A DNA stretch of 64,000 nucleotides from Tubiluchus corallicola (lineage: Eukaryota; Priapulida; Priapulimorpha; Priapulimorphida; Tubiluchidae), in the NCBI GenBank assembly GCA_030141605.1, contig JAQGDQ010000077.1:74501-138500 (forward strand), in the 5' to 3' direction. The notes beneath the pieces were generated by a model. That model had not been told where the DNA came from. It did not search any database and worked only from the letters and a program-made list of their open reading frames with translations. Both the position numbers and the translations under genes were made by a program. How positions within the stretch are numbered: position 1 is the stretch's first letter; each line of letters opens with the position of its first letter. Positions 1-64,000 of this stretch are shown here, piece by piece.

Positions 1-2
1 TA

Positions 3-668
3 AGTTCTGGAAGATTCATGAACCGTTTGGGTGTCGGTGCAATGGAAAAGTACCAGAAGCAGATGAGTAAGTTGTATAGTCCAGTGAAAATACCCGGTGA
101 AACAAAGAAGCCAACGGAAGCAGAACAACCGGCCGCCTCCTCTGCACCTGTGCTGTCGTCTGCTCAGGCAGCAGAGAAGGAAAAATCTCCGGAACCCAGT
201 ACGGAAGCTGTGCCTGCTTCGTCCGAAGATGAGCCTAAAATCCCCAACAGCACACAGGCAGAAGAAAAGTCGTTAAAACCAGAAGAGAAAAAGCCTCCCG
301 CAGGTCGCAATCGCCAAATTCAAATTCCGCCCGCATTCATGTTGCAGGATCAGGGCGAGGAGTCGTCGGCCAGTAGCGGCAAGGTGCCCAAGTACGTGAA
401 TCCGCCCCGCTATCCCGGATCGCCCAACGCGCACTTTCCGCTCATCGACACGTTCATACCGAACATTACCAAGTCGGTGAAGAAACGGCATTCGTTCACG
501 GAAGCCATTCCCGGGCTGACGAATCTCGAGGGTCGCGTGACCAGCCCGGAGGTGCAATTCTTCCAGCGGGAGCACGACACGCTCGAGGCTAAACTCCAGC
601 AGGAACAGCCCGCTTTGCAGGCGGAGGAGGTGAACATTGACAAAGTTCTCAAAGAGGACGAAGACGAG
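3..668 (+). CDS. ASPP: ASPP exon A (5' boundary outside or unseen)
   Basis: The frame is open from base 3 and ends at the donor GAG|GTAATT. It encodes about 222 residues rich in Pro, Ser, Glu and Lys, with [11 protein letters not shown] and RVTSPEVQF segments. ATGs at 18 and 42 are internal candidates only; no convincing acceptor is visible before them, so the exon probably continues upstream. Confidence 0.85.
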
Positions 669-1913
669 GTAATTGTTTCTTTTACTCGTTAATTAGTTTC
701 ACATTAATTGTGTACAATATTTGCTAAGAAAATGCTTTAGACCGATGGCAAGGCTTAAAGGAAAGTACAAGTCACTTTGTGTGTTGAATTTATTTTACTG
801 ATCCCTTAAACTGTTTGTGGTGTGCTAAAGGAAAGAACAAGTCACTTAGTATTTTCGGTTTATTTTACTGTTATCACTCAAACTGTTTGTGGTGTGCTAA
901 AGGAAAGAACAAGTCACTTAGTATTTTCGGTTTATTTTACTGTTATCACTCAAACTGTTTGTGGTGTGCTAAAAGAAAGAACAAGTCACTTAGTATTTTC
1001 GGTTTATTTTACTGTTATCACTCAAACTGTTTGTGGTGTGCTAAAAGAAAGAACAAGTCACTTAGTATTTTCGGTTTATTTTACTGTTATCACTCAAACT
1101 GTTTGTGGTGTGCTAAAGGAAAGAACAAGTCGCTTAGTATTTTGGGTTTATTTTACTATTACCGCATAAACTTCGAAAGATATAACAGAAAAACTTGCGC
1201 AAAACCATCTACAAAGCATAAATGTAAAATCTACTACCTCTGAGTAGAAATTTTCAGAAGCGGTGGTTGCTGCGATTTGCCCGACAATTATGACGTAACC
1301 GGACGACTTCGTGGCTTTCCGTAAGCGCATCGTGGCTTTCCGTAAGCGCATCGTGGCTTTCCGTAAGCTCGCGTTGCCTAAACTAATTCAAATTTCTGCA
1401 GCTTTCCTAATATTCGTGCAGAAATATAAAAAAAATTGGCCGTCTGTTTTTTTTTGTTAGAGTTTTAATACTTTTGATGGAAAATGAAACATGCATCGTT
1501 GAGTGAGAAACAGGTTCAGCGTTGTTCAAACGAAACGTCGTTAAACTGGGAGTCGTTTAATAGCTTAAATATTAAACGGAAGTGGTGCTGACAAGCCACT
1601 GGCGTAGCAGTGTTTTTCTGCTGGATTTTACTGCTACATACGTACCGTGTTCACGCTAAGATAAGCATAGCGCTGTAAACTCTTCACCTAATGACGTGGA
1701 ACTAATTTTATTCCTGCAGATATCCCATATTGGAAAATAAAAGAGCCATTTGCGTTCACTCGGAAGTGGTGCTGTCAAGCCACTGGCGTAGCAGTGTCTA
1801 GTTTTTTGCTGGATTACTGCTGCGTTTACCTGTCTGAAGGCAGTTTTTTTATTTTAGAATTCTGCCTGCCCAATGTCTACAATAGACGTGATAGGTGTAT
1901 GATGATGATTACA

Positions 1914-1991
<78 letters not shown>

Positions 1992-4900
1992 AAATGTTAA
2001 AATTATGCACAGATATTTGTATTTCGTTTGTAGAATTTCTGTAAACTTCAGTTTTGAGGTTTAAGGTTTGCATGGCTTCGCTAGACGCCTTTTGGCTGAT
2101 TATTTTCTTCAGGAAGAGACGTCATCCGAACAGATTTCTCTGGTCACCCCTCCCACGTCGCCTCCGGTCAAGTCGGAATCGCCGCCCAGCGTGGAGGTCG
2201 TGCGCGACGTGAAGAAGCCGTCCATGAGACAGAAGACGACGGAGAAGCACCCGAAGCGTCGCGTCAGCTTTGACCCGCTGGCTTTGCTACTCGACGCCTC
2301 GTTAGAGGGAGAGCTGGAGCTCGTGATGAAGACGGCTAAAGAGGTTAGTGGCCGATGCAGCTTGCCCTATCATTACATTTTCATCATCATCAATTTTTTT
2401 CAGTAATTTTTGGCTTTTTTCTCCTCTTCTACTTGCATTACTTACTTACACTCTAATTTTACCTTCATGTCGTCTCTTTTCATTGCGCATCTCTTTTATC
2501 CTTCCCCTAACCTCTAACAACTCACCTTGCATTGCAGCTGGGCTTTCCGTTCATCCTTCATTCATTAATTCGTTCGTTCGTTCACTCATTCTTTCATTCA
2601 TTTATTGATTCAGTCGCCGTCCATTCATCCTTCATTCATTAATTCATTCATTCACTCATTCATTCATTCATTCATTCACTCATTCATTCATTCATTCATT
2701 CATTCGTTCACTCATTCATTCATTCATTTATTGATACAGTTATCCTTCATTCATTCATTCATTCGTTCACTCATTCTTTCATTCATTTATTGATTCAGAC
2801 GCCGTCCATTCATCCATTCATTCATTCGTTCGTTCATTCGTTTGTCCGTTCATTCGTTCATTCATTCATACATACATTCATCCTTCCCCTAACCTCAAGC
2901 AACTCACCTTGCATTGCAGCTGGGCTTTCCAAGTTCCAGCTTTTAGCTCAGCTGCAAGCAGTTACATCATTTGTTCACTAATTGACTGCTCACTTGAAAA
3001 GTAATTTTGTTTTCAGTTTGTGTTATTGTATGTACAATGAGGTACAGCCTCGGGTATAAGATACTCGCTTATAAGGGACCACCAACACCCGTCTCGATTT
3101 TTCGTAACGTTTTTCCTTATAAAAATCTTTGTATAAGGGACTTTCGGTTATAAGGGACGATATCTTCAGGTCCCACGTAATAGAAACCCGGGTAAATTAC
3201 CTCGCATATAAGGGTCCCTATGATTTTTGCAAAATTGTTCGATTTTTAATCTCAATTTTTTGCAAACTCGGCCTTCAAACAGCTCGGTTTCCGTACATCT
3301 CACATCACAAGGAGCTTCCTACATACTGTTTGCACTGAATGTGTAGCAATAATCCATAAAAATATGTGTAAAAGTACAGAAAAGTACAGGTCTATATACA
3401 CACTCGATCTGACTCAACATGCCGATACTAATTTAATACAGTAGGCGCCGTATATTAGACTCAGTAATGTAGAATCGCCTAATTGTCTCAAAAACGTCTA
3501 GTAGGAGCCGCTCCTGACGTACAAGCTACACACTTGTCGTTACGTGCTGCTTGGTTGCACTGAAGTAATGATGTAAACAAAGTGACAGCGGTCAGTTCGC
3601 GAAACAATGCACTTTGTCCGTAATATGCGGGACTTTATAACCGTCGAGATTTCTATCTGTACGAGCGAGGTTCGACAAACCGAGAAACGAGCGTATTTCT
3701 GTTTGCATTTATTTATGCTTATTAAGAAATGTGTATTCTATGCCTATAAAACATTTTAATGCATGTTTAATTACACTTTAGTAACAGTCGGGTCTCACTA
3801 GAGGGGCTTTCACACTAGGTCAGTCTGTCTGTTAATTTAGTCACTCTTTTCATTTTAGGTTCTGCAAATTCACAGTTTTGTTCTAGTAATTTGATTTTGG
3901 CACTGATAACAGAACGTGGACACTGGTCGCCACTAGTAACAGCTTCTTCTCGTTACAGGTACCGAATCCCAGCGCCTCTAACGACGAGGGCATCACTGCC
4001 CTGCACAACGCGATATGCGCGGGCCACTACGACATAGTCAAGTTTCTAGTTGAATTCGGTTGCGACGTGAACGCAGCAGACAGCGACGGCTGGTAAGTAG
4101 CTGAACATGTCTAATGGCATAATCAAAGTTAAGCATCGCCAAGGCTGATCAGTAAATGAATGGGGAACAACTTCATTTAATACTCTTTCTAGGCCATTTC
4201 GTTCTGTTGCAGAGGAATGCAGCAGACAGCGATGTTTGATAAGTAGTTGCACATGTTTGCTATCAATCCTTAATAGCATAACCGAAGTTAAGCATTGCCA
4301 AGGCTCGTCAGTAAATGGATGGAGATTAATAAGTCCTTTTTAGTCCATTTCATCCACCATGTTGAATTCTTCCTTATTATGGGAAGGTATCCGAGTGTGG
4401 CTTCTGCCAGTTCAGTGTTTCGTCTTAGAGGATTGGTGGTGCTAGGTTCAGGTCTTGCCACAGCCTTCAAGGCTAAGTAGACTTTGCTTTTGAGCATTGA
4501 GTGCTAGATTCCAGCTTGTAGAGTGACAAACTAGGTTTAAATACCTACCTGTAGACGGTAATTATTAGGGTGAGCATTTGTCACTAGAAAACGAATTCCG
4601 AATCAAATCTAATTTGAGATATTTGAACTCGAATTAAACTAAGTTTTAGCACTTTCCAATCCGAATTAAATTCGAATTCAATTTTAAGGATTTTCGAATA
4701 AATTTTCGACTCACTAATAAAGCCAAGATCTTTCATATTGCTTGATTTTGTTCTGCAGTAAAAACGCTATTAATTTGCTTAAGAAATCACAGCTGAACTG
4801 TATTAATTGCATGTTTCTAATGTTTTAATAATAAAGAATGTATGTAGTTAAAGTGCTGAATTACTCGAATCTATAATTTTAGATTCGAATCGAATTTTTT

Positions 4901-7900
4901 TACTTTCGATCCTAAACCAAAGTTATAGTACAGTAGTACCTCTGTTTTCGACCATAATTCTTTCCTAAAAAGTGTTTGAAGACCGAGAACCGAATCATTT
5001 ATTCCCATGAGAAATAATGTAAAAGCAAATAATCCGTTCTCAAGCACCAAATGAACTGTAAAGTATTACTAAAACGAAATATGATAATGCAAAAATGTTT
5101 ATTCAAACAGTAGATATGATATAATTGATAAGAAAAACATAACAGAATTCCTTAGAAAGAAAAACATAATTGTTCCTGCATGAAAAAGCGGAGAAAAATA
5201 ATTGTTGTTAGACGATTCAAATCTTGTGCGTGACTACTCTCGGGTGTGGTCGGTTGCGCTGGGCTCGGCTCGGCTCGCCGCTCATATGTTCATCACGTGT
5301 TTGGCGGTTGGTCGAGAGCAGAGACTATTTCAGCTCGAATTTTCTGGTCGAAAACCGATTTGTACGAGTACGGAGGTACGACTGCAGTAGTATTTTTATT
5401 GTCATTACGACCAACAACATTGCATGTACATTTACAACAACAAGTAACGTGCAATATTACAAACGATACAAATATTAGTTAACAAATTTTGCTAAAGTAT
5501 AGCAGAAGATAAACAGCAATGACAGTAATTTTTTTAACGTAATAACATCTAAAAAGGTATTAATAGTCAGATAACAATTTAGTGATAAATTTTTAGCTAA
5601 GTTAACTGTCGTTTACATAAATAAATTAAGAATATCGCCTAAAAATTTTCCGCAGGTTAAAGGGTTGGTATTACGAAAGTCCAGAGCATTACTTAAATTT
5701 AGATTGTATTTTTCTCTCTTTGCTTTTGTTAGTTCACAAACAGTAACGACGTGCTCTTCATCTTGCACTGCGTTAGTGCAGGGGCACAGCCTTAGGTCGT
5801 GTGGGACAGGGGTCCATGCCAACGTCCTGCGTTACTGCAGGGATACAGCCTTAGGTCGTGTGGGACAGGGGGTCCATGCCATTGCCCTGTGTTACTGCAG
5901 GGACACCACCTTAGGTCGTGTGGGACGGAGGGTCCAATGCCAATGTCCTGTGTTACTGCAGGGACACAGTCTTAGGTCGTGTGGGACAGGGGGTCCAATG
6001 CCAATGTCCTGTGTTACTGCAGGGACACAGTCTTAGGTCGTGTGGGACAGGGGGTCCAATGCCAACGTCCTGCGTTACTGCAGGGACACAGCCTTAGGTC
6101 GTGTGGGATAGAGGGTCCAATGCCAATGTCCTGTGTTACTGCAGGGACACAGTCTTAGGTCGTGTGGGACAGGGGGTCCATGCCAACGTCCTGCTTTACT
6201 GCAGGGACACAGCCTTAGGTCGTGTGGGAAAGGGGTCCAATGCCAACGTCCTGCTTTACTGCAGGGACACAGCCTTAGGTCCTGTGGGAAAGGAGGTCCA
6301 TACCGAAACTTTAGATGTTCATAGTACGGCATCCGTAAGAAATTATATCTTTTAAAACGTGCCAGTTGAAACTGATGATTCCCTTGAGTTTGTTAATTAA
6401 CTAATTAATTAATTAAATTAATTACATATTAAAGTCTTACGCTTTGGCAGGACTCCGCTTCATTGCGCCGCATCCTGCAATAATCTGCCGATGGTGAAGT
6501 TCTTGGTCGTCCACGGAGCGTGCGTGTTCGCCACCACGTACAGCGATCACGAGACCGCTGCCGAAAAATGCGAGGAGGACGAGGAGGGCTTCGCCGGCTG
6601 CTCCGAGTACCTGTACGGTAAGTTTGCTTCGAAGCCAGTTTATTTGGTGAAGCAGTATCTAGTTAGAAAAAATATAAAAGCTGTATGTCACTATACGGAA
6701 TTTGCCTACCTGTTATACATTCTACAGTAAATGATATGTTACCTTTTTTGGACATATTGCAAAAAATCGCACTATCATCATCATCGTCGTCGTCATGATA
6801 TACCCGTTAGATCTATCGTAGAAATTGGGCCGGCAGAATTCTAAAAGGAAGAAATCCGCCCTCAAACACGGCAGCAATCCAGCGAAAGACTAGACACTGC
6901 TATGTCAGTGGCTTGTCAGCACCACTTCCCACAAATTTCACTACATTCTCTATTCGTATTCTTGCAAGATGAGAAACCTTTTTGCCTTACTGGTTTGTTC
7001 GGTGATTAGACCGGCTCTGTGGCATGATTTTTAAGCGTTACCTATAATGATATACGAAGTCTACAGGCTTTCTTAGACACATTCGTTTACTCATAATGAA
7101 AAATGCCATCTGGTTTTAAAACAAGATTGTAAGGACAGCATATGTTGTCTGATTGCTTTTGAGTGTAAATATGTTGCATTACATCATACGCTATAAATAG
7201 TTTGAAGGAATAAAATATACTTTCGCTTTTGAAATGAGGTGTAGCAATAATCGTAAAATGTAGTTTGATGAGCTCTCATCATTGTTGCGGCTGCTTCTCT
7301 GACTACCTTTCTGTTTTTATGGGTGAAACATTTTTAACCTTGAATGATTTTTTTGTGTGCAGTTAGATTTTTGGAATGAATGAAAAACCACAATCCCAAA
7401 CGGCTTGTGACTGCCTCGGCTCGGTACTCGTTTGCACGGAATAATTCGCCGTACCGATTCTGGCTGTTTACGCAGTAGAGGCAGATTGTATGTACATCCG
7501 AATGTGGCTAAGACCACTTTGCTGTTCAGTGGTCATTTTACAGGGATACCTTTGACAATCAGCCAGATTTTGACGCCGCTTTCCAATACTGGCTTTCCGT
7601 TTGCACTGGGCCGATATGTAAGATGTTCTATTATTTTTATTGCGCAGGCATTCAAGAGAAGTTGGGAGTGATGAATAACGGCGCCATCTATGCAGTATTT
7701 GATTACAAGTCCAGCGAATCGGACGAATTGTCGTTTAAGGACGGCGACATGATGTTTGTGCTGCGTAAGGGAGATGAGACGGAGAGTGAATGGTGGTGGG
7801 CGAGGCACAAAGATAGGGAAGGTTACATACCGAGAAACTTACTTGGGGTATGTCTGTAGAAATCTTACTGTACTAGTTAATACTTGTCTGTTTGCTTGCC

Positions 7901-8343
7901 TGTGTGTCCGCATAATTGTTTGTGTGCCTGCGTGTCCTCACAATGAAGGATACATACCGAGAAACTGACTTGGGGTGTATCTAAAATATATTTTAATGTA
8001 ATTACTTATAATATAAAAAAGTTACTAATTTACTTTATTTTTACTTGAAAGAAATATCTAAAATATATTTCAATCTAATCACTTTTAATATAAAAAGTTA
8101 CTAATTTATTTTATTTTTACTTGAAAGAAATATCTAAAATATGTTTTAGCGTAATCATTTTTAATATAAAAAAAGTTATTAATTTACTTTATTTTTATTT
8201 GAAAGAAATATCTAAAGTATATTTTAATGTAATCACTTGTAATATAAAAAAGTTACTAATTTGCTCCATTTTTACTGTAAAAATTCATAATTTGCTTTAA
8301 TTTTTTCTCATTTCAGTTATATCCAAGAGTGAAGCCATCCTAG
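3..8343 (+). CDS. ASPP: ASPP-family protein (PPP1R13/TP53BP2/iASPP-like), 3' portion, six exons
   Basis: Joined exons 3-668, 2113-2343, 3959-4092, 6451-6617, 7648-7847 and 8317-8343 all have GT/AG boundaries and matching phases, giving about 474 residues that end at TAG 8341-8343. Order: a low-complexity Pro/Ser/Glu/Lys region; the family signature [19 protein letters not shown]; ankyrin repeats ([20 protein letters not shown], then [19 protein letters not shown]); then an SH3 domain with AVFDY, WWWA and [12 protein letters not shown]. This is the C-terminal architecture of ASPP1, ASPP2 and iASPP. In the known proteins the ankyrin/SH3 module binds p53-family proteins, NF-kappaB and PP1, and sits in the cytosol, at junctions or in the nucleus. 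Upstream exons lie outside the window, so the full length and the presence of the long ASPP1/2 N-terminal half are unknown. I cannot separate ASPP1/2 from iASPP by sequence; invertebrates usually have one gene. Confidence 0.95.
751..1170 (+). repeat. 72-bp minisatellite in ASPP intron
   Basis: About six units, the first divergent and the last partial. The shared core is AAAGGAAAGAACAAGTCACT followed by TTATTTTACTG and AAACTGTTTGTGG. The period is a multiple of three, so several frames stay open across the array. Confidence 0.95.
1309..1371 (+). repeat. 21-bp tandem triplication
   Basis: The unit TCGTGGCTTTCCGTAAGC(GCA) occurs three times head to tail, with the third ending in CTCGCG. Confidence 0.9.
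1578..1640 (+). repeat. SINE-like repeat, copy 1 (truncated)
   Basis: Starts GGAAGTGGTGCTGACAAGCC, continues ACTGGCGTAGCAGTG, then TGCTGGATT. It shares this with copies at 1762 and 6929 but loses similarity after about 60 bp. Confidence 0.75.
1762..1990 (+). repeat. SINE-like repeat, copy 2, with (ATG)n tail
   Basis: Starts GGAAGTGGTGCTGTCAAGCC, passes through GCTGGATTACTGCTG, AGAATTCTGCC and CCAATGTCTAC, and ends in a long (ATG)n run from about 1900. The copy on the opposite strand at 6772-6929 has the same body and the same kind of tail. Confidence 0.8.
1900..1990 (+). repeat. (ATG)n microsatellite
   Basis: Almost uninterrupted ATG/GAT trinucleotide repeat of about 28 units, interrupted once by TTACA. 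It is the 3' tail of the SINE-like copy at 1762. Confidence 0.97.
2113..2343 (+). CDS. ASPP: ASPP exon B, start of ankyrin domain
   Basis: The acceptor is TTCTTCAG at 2112 and the donor GAG|GTTAGT. The 77 codons are in phase 0 at both ends. They hold a TPPTSPP segment and [20 protein letters not shown], the most conserved ASPP stretch leading into the first ankyrin repeat. Confidence 0.95.
2498..2932 (+). repeat. (ATTC)n microsatellite between two direct repeats
   Basis: Degenerate CATT/ATTC tetranucleotide tract from about 2550 to 2880. Direct copies of a ~50-bp segment flank it (2498-2549 and 2880-2932); the segment includes CTTGCATTGCAGCTGGGC. Confidence 0.9.
3044..3500 (+). mobile_element. 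Pogo/Tigger-type MITE fragments
   Basis: TACAGCCTCGGGTATAAG at about 3043 resembles a TA-flanked pogo-type terminus, and TATAAGGGAC recurs inside. A second terminus begins at 3439 after TA with CAGTAGGCGCCG and TAGACTCAG, matching the left end of the element at 33655. I could not find clean right ends, so these are truncated or nested copies. Confidence 0.5.
3959..4092 (+). CDS. ASPP: ASPP exon C, ankyrin repeat
   Basis: Acceptor CGTTACAG, donor TG|GTAAGT. It encodes [20 protein letters not shown] and continues through [10 protein letters not shown]. The final Trp codon is completed by the first base of the next exon. Part of this exon's 3' end is duplicated at about 4214. Confidence 0.96.
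4068..4350 (+). repeat. Tandem partial duplication of ASPP exon C end plus intron start
   Basis: The segment from exon C into the intron (about 4068-4205) is repeated at about 4214-4350. Shared anchors are GCAGCAGACAGCGA, TAAGTAG, AAGTTAAGCAT, GCCAAGGCT and CAGTAAATG. In the second copy the donor GT has become AT, so it should not act as a splice site. Confidence 0.8.
4566..4914 (+). mobile_element. hAT-like MITE, family TAGGGTGAGCAT, copy 1
   Basis: Begins TAGGGTGAGCAT and is full of AATTCGAAT words. The middle (TTCTGCAGTAAAA, TTAATTGCA, TCTATAATTTTAG) matches the reverse complement of the copy at 10577-10924. The right end is degraded near CCTA at 4911. Confidence 0.65.
4931..5384 (+). mobile_element. 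Pogo/Tigger-like MITE with inverted termini
   Basis: Left end after TA: CAGTAGTACCTCTGTTTTCG. Right end: GGTCGAAAACCG, then GGAGGTACGACTG, which is its inverted partner. About 454 bp with no transposase frame. The right target TA appears mutated to CA. Confidence 0.7.
5613..5822 (-). pseudogene. LINE ORF2 C-terminal remnant (zinc-knuckle segment)
   Basis: The minus-strand frame reads [19 protein letters not shown], then [11 protein letters not shown], and ends at a stop. This is the C-x-C..DEEH..C..R pattern found at the C terminus of many invertebrate LINE reverse transcriptase proteins. No RT core is present nearby, so it is a 5'-truncated relic. Confidence 0.6.
5755..6310 (-). repeat. ~60-bp minisatellite derived from the LINE zinc-knuckle segment
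   Basis: About nine head-to-tail units with core ACACAGCCTTAGGTCGTGTG followed by a GGTCCATGCCAAC-type stretch; each has a CTGCAG site. On the minus strand the units translate to repeats of PHDLRLCPC, the same peptide found in the adjoining LINE remnant. Confidence 0.9.
6451..6617 (+). CDS. ASPP: ASPP exon D, ankyrin repeat
   Basis: Acceptor TTTGGCAG, donor TACG|GTAAGT. It encodes [11 protein letters not shown] and [16 protein letters not shown], then an acidic [10 protein letters not shown] helix ending CSEYLYG, as in vertebrate ASPP2. Confidence 0.96.
6772..6929 (-). repeat. SINE-like repeat, copy 3, with trinucleotide tail
   Basis: On the minus strand it reads GGAAGTGGTGCTGACAAGCC, then CACTGACATAGCAGTGTCTAG, TTAGAATTCTGCCGGCCCAA and TTTCTAC, ending in (GAC)n(GAT)n. 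It aligns along its length with copy 2. Confidence 0.8.
7648..7847 (+). CDS. ASPP: ASPP exon E, SH3 domain
   Basis: Acceptor TTGCGCAG, donor GGG|GTATGT. It encodes an SH3 domain with the AVFDY (ALYDY-type) motif, [20 protein letters not shown] and GYIPRNLLG. The last 30-40 bases and the donor are partly copied 130 bp downstream in the intron. Confidence 0.96.
7946..7982 (+). repeat. Intronic copy of ASPP exon E 3' end
   Basis: The sequence GAAGG.TACATACCGAGAAACT.ACTTGGGGT repeats the end of the SH3 exon (7818-7850). The copy has an in-frame TGA, so it is non-coding. Confidence 0.85.
7980..8276 (+). repeat. ~77-bp AT-rich minisatellite
   Basis: Four units, each beginning near CTAAAATATATTTTAAT and containing AATATAAAAAAGTTACTAAT and GAAAGAAATAT. 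It fills most of the last ASPP intron. Confidence 0.9.
8317..8343 (+). CDS. ASPP: ASPP terminal coding exon
   Basis: Acceptor CATTTCAG. Eight codons encode LYPRVKPS followed by TAG. It completes the SH3 C terminus ([12 protein letters not shown]), matching the family's NLLGLYPRIKP ending. The 3' UTR follows; I see no convincing AATAAA close by. Confidence 0.93.
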   Translation, partial: LYPRVKPS

Positions 8344-8722
8344 GTGTCAGAAATCTGCCTTCATGCTGCTTCTTCTTGCTGGCCACTTAATAATTAAACT
8401 TCTAGTAATAGTTTCAGGCTTATTTGATATACATTCTGCCTGCCATCTGTTGGAAGCTTTTACAAGTAAAATTTTTGCACACTTGTGTTATTGTATGAAT
8501 CGTTTATGTGGAGCTGCAGCTCTGCAGTTGTTTAGACTGCTAAGATATTTTTAAAATTTTTTAATACAGTATAATACAGATCTAAATAAGTTTAAATGTT
8601 AGATAGGCTATTGAACATTGTTTGTTTTGATATAATTGGTTTTAGCTCTGCTTGAGCACTTGTATCATGGACAGTGTAGTTCCGTTTTCTCATAGTTTAA
8701 TTATCTAGACATTTTAATATTA

Positions 8723-9116
8723 CAGTGTTCCCTCGCTACTTCGCGGTTCGTTTATCGCAGTGTTTTCGCTACTTCGCGGGTTTTTGTGCTGCTTTGTCTA
8801 AAGTGCTTTTGCACATACGCAGTACGTGTTGTACAGTAATGTATAGATTTGATGAATTTTGCATAAAAATCACGAAGTGTATAAAAATATATTAAAAACA
8901 TTAATTCAAACATTAAAAGAAGATTATAAGTCATAAAAAATTACCATTTACTGTAAATAGTGTATTTATTCGGCGGATGAATACACGCCAAAAACGAAAT
9001 GTAGTACTTGCGCCCGCTTAAGATGCTCCGCAAAGTATAGCGTCCCTACTTAGCGGAAATTCTCTTATCACGGGTGGGCCCGGAACGGAACACCCGCAAT
9101 AAGTGAGGGAACATTG
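8723..9116 (+). mobile_element. Pogo/Tigger-like MITE with TA target sites
   Basis: Left terminus CAGTGTTCCCTCGCTACTTC; the right terminus inverted reads CAATGTTCCCTCACTTATTG. TA flanks both ends (8721-8722 and 9117-9118). 394 bp, non-coding. Confidence 0.85.
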
Positions 9117-9499
9117 TAATTATTATTATGGCTGCTTTATTTTATTCAATTTAAATTTTACATCGATGTTACGTTTAGTTAAAAAAGCTTTTGATAAGTC
9201 CACGGATTTTAATTGACGTGTTATAGCGGCTTGTTTTTGCTCAGGTCTTGACTATCATGCTTTGTTTGACTTGACCAGTGGACTTTTGATCTGCTTCTGG
9301 ATTTGCCGAGTCTTTGCAAAAGACGGTGGATGTGAAGCTGTCGAATTTTTGTTTATGCTAGATGGCGTTTTCTCCCGAGCTTTGCACTTTTTACTGAGCG
9401 TCATTTAGTATCGTAGCTTTACCAATCTGAAGCTTTGATTTGTATCGAGCGGCGCAGAAAAAATTTACCGAAGTCTAGTCCGTAATAATATTAGAAGTA

Positions 9500-9853
9500 C
9501 CGTATTTATTCGAGTATAACGCGCACATCTAATTTTCGATTGAAAATCGATATAAAATTTTGTTTCGCTTTTTCTCGGCTCAGACCAAACATTGTAAGTT
9601 GAACAACTCCAGTCTCTAACATTCGTCTCTGGTACAGTGAATTCTCGGCTAGCTGCTTGATTTCAGTGGGCCAGGCACCGTCTAGACAAACCGTCTAGAT
9701 GTTGCACTGTCTGACAAAGTCTGCTGATGACCCAAATATTATTGATTATTTCCTTAGCTATGCCTCACCCCAGCCCTCGTGTATAATGCGCACTCAAACT
9801 TTGAGTTCTTTTTTAGGTAGAAAACGTTGCGCGTTATACTCGAATAAATACGG
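9500..9853 (+). mobile_element. MITE with perfect ~25-bp terminal inverted repeats
   Basis: Left end CCGTATTTATTCGAGTATAA and the right end is its exact inverse; the match continues through ACGCGC. TA flanks both ends. 354 bp with no coding capacity. A Tc1/mariner superfamily origin is inferred from the TA target. Confidence 0.88.
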
Positions 9854-10576
9854 TAATTAATTAACCTACAATTTTGAAATTTCACGGCGTGATATTGCCG
9901 TACTTTAGCTTTTAGCTGCGAAAGTTACAGTTTCCAAGTTTTAGCAGTTTTTAAGTTACGGCCAGAAATGTTTTGCGTGTTAGAAACTGTCAGCTCTTGG
10001 AGGAAACATCTTTCTCTAGTTTGCGGTGAATATGTTGGCACATAGAGCACTTGTTGTGAAGTTCAACAATAGTTAATATTTTTAATAGTTAATATGGTTA
10101 ATACACTAAATTTTTTTTCCTGCATTTTCTTCTGTAACTTGTTGAACTAAAATTTTTGTATGTTTGCAAAAATGTAAGAAAATGAGCTAAAATTTTTATT
10201 GTTTTTGCACAAGCATATGTAACATTAAGTGCGGCAATTTTCAAGCGATTACATCATTTTCTTATAATATCGTGATCAAAACTTTGGCACGTTTATTTTG
10301 CGCCACCCGATATTCGCATTTAATGTTCCTCTCGTTTTTGCGTACATTTAAATTTGCATTTTTTGATTTTACTCCTTTTAGTAGTGACGTCACACATGCC
10401 CTCGGAGGAAACACAGGTGTTTTTGTAATTGCTAAGTTGTAAATTACTACCCACATGCATGTATCGCGAGTAATTCTAATCTTGAATGCAAATTGCGTGA
10501 CTAGATAATTCACTGTTTTCGTCAAAATTACTGCCACATTGACTAAGAATTCAAGGTTGGAAAGGGCATTTATTAC

Positions 10577-10924
10577 TAGGGTTGAGCATCGAATTCGATT
10601 CAAAACTAAAATTATAGATTCGCATAATTCAGCCGCATATGTTCCTTATCATTAAAATATTTGAACCATCGTGCAATTAGCAGTTTAGCAACGATTTCTG
10701 CGCATAATTTTTAAACAAATCAGTGGTTTTACTGCAGAGCAAAATTGAGCAATATGCATGATCTTTGCAAGATAACTTTTTACTGGTGGTTCTAAAACCT
10801 GTTGGATAATCTTTCAAACTCGATTCCGATTCGAAATGCTGAAATTCGGTTCGATTTAAAAGTCAGGAATTCACGAATTTGATTCAATTCGAATTCGCTT
10901 TGTGGTGGAGAATGCTCGCCGCTA
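10577..10924 (-). mobile_element. hAT-like MITE, family TAGGGTGAGCAT, copy 2
   Basis: Termini are TAGGGTTGAGCATCGAATTC and, inverted, TAGCGGCGAGCATTC. Flanks TTTATTAC and CCAATTAC agree at five of eight positions, fitting a decayed 8-bp target duplication. The interior is the reverse complement of the copy at 4566. Confidence 0.7.
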
Positions 10925-11473
10925 CCAATTACTAATGATATTTTCTGATTAGGCACGTATCTTTACTAGATGTTCTCTCTGCGCAAAATGCTGTTTCTTC
11001 ATAACTAATGCTTACGAAATTTTCTATAGTTTGTTAGGGTAAATTTGTGTTAGGATTCTGAATGAATTTGAGGCAGGCAAAGTTAAGATTTTTTAACTCC
11101 TTCAGAACCATAAGCATTTGATGCATTTTGCATGGATTGAAGAAGAACTGCTCTCAGCAAGTAGCCACTACATTATATTTGATAAGTAAGTTTCTACTCC
11201 TCAAGCATTGGGCTTTCATGCAAAGTCACATATGAGACACTTCTGTTTACCTTGGACAAATTAAAATATCGATTATTGCCGAAAAAATTGAAAAAAGCTT
11301 TCAGTAACTGCATTGTTTGCACTGTAACAATGTACAGTAATGCTTGTGTGAAATCAGCTAATGCAGAAAATTTCAACTATGCAGACACAACACTCTGATA
11401 AACTTTGGTCTCGAGTCTACTTTGTTTTGAAAGAGAAATTCCTGTTAAAAGATTAAACGACCTTAATTTGACC
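10925..11473. other. Gene-free stretch
   Basis: AT-rich DNA between a MITE and the direct repeat. I see no exon, RNA gene or repeat boundary in it. Confidence 0.5.
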
Positions 11474-12320
11474 TTGGCTGTTTGGTTGGTTTTTCCTGGA
11501 ATAGCAGCAGAACACTGCACAGCTTGGGCTGTAGTAAGCAGGTGATCTATAAATTAGTGTGTACGATCACGCAAGTGTACACCAGACTAATCTACTCAAA
11601 AGCCAAGTTGGAATGCCTGAAGAGGGCGTGTTTTTCTTAATTTTTTCAAATTAAATCACTTATAAATGTATAAACAAATGGCATGATTGGATGGCTGAGA
11701 TTCTCCTGAATAAAACAGTACCTAATTTGTAATCATTTAGTTATGTCTGTGCTCATACAGTAGCAGAAAAGACATGGGTCCTATAAGAGCTATTTTGGAT
11801 GGTGTGTTTCTTGAAGGAGTTAATTTCGTTTTTATTCCATGAGAGACATACAGTGAAAGCTCTATACCCCCTACTTTGGACTGCAAAAGTTGGCATACGT
11901 GAATTGGACATTATAACTAGGTACATCAATACATACATCTCTATGCAAATATAGACAATTAGTTTTGCCAAAAATATGAGCGTCAAGTGAGGTTGATTTA
12001 TAAACTGGAGCATTATAACGAGGTTTTACTTTATGCACAAATTACTGAAACTTAAGTTTAAAAATCACTGATATTATACTAATATGTACAAACTCAATTT
12101 ATAAAACTACTATTTACAAATTCAAGTTTAATATCAGATTATGTTATTTTCTAGAGTTTGATACCCTACCAATGCTACAAATTAGTTTTTTTGGTTCATT
12201 CATACTTTGTTAGATTCGTAAGATTATTTTACTGCCTACTACATGTATAAATTATTGTTATTTATTCCTACAATTAGCGAATACTTTGACACTGTTTTTA
12301 ATGCTGTTGAAATATAATTA
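11474..12320 (+). repeat. Direct repeat A, left copy
   Basis: About 0.85 kb starting TTGGCTGTTTGG and including GCACAGCTTGGGCTGTAGTA and AAGAGGGCGTG. It recurs in the same orientation at 17923-18740 with scattered substitutions and small indels. No coding frame. Confidence 0.92.
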
Positions 12321-13776
12321 GTTGAGGTTTGTGGTGTATCATGTATGTGTAGATTTTGATTTGAAGCCGAAAAAGCACCGTAAAGTTTGTATTTTATCTT
12401 TCTTTGCCAAGATCAAGTTAAGTTGAGCAGTTTTAAACCATTGTATTTCTTATTGCGTTTTGCCTTGCATATTATTGTTTCTACCAGCAGGTGTGTCTTG
12501 CAGTAGTAAAATAAAAATGATATCTTGTTATTTCCTGGATCATATAATTATTCTTTTGTTTGTTTTTATTTAAAGTTACAAATCCAAATCATCTCTTAGG
12601 GCGGGCATCACCAAAAGTGGTCGTTATCGTACCCTGGGGGTTTATCCAAGGGTCGATAAACGTCTGGGGGGCAAAAAGGGGTCGGTTTGCAAAATGTTTT
12701 TTAACATTACATTACTAGTTAAGAGACAGAAAAGTGGGCACGGGGTTATAAAATTAAATTCCAATATATTTAACATTTGTTTTTATAAAAAACAAAAAAT
12801 TCATATTTGACCAAATTTTTTGGTACATTCTACTTTATGGACGGTTTTGCACACGTGCTTTGCATTCGTAAGGATCGAGGAGAATTGACAGGCGTAATGT
12901 CTTCCGTGCCTTCAACTTTTACCTTTCGTGAAAAACACACCTCTTTTAGTCAATGCTTCGTCTAACACTAAATTATAGCTTTCAGCATTAAGATTTGAGC
13001 CATGCTGTAATGCTCCATACTGAGCCATTGTAAAAAGTTGGACTGTATTATCAATAACCAGCTTGTCAGATTTCGTAAATTGAAATGCACGAGTAAAACT
13101 GCAATGTCGTAATTCTGTATTTTAGTGCCGAGTTTTCAACAAAGGAAATTTTCGTGTGCCAACCTCCGATAGCTGGCGCCACAGTAACTTCCGATGCTTT
13201 GCGCACGTGTATTTTGGCGTAACAAAATATAATTTTTTTTAATATCTGCATGTTTTCGCAAAAATGAATACAAATTGCCGCCTTTCTTGAAGAAAAACAT
13301 TTTTATTCGCAACTTTGCAAATCTATCTAAAATATCTTGCTAAAAAAATCAACAAATTTATGTACAAATTTTTCGTCGAAATAATTATGCATCGAACACA
13401 AATAGTTATTCGAGTAAGCAAATGATTGATAACAAAGATTTCATTAAAATTTTATTTGTGCTAAAATTATTGTTTCATATATATACTACGCAACTTAATC
13501 TAAACCTGTGTTCGGTTTCGTTCAATCATCTAGAGTCACATGGGTACAGAATTTAATTATTGTAGCTGGGGTTACAGTCAGATATTGCGATGAATTTCAA
13601 AGTAGGCCTACTAGGCTGTGCTGTCAAACTCTGGACCACAACTCGATTAAGTTCTAAACTTGTTTTCAAATAATTAACTGCAAGAAAAATTTCAGTTTCG
13701 TAGTCCAATGTGGTAATTCATGAGGTTCGTTATCTGATATTGCTGTTGGTTGTTTAAGGTTTTATCGGTATCCAAA

Positions 13777-13995
13777 CTAGTAGTAGCCACCATAATATCC
13801 TCTGCCATATCCCCTGCCATATCCACGGTAGTATCTCGGCCGGTAGCGTCTTCTATATCGTGGTCTGTAGCGGTAGCCATATCCCCTGCCATATCCATAG
13901 CCGCGACGTCCGTAGCCACGGTATCGGCCCACATATCCTCCACCATAATAACCGCCGCCCCCATAGCTGTAGCCGGCCTGCACGGTAACCAGCGC
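13777..13995 (-). CDS. Gly/Tyr/Arg-rich peptide, exon 2 (left copy)
   Basis: Minus-strand exon after acceptor CTTTTAG, starting ALVTVQA|GYSYGGGGYY and continuing for about 60 residues of GYGRGYG, RPRYRRRYRPRYY and GYYGGYY, then stop. ALVTVQA has the small-x-small pattern of a signal-peptide end, so the mature peptide probably begins at GYSYGG; this is inference. A possible polyadenylation signal (TTTATT on +) lies near 13451. The composition recalls shematrin-like shell-matrix proteins and other secreted GY-rich peptides, but no family can be assigned. Exon 1 with the initiator Met was not identified for this copy. Another frame is also open because of the codon composition. The protein is identical to the right copy. 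Confidence 0.6.
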   Translation of the reverse strand, partial: ALVTVQAGYSYGGGGYYGGGYVGRYRGYGRRGYGYGRGYGYRYRPRYRRRYRPRYYRGYGRGYGRGYYGGYY

Positions 13996-14039
13996 CTAAA
14001 AGAAAAAGTAATTATGGAAATTATCTTGGAATAAATTCA

Positions 14040-14458
14040 TAATTACCAGAAATGATTTATCTTGCAAGCTACGATGTCTCCTATCATAGTTCAACTTTTG
14101 AATACCCTGCCATCAAATTTAAAACAAATCAAGTCTTTCGACGAATTCAAATCAAAATTAAAAATGCATACATTGAATCGTTTTGAAAACCCAGCATACG
14201 TAAACGATAATATATCTTCATCCGCAAATTTTATTTACCCACGTCCATTTTAAATTATATGTATATATTGTATATAGTCTACTATAATTTGCGTGTAACA
14301 TTATAATGTATATTTTGTTTTAAATTTTTGGCACAGTAGCTTTTAGTTTGCACTGGACGCATTTGCCTTTAACAGCTGTGTGAATTTTACTGTCATGCTG
14401 CGATGTTCTTTTATGCTTTTATAGTTATGAATATCGATTTTTCATGGCAAATAAAGAT

Positions 14459-14460
<2 letters not shown>
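14040..14460 (+). pseudogene. LINE (CR1/L2-like) 3' end, left arm
   Basis: The frame at 14062-14253 reads LLNTLPSNLKQIKSFDEFKS and ends PRPF-stop, the 'NsLP..ik...sf..FKskLk' tail of CR1/L2-type RT proteins. A 3' UTR follows, ending GGCAAATAAAGATTATTAT and running into (TA)n. 5'-truncated; the mirror copy is at 15870-16290. Confidence 0.75.
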
Positions 14461-14524
<64 letters not shown>

Positions 14525-14562
14525 TTATAATTATAAATATAATTATATATATATATATATTT
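14461..14562 (+). repeat. (TA)n microsatellite
   Basis: TA dinucleotides, interrupted around 14518-14540. It forms the 3' tail of the LINE fragment and the inner edge of inverted-repeat arm B. Confidence 0.95.
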
Positions 14563-15867
14563 ATTTATCATCAACAGACGGCGCCACGTGCTCAAAACAT
14601 CTTAATCAAGGTACTAGTGTTGTCAACTTCACGCATACTTCTCGATAATAATAGAAAACGCAAACGTTTGTCAATATGTTCCTCTAGTAATAGCACCCCT
14701 ACACACAACTTGTCATCCCTACACACAATTTGGCACCCTCGGTTGTAAACGTCAGCGTCGTCGAACAACATGTAAAATCACGTAAACATTTCTAGCTAAG
14801 GGCATCACAGTTTTAAATATTTAGGTATTCGCTGCCACCCCCCACCCCCCTTCCGCAATTATTTCTATCCTAGATGCTTATAATTCACTCTGGGCTAAGT
14901 CAACGGGAAGCCGACTTGTAGTTCTTGGAGTATTTGTTAGACTCTCTGCCTCCTTATTCGATTCAGCACTTTATTGAACTATGAACTATGAATTTATTTT
15001 CAAACATCAAAATACATTATCATACGCATTAATAAACTTTAAATAAAATGATTTGAGTAGTGCGAGGTAAGTGTACGACCATACGGTCATTAACACACTC
15101 ACCTTACTTACATGAAAAAATGATTATAGTTATGCATGCTTCTGTAGATATAAATGTAATGTAAACTTAATGTAAATAAGGATGAAGTAAATGATGTAAT
15201 AATAGCAATGGTATAAGAGCAATAAACCTGAAAGTTGAGAAAGGAAAACATAATATGTAATTACGACTTTGAGTGAGCCTTAAAGAGTGAAATTTTTTTT
15301 TTAAATAGTTACGAATATGAATTATGTGATTATCTGTCAATGTACCACTTACTTGTATTACAATACACCATATTGCTTACTTGTATATACAATGATTTAT
15401 ATATATATATATATATGTACTCAAATTTATGTGGGGGAGAAGATTTAGCGGAAACCTGCTGAATAGAAATGGCAAAAAACATGTGGGTTGGAGACAAAAC
15501 TGAAGAAACACGATAAAAACATATTTCGACGAGAGACGGCGTTAGATGAATGCGATTATTCCTACTAATTATTGAGTTTGTTTAACTCGCCCACTAAGGC
15601 CTACATAAAAAAAACTAGTGCCAATTTTGTGCCGGTAGGGACACAAGCTGTACTGAGGTACTATAACTCAAAGAAAAATACATAAAAGTTACTTCTAAGA
15701 ACACGTCAAAGTAGTGAATTTGACAATTATAACAACACAACAGATCGCGCATGCGCGCCACCCTATGAAAAATAATAAATATATACAATTCTACAATTAT
15801 TTTATATCACAAATATAAATATATATACATACACAATATAAATATAAATATAAAACAAATAAATATA
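14563..15867. other. Spacer between inverted arms
   Basis: 1.3 kb of single-copy sequence between the 5' sides of the two divergent Gly/Tyr-rich exons. It contains a CpG-rich palindrome GCGCATGCGC at 15747-15756. A short hydrophobic frame, ATG at 15550 reading MRLFLLIIEF, could with a weak donor (TTT|GTTTAA) join the right-copy exon 2 in phase to give a 17-residue signal peptide. That join is speculative. Confidence 0.4.
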
Positions 15868-15869
15868 TA

Positions 15870-16290
15870 TAATAATCTTTATTTGCCATGAAAAATCGAT
15901 ATTCATAACTATAAAAGCATAAAAGAACATCGCAGCATGACAGTAAAATTCACACAGCTGTTAAAGGCAAATGCGTCCAGTGCAAACTAAAAGCTACTGT
16001 GCCAAAAATTTAAAACAAAATATACATTATAATGTTACACGCAAATTATAGTAGACTATATACAATATATACATATAATTTAAAATGGACGTGGGTAAAT
16101 AAAATTTGCGGATGAATATATATTATCGTTTACGTATGCTGGGTTTTCAAAACGATTCAATGTATGTATTTTTAATTTTGATTTGAATTCGTCGAAAGAC
16201 TTGATTTGTTTTAAATTTGATGGCAGGGTATTCAAAAGTTGAACTATGATAGGAGACATCGTAGCTTGCAAGATAAATCATTTCTGGTAA
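15870..16290 (-). pseudogene. LINE (CR1/L2-like) 3' end, right arm
   Basis: Minus-strand frame 16271-16080 is nearly identical to the left-arm copy (LLNTLPSNLKQIKSFDEFKS), with the same 3' UTR. Confidence 0.75.
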
Positions 16291-16337
16291 TTATGAATTT
16301 ATTCCAAGATAATTTCCATAATTACTTTTTCTTTTAG

Positions 16338-16556
16338 GCGCTGGTTACCGTGCAGGCCGGCTACAGCTATGGGGGCGGCGGTTATTATGGTGGAGGATAT
16401 GTGGGCCGATACCGTGGCTACGGACGTCGCGGCTATGGATATGGCAGGGGATATGGCTACCGCTACAGACCACGATATAGAAGACGCTACCGGCCGAGAT
16501 ACTACCGTGGATATGGCAGGGGATATGGCAGAGGATATTATGGTGGCTACTACTAG
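16338..16556 (+). CDS. Gly/Tyr/Arg-rich peptide, exon 2 (right copy)
   Basis: The exon starts after acceptor CTTTTAG at 16337 with GCG CTG GTT ACC GTG CAG GCC (ALVTVQA), then GYSYGGGGYYGGGYVGRYRG, several GYGRGYG and RPRYRR blocks, ending GGYY and TAG. Identical in protein to the left copy and transcribed divergently from it. AATAAA at about 16877 gives a plausible 3' end. The peptide is strongly basic and aromatic, about 61 residues after the inferred cleavage site. Secreted matrix, cuticle or antimicrobial roles are all possible; none is shown by sequence. An upstream exon encoding the start of the signal peptide is needed; the best local candidate is the 15550 frame, weakly. Confidence 0.6.
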   Translation, partial: ALVTVQAGYSYGGGGYYGGGYVGRYRGYGRRGYGYGRGYGYRYRPRYRRRYRPRYYRGYGRGYGRGYYGGYY

Positions 16557-16876
16557 TTTGGATACCGATAAAACCTTAAACAACCAACAGCAATATCAGA
16601 TAACGAACCTCATGAATTACCACATTGGACTACGAAACTAAAATTTTTCTTGCAGTTAATTATTTGAAAACAAGTTTAGAACTTAATCGAGTTGTGGTCC
16701 AGAGTTTGACAGCACAGCCTAGTAGGCCTACTTTGAAATTCATCGCAATATCTGACTGTAACCCCAGCTACAATAATTAAATTCTGTACCCATGTGACTC
16801 TAGATGATTGAACGAAACCGAACACAGGTTTAGATTAAGTTGCGTAGTATATATATGAAACAATAATTTTAGCACA

Positions 16877-16882
16877 AATAAA
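16877..16882 (+). terminator. Candidate polyadenylation signal AATAAA
   Basis: AATAAA about 320 bp downstream of the right-copy Gly/Tyr exon stop, mirrored in the left arm at about 13451. Confidence 0.45.
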
Positions 16883-17922
16883 ATTTTAATGAAATCTTTG
16901 TTATCAATCATTTGCTTACTCGAATAACTATTTGTGTTCGATGCATAATTATTTCGACGAAAAATTTGTACATAAATTTGTTGATTTTTTTAGCAAGATA
17001 TTTTAGATAGATTTGCAAAGTTGCGAATAAAAATGTTTTTCTTCAAGAAAGGCGGCAATTTGTATTCATTTTTGCGAAAACATGCAGATATTAAAAAAAA
17101 TTATATTTTGTTACGCCAAAATACACGTGCGCAAAGCATCGGAAGTTACTGTGGCGCCAGCTATCGGAGGTTGGCACACGAAAATTTCCTTTGTTGAAAA
17201 CTCGGCACTAAAATACAGAATTACGACATTGCAGTTTTACTCGTGCATTTCAATTTACGAAATCTGACAAGCTGGTTATTGATAATACAGTCCAACTTTT
17301 TACAATGGCTCAGTATGGAGCATTACAGCATGGCTCAAATCTTAATGCTGAAAGCTATAATTTAGTGTTAGACGAAGCATTGACTAAAAGAGGTGTGTTT
17401 TTCACGAAAGGTAAAAGTTGAAGGCACGGAAGACATTACGCCTGTCAATTCTCCTCGATCCTTACGAATGCAAAGCACGTGTGCAAAACCGTCCATAAAG
17501 TAGAATGTACCAAAAAATTTGGTCAAATATGAATTTTTTGTTTTTTATAAAAACAAATGTTAAATATATTGGAATTTAATTTTATAACCCCGTGCCCACT
17601 TTTCTGTCTCTTAACTAGTAATGTAATGTTAAAAAACATTTTGCTAACCGACCCTTTTTGCCCCCCAGACGTTTATCGACCCTTGGATAAACCCCCAGGG
17701 TACGATAACGACCACTTTTGGTGACGCCCGCCCTAAGAGATGATTTGGATTTGTAACTTTAAATAAAAACAAACAAAAGAATAATTATATGATCCAGGAA
17801 ATAACAAGATATCATTTTTATTTTACTACTGCAAGACACACTTGCTGGTAGAAACAATAATATGCAAGGCAAAACGCAATAAGAAATACAATGGTTTAAA
17901 ACTGCTCAACTTAACTTGATCT

Positions 17923-18740
17923 TTGGCTGTTTGCTGGTTTTTCCTGGACAGCAGCAGGTCACATCGCACAGCTTGGGCTGTAGTAAGCAGGTGATCTATA
18001 AATTATGTACGATCACGCAAGTGTACACCATAGACTTAATCTACTCAAAAGCCAAGTTGGAATGCCTGAAGAGGGCGTGTTTTTTCTTAATTTTTTCAAA
18101 TTAAATCACTTATAAATGTATAAACAAATGGCATGATTGACGTATTGAGATTCTCCTCAATAGAACAGTACTTAAATTGTAATCGTTTAGTTATGTCTGT
18201 GCTCATACAGTAGCAGAAAAGTTCTTGGTCTTATAAGACATGTTTTGAATCGTGCGTTTCCTGAAGGAGTTAATTTATTCCTTGGCAGACATGCAGTGAA
18301 ACCTCTATACCGCGTACTTTGTACTGCAAAAGTTGGCATAAGTGAGTTTGACATTATAACTAATTACATTAATACATACATCTCTATGCCAATATAGACA
18401 ATTAGTTCTGCCAAAAATATGAGCGTCAAGCGAGGCTGGCTTTATAAACGGGAACAAATTACTGAAACTTAAGTTTAAACATCACTGATATCATACTAAT
18501 ATGTACAAACTCAATTTATAAAACTACTATTTACAAATTCAAAAGTTTAATATCAGATTATGTTATTTTCTAGAGTTTGATACCCCTACCAATGCTACAA
18601 ATTAGTTTTTTTGGTTCATTCATACTTTAATAGATTTCGTAAGATTATTTTACTGCCTACTACATGCTAAATTATTGTTATTTATTCCTACAATTAGCGA
18701 ATACTTTGACACTGTTTTTAATGCTGCTGAAATATAATTA
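17923..18740 (+). repeat. Direct repeat A, right copy
   Basis: Same orientation as 11474-12320. Divergence (indels in TAAATTA(GTG)TGTACG and several substitutions) is clearly greater than between the inverted arms. Confidence 0.92.
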
Positions 18741-18751
18741 TTATCATTTGT

Positions 18752-18957
18752 TGAAAATTTTCTTGCTTTCTGTCCTGTATTGTGCTAGCGTAATAATAAT
18801 CTTTCTTATGTAGGTGTAGTTTTTTATTTACAGAACATTCCGACAAAACCCTCATTGCAGGCTTGTACTGTTTATTGAATTTAAAGCCGATTTTAAATAA
18901 AAGTTATTGTTATTATTACGCTAGCACAATACAGGACGAAAGCAAGAAAATTTTCAG
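18752..18957 (+). mobile_element. Foldback/MITE-like palindrome
   Basis: Arms of about 48 bp: TGAAAATTTTCTTGCTTTC..GTGCTAGCGTAATAATAA and its inverse at 18909-18957, around a ~110-bp loop. Non-coding. Confidence 0.85.
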
Positions 18958-19256
18958 TAAATTCAATGATGGGCGGACTTTACTTAATTATGTATTAGTC
19001 TGTGAGTAGAGTGAATTATTAACAGGATCTTGCTTTGGAAACAATAAGAAATGAACTAGATAAGGTTCCAGCTAGCTGTTAAAACTGTTATTATTACAAT
19101 GGCATGGACTGCGAGGCGTTGTCAAGCGTACACGAATGTGTCGTCTGATACACTTAACCTTTGACCTTTCACGATCATTATCAATTGCTAGAACTGTGAA
19201 AAGGCTTATTCACTAAAACTGAACTGAGCAAATTGTCTTTGAAAATTTTTCTCTAC

Positions 19257-19440
19257 CTTTTGACCAGACGCCAAACTCTGTACTGAATCTGATGACTCTC
19301 TGGCACTGTCTAGACTCAATTTATCTCTGTCACAGATGCTATCAGAGGGGGAGTATGACTGCAAAGAGATGCCTGAGTCACTGAACTGTCGCAGATGATA
19401 TGAAGCCAAACGTGACCTTCTGGCGACTTTGGGCGTCTTT
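19257..19440 (-). CDS. Unassigned probable coding exon
   Basis: The minus-strand frame contains LLKTPKVARRSRL, SYHLRQFSDSGISLQ, SICDRDKLSLDSARESSDSV and SLASGQK, ending at a good donor AAAG|GTAGAG. An alternative reading runs through to a stop at 19206. The Ser/Asp/Arg composition and absence of stops suggest protein coding. No start ATG or strong acceptor is visible, and I do not recognise the family. It lies 3 kb beyond the SLAIN stop on the same strand, so it could belong to another gene or to an alternative SLAIN transcript. Confidence 0.4.
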
Positions 19441-19459
19441 AGCAACGGCCGCAAGGGTT

Positions 19460-22400
19460 TGGTTAGGTAGTGGTACTATCTTACACCACAAATCATAAAC
19501 ATATAAATGCAAATAAAATTTACTATAGGGTAACACACAATCTAAGCTATTAAGATACCAAAGCTAGTGATTGACCCCTCCATCCACTTCGTGAACTTTG
19601 GATCAGAGTTTATGCGATAAAGATTAGCATTTAACTGGAAAAGCTATATCTGCCTGTCGATAAAGTGCTCCAACTACAGGTAAGTGCAACGAGAAAATGA
19701 GTGAGGGCCGTACTCTTGAAAATTTACTTCGACGGTAAGTGACGGTAACGGTATTTTTTTCTTCAAGGTCTCTTCATCTGTTGTAAACATTTAGATAAAA
19801 ATTTACTTACAACTTGTAACAGAAAGTACAGATAGGTTGCCATCTTTAATTTTGTACGCCTCAAAGACGCACCGTGCGTTGTTGATATTGAAGCGCTTAC
19901 CCAGTACCACCACGGGTTTGTTAGTCTTCTATCTCGAACAATGATAATGAATCATCGTGAGAAGTATGATGGTAGACTGTTTCGGCAGCTGGTTCGATAA
20001 CTGATGCTCTCCACACCTTTAATTAATTAAACTGTATGAACTAACCGTTACCCCTTCCTAATTGTTTGGTTAATTAATTTGTGCTAATCTTCTATGTATT
20101 TTTTGACACTTCTAGTATGTCGTCAAAGACTTTTTAGAAGTATATTATTCAAGACTGACCGGGACAAAAAATAAATTATTTGGTTTGTAAAGGCGAGCAA
20201 TTTTTACCAGAAATCGAATTCTGAATTATTTGAATTTATAATTAATTTTAGATTCTAATGGAATTCGAACTAAAAAGAATTAGTTGGAATCGAATTCGAA
20301 AGTTTGATGCTCACCCTAACATAGTCTGCCCATAATAATGCATATGTCTCACAAACTGGTCTATTGAACATAGATCAATGACATGTTTTTGGACAATCTA
20401 ATCCTTCCACTCTCCTCTTTAGGTTAACTTCAATGTGTTTGGTAGAATTAAGTCTTGTGATTTTCCGTACCATTCAGTTTGATCTATTCCAATTATGACA
20501 GATCTCCATTTGTTTCAGCAGCATGCAGTTTACTAAAATAAATTGTTTTGTACTATTACTGGTGGTTTTTGTCCACCAGTTCCTAAGAGTTAAAATTGGA
20601 TTAACAATGTTGCATGGCTAAAGCACAGAAACAGAAAATGCATTGACTGATGGTAGACCATAATAAGTACTTAACATCATAACAGTGAAATAAATTTCAT
20701 TAAAACGATTTATGCAGGCATCCACCAAAAACGAAACAATGTAAATAAAAACAGGTAAAAAATTAATTTCTTGTCATTATATTTAATTTCCTTGATTTAC
20801 AGGGAAGAAACCACTGGTATCTTAATTTAATGTAAACAAAAGTTATTTTAATGTTCGTCAAAATGATTCCATGTGAACACATCTGATAGTGCAACATAAT
20901 AATACTACATGTAATACAAAACCTTATGCTAAGCACACATAATGAACCATTCGAATGCACTTTCATCAATTCATCTCACAACATCGGGGAGTACATAAGT
21001 GATGATAATTCAAGCATTTTTGACATTAAGTTTGTAAAAAAGGGATTAGCTCACTTATTTTACCACAAAATAAACTGTTACTATACATGATCTTCAGTAT
21101 TATCTGTTAAACCCAACATTTTTCTCTAGAATAAAGCAGACTGATATTTAAACCGATAGGGCATCCATTCTACTAAAAATCACATAACTAAGTCTTTGGG
21201 GTAAAACTAAAAATACGCTGATGAACACTAAACAATGTATAATGATTGCATTTTCTGATAGATATTGATAATAAATATAAAATAATAGCATTAATAATGA
21301 TATTATTAATAATAATAATAACAATAATAATAATTATACTAAATAATCACAACTTATATTTGTGGTAAAGCAACCATATTCTGGTCAATAAAATCATACA
21401 GTTTTTTAATTGAAGAAGGAATTACCAATTGGTTAAAAAAATAAACCCAAAAAGAAATCATTTAACTATTAATACAGAACAAGTTCCACCAAAAAAAAGT
21501 GACAATACAAAATTTGAATCAATTGATAGCACTCTTACACACTTAAAGTGTTCCCAATTTATTTCAAAATTAAACTTGTGAGCAAACAGCAATGATTACA
21601 TTGGCAGTATTAAGTAACTAAAGTATGTATGGTAAGTGCTCTAAAAATGCAGGTTAGCTTTAGTAAAATTGCAAAACGAGTTCCATAATAGCCATTACAA
21701 TTTTCTTCTTTTTTTCACAAAAACAATTATATTAAGTGAAAACATGCAGTATGGTGACTGGGCCTGTCGAATTACATTTCAATTTTCAAAGTGAATATCT
21801 AACAACACGAACTCATTGTAAAGCATTTAATACAAAACTATAGTATTCAGAACTGAACTTTACCTTCAAACTATTCAGCTCACAACAAGCACGTTAATAT
21901 AAACATTGATATCCTTTTAGAAACAAATGCACATTGTTGTTTTAAAGAAATACATAAAGAATCATAAAGAACTGTTGGTCCTGGCATCCATTAAAAATGA
22001 TATATGTACTTATTTTTGAAGTGATCCTAATTTGTCATCCTGACAAAAAAATCATAAGGAATTGAATTTATCTAGTACTTTTGTGACTCCAATTTTAGTA
22101 ATTTCATATCGACAGCTGCATATTCGTAACAAATTTATTATAGTCTAGTATAATATGCTTACTATAAGCATATTTCGAGAATAAAAATTACAAACCATTT
22201 GACAGAATAAAGTGCATGATAAATAACATACAAAACTGTCCATGTTCTAGCAATTAATTAGTATAAAAAGTACCAACATGCAAAATAAATGACATTTGAT
22301 TTCTGTGCAATACTGACAAATATACCTAAGGCAGCATACAAATAGTTCACAGTAATATCTGAAAATTACTGGCACTTTGTGCTCATAATAAAAACACTGT

Positions 22401-22559
22401 AACAATGTAAAAATTTAACAACCATGATTAGTAATTAACATGAACTCTTTCTCCTATAGCTGAGCAACAACACAGTAAAAAATATGGACAGACTAGGAAA
22501 CACAGTAACAAATGTGGACAGAGCCAGTGCAGCAACTTTGCTTAGTTTGGCAGAAGGCA
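19460..22559. other. Gene-free stretch downstream of SLAIN
   Basis: AT-rich; holds one hAT-like MITE (20188-20318) and an ATA/ATT-rich patch near 21290-21345. Part is presumably SLAIN 3' UTR, but I cannot choose among several AATAAA-type signals. Confidence 0.5.
20188..20318 (+). mobile_element. hAT-like MITE, family TAGGGTGAGCAT, copy 3 (internally deleted)
   Basis: Termini TAAAGGCGAGCAA and, inverted, TAGGGTGAGCATCAAAC, enclosing repeated GAATTCGAA words. About 130 bp versus ~350 bp for the other copies. Confidence 0.65.
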
Positions 22560-22650
22560 CTAAAAGAAGCTGTCATCTAAACCATCACCTTGTGATGCAG
22601 CAGGCTTTAAAGGTAAACTTTTATTACGGCTTCCCCGTGGTAGACTCGTC
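22560..22650 (-). CDS. SLAIN: SLAIN terminal exon with stop
   Basis: Acceptor TTCACAG at 22651. Encodes TSLPRGSRNKSLPLKP and DGLDDSFF, then TAG. Resembles the SLPAP..DDS ending of vertebrate SLAIN proteins. Confidence 0.9.
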
Positions 22651-23401
22651 CTGTGAACATTAATATTACAAAGTTATCATGACGACGGAATTTCGCTGAT
22701 TTTGAAGTGAAATCTCTTAATCAAATAAAGCATTTAAGATAGCTAAGAATTTTTTTAGCTATCACCATGGTTGATCTCAATTTTTTTAACACATTGCACA
22801 CCAAAAGATGAATTTGATGTCTTCAATATGGCTGTAACATACAAATAAGTTTCATATACACTTACTTTCTTGGTCGTGAGTTAGGAGTAGGACAAGATCC
22901 AGGTAGACTAGTTTTCCGAGTGCTGGTCAATACGGGTGTCCCAATAGGAGTGGAGGATTTGCCAGTGGGTCTAACTGATCCATCTCTCTTGGCAGGGGGG
23001 TTAGCAAGAAGAGCTTTTTTTGCTGGAGTAGATTTAGACTGCGGCATTCTCTGTTGTGGAATTTGGTAATTTTGTTGAGGATAATTCGTCCTTTTGTAAA
23101 CTGGTTTTTCCACTGCTCAAAATAAATAAACAAGTAAAAAACAATTGTTATCAAGAGATATTATAGTAGCAGGAGAAGCACCACACTATTACTATAACAC
23201 ATTTTCATGCTACAGGAATAGACAACTTTTATACAATTATAATTATGTTAGTACAATATACTTACTATTGTGCAACAGATGCAGTTTTGAATCGGTGCTC
23301 TTAGACCGAGGTATATTCACACGATTATTCATAGTGTGAGGCTTTGATGAATTCGGCATCGAGTGCTTCTGATAATCTAAAGAAAAGAAAAAACAGTAAT
23401 C

Positions 23402-23447
<46 letters not shown>

Positions 23448-26400
23448 TAAATAACGCACAAAATGGTAAGAATAAAGAATAAGCATAAAACAAATGAATT
23501 GAATGTTTTACTTTTACTTTCATTGTTTAGTACTTTTTCATTACTTGCCTAGAGCAAGCAATCTCTTTACACCAGAGTAATGCAAAATTTTTCAATACAA
23601 ATATTTTTTCTAGATTTATAATGATTTCAACCATTCATTTGTCTTGCTAGTTTGATGACCTGCCACTATGATTCATATCAGAATTTGAGCCCAGACACAT
23701 GAAACTGAAACAAATGGGAGTGAAAATAGAAAACATGTGGTAATACCAGTCTTGGGACAATTACTTTTAAAGTGCCGTATCACCACAAATACAATTACTC
23801 TCCTGCAAAGTAGTGGTTTTCACCTATACAATTACTTTTTAAAAAGTAGCTGTTGCAACTACAAATACTTTATAAACATAGTGCTACTACAATAGCCACT
23901 ACTTTCATTTTGTGACAACTTCTGAGCAGTGTTGACACAATACACTGTAAAATGTAGGTGGAATGTTAAAAAAGCCTGTTAATAATTATAATTAGATTGT
24001 AGCCACAGCTACCCAAGTACAAACACAAATTGAACCAAACTGTATCAAAGTTCTAACAAACTAAACTATTGTTCAAAATTCAAACACGTTTATTTGCTTA
24101 AAATTTATTTTTTTAAAGTTGCTGTCAGCTAAACAAAATATGTTTTCCAAGAGAAGACTCACAAACAGGAATGCCCAGAAAAACCCATGAAGAATTAAAG
24201 TTTTGCTTCACTGTGCCCAAGATCATTACAAATTCATATACAATTACACAGCTGGCTAAACCTGTAGAAGTCTGTGACGTTTATGAAAAAACAACTCGCA
24301 AGAAAGACCGAAATATTTAAATGTAGTGCTGTTACAACTTCACTATAAAAGTAGTGAAATTACAATTACAGCACTTTGTTCTTCAAACTAGTGTCACTAC
24401 TCCAGCACTAATAATTTTAGTACTGATGGTAATGGTTTAAAATGTCCTAAAACCAGTTATGATGGGAGAATAAACTCTGTTAGTTACCCAAAAATAGGAT
24501 AATTTCCAAATGTGACTGAGTTGTTAAAATAAATACCCCAAAATTAAAAGGAAAACATGTATCTTTACTGAATGAAAATATCATCAAATGCTTCCCAGAC
24601 ATATTGTAAAAAAATTACATAATTCTGTTGAATGCAAAGTCATACTTAGCTAGCAGTTCACTTAAGCAAGACAAAAAAAATGTAAAAACACAAACTTTTA
24701 GATGACTGCATAATCTTCACAGCATTTTTGTTGGGAGGCTGACTTTGGGGTGCCGGCGAGCCTTGGCGAGAATTGTACGGAGAGCCTCCAGAACCAGCTG
24801 AAAAAAATCTCAGGAAATTTTAGAGAAAAGCATGCAAAACAAGACTCACTGCTATATTCAAAGAGGTTGTTATGGCCTACTAGTTATTAATACAATGCTA
24901 ATCATTAATTATTAATGCTAATCACCAAATGTCACTATACCATCCTAGCTCAACAAGTTATCTTTAGCAATGATTTTAATGATTCCAAAAAAACAATTGT
25001 TGAAACCAGTGATTATGATACCCTGAGCTAATTTTTAATTCAGACTTTATTTTAGAACCGTGTTTCCATTTTTCCATGTTTCCAGTTTTAACATAATATA
25101 AATTACTGTTATACAACAAACAATAAAATTTGGAAATGTATAAAATTTACGAGATTGATTCTGCAAAAATGATAAATAGAACACTTATGCTAGATAGTAG
25201 TTAATAATCATGATAATGCAATGCTATTTTGGTGTTAAATAGCACTAAAATAGCAATACATTATGATCATTAGGAAGTAGTTTCTACTCCCTGGTTTCAA
25301 GGAATTGTTCAAATAAAAAATATATGGGAGAAGATCTGTTGTTACATTACCTGGAAAGCACTATTCAAGCTACTGCTTTTATGTTTTTTGTTACATTTAT
25401 TATGGAACAAATATTGCTCAACTTTATTTGTGCCTTAATCACCGAACTATGCGGGCCTCAGAACTGATGTCTCAGAAGTCAGTATTCACTTTATATTTTT
25501 CACTTTTCGGTTTAACAACCAAAGCACAATATTTGAAAACAGGTACGAATGGACTAAAACCTTTGGCAATTCTCTTAGCTCAATTACGTGAAAATCTGAA
25601 AAGAACAACTGTACTGCCAGGCTCTGATATTTTCACTACTTTTTTATTTTGCCTGACATAGCCCTAAAAAATTGCAAGTTGTGAAATCTGTCAACAACAT
25701 GAACTTCCAGTGGAAACAGCTTCAGGGGCTAAACTATTGGCAAGTTTGGTATCTTGCTCCACCTTTTTAAAAAACTACATTATAAATGATGATTCGTATC
25801 ACAATTTATATCACAGTGCGATGCATTTGCTGTTCTGAATTTGCCATGCTGAAATTTTACACTTCATTTACAGTGTTAGTGCAAAAGCTACAGTAATGGG
25901 GTTTCAGCCAAAATTTAAATAAAAAGAAATGCCAAAGACCATTTTTGAATCATGTCGCAGAGCTTGCGGAGATTGGAAATTTGAAAAGAAAATTAGAAAT
26001 TAAAGTGTATATTGACTTTTGAGAACCCTACATTTCACCGTAACCCATGTGTAAAGTAATAGTCTAATTGTATCTTAAAACCAAAACAGAACCACATGGA
26101 AAAATAGCAAAAACAAAGTTTTCATGCAGTATATGATTACTGTACCTGAACCTCTCCTTGTTTCCGTTATACTTTTCCTTAAGCCTGAAAATATCCAGTA
26201 AATGCATTCAGTCATAAGAAAATAAAATATTGAAAACTACGACAAAAACCTAAACAGCACAACTGTATTGACGTGCCTATACAATAACATCAAATAACTT
26301 CAAAATCTATATTTATTTTAATATAAAACATGCTTGAATATTTCTTGCATGTGGCAAGCAATTAATAAAAGTAAAGCCCTATAAGTAAAAATGGGTTATA

Positions 26401-29400
26401 AGACAGTAATGTGCAATTGCACGAACTGTTAACTTTGAGAATAATTTATTGACATGCTGTTATTTATGCTGCCCCTGAAATTTTTTAATACATACAAAGC
26501 AAAATTTTCCCTACTTCCATTTATCAGGGAAAATATTCACTGAAGTCAAAACAGTGTAAAAGCAAAATTTAAATTTCATTTTAGCAAGATTTTTCAACTT
26601 TTAAATTTGTGCTAAATAGACATGGCATTGGAAATAGCATCAAAATGATTACATTTTTTGTAATATTATGTTATCAGTCTGAGGTGTTATCTTCTACTAT
26701 CCCTTAACTAGAGGGTCAACATAAAATCCTAAATGAAATTTTTGAGAATTGCTCTTAACAATGATATCTCCATTTACGAGTAAGACTATAATTGCAACAT
26801 GCAGAATTTTCTGTGTACATCAGGCAGAGAGTTACCAAACAAAATCTTACTTTCTTCCTGCAGCTTTGCAAGTGCTTGAATGCTAGACATTCGGTTATGA
26901 ACATCGGTAATGGTTCGAACCGGTTCATCATCAGGACAGGGAAGGGTTCCTCGGTTCTTCTTATGTGGACGAGTGAACGTTCGAGTGTCAATGTGTTTGC
27001 CCGGTGCATCTAAAAAGCATAAATTACTAATCAAGGTCTCAGTTTTTTAACTAGAAGAGTTAGTAATGAAAAAGTAGTTTAAATCCAATCGTATTTTTGA
27101 AAGTTTTCTGTATCACACCGGTATAAACTACGGGTTTTACATCTGTCTTACACTTGTCTTATAATCTCACCAGCTTTGATATTGAGCAGTTATGTGTGAA
27201 CTTGTCTAATAGTACAGATTATGCCACCTTTGTCCATCAATTTTACAAATACTTTTACAAAAAAAAATCTTATACACCTAATATGTGCAAATTCTTACAT
27301 AATATACATATCATAGTAATGCAATTTTCATTCTGCGCATATCTGATTTATTGAACATCGGTTGCTTAATAATCTGATTGTATAAAGTGCGTTATTCAGG
27401 TGTGTTGTCACTGCAAACTCAGCATGCAGAACCTAAGAATTATGACAGTCAACAGATCTTAACTGTGAGAAGCCAGTAATTAATAATATGTGGTATAGAT
27501 ACAGGTTGGCTTAGGAACTCTGGTTTCTCAAAGTTAAAATTCGATATTCTTTTTACAAACTATTTTATTAATTAGTTGTGACAGCCCAATAGCTGAATTC
27601 AAATAAATGTTTTATAATCCAATACTGAAGTCAAATAAATATTTCATATTCTCCCTGTTTCTATTTCGACATTACTCAAAGCCAAAAATGATCTTTAATA
27701 TTGGGAAACATAGGCACTGGACAAATAAGCTCGGAAACTTGGTAAATTAGTTGCTGATAGCTGCTTGTCCCTTTATGTTGTGAATTTGTGGGGTTACATT
27801 GAATAGTAATACTGTGCTTTAAGTGATTTAATTTAGAAGCAGCCTGCAATCAAATTTGACAATTTAATTTTCAGGACCATATCAGTACAATGCAAATGCC
27901 ATCAACATAAAAAATATCACAATGCTAACATTCATTCTTCGTACTTAGATCTAATCCTAACGGGCGCTTAATTACAGGCATGCTACTGCTGGCAGTCATT
28001 CCCTTTCCCTCGTTGGAAGAGTAAACTCCAGCAGAAAAATTGTCCCTGCCACATCTTCTTTCTTCACTTGACTCGTCGGACGTAAACTTTGACATGCGCT
28101 CATCATCAGTAGAAGACGACTGCTCAAACTCAACACGTTTTGGCGACTTCCTCCAGTTTGCTGTAATATAAACAACATAGTGACAACCAATCAAATTATG
28201 TAGCATGCGTTCAAGGCTTTGGAAAATAGAGGCAAATAAACATGAACAGCAGTAAACTGGCTATTTTTAATTAAAATGTTCACATTTCTATCACTTTTAT
28301 GACAATGTCCCTTATTAATTGTGAAATAAAATAACTAACCATGTGCTATTACAAATAACTTATTTAGAGTAACTTAAGGTGTTAAAACATTAGCACCTTC
28401 TAGTGCCCAATTTTTACATTCTAATAAAAACCATAAATACAGTTAAATGAATCATGGTGCCCAATTTTTTGTTTTGTTTAAGTTTTGTTATTTTTAAAAC
28501 AAAAATAATAAAATAGTGTACCCAGCTTCTTTTGACAATCACTCGGAATACTGAGTGAGAATGTCAGCGATAGCTACCATTAAAAATCAAAAGAAAAGAA
28601 AACCCCAAAAAAAATCTTAGAAATTTTTATGCAGTTATAATTTATGTTGGCAGTTGCTACTTGAAAGAAAGTGAATTTGCCACTTTCTTTCAAAATCCAA
28701 ATGCAATAGTAGGAAGTAAACATGATAAAAAAATAATTAACACCATTAGTTTAACATCCCTTCCTCAATGATGCCACGATCGTTATTATCATTTTCAACA
28801 CCGCCAACAAGCTTCATGGCCATTGCTATTATTTTTACTATTACAATCAATATTCTCATCACTGACAGCAGCTTTATTAACTATTATCATTACACATATT
28901 ATTACCAGAAGGTTTTTGATGTGATGCAAGGCAGTCTATTGATTTGGACGGAGGCAGTTTTGATGTCAGCACTTTGTCACCTTCATAGCCATTGCTCACT
29001 GCAAAAGTTTCCTAGACCTAATAGCAAACCTTTGTAAGAGGTTTTCACAAAAATGCATTATCTTGCATTTTCCTTTAATACCATAATTTAGAACTGTTTT
29101 CAGTATGCAGTAAACTTTAGCTGACAAGTGAAAATGTAATTACATTATTAATTAATGGGCAGCCAATCAGAGCAGGATTTGACAAGCACGTAAAGCTGAG
29201 CCTGCTGGGTATTACACAATTAGCTGAGTGACCTAGAGGGGCAGATGCTAATTAATTGCTTTACTTAATGAAATTGCATTATCTGATTTCACAATAACAG
29301 TAAATAGCTAGTTGAAAAATTCAGGAATAAGTCAGCAAGCAACTATATGTATAAAACATAGCTTAAAAAATAAGTAACTGATCTGAAAACTTTAACTGAA

Positions 29401-32400
29401 AGATACAGAAAATCACACTCAAGTTTACATCTTGCATCCATCATCATCATCATCATCAACATCATTTTATTAATACAAGTATTAATTGCCATGTTTGAAT
29501 GAAACAGAATATATTTTGTTTTATCTGTCTAAAGCAAGAGTGGAGTTTTAACTGCAGTTCCAACTGAAATTCACAAAATAAAAAAATCACAAAAAGATGG
29601 CTAAGTGCATAAAAAGCATTATACCATCAGACAGGCCCAGCACTGCATAACATCACAGTGACTTGTACGTGAATACACAGGTATTCTAAGCGATTCACAT
29701 ACATACAAGAAAACCCCCGAGACTGCATGTGCACTACAAGAATTTGTAAATATTTTTTTCTTATCAGGCATTATTAAATAACTACTTAAATGACTCGCTA
29801 CAACAGAGAGCATTTCTTCTTTTAAGAATAATTTCAATTTTTGTACGCATTTTCTTCCCATCAGTCATTGTTAATTATCAGAAAAGACTTACTGATTTAC
29901 AACTGACTTACTGATTTACAACACCACGGCACTTACTACAAAGCATAATTTGAGTGATAACCTGCAGATGACTATTGATGTGTGCTAAATCTGGAGTTTT
30001 TTATTAATACTTTTTATATCACCCAAATGCAAAAATAATGCATTTTGAAGTTGATGAATGCAATTTCATAATTTATATTAAACACCATGTTATTATTTTT
30101 CCCATGTCTTTTAATGCCGTTAAATGTTATCAAAATGAAACCTGGCAACTTACTGCAGTATAAAGTCAAAGTCTCAAAGTCATACTCAAAGTCTTAAACT
30201 TACAGTGTTCTTGGCTTGAGTGCCTTTTTGATGATGAGTATGAATGGCTCTGATAATCGACATCAGGACTTGAGAATGGACTGCGCCTTACTACAATTAA
30301 AAAAGATGAAAAAACATTCTGGGACTGATTACACATTGATAAAGACATAAAATAAAGCAATATTTAACATAAAACTCATTAACACTTGCATTTTGCAAGA
30401 TAAGTTACACAGAATTTTTTTTTTGCTTTCCAGCATTTTAATGCAAGAAATGTATGCTTCATCAGCGTTGTCATAGTAAATACAATTTTAGCATCTTGGT
30501 TACTGCACAATCAATTTTAATGAAGAACAGACTGTTCTTCAGCTATACATATTATTTAATACCTATGATAACATAGTAAAATGACACTAGCAAAATACAT
30601 TTTGCTACATCAGTCTTTGTGGCCTTCTGTTTTCTGTGTTCTCAAATCACATATTGGATAACAATTCAACTGACATAGTTTTATGATTGTCTCCTCATGA
30701 ATTTTGATTTGATCTATCATAAAGTCAAGTCGATGAGAGCCTTTGGTTGAATTCAATGGAACCCACATTTTTCATTTTTGCAGGTCTATATGAGTACGAG
30801 CCTATATACATATTCTGTCAATATGCAGAATAATTTTAAAGCAGAGGTTTTAAGGCATGTATACTAGCATACTCAAGGAGTTCAAAAATGAGTATTATCT
30901 GCATAACAGTGAAAAATAGTGTTTATGTCAGTGTTCTTCATGGAAAGTAGTCAATATGTTAAGAGTCTAAGTGTGCTTACCAACTTCGTCAAGTTTATAA
31001 ACAAGCAGGCGACGAGACTGAAGAAGTTCTGGACTAGGATTTTCATCGTAATCTCTTCTTAGCCACTTGTAAGTGTTGACTGACTTTTGTTGTGGTGTGA
31101 GCGGCTTAGGTGACTCAAACAACCTACAAGGGAATTTAACAGAAAGTTGAGATTCTTTACGATGTTTCATCTTTGCATATTTTCCAAGGTTTTATAAACT
31201 CTATGATAATTGATAACTGGTAGTACAACTTCACATATTTAACTTCCTATTGCCTTCTAAAAGTAATGTACATATACATGACTTCATTAATGTATAGAAA
31301 CATTAATGACATGACATCTAGAAGGCAGTAAGAAGTTGAATATGTGAAACTGCAGAGTCAGTTATCACTATACATAGAGTTTGTATAACCTTGCAAAACA
31401 TGCTAAGATAAAGTATTGTAAAAAAATGCAACTTCCTGTACATGTAGATATACCGTAATATAGATCTATACATATAATGACAAAATGCATACAACATTTT
31501 TCCGTCAAATCCAACCTTAATTTGCTAAAAAAGATTTCAGGGCACTAAATAGCAAGAACTGTAAGAAATGAAACTAACAGGTGATGCAGACGTTTGCAGT
31601 CTTAAAGGACAAGAAAAGTGAAATTCAATGTAAATTTCAAAAAACTTACATTACGAAATTATGTTACTTTGCTATAGTCGTATCATTAGTCATTAAATAT
31701 TTTTAGATTTCAACTGACATTCATTAATATTTCAACAGTTGTATCAAACAGGCAGTTGGCACTTCTGCTTAAAATGGCCACGCATCTTTTTCCGCTATGG
31801 TTATGTAAATTAAACCACATCATCTATGTGCATTATGACATTCTCTGCCAAGGTTTTTAATTACAAACACTGGTAAGTAGGACAGCTTTTTGGAAATGTT
31901 AGACATGTGTCCAATATGTAAAGAAAACTTGTTTAATATTTTATAGTATAAAGCATCAGAAAATTGTTACTTATAAAACTATCATTAACTACATCACTTA
32001 ACTGCAGACTGGTACTAGCTTAGAACCAACAGTGCCAGAGCTAGGAAGTGTGGGGCTCAATTACAGAATTGTTAGTGGGGCCCTCTACCCTACAAAACTT
32101 AAATTTTGACATTTTACGCTTCACGTAGTATGTCAGTCTTAGGCAAAAAACATTGAGGACTTGAGGTTTCACCATTAGCCACAATGATATACTAAAAATT
32201 GAAAGCACATATAATATGTTATTACAAGTAAAGATAATTACTAACATAATGTTTGTACATAAGCCTTCCAAAACACTTTTCTGGGTTTTTTTATCTGAGA
32301 AATCTTTCAAAATCATTTCAAAGTCAATGGTTTTTGTAAATATCATTTTCATGGAAAGCATTGCCAAATTATTTAGTCTCTAATGTGAAACTGTTAACTG

Positions 32401-34940
32401 TAGGTATCTTTTAATAACTTTAGTTTTCACTTATTTGACCTGATGTGACTGTTAGGGTATTGTTAGGAAAAAAAGCAATAAAAATGATCGTGCTGTGAAC
32501 TGACTATTTGCTGCCAAATATTCAAGCAGGGCTTGAGGCTTAACGGCGCTGAAAGGAAGAAAAGATTTTAGAGTTTTAAGTTCTTTGGCTAACATTTTAT
32601 CATGTACATTTTTAGTTGTTTCAGTTACTCCTGCATCATTTTGTGTGGTTTTCTAAATGCTTCAGAGTCTGCACTGTGCTTCTTATTTTCTGCCTTTTGT
32701 AAGCTGTGGATGTTATTTAAAAATTACGTGACTTTTAAACAGCTGAAATCTAAACACTAAAGATAAAGACTGAAAAACATTGCCCAGCATGGAGTTGAAG
32801 TACTGAAACTTATGCTTCTTTTGGGTCATGCACAGCTTCATCTCTTGTCTCGTATAAAGACATTCTCTTCCTTCCATGTAGTCATTTTTCTTGAAATGTC
32901 CTTGACTCTGTGGTAATTCAATGGCCTCTGCCAATTCCTTTTACAACATCATCAAAACCACCCTCTCTATAGATTCTCAGACATTCTAACTAAAGCATAT
33001 GGGGCTTTTTGTCAAGAGGTAAATGGTGACGATAAACTGAAGTTGCAAAACAAATAAACAAGTGATTAGTACAAAAACACTGAAACATACACAAGTCATA
33101 CATATATGAGTACAGGTTGAATGGTTTCACTACCTTCGCAGTATCAAGGATCTTTGTGCACACTGGATGCTCGATAATTCATCATAGCATCCTCCACTTG
33201 AGCATCTGTGTGGGGACCCCTCTTCGCCCCTGGAGCCCAATTTGAACAATTCTGTCTGATTGTGCATCCACGTCACAAAATGGACTCAACTCAGACAATT
33301 CCATGATTGCATTTAGAATGAAAATTAATAGAAACTTCCCTTATGCGCAAATTGACACTAAGCAATCTTATAAAAAGGTACATTAAAAGGATCTTTTTTG
33401 TCCTTTAACAATTGGATTGCAAACATGACTGACTCTACACTGGCATTTCTGTACACAGATGCGAACTGTAGAGTCACATTCAAATAGTAACAAAAACACT
33501 ACTAATATACTACTATTTTAAACCAGTTAATCTTAGTATTTTGACTAGCAAGGTCATCTGCAAAATATATAAAACAAAACTGATAAAATAGAGTAAAATG
33601 TAATTAAAACTTCTTCTAGTTAATTTTAACTTATTATAATGGATTACGATTGTACAGTAGGCGCCGCTTAATAGACTCACTCTGGGACCGACGTGCTTTG
33701 ACCCAGTTAACCGACTGAATCTATTGACCGACAGGTATAGGAATCATCATAAAAATTCCTTCAAAGTCGGCAGCTTCATTGTCTCGCGAAGAAGTTGGCC
33801 CAAAAAGTTCTCGTAATTATAAAAATGTTGAATATCTGTTGCTGTGTGTGACTAAAACAGTTCTGAGTCGTCTGCTCATTTACATTGCTCTTATTTGCTG
33901 TACAGTGTTTGCTCTTGTAAGTCACAAGGAATACCAGCTAATTACACTGTACCTACATCTTTGACTGTTAACTTATTAAGCCTGAAAGCGTGATCTGAAA
34001 CTAGAGCATCAAAAGGAAATCACTAGGCAAGTGATTAAATGTTTAGCTTCCAGAAATTCTTTGGATAACAGTGGGCGAGCGGGTAACAGATTCAATGCAA
34101 AACCCCTACGCTAGTGTATTAGTGCATGATAAATGTACCTGCTTACAAACAAAATGGTACTTAACATGATTGTTTCTGTAAACACAGTGCACAAAGGAGA
34201 AGTAAAGATGACATAAACGTAGGAAAAGCTCTTGGGCACATAGAAATATCTTATTTTAAGTAGGTTAAGGCAAAATATTGAGTCAATTATGCGGAGGTAT
34301 TTGAGTCAATTACCGATAGTTTTTATATATATTTGAATAGAAGTGGCCCGTTCCAGACGTTATTGAGTCAATTAAGCGATTGAGTCTATTAACCGTGAGT
34401 CTATAAAGCGGCACCTACTGTGTCTTAATATGCAACCTTGGACAAAAATTGGAGGTAATTTGTTTTTTAATAATACACCAGAGATTATAATAACAATTAC
34501 AAATGACTGCAATGCTGAATGACATTAATTTACCATTGATCATCATCATTGTCTTGAAAGTCTTCATTTCCTAGAACTTCTGGGTATATATGATCCTCAG
34601 ACAGCTTTGGCTTTGTTTCTCGGTCATGCAATAAGTTATCATGCTCCAAATCAATCACATCAACAGTTTCTAAACTAATATCACAATTAGCATGTTTCCT
34701 TGTTGACTTTTTATTAAATAAATTAGTCCTGTCATTTAAGGGATAATACCCATCTCCAAAATCTATGGATTCTTCTGTGGCTGTCCATGCGTGATGAATT
34801 TGGTGTAAATTTTGTGGAACACTTTGACTTCTTCGCAACTGTTCATTTTGAATTTCAAGTTTTTTAATCAAGGCTTTCAATTGTATAACTTCTTCTCTTG
34901 GATCCAAGTTTCCTTCATTGTCACTTAGGACTGACGTCAT
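22560..34940 (-). CDS. SLAIN: SLAIN motif-containing protein, complete, ten exons
   Basis: Joined minus-strand exons 34940-34534, 31123-30981, 30290-30204, 28160-27945, 27009-26851, 26184-26146, 24797-24696, 23376-23266, 23112-22866 and 22650-22560 keep frame throughout and give about 533 residues, near the length of vertebrate SLAIN2 (about 580). Family marks: an N-terminal coiled coil (VIQLKALIKKLEIQNEQLRR); the WLFESPKPLTPQQKSVN block; LLVYKLDEV; the ITDVHNRMSSIQALAKLQEE then SLRKSITETRRGS block; a basic Ser/Pro-rich region with IPRSKS; and a LPRGSRNKSLPLKP tail. Vertebrate SLAIN proteins bind EB1/EB3, CLIPs and ch-TOG at growing microtubule ends. The start ATG at 34940 is the first in the frame and sits about 90 bp from an NRF-1-like site. 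The exon 7 donor is the least certain boundary. Confidence 0.93.
22866..23112 (-). CDS. SLAIN: SLAIN exon 9, basic Ser/Pro region
   Basis: Acceptor TTGAGCAG, donor GAAA|GTAAGT. About 82 residues rich in Lys, Pro, Ser and Thr, with IPQQRMPQSKSTPAKK and STPIGTPVLTSTRKTSLPGS. Similar tracts in SLAIN2 bind microtubule plus-end partners. Confidence 0.9.
23266..23376 (-). CDS. SLAIN: SLAIN exon 8
   Basis: Acceptor TCTTTAG, donor AATA|GTAAGT. Encodes YQKHSMPNSSKPHTMNNRVN followed by IPRSKSTDSKLHLLHN. Confidence 0.88.
23403..23446 (+). repeat. (TA)n microsatellite in SLAIN intron
   Basis: Uninterrupted TA dinucleotides just upstream (on the minus strand) of exon 8. Confidence 0.95.
24696..24797 (-). 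CDS. SLAIN: SLAIN exon 7
   Basis: Acceptor TTTTTTCAG. Encodes SGGSPYNSRQGSPAPQSQPP and on. Two donors keep phase 1: AAAA|GTTTGT (used here) and an earlier CAAA|GTCAGC. The choice is uncertain. Confidence 0.75.
26146..26184 (-). CDS. SLAIN: SLAIN exon 6, 39-bp microexon
   Basis: Acceptor TATTTTCAG, donor TTCAG|GTACAG. Encodes SLRKSITETRRGS, continuing the conserved helix (vertebrate 'ESLRQEYAATTSRRSS'). Confidence 0.88.
26851..27009 (-). CDS. SLAIN: SLAIN exon 5, conserved helix
   Basis: Acceptor CTTTTTAG, donor GAAA|GTAAGA. Ends TITDVHNRMSSIQALAKLQE, corresponding to the vertebrate 'DVTDVQILARMQEES' block. Confidence 0.93.
27945..28160 (-). CDS. SLAIN: SLAIN exon 4
   Basis: Acceptor TATTACAG, donor CTAA|GTACGA (moderate). 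That donor was chosen because it alone keeps phase with exon 5; the stronger-looking CCT|GTAATT does not. Encodes NWRKSPKRVEFEQSSSTDDE and a Ser-rich stretch ending RPLGLDL. Confidence 0.8.
28661..28693 (+). repeat. Perfect 13-bp hairpin
   Basis: TTGAAAGAAAGTG, a short loop, then CACTTTCTTTCAA. In a SLAIN intron; no poly-T or gene context gives it a role. Confidence 0.6.
30204..30290 (-). CDS. SLAIN: SLAIN exon 3
   Basis: Acceptor AATTGTAG, donor ACT|GTAAGT. Encodes RRSPFSSPDVDYQSHSYSSS and a short basic tail. Phase 1 at both ends. Confidence 0.88.
30981..31123 (-). CDS. SLAIN: SLAIN exon 2, conserved block
   Basis: Acceptor CTTGTAG, donor TTG|GTAAGC. Encodes WLFESPKPLTPQQKSVN, YKWLRRDYDENPSPELLQ and RRLLVYKLDEV, the strongest match to vertebrate SLAIN1/2. 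Confidence 0.95.
31170..31411 (-). mobile_element. Foldback element beside SLAIN exon 2
   Basis: Near-palindrome of about 240 bp. The left arm contains TTATAAACTCTATGATAA and TATTGCCTTCTA; the right arm is its inverse with about 85% identity, and the centre (ACTTCATTAATGT / ACATTAATGACATG) is also self-complementary. It lies about 45 bp upstream of the exon 2 acceptor. Confidence 0.85.
32041..32379 (-). pseudogene. hAT transposase C-terminal remnant
   Basis: The minus-strand frame reads RLNNLAMLSMKMIFTKTIDF, then ILKDFSDKKTQKS. This matches the C-terminal end of hAT transposases of the TTF/ZMYM type (consensus-like 'RLsNLAiLSIE...DFd.li.dFa.kKar'). Upstream frames are broken. It sits in SLAIN intron 1. 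Confidence 0.7.
33655..34420 (+). mobile_element. Pogo/Tigger-like MITE in SLAIN intron 1
   Basis: Left CAGTAGGCGCCGCTTAATAG after TA; right end inverted reads CAGTAGGTGCCGCTTTATAG. 766 bp; words such as ATTGAGTC recur internally. The right target TA is mutated to TG. Confidence 0.85.
34534..34940 (-). CDS. SLAIN: SLAIN exon 1 with start codon
   Basis: MTSVLSDNEGNLDPREEVIQ leads into a coiled coil, then an acidic Asn/Asp-rich stretch ending FQDNDDDQ. Donor TG|GTAAAT; the split Trp codon is completed by exon 2. Confidence 0.93.
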
Positions 34941-35060
34941 TACTACACATGGCGATTTTTTTCACAGAAAATAACAATTTTACAGCAGAGAAACCTGTTA
35001 TCACAAAAATATCAAAGGCGTTAATACTGCGCATGCGCTTCTACAGTAGACCTTATGGAA
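34941..35060 (-). promoter_or_regulatory. Candidate SLAIN core promoter with NRF-1-like site
   Basis: TGCGCATGCGC at 35028-35038, about 90 bp upstream of the SLAIN ATG, matches the NRF-1 palindrome typical of TATA-less promoters. No TATA box is evident. Confidence 0.5.
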
Positions 35061-35249
35061 CTCCTGGAGATCGGTTTCCGCTTCGCATTCTGCAAGACTT
35101 CTTACGTAAAGATGCCCTCGGATTTCACCGCTTCGGGGGAGCTACGTATTTTTTAATAATAATAAAAATGCGGAGTTTACTCGTAGGCTTTTGTGATGTC
35201 AACTTAATATCTAATTGTGTATTTGATGAAAATGAATTAGTTCGGAATT

Positions 35250-36516
35250 GACTTTTCTAGTTTTTTCTTGTTATGTTTTACAGTTGTTTGTGGTTTACAT
35301 TCCATATACAGTGCCTAGTCCTCATGCACTAGAATGTATTGTATACAGAAATCCGAGAATTCGTATTAACTAAGAAGAAGAAATAATTAAGGCACTCAAT
35401 CATTATTGAAATGTACATGTAGGCTACACTAATTATTGATTTTTTTATCATGCGTGGTTCAGCTAAATAAAATCCAATAACACACAAGTTTTTATAAACA
35501 GGTCTTATTAAGCATGAACGCAGTTTAGATTTATGTTTACGGTAAATGTTAGATATGTACATGCTAATTACATGTATTCGGTTACTGGATTATGTAGGCA
35601 CTGTAGAGAACTCCGGTGCTTTTCTTGTCCGAAATGCGTAACTGTTAAGTCTAGAAAAACACCCTTCCGGCCTGTAGGCCTAATTCCCCCAAATTGCCAT
35701 AGAAATAAAATTCACAGAAAATATATTAAATCGTTCAAGCGCAGTTAGATAATACGCAACAAAAATGTAGCTTAATGATTAATATAAGGATCATAATTAT
35801 GATAAAAAATTTGGTTAACTCGCCAAGGCAAGAAAGTAGATTTATAACGTCAGAACGATTTAATGGGTATAGTGAATCAAATTTGGTCTTTGCATATACC
35901 CATATAGTGAGAAATCGCGGCGTGTGATATTGACTACTAAAGTTAAGGAATGCAAATTAAGGTCTGGCGACTGATTTGTTGGGAGACCGCCTTTGAATAT
36001 CACTGTTACTTTTGCTGTGATTCCGAATCATTTCGTTCATTTCTTGGCATTGTAGCTGCACCAGAATGTAATTGTGACATCTCTGCCACTTCAGTATTTC
36101 ATCTCACGCGATTATCTTGTTAATGAACTAAGATCTGGTCCTGCCGTAAAATAACCTGTAAAATCTAGCAAAGAAGCATAATTTCAGAAAGTGTTAGCCT
36201 CAACTTATTCACAGATCTGCATAATTCGCAAATCTTTGGTGTTTTCATTTTTTATAATTACTTTATAAATACTATATAATTACTATGAAAATCAGTTAAA
36301 TTTGAAGTGATTATATACGGCAAATGATGCAGTGCGAATTACTTTGAAAAAGCAGTTTGATTCGTCCTAAAAACTTGCAAACTGTAGAAACAAAGTTTCA
36401 AAACAAAATAATTTCGCAAGACAAAATTAAAAAAACAAGTTTGACCCGTTAAAAAGTACTTAATTTTAAATGCTCCTGATTTTTGCTATTCACTATAGTC
36501 AAAGCATTGCAGATAA
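35250..36516. other. Gene-free stretch
   Basis: Upstream of SLAIN. Short frames only; nothing recognisable. Confidence 0.5.
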
Positions 36517-36806
36517 CTAAAGGAGAGCAGAAATAGAACAAAATAGAAAGAGAGCGGCAAGCGAGAGAGGGCTAGAAGGGAGGGGAGAGAGAAGGAGAAG
36601 ATCTCTGTCGAGAGAGAGAGAGAGAGAGGATGAGGGAGGGAGGGAGAAAGAGAATAAGAGGGGCGAGAGGGACAGTGGAAAAGCGAGAGAGACAGAGAGA
36701 GAGAGAGACATGGAATGAGAGGAGTGGAAGAGAGGGAGAAAATGAGAGGGAGTAGGAAGGGCTCGAGGGATGTAAAGAGGGACAAGCAGACAGAGAAAGA
36801 GAAATA
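36517..36806 (+). repeat. ~290-bp polypurine tract
   Basis: Nearly pure A/G on the plus strand with (GA)n cores and GGGAGGGAGGGAG. It yields artefactual Ser/Leu-rich frames on the minus strand. Confidence 0.9.
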
Positions 36807-37181
36807 TAACATTTTATCTTACAAAATAACAGACTATAGCAATTAAAAAAGTGACCGTTTTCTAGGAAAAATGCTTTCTCGCCAGGCTTTGCAATGCTTA
36901 ACATTGGCAATCAGTGTCACATACCGTGATTACTCACTATATGCATTTTGCGAATAATCGAATTACAACTAAAACCCCAATTTAGGGTATGTGAAGGCTT
37001 GTTGTTACTTAATTACTTAATTACTAACTGTTGTTACATCATAAATATATGGTAACTGCGAGGAAAATAGTTTAATTCTGAGTCGCTTTCCTTGCCACAC
37101 TGATTATGATCCCAGCCTGGATGTAGACTGTGTTGTTGGAGGACCTATTTATATGTCTCATGTAGAAATAATTAAGTCTTC

Positions 37182-37236
37182 ATGAACATACATACATACA
37201 TACATACATACATACATACATACATACATACATACA

Positions 37237-37265
<29 letters not shown>
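37182..37265 (+). repeat. (CATA)n microsatellite
   Basis: About 20 uninterrupted CATA units. Confidence 0.97.
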
Positions 37266-37267
<2 letters not shown>

Positions 37268-38489
37268 TATATTGCATATAATACAGCCAAATTATGAATA
37301 ATTTATAAATGCTCATATGTAGGTTAATATTTCTGCTTTTATAAAAAATCTGCACTTATTATTCTATCAAAATTAATATTTCCATTTCAAGTTGCTTTAA
37401 CTGTTACCTCTTGTAGAAGGTGTACCTGTTTGTAATTATATTGCACACTGATTATGCACTTACCAGTATCTCAAATGTAGAGTTAATAATTAATATATTT
37501 GATAAATATCTTTTTCACAGTACATGGCGAGTTATGTCATGATTTTGTATGATCAAATGTGTCATTACCAGATTTGACTTTAATACTGATACATGCTCTG
37601 GTGGCATCATTGTCGAACTTTATTTGACTGTTTATATTACCTCGTATATATAGAGTCCAAGAGAATGTACATATTAGAACATGGCCAATACCTCTGGCTC
37701 TAAACTGCCAATTCAGCTTCTCATCTTTATGAGAATATATTAATGGTCTGTTGCTCCAGTCACATCATAAAAACCTGGACTTTAAGATCTCCGGCGTGCA
37801 GTATGCCATTATGTATAAAAGTTGACCCTTCTGGGCTTCTTTGTTGGCTCAAGCTATAGGAAAAGGATATTCCTGAGGATGAACATTGAATTATCCAATT
37901 CAGTTAATGCAGTCTTCTTCTTTGGCTTTGCTTACCTCCAAGCTAGGCCCTTCTTCATTATATACAGGCCGTATTTTATCAGGGCATTTAATTAATACAT
38001 ATTAGATTCCCCTAGAAGAAATGTCTTTGAAAGGTGTCAGTTTCATTAAATTTTAATATTTTATTTTATCACACTTTAATGTACTCTTGACTTACCATCT
38101 TTAGGTAATATGAAATAAAAACTAGTCATTGGTGTCACGGTAGCATTATTGATCTAAGGGCATTTATGACGATGTAATTTTGTTAGAGCTATTTTTTACT
38201 GAGGATGGATGTAGGATCGCCTGGCACAAAGTAGTGATGCGGTTGAAGCTTGGAAAACTGGTTTTAGCCGCTTTTAGCCGGTTTGTTCTCAATGCGCAAA
38301 CAAAGTGGCACTACTTTCTACGAAATCCCAAAACGTAATACCTCTGAATTTAGCTTTAAAAAGTATTGTGAATTGTTGACGTGTTTTTACTCCCCAGTAG
38401 ATCACTTAAGTATTATGTTTGTTTGTTCCGGTGTCGCACTTTCCGTTGTAAATACTGGAGGTGGCAATAATTTTTAGGATTTGTGAAAA

Positions 38490-38640
38490 CTGAGACTTTT
38501 TCTCCGTCTACGTCACCGTCATTTTCACGTCGTTTATGCGCATGCGAAATAAGGGCGCTCTGCCGCGAAACATGGCAGTATAGTAGTGAATGGAGATTTT
38601 TGTACTGAAAAAATCGTCTGTTTTTCAAATGGTGCAACCT
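38490..38640 (+). promoter_or_regulatory. Candidate promoter, possibly for ATRX
   Basis: CpG-rich patch in AT-rich DNA with TATGCGCATGCG (NRF-1-like, about 38534-38545) and AAACATGGCAG (YY1-like). It lies on the 5' side of the first recognisable ATRX exon, 4.8 kb away. No exon 1 could be confirmed. Confidence 0.35.
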
Positions 38641-38649
38641 CCAATATTT

Positions 38650-39649
38650 TAGTTGTGCTGAGTTTTATTCAGGCTATCTTTTTATAACAAAAATATAGTT
38701 GCAAAATGCTATACATACTTATTGGTATATAGTAGCTGTTAGTCTTCGTTCTATGAAACAGTCAGAACTTTTGTTTCTTGTCTTGAATCGTTTGTATTAT
38801 TTGACACGGATAAATCTCGGAAAGAAAGGAATTTGCCGGTTGAATTAACCGGCAGAAAGCGAGCCAGGTACTATTTGCTACTTATTTACCTTAATGTTGC
38901 TTTAATTATGTTCTTTGTTTTAAAACTAGCACTTCACTTGAAACTGAAGTGCGACTGTTGGTGCATGATTGCCGGCATATGTATGCTTAGACAAAAATTA
39001 AATGTATCATCCTGTGTCGTATTTTGGACAGACCTTAATTCAGCCGTATATCGAGAAAGTTCACTGAGTCACAACATATATTTTCTGACTGTTTAGCTGC
39101 CTGTGCTGCCGCTGAAATAAACCTAATTGTTGACAAGGTTTCGAGTGGGCAGTTTGGGCATGAAAACAATTAGGCAAGTGATCTAAAATGTGTGACGAAG
39201 CAGACAAGCGCAGAAACTTTCACTCCAAAATTTTGTGTGGTTCTAGTTCTACTTGGTAAGCATGCCATAATAATTATTGTATTGGCATTTTAATTAATGA
39301 AGTAACAACTTCAGAAAGTTACTTTGCAAAAAAGTTTAATAGGTAGAAACTACACTACAGTGTGAGTTTCTATGCAGCCTGATTGTGCAATGTGCTAACA
39401 TTAACTCAAAAATAATACAGTGAGACAAAACCATTTGTGGGTAGGCAACACAAGCTGTAACAGTCGATGAAAAAAGGTAACAGAAAAAATACATTTGATA
39501 AAATTACGCTAATTCTTAGCTATCATTATAAGTATGTTTTAAGGGTTTTACACAATTGCTCTAATTGATGTCCGATGACATTATGAAAAAATTAAGCTTA
39601 TTTACTATTCACAATTCATTTTCAAAGGTCGATGATTGGCCATAAAAGT
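38650..39649. other. Gene-free stretch
   Basis: AT-rich; an 87-aa frame at 38833-39096 resembles nothing I know and has no supporting splice or promoter context. Confidence 0.4.
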
Positions 39650-40350
39650 GAGATCGATTCCCAAAACCCCCTTGGGTAACCCCCAAGAATTGGTCCTTGG
39701 ACCAGTTTTATGGTTTGCACTATTACTTTTTTGCTAGTGATACACAACTTTATGTGTCATTTTATGCAGGTAATGCCGATTCGGAATTCGAAGTAAACTC
39801 AAAAATGTGTTACAGAAATTAAATCTTGCATGACTTGCATCTATCTAGCCTTAATGCAAAGGAAACTGAATTACTGTTTATCGACGCTCCTGGGCAATTA
39901 AAAAATTAATTAATTTTAGTATTACAGTTAAAGGCACCACCACTTCGCCCTCTGCAGCAACAAGAAACCTGAGATTGTCTTTTTGATAATAACTTGTTAT
40001 TTGAAAAGTACCTCAATCAGATATGCACCGTTGCCTTTTTCCATCTCAAAAACACCAGTAAAGCAAGATACTTTTTAGACAGAGCCAACACCGAGCAGCT
40101 GGTGCATACGTTTGTTACAACCCACCTAGATTATTCTTTTCTTTTTGGTACGCATGCTTGCTACCTTGGTAAGTTACAACGTGTACAAAATGCTCCTGCT
40201 CGCATTGTAACTAAAACATTGTAACTAATCATGTAACACCAATTTTGGTTGTCCCTCACTGGCTTCCGATTAAATACAGGGAAGATTTTAAAATATTACT
40301 GCTTACTTATAAATGTGTGTACTAACTGGCTCCACCTTACCTTCACGAGT
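39650..40350 (+). pseudogene. Decayed LINE reverse transcriptase, C-terminal half
   Basis: Broken frames carry in order: VLGPVLWF, DTQLYVSFYAG, LNAKETELLFID, AFFHLKNTSKARYFLDRANT, VTTHLDYSFLFG, LGKLQRVQNAPARIVTKT and HWLPIKYREDFKILLLTYKC. These are the palm-to-thumb landmarks of CR1/L2/Jockey-type RT. Stops and frameshifts separate them; the YADD box itself is lost. Confidence 0.9.
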
Positions 40351-41630
40351 TAATTTCGTGATATATCCCACTCTGCAGTTTGTGTTCAGCAAATTCACTG
40401 AACTCTGTCCAACTGAGAACAAAACTAGTCACTTGTGGAGGATGATCCTTCTCACCTACAATGCTCACCTTTTACATGTAGAATGTAAACATAATTATTA
40501 TGTATCTTTTAAGCTTGCCTATTCATGTGTATTCATCCAAAATGTGGTACAGCCAGTGTAGTTTGTCCAATTGTCCGTTAAGGATATGTGAGATAGCGGT
40601 ATGAGAGCACTGAGAAAATGCAGAATGTGAGTCTGGAAGTTGTGGTCCTTTCACAAGAAAAACCAGCAAAGTTAAGTAGGCATATTTGGCAACCTGGCAG
40701 AGTAGCTAATGATTTACTGGCTTGACCCCATATGTATTTATTTATGTTGTGTGAGGAAATGGGTAGAATGTACAAAAATCGAATCTTTTACTTTCCATTT
40801 CTCCCAGTGGCCCTGATTCGAAAATCTTTGTTCAGTGAGATTAGTCAGATAGCACTAGGTTGATATTATATTTGATGTGATATTATATTAGATATCTTCA
40901 TAGCATGAATGACACTGTCCAGCGCAAATACTGAATCAGGTGTTTGCCCATCAATTCACTGACCAACGCCTTTCCTAACTTTAGTTGTTATCAAGCACAT
41001 GTCACAACTGCTCAGCTTTTCTCCTCACCATGTTGCAGACATTGTATTTCTCGCACATGCTGTGAGCATTGGAGATGCATAGGTGTAAGTGTAAGACAAT
41101 AAGTGACATGTTTGGCATATCACATCTCGTATTAAGCTTTCTCTATTCTAAAGTCTTATTTAACATATGCTCTGTTTGCCCTGAAATAGGCTTTTGATCT
41201 TGACCGTCTCGTTTTCTTTAGTTGCAGATGTCAATTTTGATTATTGACAGTAAGTATTTTTAAAGTTCTGCTATCTGCACATACCCAGTTGCAGTTTAGA
41301 GCTGTAGGTCAAAGGTTATTTGCTGTGACTTTAGGAGTGTATCAGACTATAATCACATGATTACACTTGGAAGCACCATAAAAAATTTGGTAGCAAAACA
41401 TAGTCATGCAAGTTCTCTATGTCTAGGGTTTAATAAATGCTAATATCAGAAAAATTAATGACGAAATTAAATTATTTGACTAACAGACATGTAAAACCAA
41501 CATGATGGCTTTTTCCAAAACTTCCCTCCCAAAAAGCAGTTTGCGTTTATAAATAAACATCCCTTCAACCACCACAAGAACAAAAAAGTGTAGTGTTGTT
41601 CCTGTACACAAGTCCATTGTTAACGTTGTT
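40351..41630. other. Gene-free stretch
   Basis: Only short frames; no motif or repeat end seen beyond the LINE tail. Confidence 0.45.
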
Positions 41631-42118
41631 AGTGGTTCCCAACCTTTTGTTTACGCGACATATCGCTACCCCACGAAGAACATAATCACATGTTATACTA
41701 TTACACATCATTATCGTTTGGATTTATTAATTTTAACTTACTGTTCAACAAATTATTGAACAATGAGTGATTGTTTCATTAATTCATTCATGTGATGTTT
41801 TTCGACAACCAGTAATGCAACAGCAATAGTTATTCAAGGAGATCTGACGTAAAATGAATAGCATCACGCTTTCGGATGGTGTACACTGTACAATATAACG
41901 CGCATTTTCATTTTCCCGGAAAGTGAAGCACTGGTATTCCACATTTAGAGCGGGAAAACCCTGTTTCACTTTCCAGAACAAAATGATATAATGAGAGACT
42001 GAGGAAACAAGACCCACTTACATTCTTTTCATGAAAACAGCACTTTTTAAAAATAGTTTTTGGACTAGCCCGCGACCCCACGAAAAGTGTTTCACGACCA
42101 CAAGGTTGGGAATCCATG
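41631..42118 (+). mobile_element. hAT (Charlie-like) MITE
   Basis: Left end AGTGGTTCCCAACCTTTTG; right end inverted reads ATGGATTCCCAACCTTGTGG, with the GGGGTCGCG subterminal block common in hAT elements. About 490 bp, non-coding. Confidence 0.8.
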
Positions 42119-43321
42119 TGTGAGTAGGTACAATCATTGACATTTTCATGATCGTCACGAATCGCTGAACTCTCAATTTTAAGGTTTATTGCATTTGCCT
42201 AAAAATTTCTTAATTTAGTAAAGTTGTATTAATACGATGAATATGTTTTCAGGTTCAGCTGAGATTATAATGTATAAGCATGTGATGTTGAAAAGACTAT
42301 CTACTAACCACTCTTATTAATGTAATTCGCTAATTGTATCAGACTGAGTCAGATATAAGTAAACGGTTTAAGTTTCTTTTACTAAAATTTTGCATAATAT
42401 GTTATTTGTATTATGAGGAAAACCTTAAACAAGATTATAACGTAATCCTTCTTTATGTATTTAAATTGTGGCTCTGCAATTTTTTTATGGCAACTTTATC
42501 AGAAGGTATGTAAGGTGAAACATTAAAATTTTATAAAAGTTTGAATTGACCATGCTTTACTCTATAAAAATTTCAAACAACTTTGAGATGGCCAAGTTGG
42601 ATTCCTTTTGGTTGGTTTCATGTGGAGTGACCTATGTGTTGGATGTCGAATAAAGTAAAAGTAAACCTGTTAATAGCCTTATGCACTTTGCCTGATGTGC
42701 ATGTGGGCAGATAATATTAACTCTACATAGTGTAGTTTACAGATCAAGTTATAATATGTCATTAAAAATTGCATCTGAATGATGCGTAGATACTTGCTTT
42801 TGCTGTAGTGGAGGGACCTAGGCAGAATCGCTAAGCATTGCTGAAAATGTGATTAAAATTACCATGTATTCAAACTAGTGAGTTTTTTTGACAGCAAACT
42901 CACAAGTGTGAACTGCTTTGCAAGTTACTGTCGGCAAGTTACTGCAAACTTTCCCCTAGTTGCTGCAAGCTGATTTCCTACGAGTTACTGTCTAGTGTGA
43001 ATGCCTCGGTGAGTTACTTATCAAATTTTTTGCAGTGAATAAAAATTTGAGTGTCAGCTTGCACTTATTGTTGGAGAGTAGCTTGCAGCAAGTTTTACTT
43101 TCTATTCGGAACATGCTTGCGAGTTCCTTGGGGTTGAAAACTTGCTATTTCAAGTGCATCGTCACACAGTATTTTGCTGTTTTTCCAGCAACCACATAAG
43201 AAGTTAAGTCCATACAAACATGACATAAATTAAGAACATTTTTGCCAAGTAGTGATTTCAATCTATGAAGATTATAACATGTTTTTAGTATGCTAATTAA
43301 TTGTTTTTGAATTTGTTTCAG
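42119..43321. other. Gene-free stretch upstream of first ATRX exon found
   Basis: Contains a patch at 42880-43140 with repeated GCAAGTTACTG/AACTTGC words in both orientations, perhaps a decayed MITE. Otherwise nothing recognised. Confidence 0.45.
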
Positions 43322-43429
43322 TCTGGACGACATAGTTTTGGGCCTAAACTCCCCCGATTCTGGTTCTCATACCAAAGCTAAGGCAGCTAGTTCCAAAGAG
43401 GGAAAGTTCAAAGCAGGTTCTTCACGACG
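43322..43429 (+). CDS. ATRX: ATRX N-terminal exon a
   Basis: Acceptor TTTGTTTCAG, donor CGACG|GTATTG. That donor was chosen over CAG|GTTCTT because it keeps phase with the next exon. Encodes [20 protein letters not shown] and a basic tail. It is not the start exon, as it enters in phase 2. Confidence 0.75.
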
Positions 43430-46400
43430 GTATTGATTTTAGCTGCAGAATAGTATTTTATTTATCATTGTACACTAAGATATTCCTTGAAAATTGATTT
43501 TTGAGTTTTTCATTGACTACCCGAAAATGATGATCTATGAAGAAAGACCTATGACAAACTGTTATTTGTTTTCGACAGTATTTAGAGGCTGCTATTAAGC
43601 CACAGTAATTCGTAGTGTATCGTAATTACTGAAGTCTTTAAGAAGTACCAAAATTCACTAGCTGTCAATTATTACTTATTATGTTTGAGCCATTGCAACT
43701 TGCAAGCTGTTCATTAGACAACAAATTGTGATTGACTAAGTCTTATAAAGTAATAAACATGGTAGTTTGGTGATTTCCCACATTGACACTTGATGCTTGA
43801 CGTTATTGTGGCTGCCATGCCACAATTTTTTGTAAATTTCTTGTAAGCTAACAAGTTTTCATTAATGTAGCTTCCGTGAGGTCTACATCAGACTGTATTT
43901 TGAAGGAAATGTAACTTTCAAGGTGTGCCATTTTATTGCATCAGCCCAAAACTTGAATTTCTTCTAGAAGGAACTAGAAACTTAGAAAGTTATAAATCCC
44001 TGAGAAGTTTCCAAAACTGCTCTGAAAAAATGTTCCAAAGTGCACAAGTTTGTGATATACATTTGTGAATGAAGAATTGGTGGCAGAGGACTTCTTCAAT
44101 GAGAACATTGATGATAAGACAAAAAAATGGTTGGTAGAGTGAAATAAAAAATGCTGATGTTAATTTTAGGTGAATAATCTAAAAGAAGTTGTATTTAACA
44201 GTTAAATACAAAACTAGGGTGTCACGAAGCTCCGCTAGAACCGTACTTTTGAAACTGAACCCAAATAGAGCTTTGTTTCGATGTAATTTTCTGAAGTTCT
44301 ATGTTACCTTGGATTCAACCAATATGGCAGTTTTTTTAAATTCAAGATCTGTTTAACTTCGACTGCAGAGCATCGATTCATTAGTGTTTATTGCAAAAGT
44401 GATTATACGCTCCATTTGTACCTTTTACCATTTTTACTTTTACCAAATTTTTGTTCAAAATTACTTAATTTGCTGCATTTTTTGATAATTTTATCATACC
44501 TGAAATACGCAAATGTTGCCATATTTAGTTTCAGTGTGTGTCCAAAAGATGGAATCCTATCTGATGCAAAATAAGGACTACCCTATTGTACACTGATAAA
44601 ACGCTTTGGAATTAGGATGGAAAAGCTAGGCATTTTAGACCAAATGTTTACCGGGCATTTAATAGCTAAGGAAAGGTACTGCTTTACAGAGTTGGTAGTT
44701 TAATCACGTTAATTTTTATGTTATTTGTGGTAGTCTGAATTTTGATGTAATTTTTTTTCATGTCTGTGCACTAACTGGGATGCAGAAAGCCTAAGGTGAC
44801 ACTGCATAGAAAACCAAGTCTTTCAGAGGAATCAACAACCGAAGTAACAGAAGGATTTCGGGGGAGGAAAATACATGTAACAGGTGTGAACAAAACGCAA
44901 GAGAAGGTTGACCATCGGAAAGGAGAGACTAGCACATTGCCATTGTTACCTAATGGTGACATTGAAATTGACGAAAACGGAAAACCAGTTTTGCCAAAAG
45001 GTAATGTGAAAACTTAAAAATGACATAATTCGAATTCGAAATGGCGAGTGTGACTGCATTGTGCTTAAAAAACTATAATTAAGCAACACTAAGAAGGGTC
45101 TGTGAATTGACTGGTAAACACAGGTCTCAATGTTCCCTTTGGGTGGTTCCATTCACCATTTTGATTCAGGCTAGTAGAGCGCAATGTATTTATATCTGAG
45201 CGTGGCTAACACGACTTTGCCGATTCTGTGTCTCGCATTAGAAAATCAACCTTGATAATGAGTGACATTCCAATCTTGCCACACTCATCAACATTATGTA
45301 GATTCTACCTTGAAGTGGTGGATTCCACCTAACAGTGTGTTATGTTCTATAAAATAGGTGTGTGCAAACTAAGGGATGTGCACGAATAATCTTTTTTTCG
45401 AAACCTCGAATGTTTTTACTGTTTGAAATGTTAGAATAATAAAAGACTGTTGTTATTATTATTAATTATTATTTATTGGTAATTGTAGCTCTATTGGTAA
45501 GCAAAAATTTCAACAATATACAATAATTTAAATTACGCAAAGTAGTCCCCGTACGAAGGAGACAACATAGTGCAGCATATCACACAGCACAATAATGTAA
45601 ATATAAGTATAAATGTAAGTGTAAGCATTAGTGCTAAACATTACATACCTATGACAACACTAATTATTACAAAATTATATATATATAAAAGTTTTATATA
45701 TAATTTATATATATATATATATATATATATATGTAAGCATTACGAGTTTTGGTAGAGATGGCTTGGGAGGTGAGTTTTAAAAGTAGTTAAGTTAAGGGCA
45801 TTTACGACTTCAAATGGCAAAGAGTTCCATACATTTATTACTCGACATGCAAAACTGTATAAACGAATATTTAGTCAAACTTGTGGCTTTGTAAGCTTTA
45901 AATTATGTCGACGAAGCTTTGTATCATTTAGACAACACAAAAAGAAGTCTGTAGTAGTCTGCTATTCGATTATCCTATATATTGACAACAAGATGAATGC
46001 CATCATTTCAGTTACGGAGGCAAAAAAACCTTGACACTGAGCCAGCATCATTGTCACGATAAAAACAATCTGCCATTTTTGCTGGCATATGACAGACTAA
46101 AACTGAATTTACAAACCAAAATCGAAACCGAGATTTATGAAACATAGAAAAACGATACCGAAACATTTTTGCAAAACAACTACTATTAAAAGTGAAAAAA
46201 GAAACTTCTAAAATAAGTAAAATATTTGGTTTATTTGCAGTGATGCAAAATTACTGATAAAAAATTCTGATACGGAAAAGACAAGTAAGTTTTATAGTAT
46301 AGAACCTCCAAGTTTGATGGAGTGACTTACCTTAGTAAATGTATTATAATGTTTTTGGATTTAACTACCCTTAATGATTATAATGTATAAAGACCATAGT

Positions 46401-49400
46401 GGTTCATTAAAAGTAAACAAATTTTATTTTCGGATATTTTGATGCCTGTATTTCATAAACTATAAAATTAAACGTGATTTTGGTCAAGCAAATTGAATCA
46501 TGATTTGATGCTTCGGTTGATCGAGCCTGGACACCCTAAAACTTCACAGTGGTCAGCACTGGAGATACGCCGCATTGCAGATAAAAGCAAATTACAAACT
46601 GTTATGTAAACGAAAGTTTCATTTTATTTGAACTAACTTAGCTAAGATTTTTCAGCAGTTTTTGACATCTAGGAGAAAAGAAAAGATAAATTCGTTAAAT
46701 ACTAGTAAACATCACAAAAAATGCTGCAGAAAATTATCTGAAATTTCAGCTATGAAATTTAGTATGTTTTGCCGAAATCGAAGCTTAACCAAAAGTGCAA
46801 TTATTGGAAAACCGAAATGAAATTTTCGTATGCACATCGGTAACATCCGTGATGGCAGAAAAACGATCATTCAACTCAGCACCTGATAAATTCACTGGGA
46901 AATCGAGTATACTGCTGCCTGCCCATATTTAGTGACTATTCTGGCATCAAAGGCTTAGGTGTGGGTCTTGTGGGAACATTTTGAAAAAGGTTCACTCAAA
47001 CACTGTAGAATATTCACTTCATAAAAACAAAGTAAGTTATCAAAGCTCAGCAAGTTCTATGTTAACTTATTTACATGTATAGCTCATTTTCAACTTCATC
47101 GTGCAGCAATTAACAGTCCAGGCAAGAGCATGGATACATGTTAATTTGCCTGCCAGGCTTAGCTAGGGGTTGTGTCTTAAGAATAACGGAGTTCAGCCAA
47201 GACAAGAGCGTGGGTGTAGATTTATCATTCCAGCTCATCAATTAACATGCATAGCGATGCAGTAACTGCTGCACTGCATTTTTTGTTTATCTGTTTCCAC
47301 TTCTGGGCACCACGTGAGCATGGATGGAAAATATCCCAGGGTGGAACGTCAAATGTTCGATTATTCGAACAATTTTTTCCTGGAATATTCGAAAAATAAA
47401 TTATTTGAAATTCTGTCCCTTACTGCAAACACAGACGTGTGTGTTTCTTCGCCTCTCTGCCCTCAGAATGCAATTCGTAAAGAATTTGTTATATTGTCAT
47501 ATTTGAGACAAATGCTGTTGTCGTATGTGAGACAACAGTAACATGCTTATTTTCTCACATTTAAGGCTTTATTTGTTTATTTTTGTTGGTGACAAATGCA
47601 TAAAATAATGAGCAAAGTTTCAAAGTTCCTGCAACCTTCGATGCTTTTTTGCTAATTAAATTAATTGTGCTTGGACATTTGGCAATTGTATGATGTACGA
47701 TATTGTATAAAGATATGCTTGCATCTACAGCCGGTAACTTAACTTCCATGTGCAATATATAACTGGACTGTGCTTCATCATTCTGTTGATACACAATACT
47801 GGCTTTCTGGTATTAACTGAATGTAAAAGTAGTAAGCATTATAGTGCCAAGTAGTAGTATCTTCGTGACACGATAATGTACATAACTATGTCAACCAGTT
47901 ATTCAAAACAAAAGCAGGTTATAAAGATTATAATTGTTATTGATGTCATAAAAATCCTACTAATTAATACATTTTTAAATTTCTATTAGAAAAGTTCAAC
48001 GCTTCTACTGCACATTAGTAGTCATCGTCAGGAAACATAAAGAATGATTTAAAATTCAGAAACAAAACAAAAACATTACGACAAAACTACAAGTATCAAT
48101 GGAAGCAATAGTTGTAGAAAAGAAACAACAAAAATGTAATCTGCCATTAATATTTAGACAGCAAAATGTTCAAGATTTTGCTCCATAGAATTAATTATTG
48201 ACGATAGATTACATTTTTTCTGCGACTATTATTTCTATAGCTACTCTATAGTAATTTCCATAGTAGTTTTATTATGTTTTTGTTTTCTGAATTTTAAATC
48301 ATTCTTTATATGTTTCCTGACTATTACAGTCAGTGTGCAGTACAAACATTGAGTTTTTCTAATAAAAATTTAATAAAATTTATTATATAGTGAGTTTTTT
48401 ATGAAGTATGTTATAAGTGTAACTCACCGCCAGATGTAATCTCCCATGGTCGAATACAAGTGTCCTTTACGTTAATGTGTATTATCGGATTTTATAGGCG
48501 ACATGGCTTCTCTATTTTTGCTGGACGTGTTCTTTGACTGTCATTTTGCAAGTGTTGTATGATAAATTAATAAAGAGTTTAGCATGCTTGTTTATATCCA
48601 AGTCACAGCAGACATTAATGATCAGTGAGAATGAGAGTTGAAAGTACAATGGTGAATATTCTCCCTTTAAATATTGTGAGCTTAGTGACAATTTAGTGAA
48701 GAGATAAGAATTCGGGTCACTAAAGAATTTTAAAGCCTCTGTATGATCTGTTACAGGTACAGTTTTGGTAGAACCTGAAGCGGTATCCGAATCGGACGAA
48801 TTGGAGTTTAAGGGTCCTGAATTTGGCAGGAAATCAAAAGCATTTAGTTTTGGTAATTACTCTACTGGTGAGATTTAATTGATTTGAGTAAGCAGAAATA
48901 ATTAATTTTAGGCTGGATACTGATGGGTCTTCAGTAAGATTCAGTAAAAGTCCTATTCTTTGTACGAACGCTTTAAAATAATTGTAAATTATATTAAAAA
49001 TTGACATTTATATAAGTATATACTAGTAAGACGTTTTTTGTAGTGTTTACAAGGAGTTTTAAGATGTGTCCTGTGTAATTGCTTGTAGTTTCCTGCTTTT
49101 TTCTTTTCTAAAAGATTCATTATTATCACTCCTTATTATCGCAAACAGGCATTATAATCATTCATTATCATTTCTATTCTCTAAAATGTATTTCTAGTTA
49201 TAGAGCAGCAGTAGTAATGATTTTATTTTCTAGAGCTATTTTTTCTTCCTGTTTTTGTTATGAACACAAATTCTTTATTTCTAATTGTGATTGAAAAGAC
49301 TTCAAATTGAAATCAAAATTAAACTTAATAGCTACCAATCATTGTTGGACCTGCTTGACTTAGATAAGCTTACACGTTTAGTCGTATGCCGTCAGTATTT

Positions 49401-52400
49401 TGTTTATGCATATTTTGATTACATTATCGCTGTCTTAAAGATTAATAAAGAGTTTCCGTATTTTAGATGATCCTCTAACCAGCACTGTATATTGTACAGT
49501 ATGTTCAGACCAAATTATTCTGGTACCTGTGAACTGCGCTAGACGACATCCTGCTCTTAACGTACTTGTGTGCAAGGTGAAGTGATTTATTTTAGTGGTT
49601 ATTTAAATAGTATTAGTAAATTCTAGCTTGTTGGCAAGATTTCTTGTACTTCAACAGTGAAAAGAAATATGTTGAACACTTGATTGCGGTTTAGGTATAG
49701 TTACCAATGATAATCACTTGTTGAAATATTTTTAAAGTTGCACCTTTTTTCAATTCGGCAATATCATGTGTGCTTACATGAATCGCTCACCAGGAATTTC
49801 TTCGTTAGAATAGTGCAATATCGTTGCAAATGCACAGTTAACACAAAGTGAATCAGCTGAAGCAACAAACACAGAAAAGACATTTACTGCCAACATTTTT
49901 GTAACACGTAGCTGCAAATTAGTTTTATTATTAGATTTCAGTTGTAACAGAAACTTGCAGCAGACAACTTTTGGTAAATACTCCAGAACGATTAGCCTAA
50001 TAATGACAAGAAAGTTGGTAAATATGACACTGTCTGCAAGAGCTGCACTTTTACTGTAAGCATTGTCGTGTATAATTTGAGGAATTTGTGCAGAATGTGA
50101 TTTGATTTTTTAAATAAATCATTAATTTTATTTCAGAAATGCTATCATTTCTACAAATCTGGCGAGTGGAGCAAGGATGAAGATGGCATAGACGAATTCT
50201 GTCGTTGGTGTGCTCAAGGTGGCAATCTCATCTGTTGTGATTATTGCACGAACGCATTTTGTCAAACGTGTATTAAAAACAACCTTGGTCGCGGCGAATT
50301 GCGGAAGTTACGGGAAGCGGGAGAGGAAACCAAGTGGAGATGCTATGTGTGCAACCCTATTCCCATTAATGAAGCCATTGAAAGATGTGAATCTGTTTTC
50401 AAGAAATTAGCACAAATTGAAAAAGAAGAGCAAGAAGCAGAACATTCAAAGAAACTGATAATACCGCCGTCTTGTAGTAGTGAGCATCTTTTTACTATTG
50501 TCGATGACCTTGAAAAATCTATTAGTGCTTTACAGTCACATTTGCAGTCAGTGAAATCAGAACTTTGCACTGCAACAACTAGTACAAAAGACAAAACTGA
50601 TAGTGAACTGCAGAACACATCTAGTTGTGGACAGAAAAGCAGTCATAATTCTGTGAGTGCTTCAGTGTTAGCACCAGAGACAGCGATTTTGAAGGTTCAT
50701 TTAGTAACCTTGAAATTAAAAAAGTGTTTCAAAAGGTCAACAAAAGCCTTGTTACATCCTTCCAAATTGAAGGAGAAAAAAGCTAATTTAGCTTCTGTTG
50801 AAAGTACAGTGAATGAATCTGTGATATTAGAATCAGGTGATTCAAACAGCTCCAAAACACCTAAAAAAGTTAACTGCAAAGGAATAGAAGAAATATCTCT
50901 AGTCGAAGAAACTATTTTGTCAGATGAAGAACAGCCTGAGACTGTAACGGCTATCGATGAGACTGTAGATTCCGAACCAGAAGCTACATTTATTAATAGT
51001 CATCCAGAAACAACTCTTGTTCTTAAATCAAAGCCGACTAGTGTGAAAGTTACAGACGTTACTGAGCAGTATAAACCTAAACTAGTTGTGCTTGATGATG
51101 AGCCAGACACACCTGTGAAAAAATGTCATCCAGGTCAAGGTAAGCGACGTCACAGTGAATTAGGAGGTAAGACTGTATTGAATGAAAAGTGCGCTAAATT
51201 ATCAAATTCAAGAACTATTGATAGTGACGATGATGATGTACAGTTTATACCATCTGATAGTGAATCTGCCAAATCAAACTGTTTTAGTGGCAAGTTTATT
51301 TCAGAAGAGCAAATAAAACGCCATTTGCAATTAGAGCGCAGTGCTAAAGAATCCGAAGAACAGTTTTTAGCAAGATTAGAGAGAGCGGTTAAACAACTCA
51401 GCTGTGCTAAGAATTTTAAAGAATACACTCGGCGACTTCTAAAAGAATCGCTTAGTGACCAGAACAAGTTTAACGAATTCGGCCCAGAAGTGATAGATAT
51501 TTTGACCGAACTTGTTGGAAGCGACGAGGATGAATTTGACAGCAACAATACAGCTGAAATTAATGTTGAGAATAAAATTAGTAATAGAAGTGCAAGTGAG
51601 TTAGATAAATCAGACATGCCTCGCATGAAAGTGACTAGTCTGCGTAAGATGCGCAGTGCCACCGACGTGGAGGCTGAAAAACGGTTATTAGCTGAAATAG
51701 CTAGTGAAAATAGTGAAGAACACGAAGAAGAAGCTGATGAATCAGATAATTCTAAACAAGGACCAACAGCGCAAGCTCCACTAGCAAAGTCTGAGAGTGT
51801 TTCTGTTTTAAAAACTGCAATGCTAAAACTTTCGCCTGTAAAAATTGATGACATTGATTTGAAAATTACGGAAAAAGTAGCACCCACTCGGAGTAAGGTA
51901 AATAAAGCTGTTAAAGGGCGAATTGTGCCAGCCAACAGCAGTTCTGGTAGTGAGGATTTTTTAGAGAAGGAAATTGCTGACACAGATAAGTATATCGGTC
52001 GGAAAAAGAATAGTTTAAAAAAAAAGAAAAAAGCAGATGCAAAAATTGTCAATGATGACAATTCTGGATCAGAAGACTTGGATAAAGAAATTGACAAACT
52101 GGCAAAAATCACTTTTCTGAAGAAGAAACCAAATAAAGAAGAAACTAAAAAAGACCTAAACAACGTGGAAGAAAAAAGTCAAGATGCGGAAAAAGTCACG
52201 CAGCAAACTGCAGATGGTAAGTTTGTACATGCATTTTTTCTTTAAATTACTACAAATGAATGCTTCCACCTTTGGGCTTCAGTTTACTGTGCTGTTTACT
52301 GGCTATTTTATAGTCCTGTTTGTGATGTTTCTGAAGGATTTTATTGAGCAATCGTTGGTGGTTAAGTTCTGTAAAGTTTCTCCACATTTTTGTTTCAGGA

Positions 52401-55400
52401 TTGTTGAATGGTAATTTTAACACTAGTGCTTTCTTAGAACAATTCTTGTAAACTTTAGGAAAAAAATGTTTAAAGTAAACCATTGTGAAAAAGTGACAGA
52501 TAAAAAGTGACAGATTTTTTTTGTTTTTTGATTGTTATTACTAAAGCAATATTCCACAAAAAAGAAAGTGGGCTTTAAGTTTTCTAGAAATTGCCAATTT
52601 ACAAGTAAAATTTTTAAACTAACAATTTAGAATATTATTGTATGCTTTTAATTTTCTGTGTCACCTGATAACAATTACAGACAATTTATAGTTAAAGAGT
52701 TGCCGACACTCCCGGTCCGATTCTACTTCTACTATCTACTAAAAACTATTGTATGATAGAGGGTTTTGGTCTGTACCTGTGTTGAATGACTTTTTTATAA
52801 TGGCGTGACTTGGTGTGTACTGTCGCTGACTACATTTCAGTTTGTATTGTTTTATAAAGGTTAAATTCGTTATGTTTTCAGAAACTCCTAAAAGCTCTGT
52901 TGCAAAAAAGAAAACGAGAGCAAAAGAGGATAGTGACATGAGCAGCCTTTCTGGCGAAGATGGGGAAGCTGATGATGATGGTGATGATGGTGATGATGAT
53001 GACAATGACGCTCCCTCTGACAGTGATACTGGAGTGAAAAAAAGCAAGAGAGAATTGGAAGCAGCATTCGCATCAGCTAGCAAGGTTTTCACTTTTTTGT
53101 TGACACAAAAAAGTTCTTTTTCCTGTGCATGTCTGTGTATTTGGTAACATTTAAAATGTTCAGCTTTTATGATGTTATATTAACCTTTTCTCTCTTAAAC
53201 TTAAATGATGTTTTCTGAATTTAGGTCAATGTATTGCAGAGTAGCAGCCAAAAAATTTGACTTTGCTATGTGAATTACACAATTTATTTGGCTATTGGCA
53301 AATTTTCTATGCTTGTGTTGTGTATTTTTATTTCTCTAGTGACTTGTTAAATTATCTGTTTGTTATATTATACATGATAGTGAGTCCCAGTGTTGAGGCA
53401 GTTTTTGTGAGTGCTTTGCTTGATAACCAGTCTTTTCTAGGAGTGTATTTAGAATCATTTTGGATATCTGGCACTTGTTAAGGCTACCTGCTATATAAAG
53501 TACAGCAAAGTCAGTGAGATATCTCTTGCTAAGTTTGACAAAGATGTCATTGGCATTGCAAATGCAAAAACTTTTTAATAAGGCATTCTGTATTTACGTT
53601 ATACGTACATTATAAAATTGTTGTAAGTTGGCATTTTCTAATTTATCACATTTAATCTGCTTTCAGACGATTCCTCCGTTAGCTGAACCAATTAAAGTGA
53701 ACTCTAATGAATTGGCAAAGAATGCATTAGTTGCTGAAATTGAGGCAGAATTAGCAAGTGAAAGTAATCATTCTAATTCTGATGGTAAGAAGTGACTTAA
53801 ACAGTTACCGCTAAAGCAGCAGAGCTTATGCCGGTCGTGTGCAAATTATCTGACTAGCCGGGCCACATTAAACTTTCCTGCAATTCCTGCGGGCCACAGG
53901 CAGTTCGATCAAGGAGCCAAGTACAGAAAGGCCTAATAATGATTTTTTTGCATCCGACCTGCGTATATCAATAACGATTTTTTTTTAATCCGACCTGCGT
54001 ATATCATTACTACTACACCCAAGAAACTATTTTAGAAGTTATTAAAATTAATATTACAAACCATATATTTCTACTTTCAGGACAAATAGTTGTAATTTCA
54101 TTACAATGCATATTAGTAATGTGTATCACACAGTCTGTGTAGTACAGTGCATATTAACCTGCCTTGACTCCATGTACTTTGATTTTTCCCTTTTCATATC
54201 CATGTTTCTGATCTATAAGAACACTGCACCTGATGAAACAGCCACTGATCAAGGCATGTACTACTGAGCCTAAGCAGAAACTAAAATCTGGGCATCCCCC
54301 TAAATCAGGGGTGACCATTGGTTATTCTTGGCTATTTTATAATTTATTTTGTAAAATAACCAAGTCAAAATGATCTACCTGCTGTGACCAAGAAGACGAC
54401 TGAGCAGATCAGCAACCCCGATAATATACGCCTAGAGATTGGCTGGTTGGTCTTCCTACCAGCCAATCAGATTGCTTTTCGCATTTCTTGCACATTTGAG
54501 CGTTTTAATGGCGGCTTCCGTGATAGTTTACTGCGTTCTGTGATTACATCGCTCTTTTGCATTCCAAGTGAGTAACGTATAATTTTGTCATGTCCGACCA
54601 TGACATTAAGCTACAACCGTCTTCTAAGGGTTAATGGCATCCGTTCTAGTAGAAAAAACTGCCCGCACTATCTTTGGGATTGTGGCACGGACTTCAGCTC
54701 GATACACTCAATTAATCGCCCGGGCTGCACTTTCATTAGGTTGACAAATCTCTTCGCGGACCGCACAAATTCTCTCGGCGGACCGCAAGTGGCCCGCGGG
54801 CCGCAATTTGCACACCCCTGCCTTATGCCTTTGAAACAGCCGCAAGAGCTACGGAAACCTCCACTGAAGTTTTCGACAGAACGTTAGGGTTGTTTTAAAA
54901 AAAATTTTCTCATAGATCTAATAACTGAGTTTCTGGACAACTGTGGCGACCTTATGTGATCCTTATATATTAACAGTGTTTATGTGTCACCTAATATATT
55001 AAACAAGACTAATATATTAAATATTAGTCGTGTCATCTAGATACTCTTGTCATAAGGAATAATATAGTGAATATTAAGCTATTTGCCCCCGACAGTATTT
55101 TCTGTACCAAAAATAACAAACCGTATATTAAAATATTGGGTCTAGTGATTCATGTGGTTCTAGTGATTGGAATTTTTGCATCTTTTAGTTAGTGGACCTG
55201 GTTCCACTAAAATGAAAACTGAAACTTGATGAGCAGCTAGGCCATAAAAAGGACAAAATGAAAAATTTGTAAACAATTTCCATTCATTCAATTAAATTTA
55301 CATGTACTAATTTACCAATTCCTAGTTTAAATACTAAAAGTGTTTGCCCAGTTTTAATACAAGTACAGTAGATTACATTGTAATACAACCGTTTATTTGT

Positions 55401-58400
55401 TATTCTTCGCTACGACACTGAATACCTCAAAAGCCACACTATCTACAGGCACTAATGTTGCTGGGCAGACACCTGGGGTAGGGGATCAGATATTGATCAA
55501 AGGGTCAAGGACACTGGATATCGGCTGTTCCTTTGATTGTCACTTAACTTGTAGTGCTTTGTGTTAAATTCAAATTTTTTCATAGGTATTTAGGTCTTGT
55601 GGCGTACATGTGCATTAAATATTTTTCGGAAATCAGGGTTGGGAAAGTTCGGAGTTAGGAGCCAAAATGTGAAAATTGAGGCAAACGGTTTTTTGTCACT
55701 AAACTCTTACAGTGTTGGACTGGGAGTCAATGTTCATACATGTATGGGTAGCCGGCTGGTCTATATAAGACAAATTATAAACTTGTTGTTTCGATGTTAT
55801 TCCTAGAAACTGTGCTTACAGTTTTTATTGTCAGCCCAAATAAGATTGAAAATTTTATTTGCAAACAAATTATAAATATTGAATAGTAATGCCAGTTAGT
55901 AGGAGCAAAAAGAAGGAATTCATAATTTAATTACAAGAAGCAAAACGTATCTTGCTCTTGCTCTGACAGGCAGATCATGACAAAAAGTGCAAATTTCAAC
56001 AGTATAGGACAACATTTCAATTCATGGAATTTACTGACAAGAAAGTCTAGGGCTTTGATAGTAATGGTCTCTGTCATGTGATAGGCAGGGACTAAAACCT
56101 ACTGCAATAAAATGCTGTGCAGTGCAATAGAAGAACAATGCGATTTATTAAACCCCTTAAAAAAATTTCTCTGTAATCTTAGTCTCACAGCAATTCAATT
56201 CAATTTTATTTTCTCAATGGCAGTAGAAATTCGACATAATTATTTTTACATTTCATTGCAACTGAGAAGGAGCAGCGAAAGACCTATTAGTCACTTGATC
56301 AGCTGCCCCCTATTAAAAATGCAAATTTACTTGCATGCTCATGATGTTTTTTAGGTGTTTATATACATATATATCAACATTATAGTATTAAAAATAGATT
56401 TGGTATTAAATTAAATACTAAGTAGCAGAAATGTATATTTAATCTAGTCAAATTTTTAAAAGGCGGAAAAATAGTAAGCGAGAAATTCTTGAGAATTGAA
56501 TACAAGGTTACATTGTGAATAATAATAATAGTTATACTATATGCATAAATTTATGGTAAAACAGATACAGTAGTGTAAAGATGCAATACAAAAAAATCAA
56601 TTAATATATCTCATATCAAATGAAAGCAAAAAACAAACTAAATTCTTCAAGGCAAGCAAAAATTGTCAAATAATAAAAGGATTATATCAAGCAAAAGCAA
56701 CAAAAATCAATGTGTCAAAGCAGAAATGCAATTCAATTCATAACAAAGCATAACATCAAGCAAACTTAATATCACCCATGATAAATTTATTTTATTAACT
56801 TTTGCACTGGTAAGATCATTTTTAAGAAATTTTTGTTATAATTATCCTCTGGTGTGAACTCATATTCATTCTTTGATTTTTTGCAGCTGGTTTCAGTCCA
56901 TTTAGCATTCAGTGGCAGTTTTTATTTATTTTGTAATTTCTACTAGTGTTTGTTCTACATCAAGTTATACATATAGGTTATACTCATGTTACTGCTATCT
57001 GTTACTTTGCAGAGTTTGAAATAATAATGTGGTTCAACAGAGTATTGTCATTGCAAATTTTGCAGATGAAACACCAATAAAGAACCAGAAACCTAAAGCT
57101 CCAAAAGAGTCTGTGATCAATGTTAGCGGTTCCGATTCGGATGACCCTGGTTCTCAGTCTGATCCAAGCTCAGATTCAGATTATGTTTCCGTAAAGAAAC
57201 CTAAGTAAGTTTGGCAATGTTTCATCAATATACCGAATTGTATTTTGGCTTGATTACGATGTCACGATGATGATGATGATTTTTTGTTAACTAAATAATT
57301 TACTGATTATTTTTTTTGTTAAAGTCACTTTCTTTACTATAACTGTGTAGTCTAACTCTGTTTTCTTTTTCATGTATTGTAGGCACAAGAGCAAACTGCT
57401 GAAGGTGAAAATCTCTGGTTCCAGTTCTGAATCCGATGCTGACAGCAAAAACAAGTCTAAGAAAAAAGATAGCAAAATCTCTAAGAAAAGCGAAAAGAAA
57501 AAGAAAGGCAAGACAAAAAGGTGGGAAACTTGTCTTTTAAACAAAAATTACTTTCAATAATGCTACTAATGTACTCATCCTAATGATTTAATTGTGTGTT
57601 AATATTTGACATTTCTGCCTTTCGACATATTTCTTTGATAGAAGGCTTTGGCTTTATACATGGACTGCTTTGGAACCATGTGTCCCAACATCACAGTAAA
57701 TTGTTTTGATGATAGTTACAGTTCTATCAATCCTGGGTCATAAACCAGTGTGCCCAGTTTGGTGTGACATCATATATTCTTAAATTATTGATCGTGCGCA
57801 CTTTCAAACAAGGATGGTTATCTAAAAAGTTTACTTGTTGAATGTTATTTTGTGAATTATTATATGTGAGCTTTCATAGCAAATCATCCATAAGTCGGCA
57901 CTTAAGCTTTTCTAGTCATTCACATATCCTGAATCTCAATTTCATGAGGATCATTTTGATATCAAGCTTAATGATGTATGTTATTTTTAACCTGAGATAA
58001 TCCACATTGAAGTTGAGGTGCAGGCTGCACACTGAAAAGCATAATCTTGAAAAAATCGCAGTTGAAGTTCGCCATTGTTTCTTGTCGCATTTCTACAAAA
58101 CACTTAGCAACCATACGAGCAGTTGGTTGCTATGGATTTTGCAAGAACACATTGAAGTTATGTTTAAATCCAGTAGATGGCTCTTCCTGACGAAGATCAG
58201 AAAAAACCTGAAGCAAAATGTCTGCTTCCACGATCTTCTATTGTAGTTTGAAAGTATTAGTTTTTTATTATTGCATTACCAGTTTCTAGCCAGAAAAGTG
58301 GGTAGGAGGTTATAAAAGTATATACTTAGTTGTTTTTAACATCTTCATGGTAATTTGATGCTAGAATATAAAAGTCCAATATGTTTAGCATTTGTTTTTG

Positions 58401-61400
58401 TAAAAAAGACAAAAACTTGGCATTAGACCGAATTTTTGGGTCATTCTACTTTGAAGCATATTAACATAGTTTTTACTATGCTGTCTTATGGATGATTTTG
58501 ATATGCAGGGACACATATACTAGTTGCCGGTGGCGCTAAGGTTGTGACTAAAACCTCTACAACATGTGCTAGTTGTGAAATACTAATAAGTAATAATAAG
58601 TTTACTAAAATTTTGTAATTTAAGCTCCAGGTTATGAGTTTTTAATAAACTTGTTATTACTTACTTAGTCAGAGTGCTGTACATTTTCTTAATAGATAAT
58701 GCTTTATGTTCTAGTAGATCTCGAGAAGACAGTGTTTCATCAGACGAAGTCTCATTTTCACAATCCAGCTTGAGCGACGATAGTGCAAATGAAAAGAAAA
58801 AAGGGAAGAAACCAGCTACTAAAAGAAAAATGGCTGATCGATCTCAGGACTCATCAGATGATTTCGAAAAGGTATGCCAGACACTTCGCTCTGTGTCATT
58901 ATTGTTGGTGCATTGTATTTACTCACAGAAGATGCTATTGCTGCAGTGCTGTAAGTTAATGATTAGCAGTTATGCTAAATACATTCATTTTCTGACGTTT
59001 TGATAGCATGAGGAAAATTTGGGTGACTAATTCCTGTTTTCTATTTGCAAACTTAATAATACTGTGAATGGATTGGCATCCGCCCACATTTTTGTAGTGT
59101 ATGGGTTTGATGCAGCTTCATTCTCTGTGCAGTGTAAACTGAAAATGCCTATCAAGAGCGAGCAAGACAGAATAAATGTGCATTTTTCGAAAGGCTTCTC
59201 TCCAAACATGGTTCTAGGGCAACGTAAATAGCTGTCTCATTCTCTGTTGTGCATGCATAAACTGGATCTAGCATGTAGGTACGATTATTCCAAAGGAGTG
59301 ATAAATGATTAGAGTCGGGTTAACTTTGGAATGACTTGTGTAAGACTAAAAAATGGAGTGGTGTTTGGCTTCTGATATTATAACTGAGTGATCACAATGT
59401 GTTCTTGAATGCAAAGTTATTTTTGCCAAAAATGGTTTGTAGATAAATAGGTGCTCACGGACCAAACTGTGTCTGGTCCAAGGCATTTCTTTCACTGAGG
59501 AAGAATGCAATCTATACTCATTAGGCGATATAACATCCGTATGATACAATACTTTTTCCGATCACCTCAGATATATTCAGATTCTGCAACAACCATCAAC
59601 ATTGATAGCATTAAGTATTGGATACCAGCTTCCTGTTTGCCAAGTTGCATATGAAAATGCACATATATTTCAGTATCATATAATAGTGCTTATTTGACTT
59701 TCTTGTGTCAACGGAAGTAAAATGTCACTTTGGTTTAATGAATAGTTGCCACAGATCTTCATGAATTTTTTAAATTCCCTTCTTGTTCAACCGCTACTTT
59801 TTTGGAAATTTTAGAGAACATAAACTTGTAAAGCTGTCTCAATTGTGAACTTCCAGTTTACTTTAATGTTTAGTAGAATAGTCACACTAAAACCAAATTT
59901 TGCAGTAAAATACTTTGGTAATGTTTGTGACTTAGTACACCACTAATCTGTAATGTTTTGCTAATTTTAGCCTAAAAAAGCCAAAGGGAAGGGAAAGGGT
60001 AAAGGAAAGCGGCGTAAACGAATCAAGGTTCCCACTTCGTCATCGGAAGTCGATGTCAGTAATCCTAGTGTAAGTTTGATATGTTGTTTTCAGTACACTT
60101 GCTCTTCGTGCTATCTGTAATCTATTCTTGCATAAGTTTATCAGAAATAATAAGTGATGACGAATGCTTGGAACATTACTTTTTCTCATCTATCATTAAT
60201 CTAAATGTACTTTTGTAGCATCTACATGTATTATTATTATCTGTTTTCTTCAGCATCAACATGTATTTACATCTACTTTGTGAAACATCTACTTCATCTG
60301 CATTGGTAAAGGAAATTTTCCTTGCAATTCATACATGCCAAGATTGAGATCATGTTAATCATATCAGGAAAAGTGGGCTGCCAGTATTATGGCTTAGGTG
60401 GCCACTTCTTTCTTGAGCAACAACCTGTTGGTTGTTAGATGCTTATTGCTCTTAAAAATGTCTACATTACTTTTTTATTTTTGCAAAAATATCTGTGAAA
60501 AGATCAATAAGCAATTATCAATTTATTATTACATGTTTTATCGTTGTTAGCACATTCAACTTTGTCATAATGATCTTTTCTGGGAAAAATAATTCAGTGG
60601 CATACTAACACTGCTAAAATTATTACTAGGCTTAAATAGGCACTATATATGCACTTTGTTCACTATTGAGTAATTGGCCTGATAATTTTTTTCCTTACAA
60701 TTATTGCTTCAGCATTTATTAAAGAGTTACTGGTTTCTTGATCTCGTTTTTGAGTGTTACGTCCTGTATGTGTCCACCTTGTGATCTGTTTGGCTGCTGG
60801 TTGTCACTACATGTTTCGATTAGCTGTGTGTCACACCGTCTTATAGTTGGAAGTGTCGGTAGAAAATACTCATTTTGTTTATTATCAATTACTTAATGCC
60901 CTGTTATAAGTTTTTGTTGTATTGAGAGTGGGGTTCATTACTTTTGCAAAATTTCATTCGTTTCATTCCCGTATCATTGCTGATGCCTAAAATTTTGTTC
61001 GTGTATAGCATACTAAACACTGGAGGTAATGTCAGGTACAGATCCCTTTGGCAATATCAGAAGCAACAGTGCTGATTTTTGTTGTCCAGTAAATAAATCT
61101 GTCTAATGGGCGGCTGCTTTTGTGATTAACAAAGTGGCTGCTCTTTCACCTGGTTAAATTCCTTAGCAAGTTTAAGCTAATGTTTACTTGTGTTAAATGG
61201 TTTTTCGTACTAGACTGCAGAAGTACTTTATAGTTTGCTCTTTGCTTTTTTGCTTTTAATTAATCAATTAATTTTAACACTATCGTAGGAGATGGAAGGA
61301 GAAGGTGCAGGAGAGGAAGATGGAGAAAAGGGAACACCAGGCAAGGGACGAAGGAAAATAAGAAAACTGTTAAAGACAAAGAAGTTGAAAGAGGAAACAA

Positions 61401-63773
61401 AGGCTGCAGCAAAAGCTGAAGAGGAGAGGCGAAAACGAATAGCTGAACGTCAGAAAAAGGTTAGTTTTACATTTCATTTTTGTATCATGTAACAAAAATC
61501 ATATTATTGTTTTCGTCATTGTGCAAGTAGTATCTAATTACAACCGTTGTTCTTTTGTTCTGAACACGCTATTGTTTTTTACATAGGCCCAGAAGCATTT
61601 TCATCCATGTAGAAATTTAGGATTTAGAAACATCCTGTACTTTGATGGAAGTCAGTAATATGTAATATTTGATTTTCTATCTGAGTAAACTATTTTGAAG
61701 CATTTATGAGGTCATAGAAATTTGAAATTCCAGCAAAAGTTTATCAATAACTTGTTTGCAGTGTGTCATTAAATAGTATTAGGAAGCGTTGGTAAACCTG
61801 CTGATAAAAATTAGTTATAAAATTGTATTAAATCCTAAATAAACGAGGATATTTTTCTGGAGAAACATTGATAGTAGTATGTTTATGGAAAAACATCTTC
61901 CATTCCATTGCTATAAATGTGCTTCTAGTATATTGTTATTAATTAGTGTAATTTAACTTACAGTACAACAATATTGAACAAATAGTTGATGAACAATCTC
62001 CTACAAAGTGTCCAATCACCACAAAGCTAGTATTAGAACGTGATCCCGAAACAGGCAAACCGCTGGTTGAAGTGGCAAAAGAGCTGTGCCTGAAACTGAA
62101 ACCTCATCAAGTGGAAGGTGTAAATTTTTAAATTTTATATATTATGTATAAGTTATCCGTTTAAAAGTGACGCCTTATTATCAGATACGTAGTTAGTATC
62201 AGTTATTATCACACACCTAAAGTATAGTATCCTTACAATGAATTCACAGTCATATTACGTATAATTGAATTTATGTTACGTATAAAAACTGTCTTTTTCC
62301 AAAGAAGAGAAATAATGAAATCACAAATTTCTTTGCTTTTATATACCTAACCCAGGTAATTAATAAAACACGATAATTTGAACGTTCGCAATACTGTACC
62401 TGCAGATTCTGCACTCAGCAACTTTTCTTGCGAAGTGTTCGCATAGTCTTATGTAATCAGCAGACAGCCGTCGTTGCAGAAACAAGCGCAATGCATAACA
62501 GATTTATGGTATGGCCATACATATTTCAACTAATTCAACCAATAATTTGCTAGCATAAGTACTGGACTAAAAGTTTTACCGATATTAGTAGCTTTTAAAG
62601 GAAGTATGAAAGCATTAAACTGAGGTTTTAGTCCTTGATTGGTGCTATAAAATTGATAGACATTATCGATATAATCGATAGAAAATTGATAGACTGCCAG
62701 ACAAAAAATGGGGAGCAACAGCAAAAACTTTACTTTAATTCACTGAATGACATTTAGCGAACTTTTGTTTTTGCATGTTGCAGGTGTGCAATTTCTATGG
62801 GATTGTCTGGTTGAGACTTTGGAGCAGCTTAAGAATGGAGAAGAGGGAGGCGGTTGCATTCTAGCCCACTGCATGGGTTTAGGAAAGACTTTGCAGGTCA
62901 GTTACAGCGATGTGTTCTGTGTGGTTGCCAAAGTTTCTTTGTTCAAAGTTAGAGTGTGTTGAACATTTTTGCAAGTTGATTTCAACTGAAACAGTTTTTC
63001 AGAACTTTCTTTACTAATTTTATTGTATTTTAATGTTTGGTTTTCTAAGTATTGTACTGTATTAGTGTGTTTGTCTTCAGACGAACCCACAAGCTAAGTC
63101 CTATTTTTGCACAGCAGCTTTTTACTAATGCACATTTGAAAATTCTATTACTTTCGTGATCAGGAAGGAACGTTCTATACCTGTGATTATTGATAAGGAG
63201 TAACAGTGAAAATGCTTATCTTGAGGTTTTTGTAAATGTAAGGAAAGTTAAGTGCCAGAAACTTCTATTTCAAACCTTTGTGTAGCACTCAAGCTTTTGG
63301 CCAGCATTCAGTTAAATATTTGTGGCCTTTTAAACAAGCTTCGATTTTATTAACTTAGCTATTTGAATTCATTAAATTAAAGCAAGCTTGCATGCTCATC
63401 TTTTTGAAAAGCAGTGGAAATGGTAATTTTTATAAATGATTTTTCCGCACACTAACAGAGCTTGTGATTTATACATTTTTATCACTATGCATTAGTTAAT
63501 TCACATTAACGTGTACTTGCGTTTTTATTTACAATTTAATGCTTTCTCTATTAAAAAAACTCCATTCTATTTTAGTATTTCATTTATCAAGTGAAATGTA
63601 ACAGTTTTATTTTTTTCCAGATAATTGCTCTTGTTCATACTTTGTTGATGGCCAAAAGAACCTCAAAATATTTCCGTACTGTCCTAGTGGTGGCACCGCT
63701 TAACACAGTGCTTAACTGGCAAACGGAGTTCGCTAAATGGCAAGAAGATTTGGATGAAGATGACACATTGGTT
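43322..63773 (+). CDS. ATRX: ATRX chromatin remodeller, N-terminal and central part, 15 exons
   Basis: Exons 43322-43429, 44786-45000, 48757-48852, 49467-49576, 50137-52216, 52882-53084, 53667-53784, 57066-57204, 57383-57520, 58715-58871, 59971-60069, 61289-61459, 61964-62117, 62784-62896 and 63621-63773 join in frame to about 1350 residues, open at both ends. Domain order: a short N-terminal region; an ADD domain (GATA-like finger plus PHD finger) across 49467-50370; a long Ser/Asp/Glu/Lys-rich region; [40 protein letters not shown]; then Snf2 motifs [27 protein letters not shown] (motif I) and [20 protein letters not shown] (motif Ia). In vertebrates ATRX with DAXX deposits histone H3.3, and its ADD reads H3K9me3 with unmethylated H3K4. 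The remaining helicase motifs lie beyond the window. Upstream exon(s) with the start codon are missing. Confidence 0.95.
44786..45000 (+). CDS. ATRX: ATRX exon b, with PxVxL-type motif
   Basis: Acceptor GGGATGCAG, donor AAAAG|GTAATG. Encodes [20 protein letters not shown] and on to [24 protein letters not shown] at 44790-44804 fits the HP1 chromoshadow-binding PxVxL pattern. Confidence 0.85.
45371..46844 (+). mobile_element. Possible hAT element with a nested LINE fragment
   Basis: Left AAGGGATGTGCACGAA and right, inverted, TTACCGATGTGCATACGAA look like paired termini about 1.47 kb apart. Internal CGAAACCGAG and GATACCGAAAC words fit. A LINE 3' end lies inside. No target duplication was confirmed. 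Confidence 0.45.
45663..45965 (-). pseudogene. LINE (CR1/L2-like) 3' end in ATRX intron
   Basis: Minus-strand frame: [27 protein letters not shown], a stop, [20 protein letters not shown], then [20 protein letters not shown] and a stop. This is the classic CR1/L2 ORF2 C terminus. The 3' side runs into (TA)n at 45663-45732. Confidence 0.85.
48757..48852 (+). CDS. ATRX: ATRX exon c
   Basis: Acceptor TGTTACAG. Encodes [20 protein letters not shown] and on. Two donors keep phase: TTTTG|GTAATT at 48852 and ACTG|GTGAGA at 48867, differing by five codons. Either or both may be used. Confidence 0.8.
49467..49576 (+). CDS. ATRX: ATRX exon d, GATA-like zinc finger of ADD
   Basis: Acceptor TATTTTAG, donor CAAG|GTGAAG. 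Encodes [18 protein letters not shown] and [13 protein letters not shown]; the fourth Cys (KKCYHF) is in the next exon. Confidence 0.93.
50137..52216 (+). CDS. ATRX: ATRX large exon e: PHD finger of ADD and charged region
   Basis: Acceptor TTTATTTCAG, donor GATG|GTAAGT. 2080 bp. It starts [11 protein letters not shown] and [19 protein letters not shown], with the full Cys set through AFCQTCI and WRCYVCNP. It continues with a coiled coil ([20 protein letters not shown]), acidic patches ([16 protein letters not shown]) and a helical block [20 protein letters not shown]. An open antisense frame is a composition effect. Confidence 0.96.
52882..53084 (+). CDS. ATRX: ATRX exon f, acidic
   Basis: Acceptor TGTTTTCAG, donor CAAG|GTTTTC. 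Encodes [20 protein letters not shown], then an Asp run coded by GATGATGAT repeats, then [13 protein letters not shown]. Confidence 0.88.
53667..53784 (+). CDS. ATRX: ATRX exon g
   Basis: Acceptor TGCTTTCAG, donor GATG|GTAAGA. Encodes [20 protein letters not shown] and [13 protein letters not shown], a probable helix. Confidence 0.87.
53833..54821 (+). mobile_element. hAT element (Charlie-like), 989 bp, with 8-bp target duplication
   Basis: Flanked by identical CTTATGCC (53825-53832 and 54822-54829). Termini GGTCGTGTGCAAAT and, inverted, CAGGGGTGTGCAAATTGCGG with GGCCCGCGGGCC. No transposase frame recognised. Inserted in the ATRX intron between exons g and h. Confidence 0.9.
57066..57204 (+). 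CDS. ATRX: ATRX exon h
   Basis: Acceptor TTTTGCAG, donor CTAA|GTAAGT. Encodes [20 protein letters not shown] and a Ser/Asp-rich stretch typical of the ATRX linker. Confidence 0.87.
57383..57520 (+). CDS. ATRX: ATRX exon i, Lys/Ser-rich
   Basis: Acceptor TATTGTAG, donor AAAAG|GTGGGA. Encodes [20 protein letters not shown], then runs of Lys. Probable nuclear localisation segment. Confidence 0.87.
58298..58505 (+). repeat. Interspersed repeat shared with inverted arms
   Basis: Words GTTATAAAA, AGTCCAATATGTTTAGCATT, TGTTTTTGTAAAAAA, GACCGAATTTTTGGGTCATT and CTACTTT align in order with 12733-12865 (and its mirror in the right arm). An unidentified dispersed element. Confidence 0.6.
58715..58871 (+). 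CDS. ATRX: ATRX exon j with tandem NAGNAG acceptor
   Basis: The acceptor reads CTAGTAG. Splicing after either AG keeps frame, giving SRSRED or RSRED. Donor AAAAG|GTATGC. Encodes [20 protein letters not shown] and a Lys-rich tail. Confidence 0.87.
59971..60069 (+). CDS. ATRX: ATRX exon k, basic
   Basis: Acceptor CTAATTTTAG, donor AGT|GTAAGT. 33 codons: [19 protein letters not shown], then [14 protein letters not shown]. Class 0-0, so it can be skipped without a frameshift. Confidence 0.87.
61289..61459 (+). CDS. ATRX: ATRX exon l, pre-helicase helix
   Basis: Acceptor TATCGTAG, donor AAAAG|GTTAGT. Encodes [20 protein letters not shown] and [13 protein letters not shown], the conserved block just before the ATRX helicase. 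Confidence 0.95.
61964..62117 (+). CDS. ATRX: ATRX exon m
   Basis: Acceptor AACTTACAG, donor GGAAG|GTGTAA. Encodes [20 protein letters not shown] and [13 protein letters not shown], near-identical in pattern to human ATRX. Confidence 0.96.
62784..62896 (+). CDS. ATRX: ATRX exon n, helicase motif I
   Basis: Acceptor TGTTGCAG, donor TGCAG|GTCAGT. Encodes [15 protein letters not shown] and [16 protein letters not shown]. The Walker A GLGKT is at 62876-62890 and intact. Confidence 0.97.
63621..63773 (+). CDS. ATRX: ATRX exon o, helicase motif Ia
   Basis: Acceptor TTTTTCCAG, donor GTT|GTAAGT. Encodes [35 protein letters not shown] and an acidic QEDLDEDD tail. Last exon in the window. Confidence 0.96.
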
Positions 63774-64000
63774 GTAAGTTTTGTAGTAGCATATTACGCT
63801 GCAAATGTGAAATTTCTTAAATTTCAATCACATATTTATTCGCTGCACAACAATTTCTAGAGCATAACATTGACAAAATCACTTTTTATACATTTTTATT
63901 GCAAGTTCACACGCACCACTAAACGGCAGCTGATTCTATTGAAGGTGAAATCACTGAACTAATAGACAACTATCTGTATACTAATTAAGTTTGGCTTTGC

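Follow-up and report, generated by a model that had tools for sequence, protein, structure and literature searches.

A small inverted repeat of Tubiluchus corallicola, in which two arms (B and B') surround a spacer and are flanked by direct copies of a block A, is a composite of parts differing in age, and we regard it as a new example of known processes, namely fold-back, arm-to-arm copying and interlocus conversion. It is tentatively read, with nearly an even chance of being right, as an old fold-back palindrome whose arms later copied one another and beside which an interlocus conversion took place.

The sequence analysed, hereafter the window, is a stretch of 64,000 nucleotides (C2019:74501-138500); searches were run over the 343.5-Mb assembly of 2344 contigs. 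The locus lies between an ankyrin/SH3 gene and an ATRX homologue, whose exons would indicate an animal. Repeat detection and self-alignment of the window confirmed the order A-B-spacer-B'-A given in a preliminary description (Table 1). The mutually inverted arms of ~2.06 kb described there were borne out at 2066 and 2065 bp. The outer segments of ~0.83 kb are indeed direct copies, the left of 859 bp (11462-12320) and the right of 831 bp (17910-18740), with 87.6% identity over 871 columns, and the gap of ~85 bp between left A and B is present. The left edge of A, placed at 11474, fell 12 bp short. The statement that a simple inverted or tandem duplication cannot produce this order was judged right: such an event would give a single order and a single age, and here the order and the divergences of the parts differ. 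The dispersed repeats in A and at the arm ends, the inverted homology within the spacer and the mosaic structure of right A had been missed.

Table 1 Features of the inverted-repeat locus, in positions of the window.
Feature	Positions	Strand	Remarks
Left A, first part	11093-11823	+	Complete MITE-like repeat, ~730 bp; short terminal inverted repeats AACTCCTTCAG...CTGAAGGAGTT
Left A, second part	11824-12320	+	Older dispersed repeat (~11846-12037) and a further segment
Gap between left A and left arm	12321-12408	.	85 bp (12321-12405, to the shared GCC) or 88 bp (BLAST arm end)
Left arm B	12409-14474	+	2066 bp; outermost 14 bp identical, inverted, to the first 14 of right A
Small dispersed repeat in B	12696-12836	.	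Inverted copy in B'; at most 92% identity to other copies over 76-83 bp
Gly/Tyr/Arg-rich exon, left copy	13780-13995	-	72 codons; open frame without ATG, behind AG
LINE-like dispersed repeat, left copy	14088-14474	+	Fixed 3' end, TA-rich tail; other end truncated here
AT-rich tail and flank	14475-14568	.	Arm identity drops from >99% to ~75%
Left core arm	14569-14880	+	Inverted match to 15444-15775, decayed; best local match 14620-14820
Probable original loop	14881-14974	.	Inferred length at most 95 bp; overlap with the 74% match on C1461
Dispersed repeat inserted in loop	14975-15443	-	TAGTTCA-type tail; ends short at 15443
Right core arm	15444-15775	-	Best local match 15521-15726
Right arm B'	15859-17923	-	2065 bp; LINE-like end at 15859-16245 (-)
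Gly/Tyr/Arg-rich exon, right copy	16338-16553	+	72 codons; open frame without ATG, behind AG; stop 16554-16556
Right A	17910-18740	+	Begins mid MITE-like repeat (3' half); downstream segment as in left A
Ectopic conversion tract	18147-18393	+	247 bp identical to C948:49615-49861; 87% to left A
Hairpin-like inverted repeat	18746-18962	.	Directly after right A; 70% self-inverted match

The arms differ by seven substitutions (12490, 12607, 12688, 13693, 14166, 14216 and 14471) and a one-base indel (12678) across ~2065 bp, a divergence of 0.34%, and are thus inverted copies more than 99% alike, as in a palindrome. Another one-base indel falls immediately beyond the arm, between its end and the shared GCC. 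The match of the arm pair is far beyond chance. An identity step occurs at ~14475, and the BLAST match runs on through AT-rich sequence to 14565/15774. It is very improbable that the structure is an artefact, created by a read through a sequencing hairpin or by the joining of two haplotypes. The assembly does contain doubtful palindromes, since contigs C344 and C269, on which the A matches are symmetric about the contig centre, look close to palindromic, with values of 99.4 and 98.4% over the stretches that were read. However, the present locus sits within a 711-kb contig, its arms are not identical, its spacer is long, asymmetric and decayed, and the only whole-length matches for the arms were the two arms themselves among the best 40 of 2543 and the best 40 of 1548 candidates scored. 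The latter search was that for the small repeat within the arms, for which copy counts are lower bounds.

With the inserted repeat set aside, each half of the spacer matches the other as an inverted repeat that keeps register with the arms. The best local match is ~75% identical without gaps, 43 of its 225 columns being gapped, and its score of 68 is attained by none of 2000 shuffles (mean 32.1, maximum 60). The 6-mer matches between the halves peak at register 0, with 14 compared to 0-6 elsewhere. The spacer match was first seen in a screen of eight comparisons and was therefore re-tested with five scoring schemes, 2000 dinucleotide shuffles and 3212 real control segments. None of the 2000 shuffles attained the spacer score in four schemes and 22 did under the standard costs (2,-3,-5,-2), the scheme in which gaps are most expensive. 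The real controls attaining it numbered 4, 4, 24, 8 and 4 of 3212 in the five schemes, in a set that includes the C1461 locus, a relative of the left half, and 0 of 1158 in a smaller set from which this locus was absent. Blastn with standard costs recovered the match as fragments only. The inverted homology of the spacer halves is considered significant, modest and dependent on gap cost; it is likely rather than certain.

When the assembly was searched with the left half, the half itself and one 74% match of ~100 bp on C1461 were returned, the latter resembling mainly the left loop; the right half returned one candidate, itself. As searches with either half missed the other half, they are blind to relatives equally decayed. 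With a single 74% relative on C1461 returned by such searches, the notion that the spacer halves are a dispersed repeat is unsupported. The repeat inserted in the loop carries a tail that suggests, from its anatomy, a retro-repeat, and 9 of the 11 copies read continue beyond 15443 with common sequence (best 40 of 508 candidates scored, so that copy counts are lower bounds). Once this repeat is set aside, the fold-back loop would measure at most 95 bp.

The inner ends of the arms bear on their age. The end of a dispersed repeat, which we label LINE-like from its anatomy, occupies the same site in both arms. A further 38 copies have 94-96% identity, a nearest-copy value drawn from the best 40 of 2543 candidates scored, and the upstream sequence missing here is present in all six copies read. 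LINE as a proven label was dropped: the open frame of one copy has no relevant match in Pfam (E = 0.051, below the cut-off) or in the PDB (E = 0.85), only irrelevant ones. A 120-residue stop-to-stop frame over the element appears in one frame listing and is absent from a second. Since the repeat is 94-96% identical to its best copies and the core has reached ~75%, the LINE-like fragment is probably younger than the core duplication. For a younger repeat to stand in both arms, copying from one to the other after its insertion would be needed. The spacer halves have decayed yet remain in register, and the arms diverge by 0.34% compared to ~25% without gaps in the core; this suggests an old palindrome with outer arms that were rewritten recently. 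Both the core identity and the shared repeat lend support to arms younger than the duplication that produced them, the core homology being modest.

In the history that we tentatively favor, an old inverted duplication would have turned the peptide-exon locus (below) into a palindrome whose halves stand head to head around a short loop. The core would then have decayed and, as the anatomy shows, a dispersed repeat inserted into the loop. The truncated LINE-like repeat would next have been gained by one arm, and recombination between the arms would have copied ~2.07 kb onto the other arm by gene conversion, outward from the LINE-like tail. The direction of copying was most likely right to left, and the copy would extend 14-17 bp into right A and be joined there to the left flank. 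The hint of direction comes from the tip of the left arm, where the outer 14 bases exactly equal, inverted, the first 14 of right A. The GCCAA/TTGGC junction of the preliminary description is present, but its interpretation as microhomology has an alternative with moderate support, in which TTGGC would be part of 14-17 bp of right A carried on the left arm. The likeness of the tip to the repeat family is moderate; left A scores 10/17, equalled by 9 of 5000 random sites. The end of B' shows no homology to the missing half of the MITE-like repeat (135 of 200 shuffles attain the score; 41 of 200 when the last 80 bp of B' are compared).

A possible alternative, to which we give a rather low probability, is that the left arm was added and not replaced: an old short inverted repeat, represented by the spacer halves, would have let a fork or broken end change template and produce a new inverted copy of B. 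The identity step and the LINE-like repeat common to both arms are equally expected from such an event. It would also account for the stretch of right A, 14 bp long, at the left-arm tip, and no inverted homology was found past the outer ends of the arms, which counts against the favored history. For human inverted duplications, PMC3907307 describes fold-back that involves a spacer and short inverted sequences, and PMC4689423 describes, for ODIRA, errors of replication where inverted repeats are short and interrupted. However, the change from the old inverted repeat to the new copy would have to fall exactly at the LINE-like tail. Moreover, four of the eight arm differences lie within the outer 280 bp (P = 0.015, with the boundary picked after inspection), as do three of the seven substitutions taken alone (P = 0.057), which weakly suggests more than one exchange; the longest run without differences is not clearly unusual (P = 0.074). 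In one genome the replacement of an old arm and the addition of a new one give the same pattern and cannot be told apart.

The outer blocks have a history of their own. The notion of A as a unique local block was rejected, since dispersed repeats make it up. The first part is one classed as MITE-like from its anatomy; 9 of the 18 copies fetched align whole, from 11080-11094 to 11820 or beyond, and the other nine are split or shorter (best 40 of 1505 candidates scored, giving lower bounds on copy number). The further segment in the second part of left A occurs elsewhere only in right A and as 100 bp on C948, among the best 40 of 422 candidates. Target-site duplications were inspected, with no settled call.

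Right A is a mosaic. Its informative sites fall into three runs, 25 resembling left A, 32 resembling C948 and 44 again resembling left A, an arrangement attained in 0 of 100,000 permutations. Only nine of the 44 right-hand sites fall where C948 aligns well (18506-18607), the others being adjacent to its homologous stretch or beyond it; on the right, the 247-bp patch runs to the very limit of the C948 homology. Right A and left A are identical at a proportion of 0.870 inside the patch and 0.936 outside (P = 0.0086), while the corresponding values for left A and C948 are 0.870 and 0.887 (P = 0.60); the outside values leave out 18394-18505, all positions past 18607 and gapped columns. Because the right-to-left identity drops inside the patch but that between left A and C948 is steady, right A is likely the recipient. 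A bounded patch identical to a paralogue thus lies within sequence closer to another copy, with nine well-aligned sites on its right side. Judged from these alignments it is an ectopic (interlocus) gene-conversion tract, the mosaic being observed and the direction being the part that we infer. In the favored history right A, a duplicate of repeat-rich sequence, would have received this tract from the other contig.

The preliminary description had proposed a tandem A-B duplication followed by fold-back replication of B. The fold-back step is likely. A single tandem duplication of A-B followed by fold-back of B is unsupported, because divergence is unequal among the parts, A is built of dispersed repeats and right A is a mosaic. 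Outside the conversion tract, A diverges by 0-7%, except for a 17-bp patch at 35%. In full, this history would combine the tandem duplication with a single recent fold-back, a unique spacer and spacer similarity due to chance, and we consider it unlikely. It would fit the 99.7% identity of the arms, the direct copies of A outside them and the variation of the spacer homology with gap costs, but not the match of the spacer halves in the expected register, an A identity that is lower than that of the arms and mosaic, or the make-up of A from dispersed repeats.

The Gly/Tyr/Arg peptide exon that had been noted in both arms is present there and its copies are identical. They are the only matches reported for this peptide in the assembly (2 candidates, 2 scored). 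A scan of the spacer and flanks found no convincing ATG-started hydrophobic exon with a phase-0 donor, and Pfam holds no family for the peptide; the exon pair may thus be copies severed from their start. By eye, a 51-bp GT-AG stretch (16287-16337) lies upstream of the right exon, and no in-frame ATG was seen before its junction with the LINE-like repeat. The best account of the locus is one of DNA repair history; nothing found shows a benefit to the animal.

The locus resembles the mammalian sex-chromosome palindromes of PMC8981503, which have arms more than 99% alike, a less conserved spacer and arm-to-arm gene conversion. Unlike the conserved primate X palindromes of that source, with a median arm of 37 kb, the arms here measure ~2 kb, and the spacer itself is probably a decayed inverted repeat. 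With the human fold-back inverted duplications with disomic spacer (PMC3907307) it shares inverted arms, a probable loop and possible priming by inverted sequence, but it is interstitial, small and apparently old, with outer arms probably younger than the core. The patch in right A parallels interlocus conversion in segmental duplications, where PMC10172114 has patches identical to a remote paralogue in blocks closer to another copy; here a single 247-bp tract in repeat-rich copies is seen in one assembly.

Near-identical inverted arms are easily mistaken for a recent duplication. The decayed core, the shared younger repeat and the neighboring mosaic together suggest that arm identity here reflects recent copying. 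If so, small palindromes can keep their likeness over long periods, and dating by arm identity alone would give false ages. A bolder proposal, which we hold to be quite doubtful, is that the small palindrome is a local recombination hotspot in which the arms are rewritten repeatedly, the neighboring repeat takes tracts from other contigs and a lineage-specific head-to-head exon pair is kept identical.

The gap between left A and the left arm showed no homology to the inverted spacer, the spacer or the left flank (62, 47 and 21 of 200 shuffles attain the respective scores). It matches weakly the hairpin-like repeat downstream of right A, with a score of 42 compared to 28.4 for the shuffles, none of 200 attaining it.

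Immediately after the right A block, positions 18746-18962 of the window form an inverted repeat of hairpin-like appearance. The repeat in the second part of A also occurs as a head-to-tail array with a step of ~105-112 bp on another contig of the same assembly (G000:C2091:190540-191897). A relative of the left loop of the palindrome, 74% alike, lies at positions 4300-5600 of the stretch C1461:1274001-1284000 (L072).

Two further contigs have the appearance of near-perfect palindromes. In C344, the 10 kb at either end are inverted relative to one another and 99.4% alike, and in C269 the arms are 98.4% alike about a 2-kb centre within the 10 kb read. Both are possibly assembly artefacts or joined haplotypes.

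Neighbouring frames at window positions 6422-6727 and 7512-7856 match ankyrin and SH3 domains in the search, an order that we take to be ASPP-like. Other open frames and the minisatellites are listed in the table.

Minisatellites and ATRX-matching open frames in the window
Feature	Position	Unit	Copies
Minisatellite	756-1161	72-bp	5.7
Minisatellite	5768-6300	61-bp	8.8
Open frame matching ATRX	50101-52242		
Open frame matching ATRX	63576-63857
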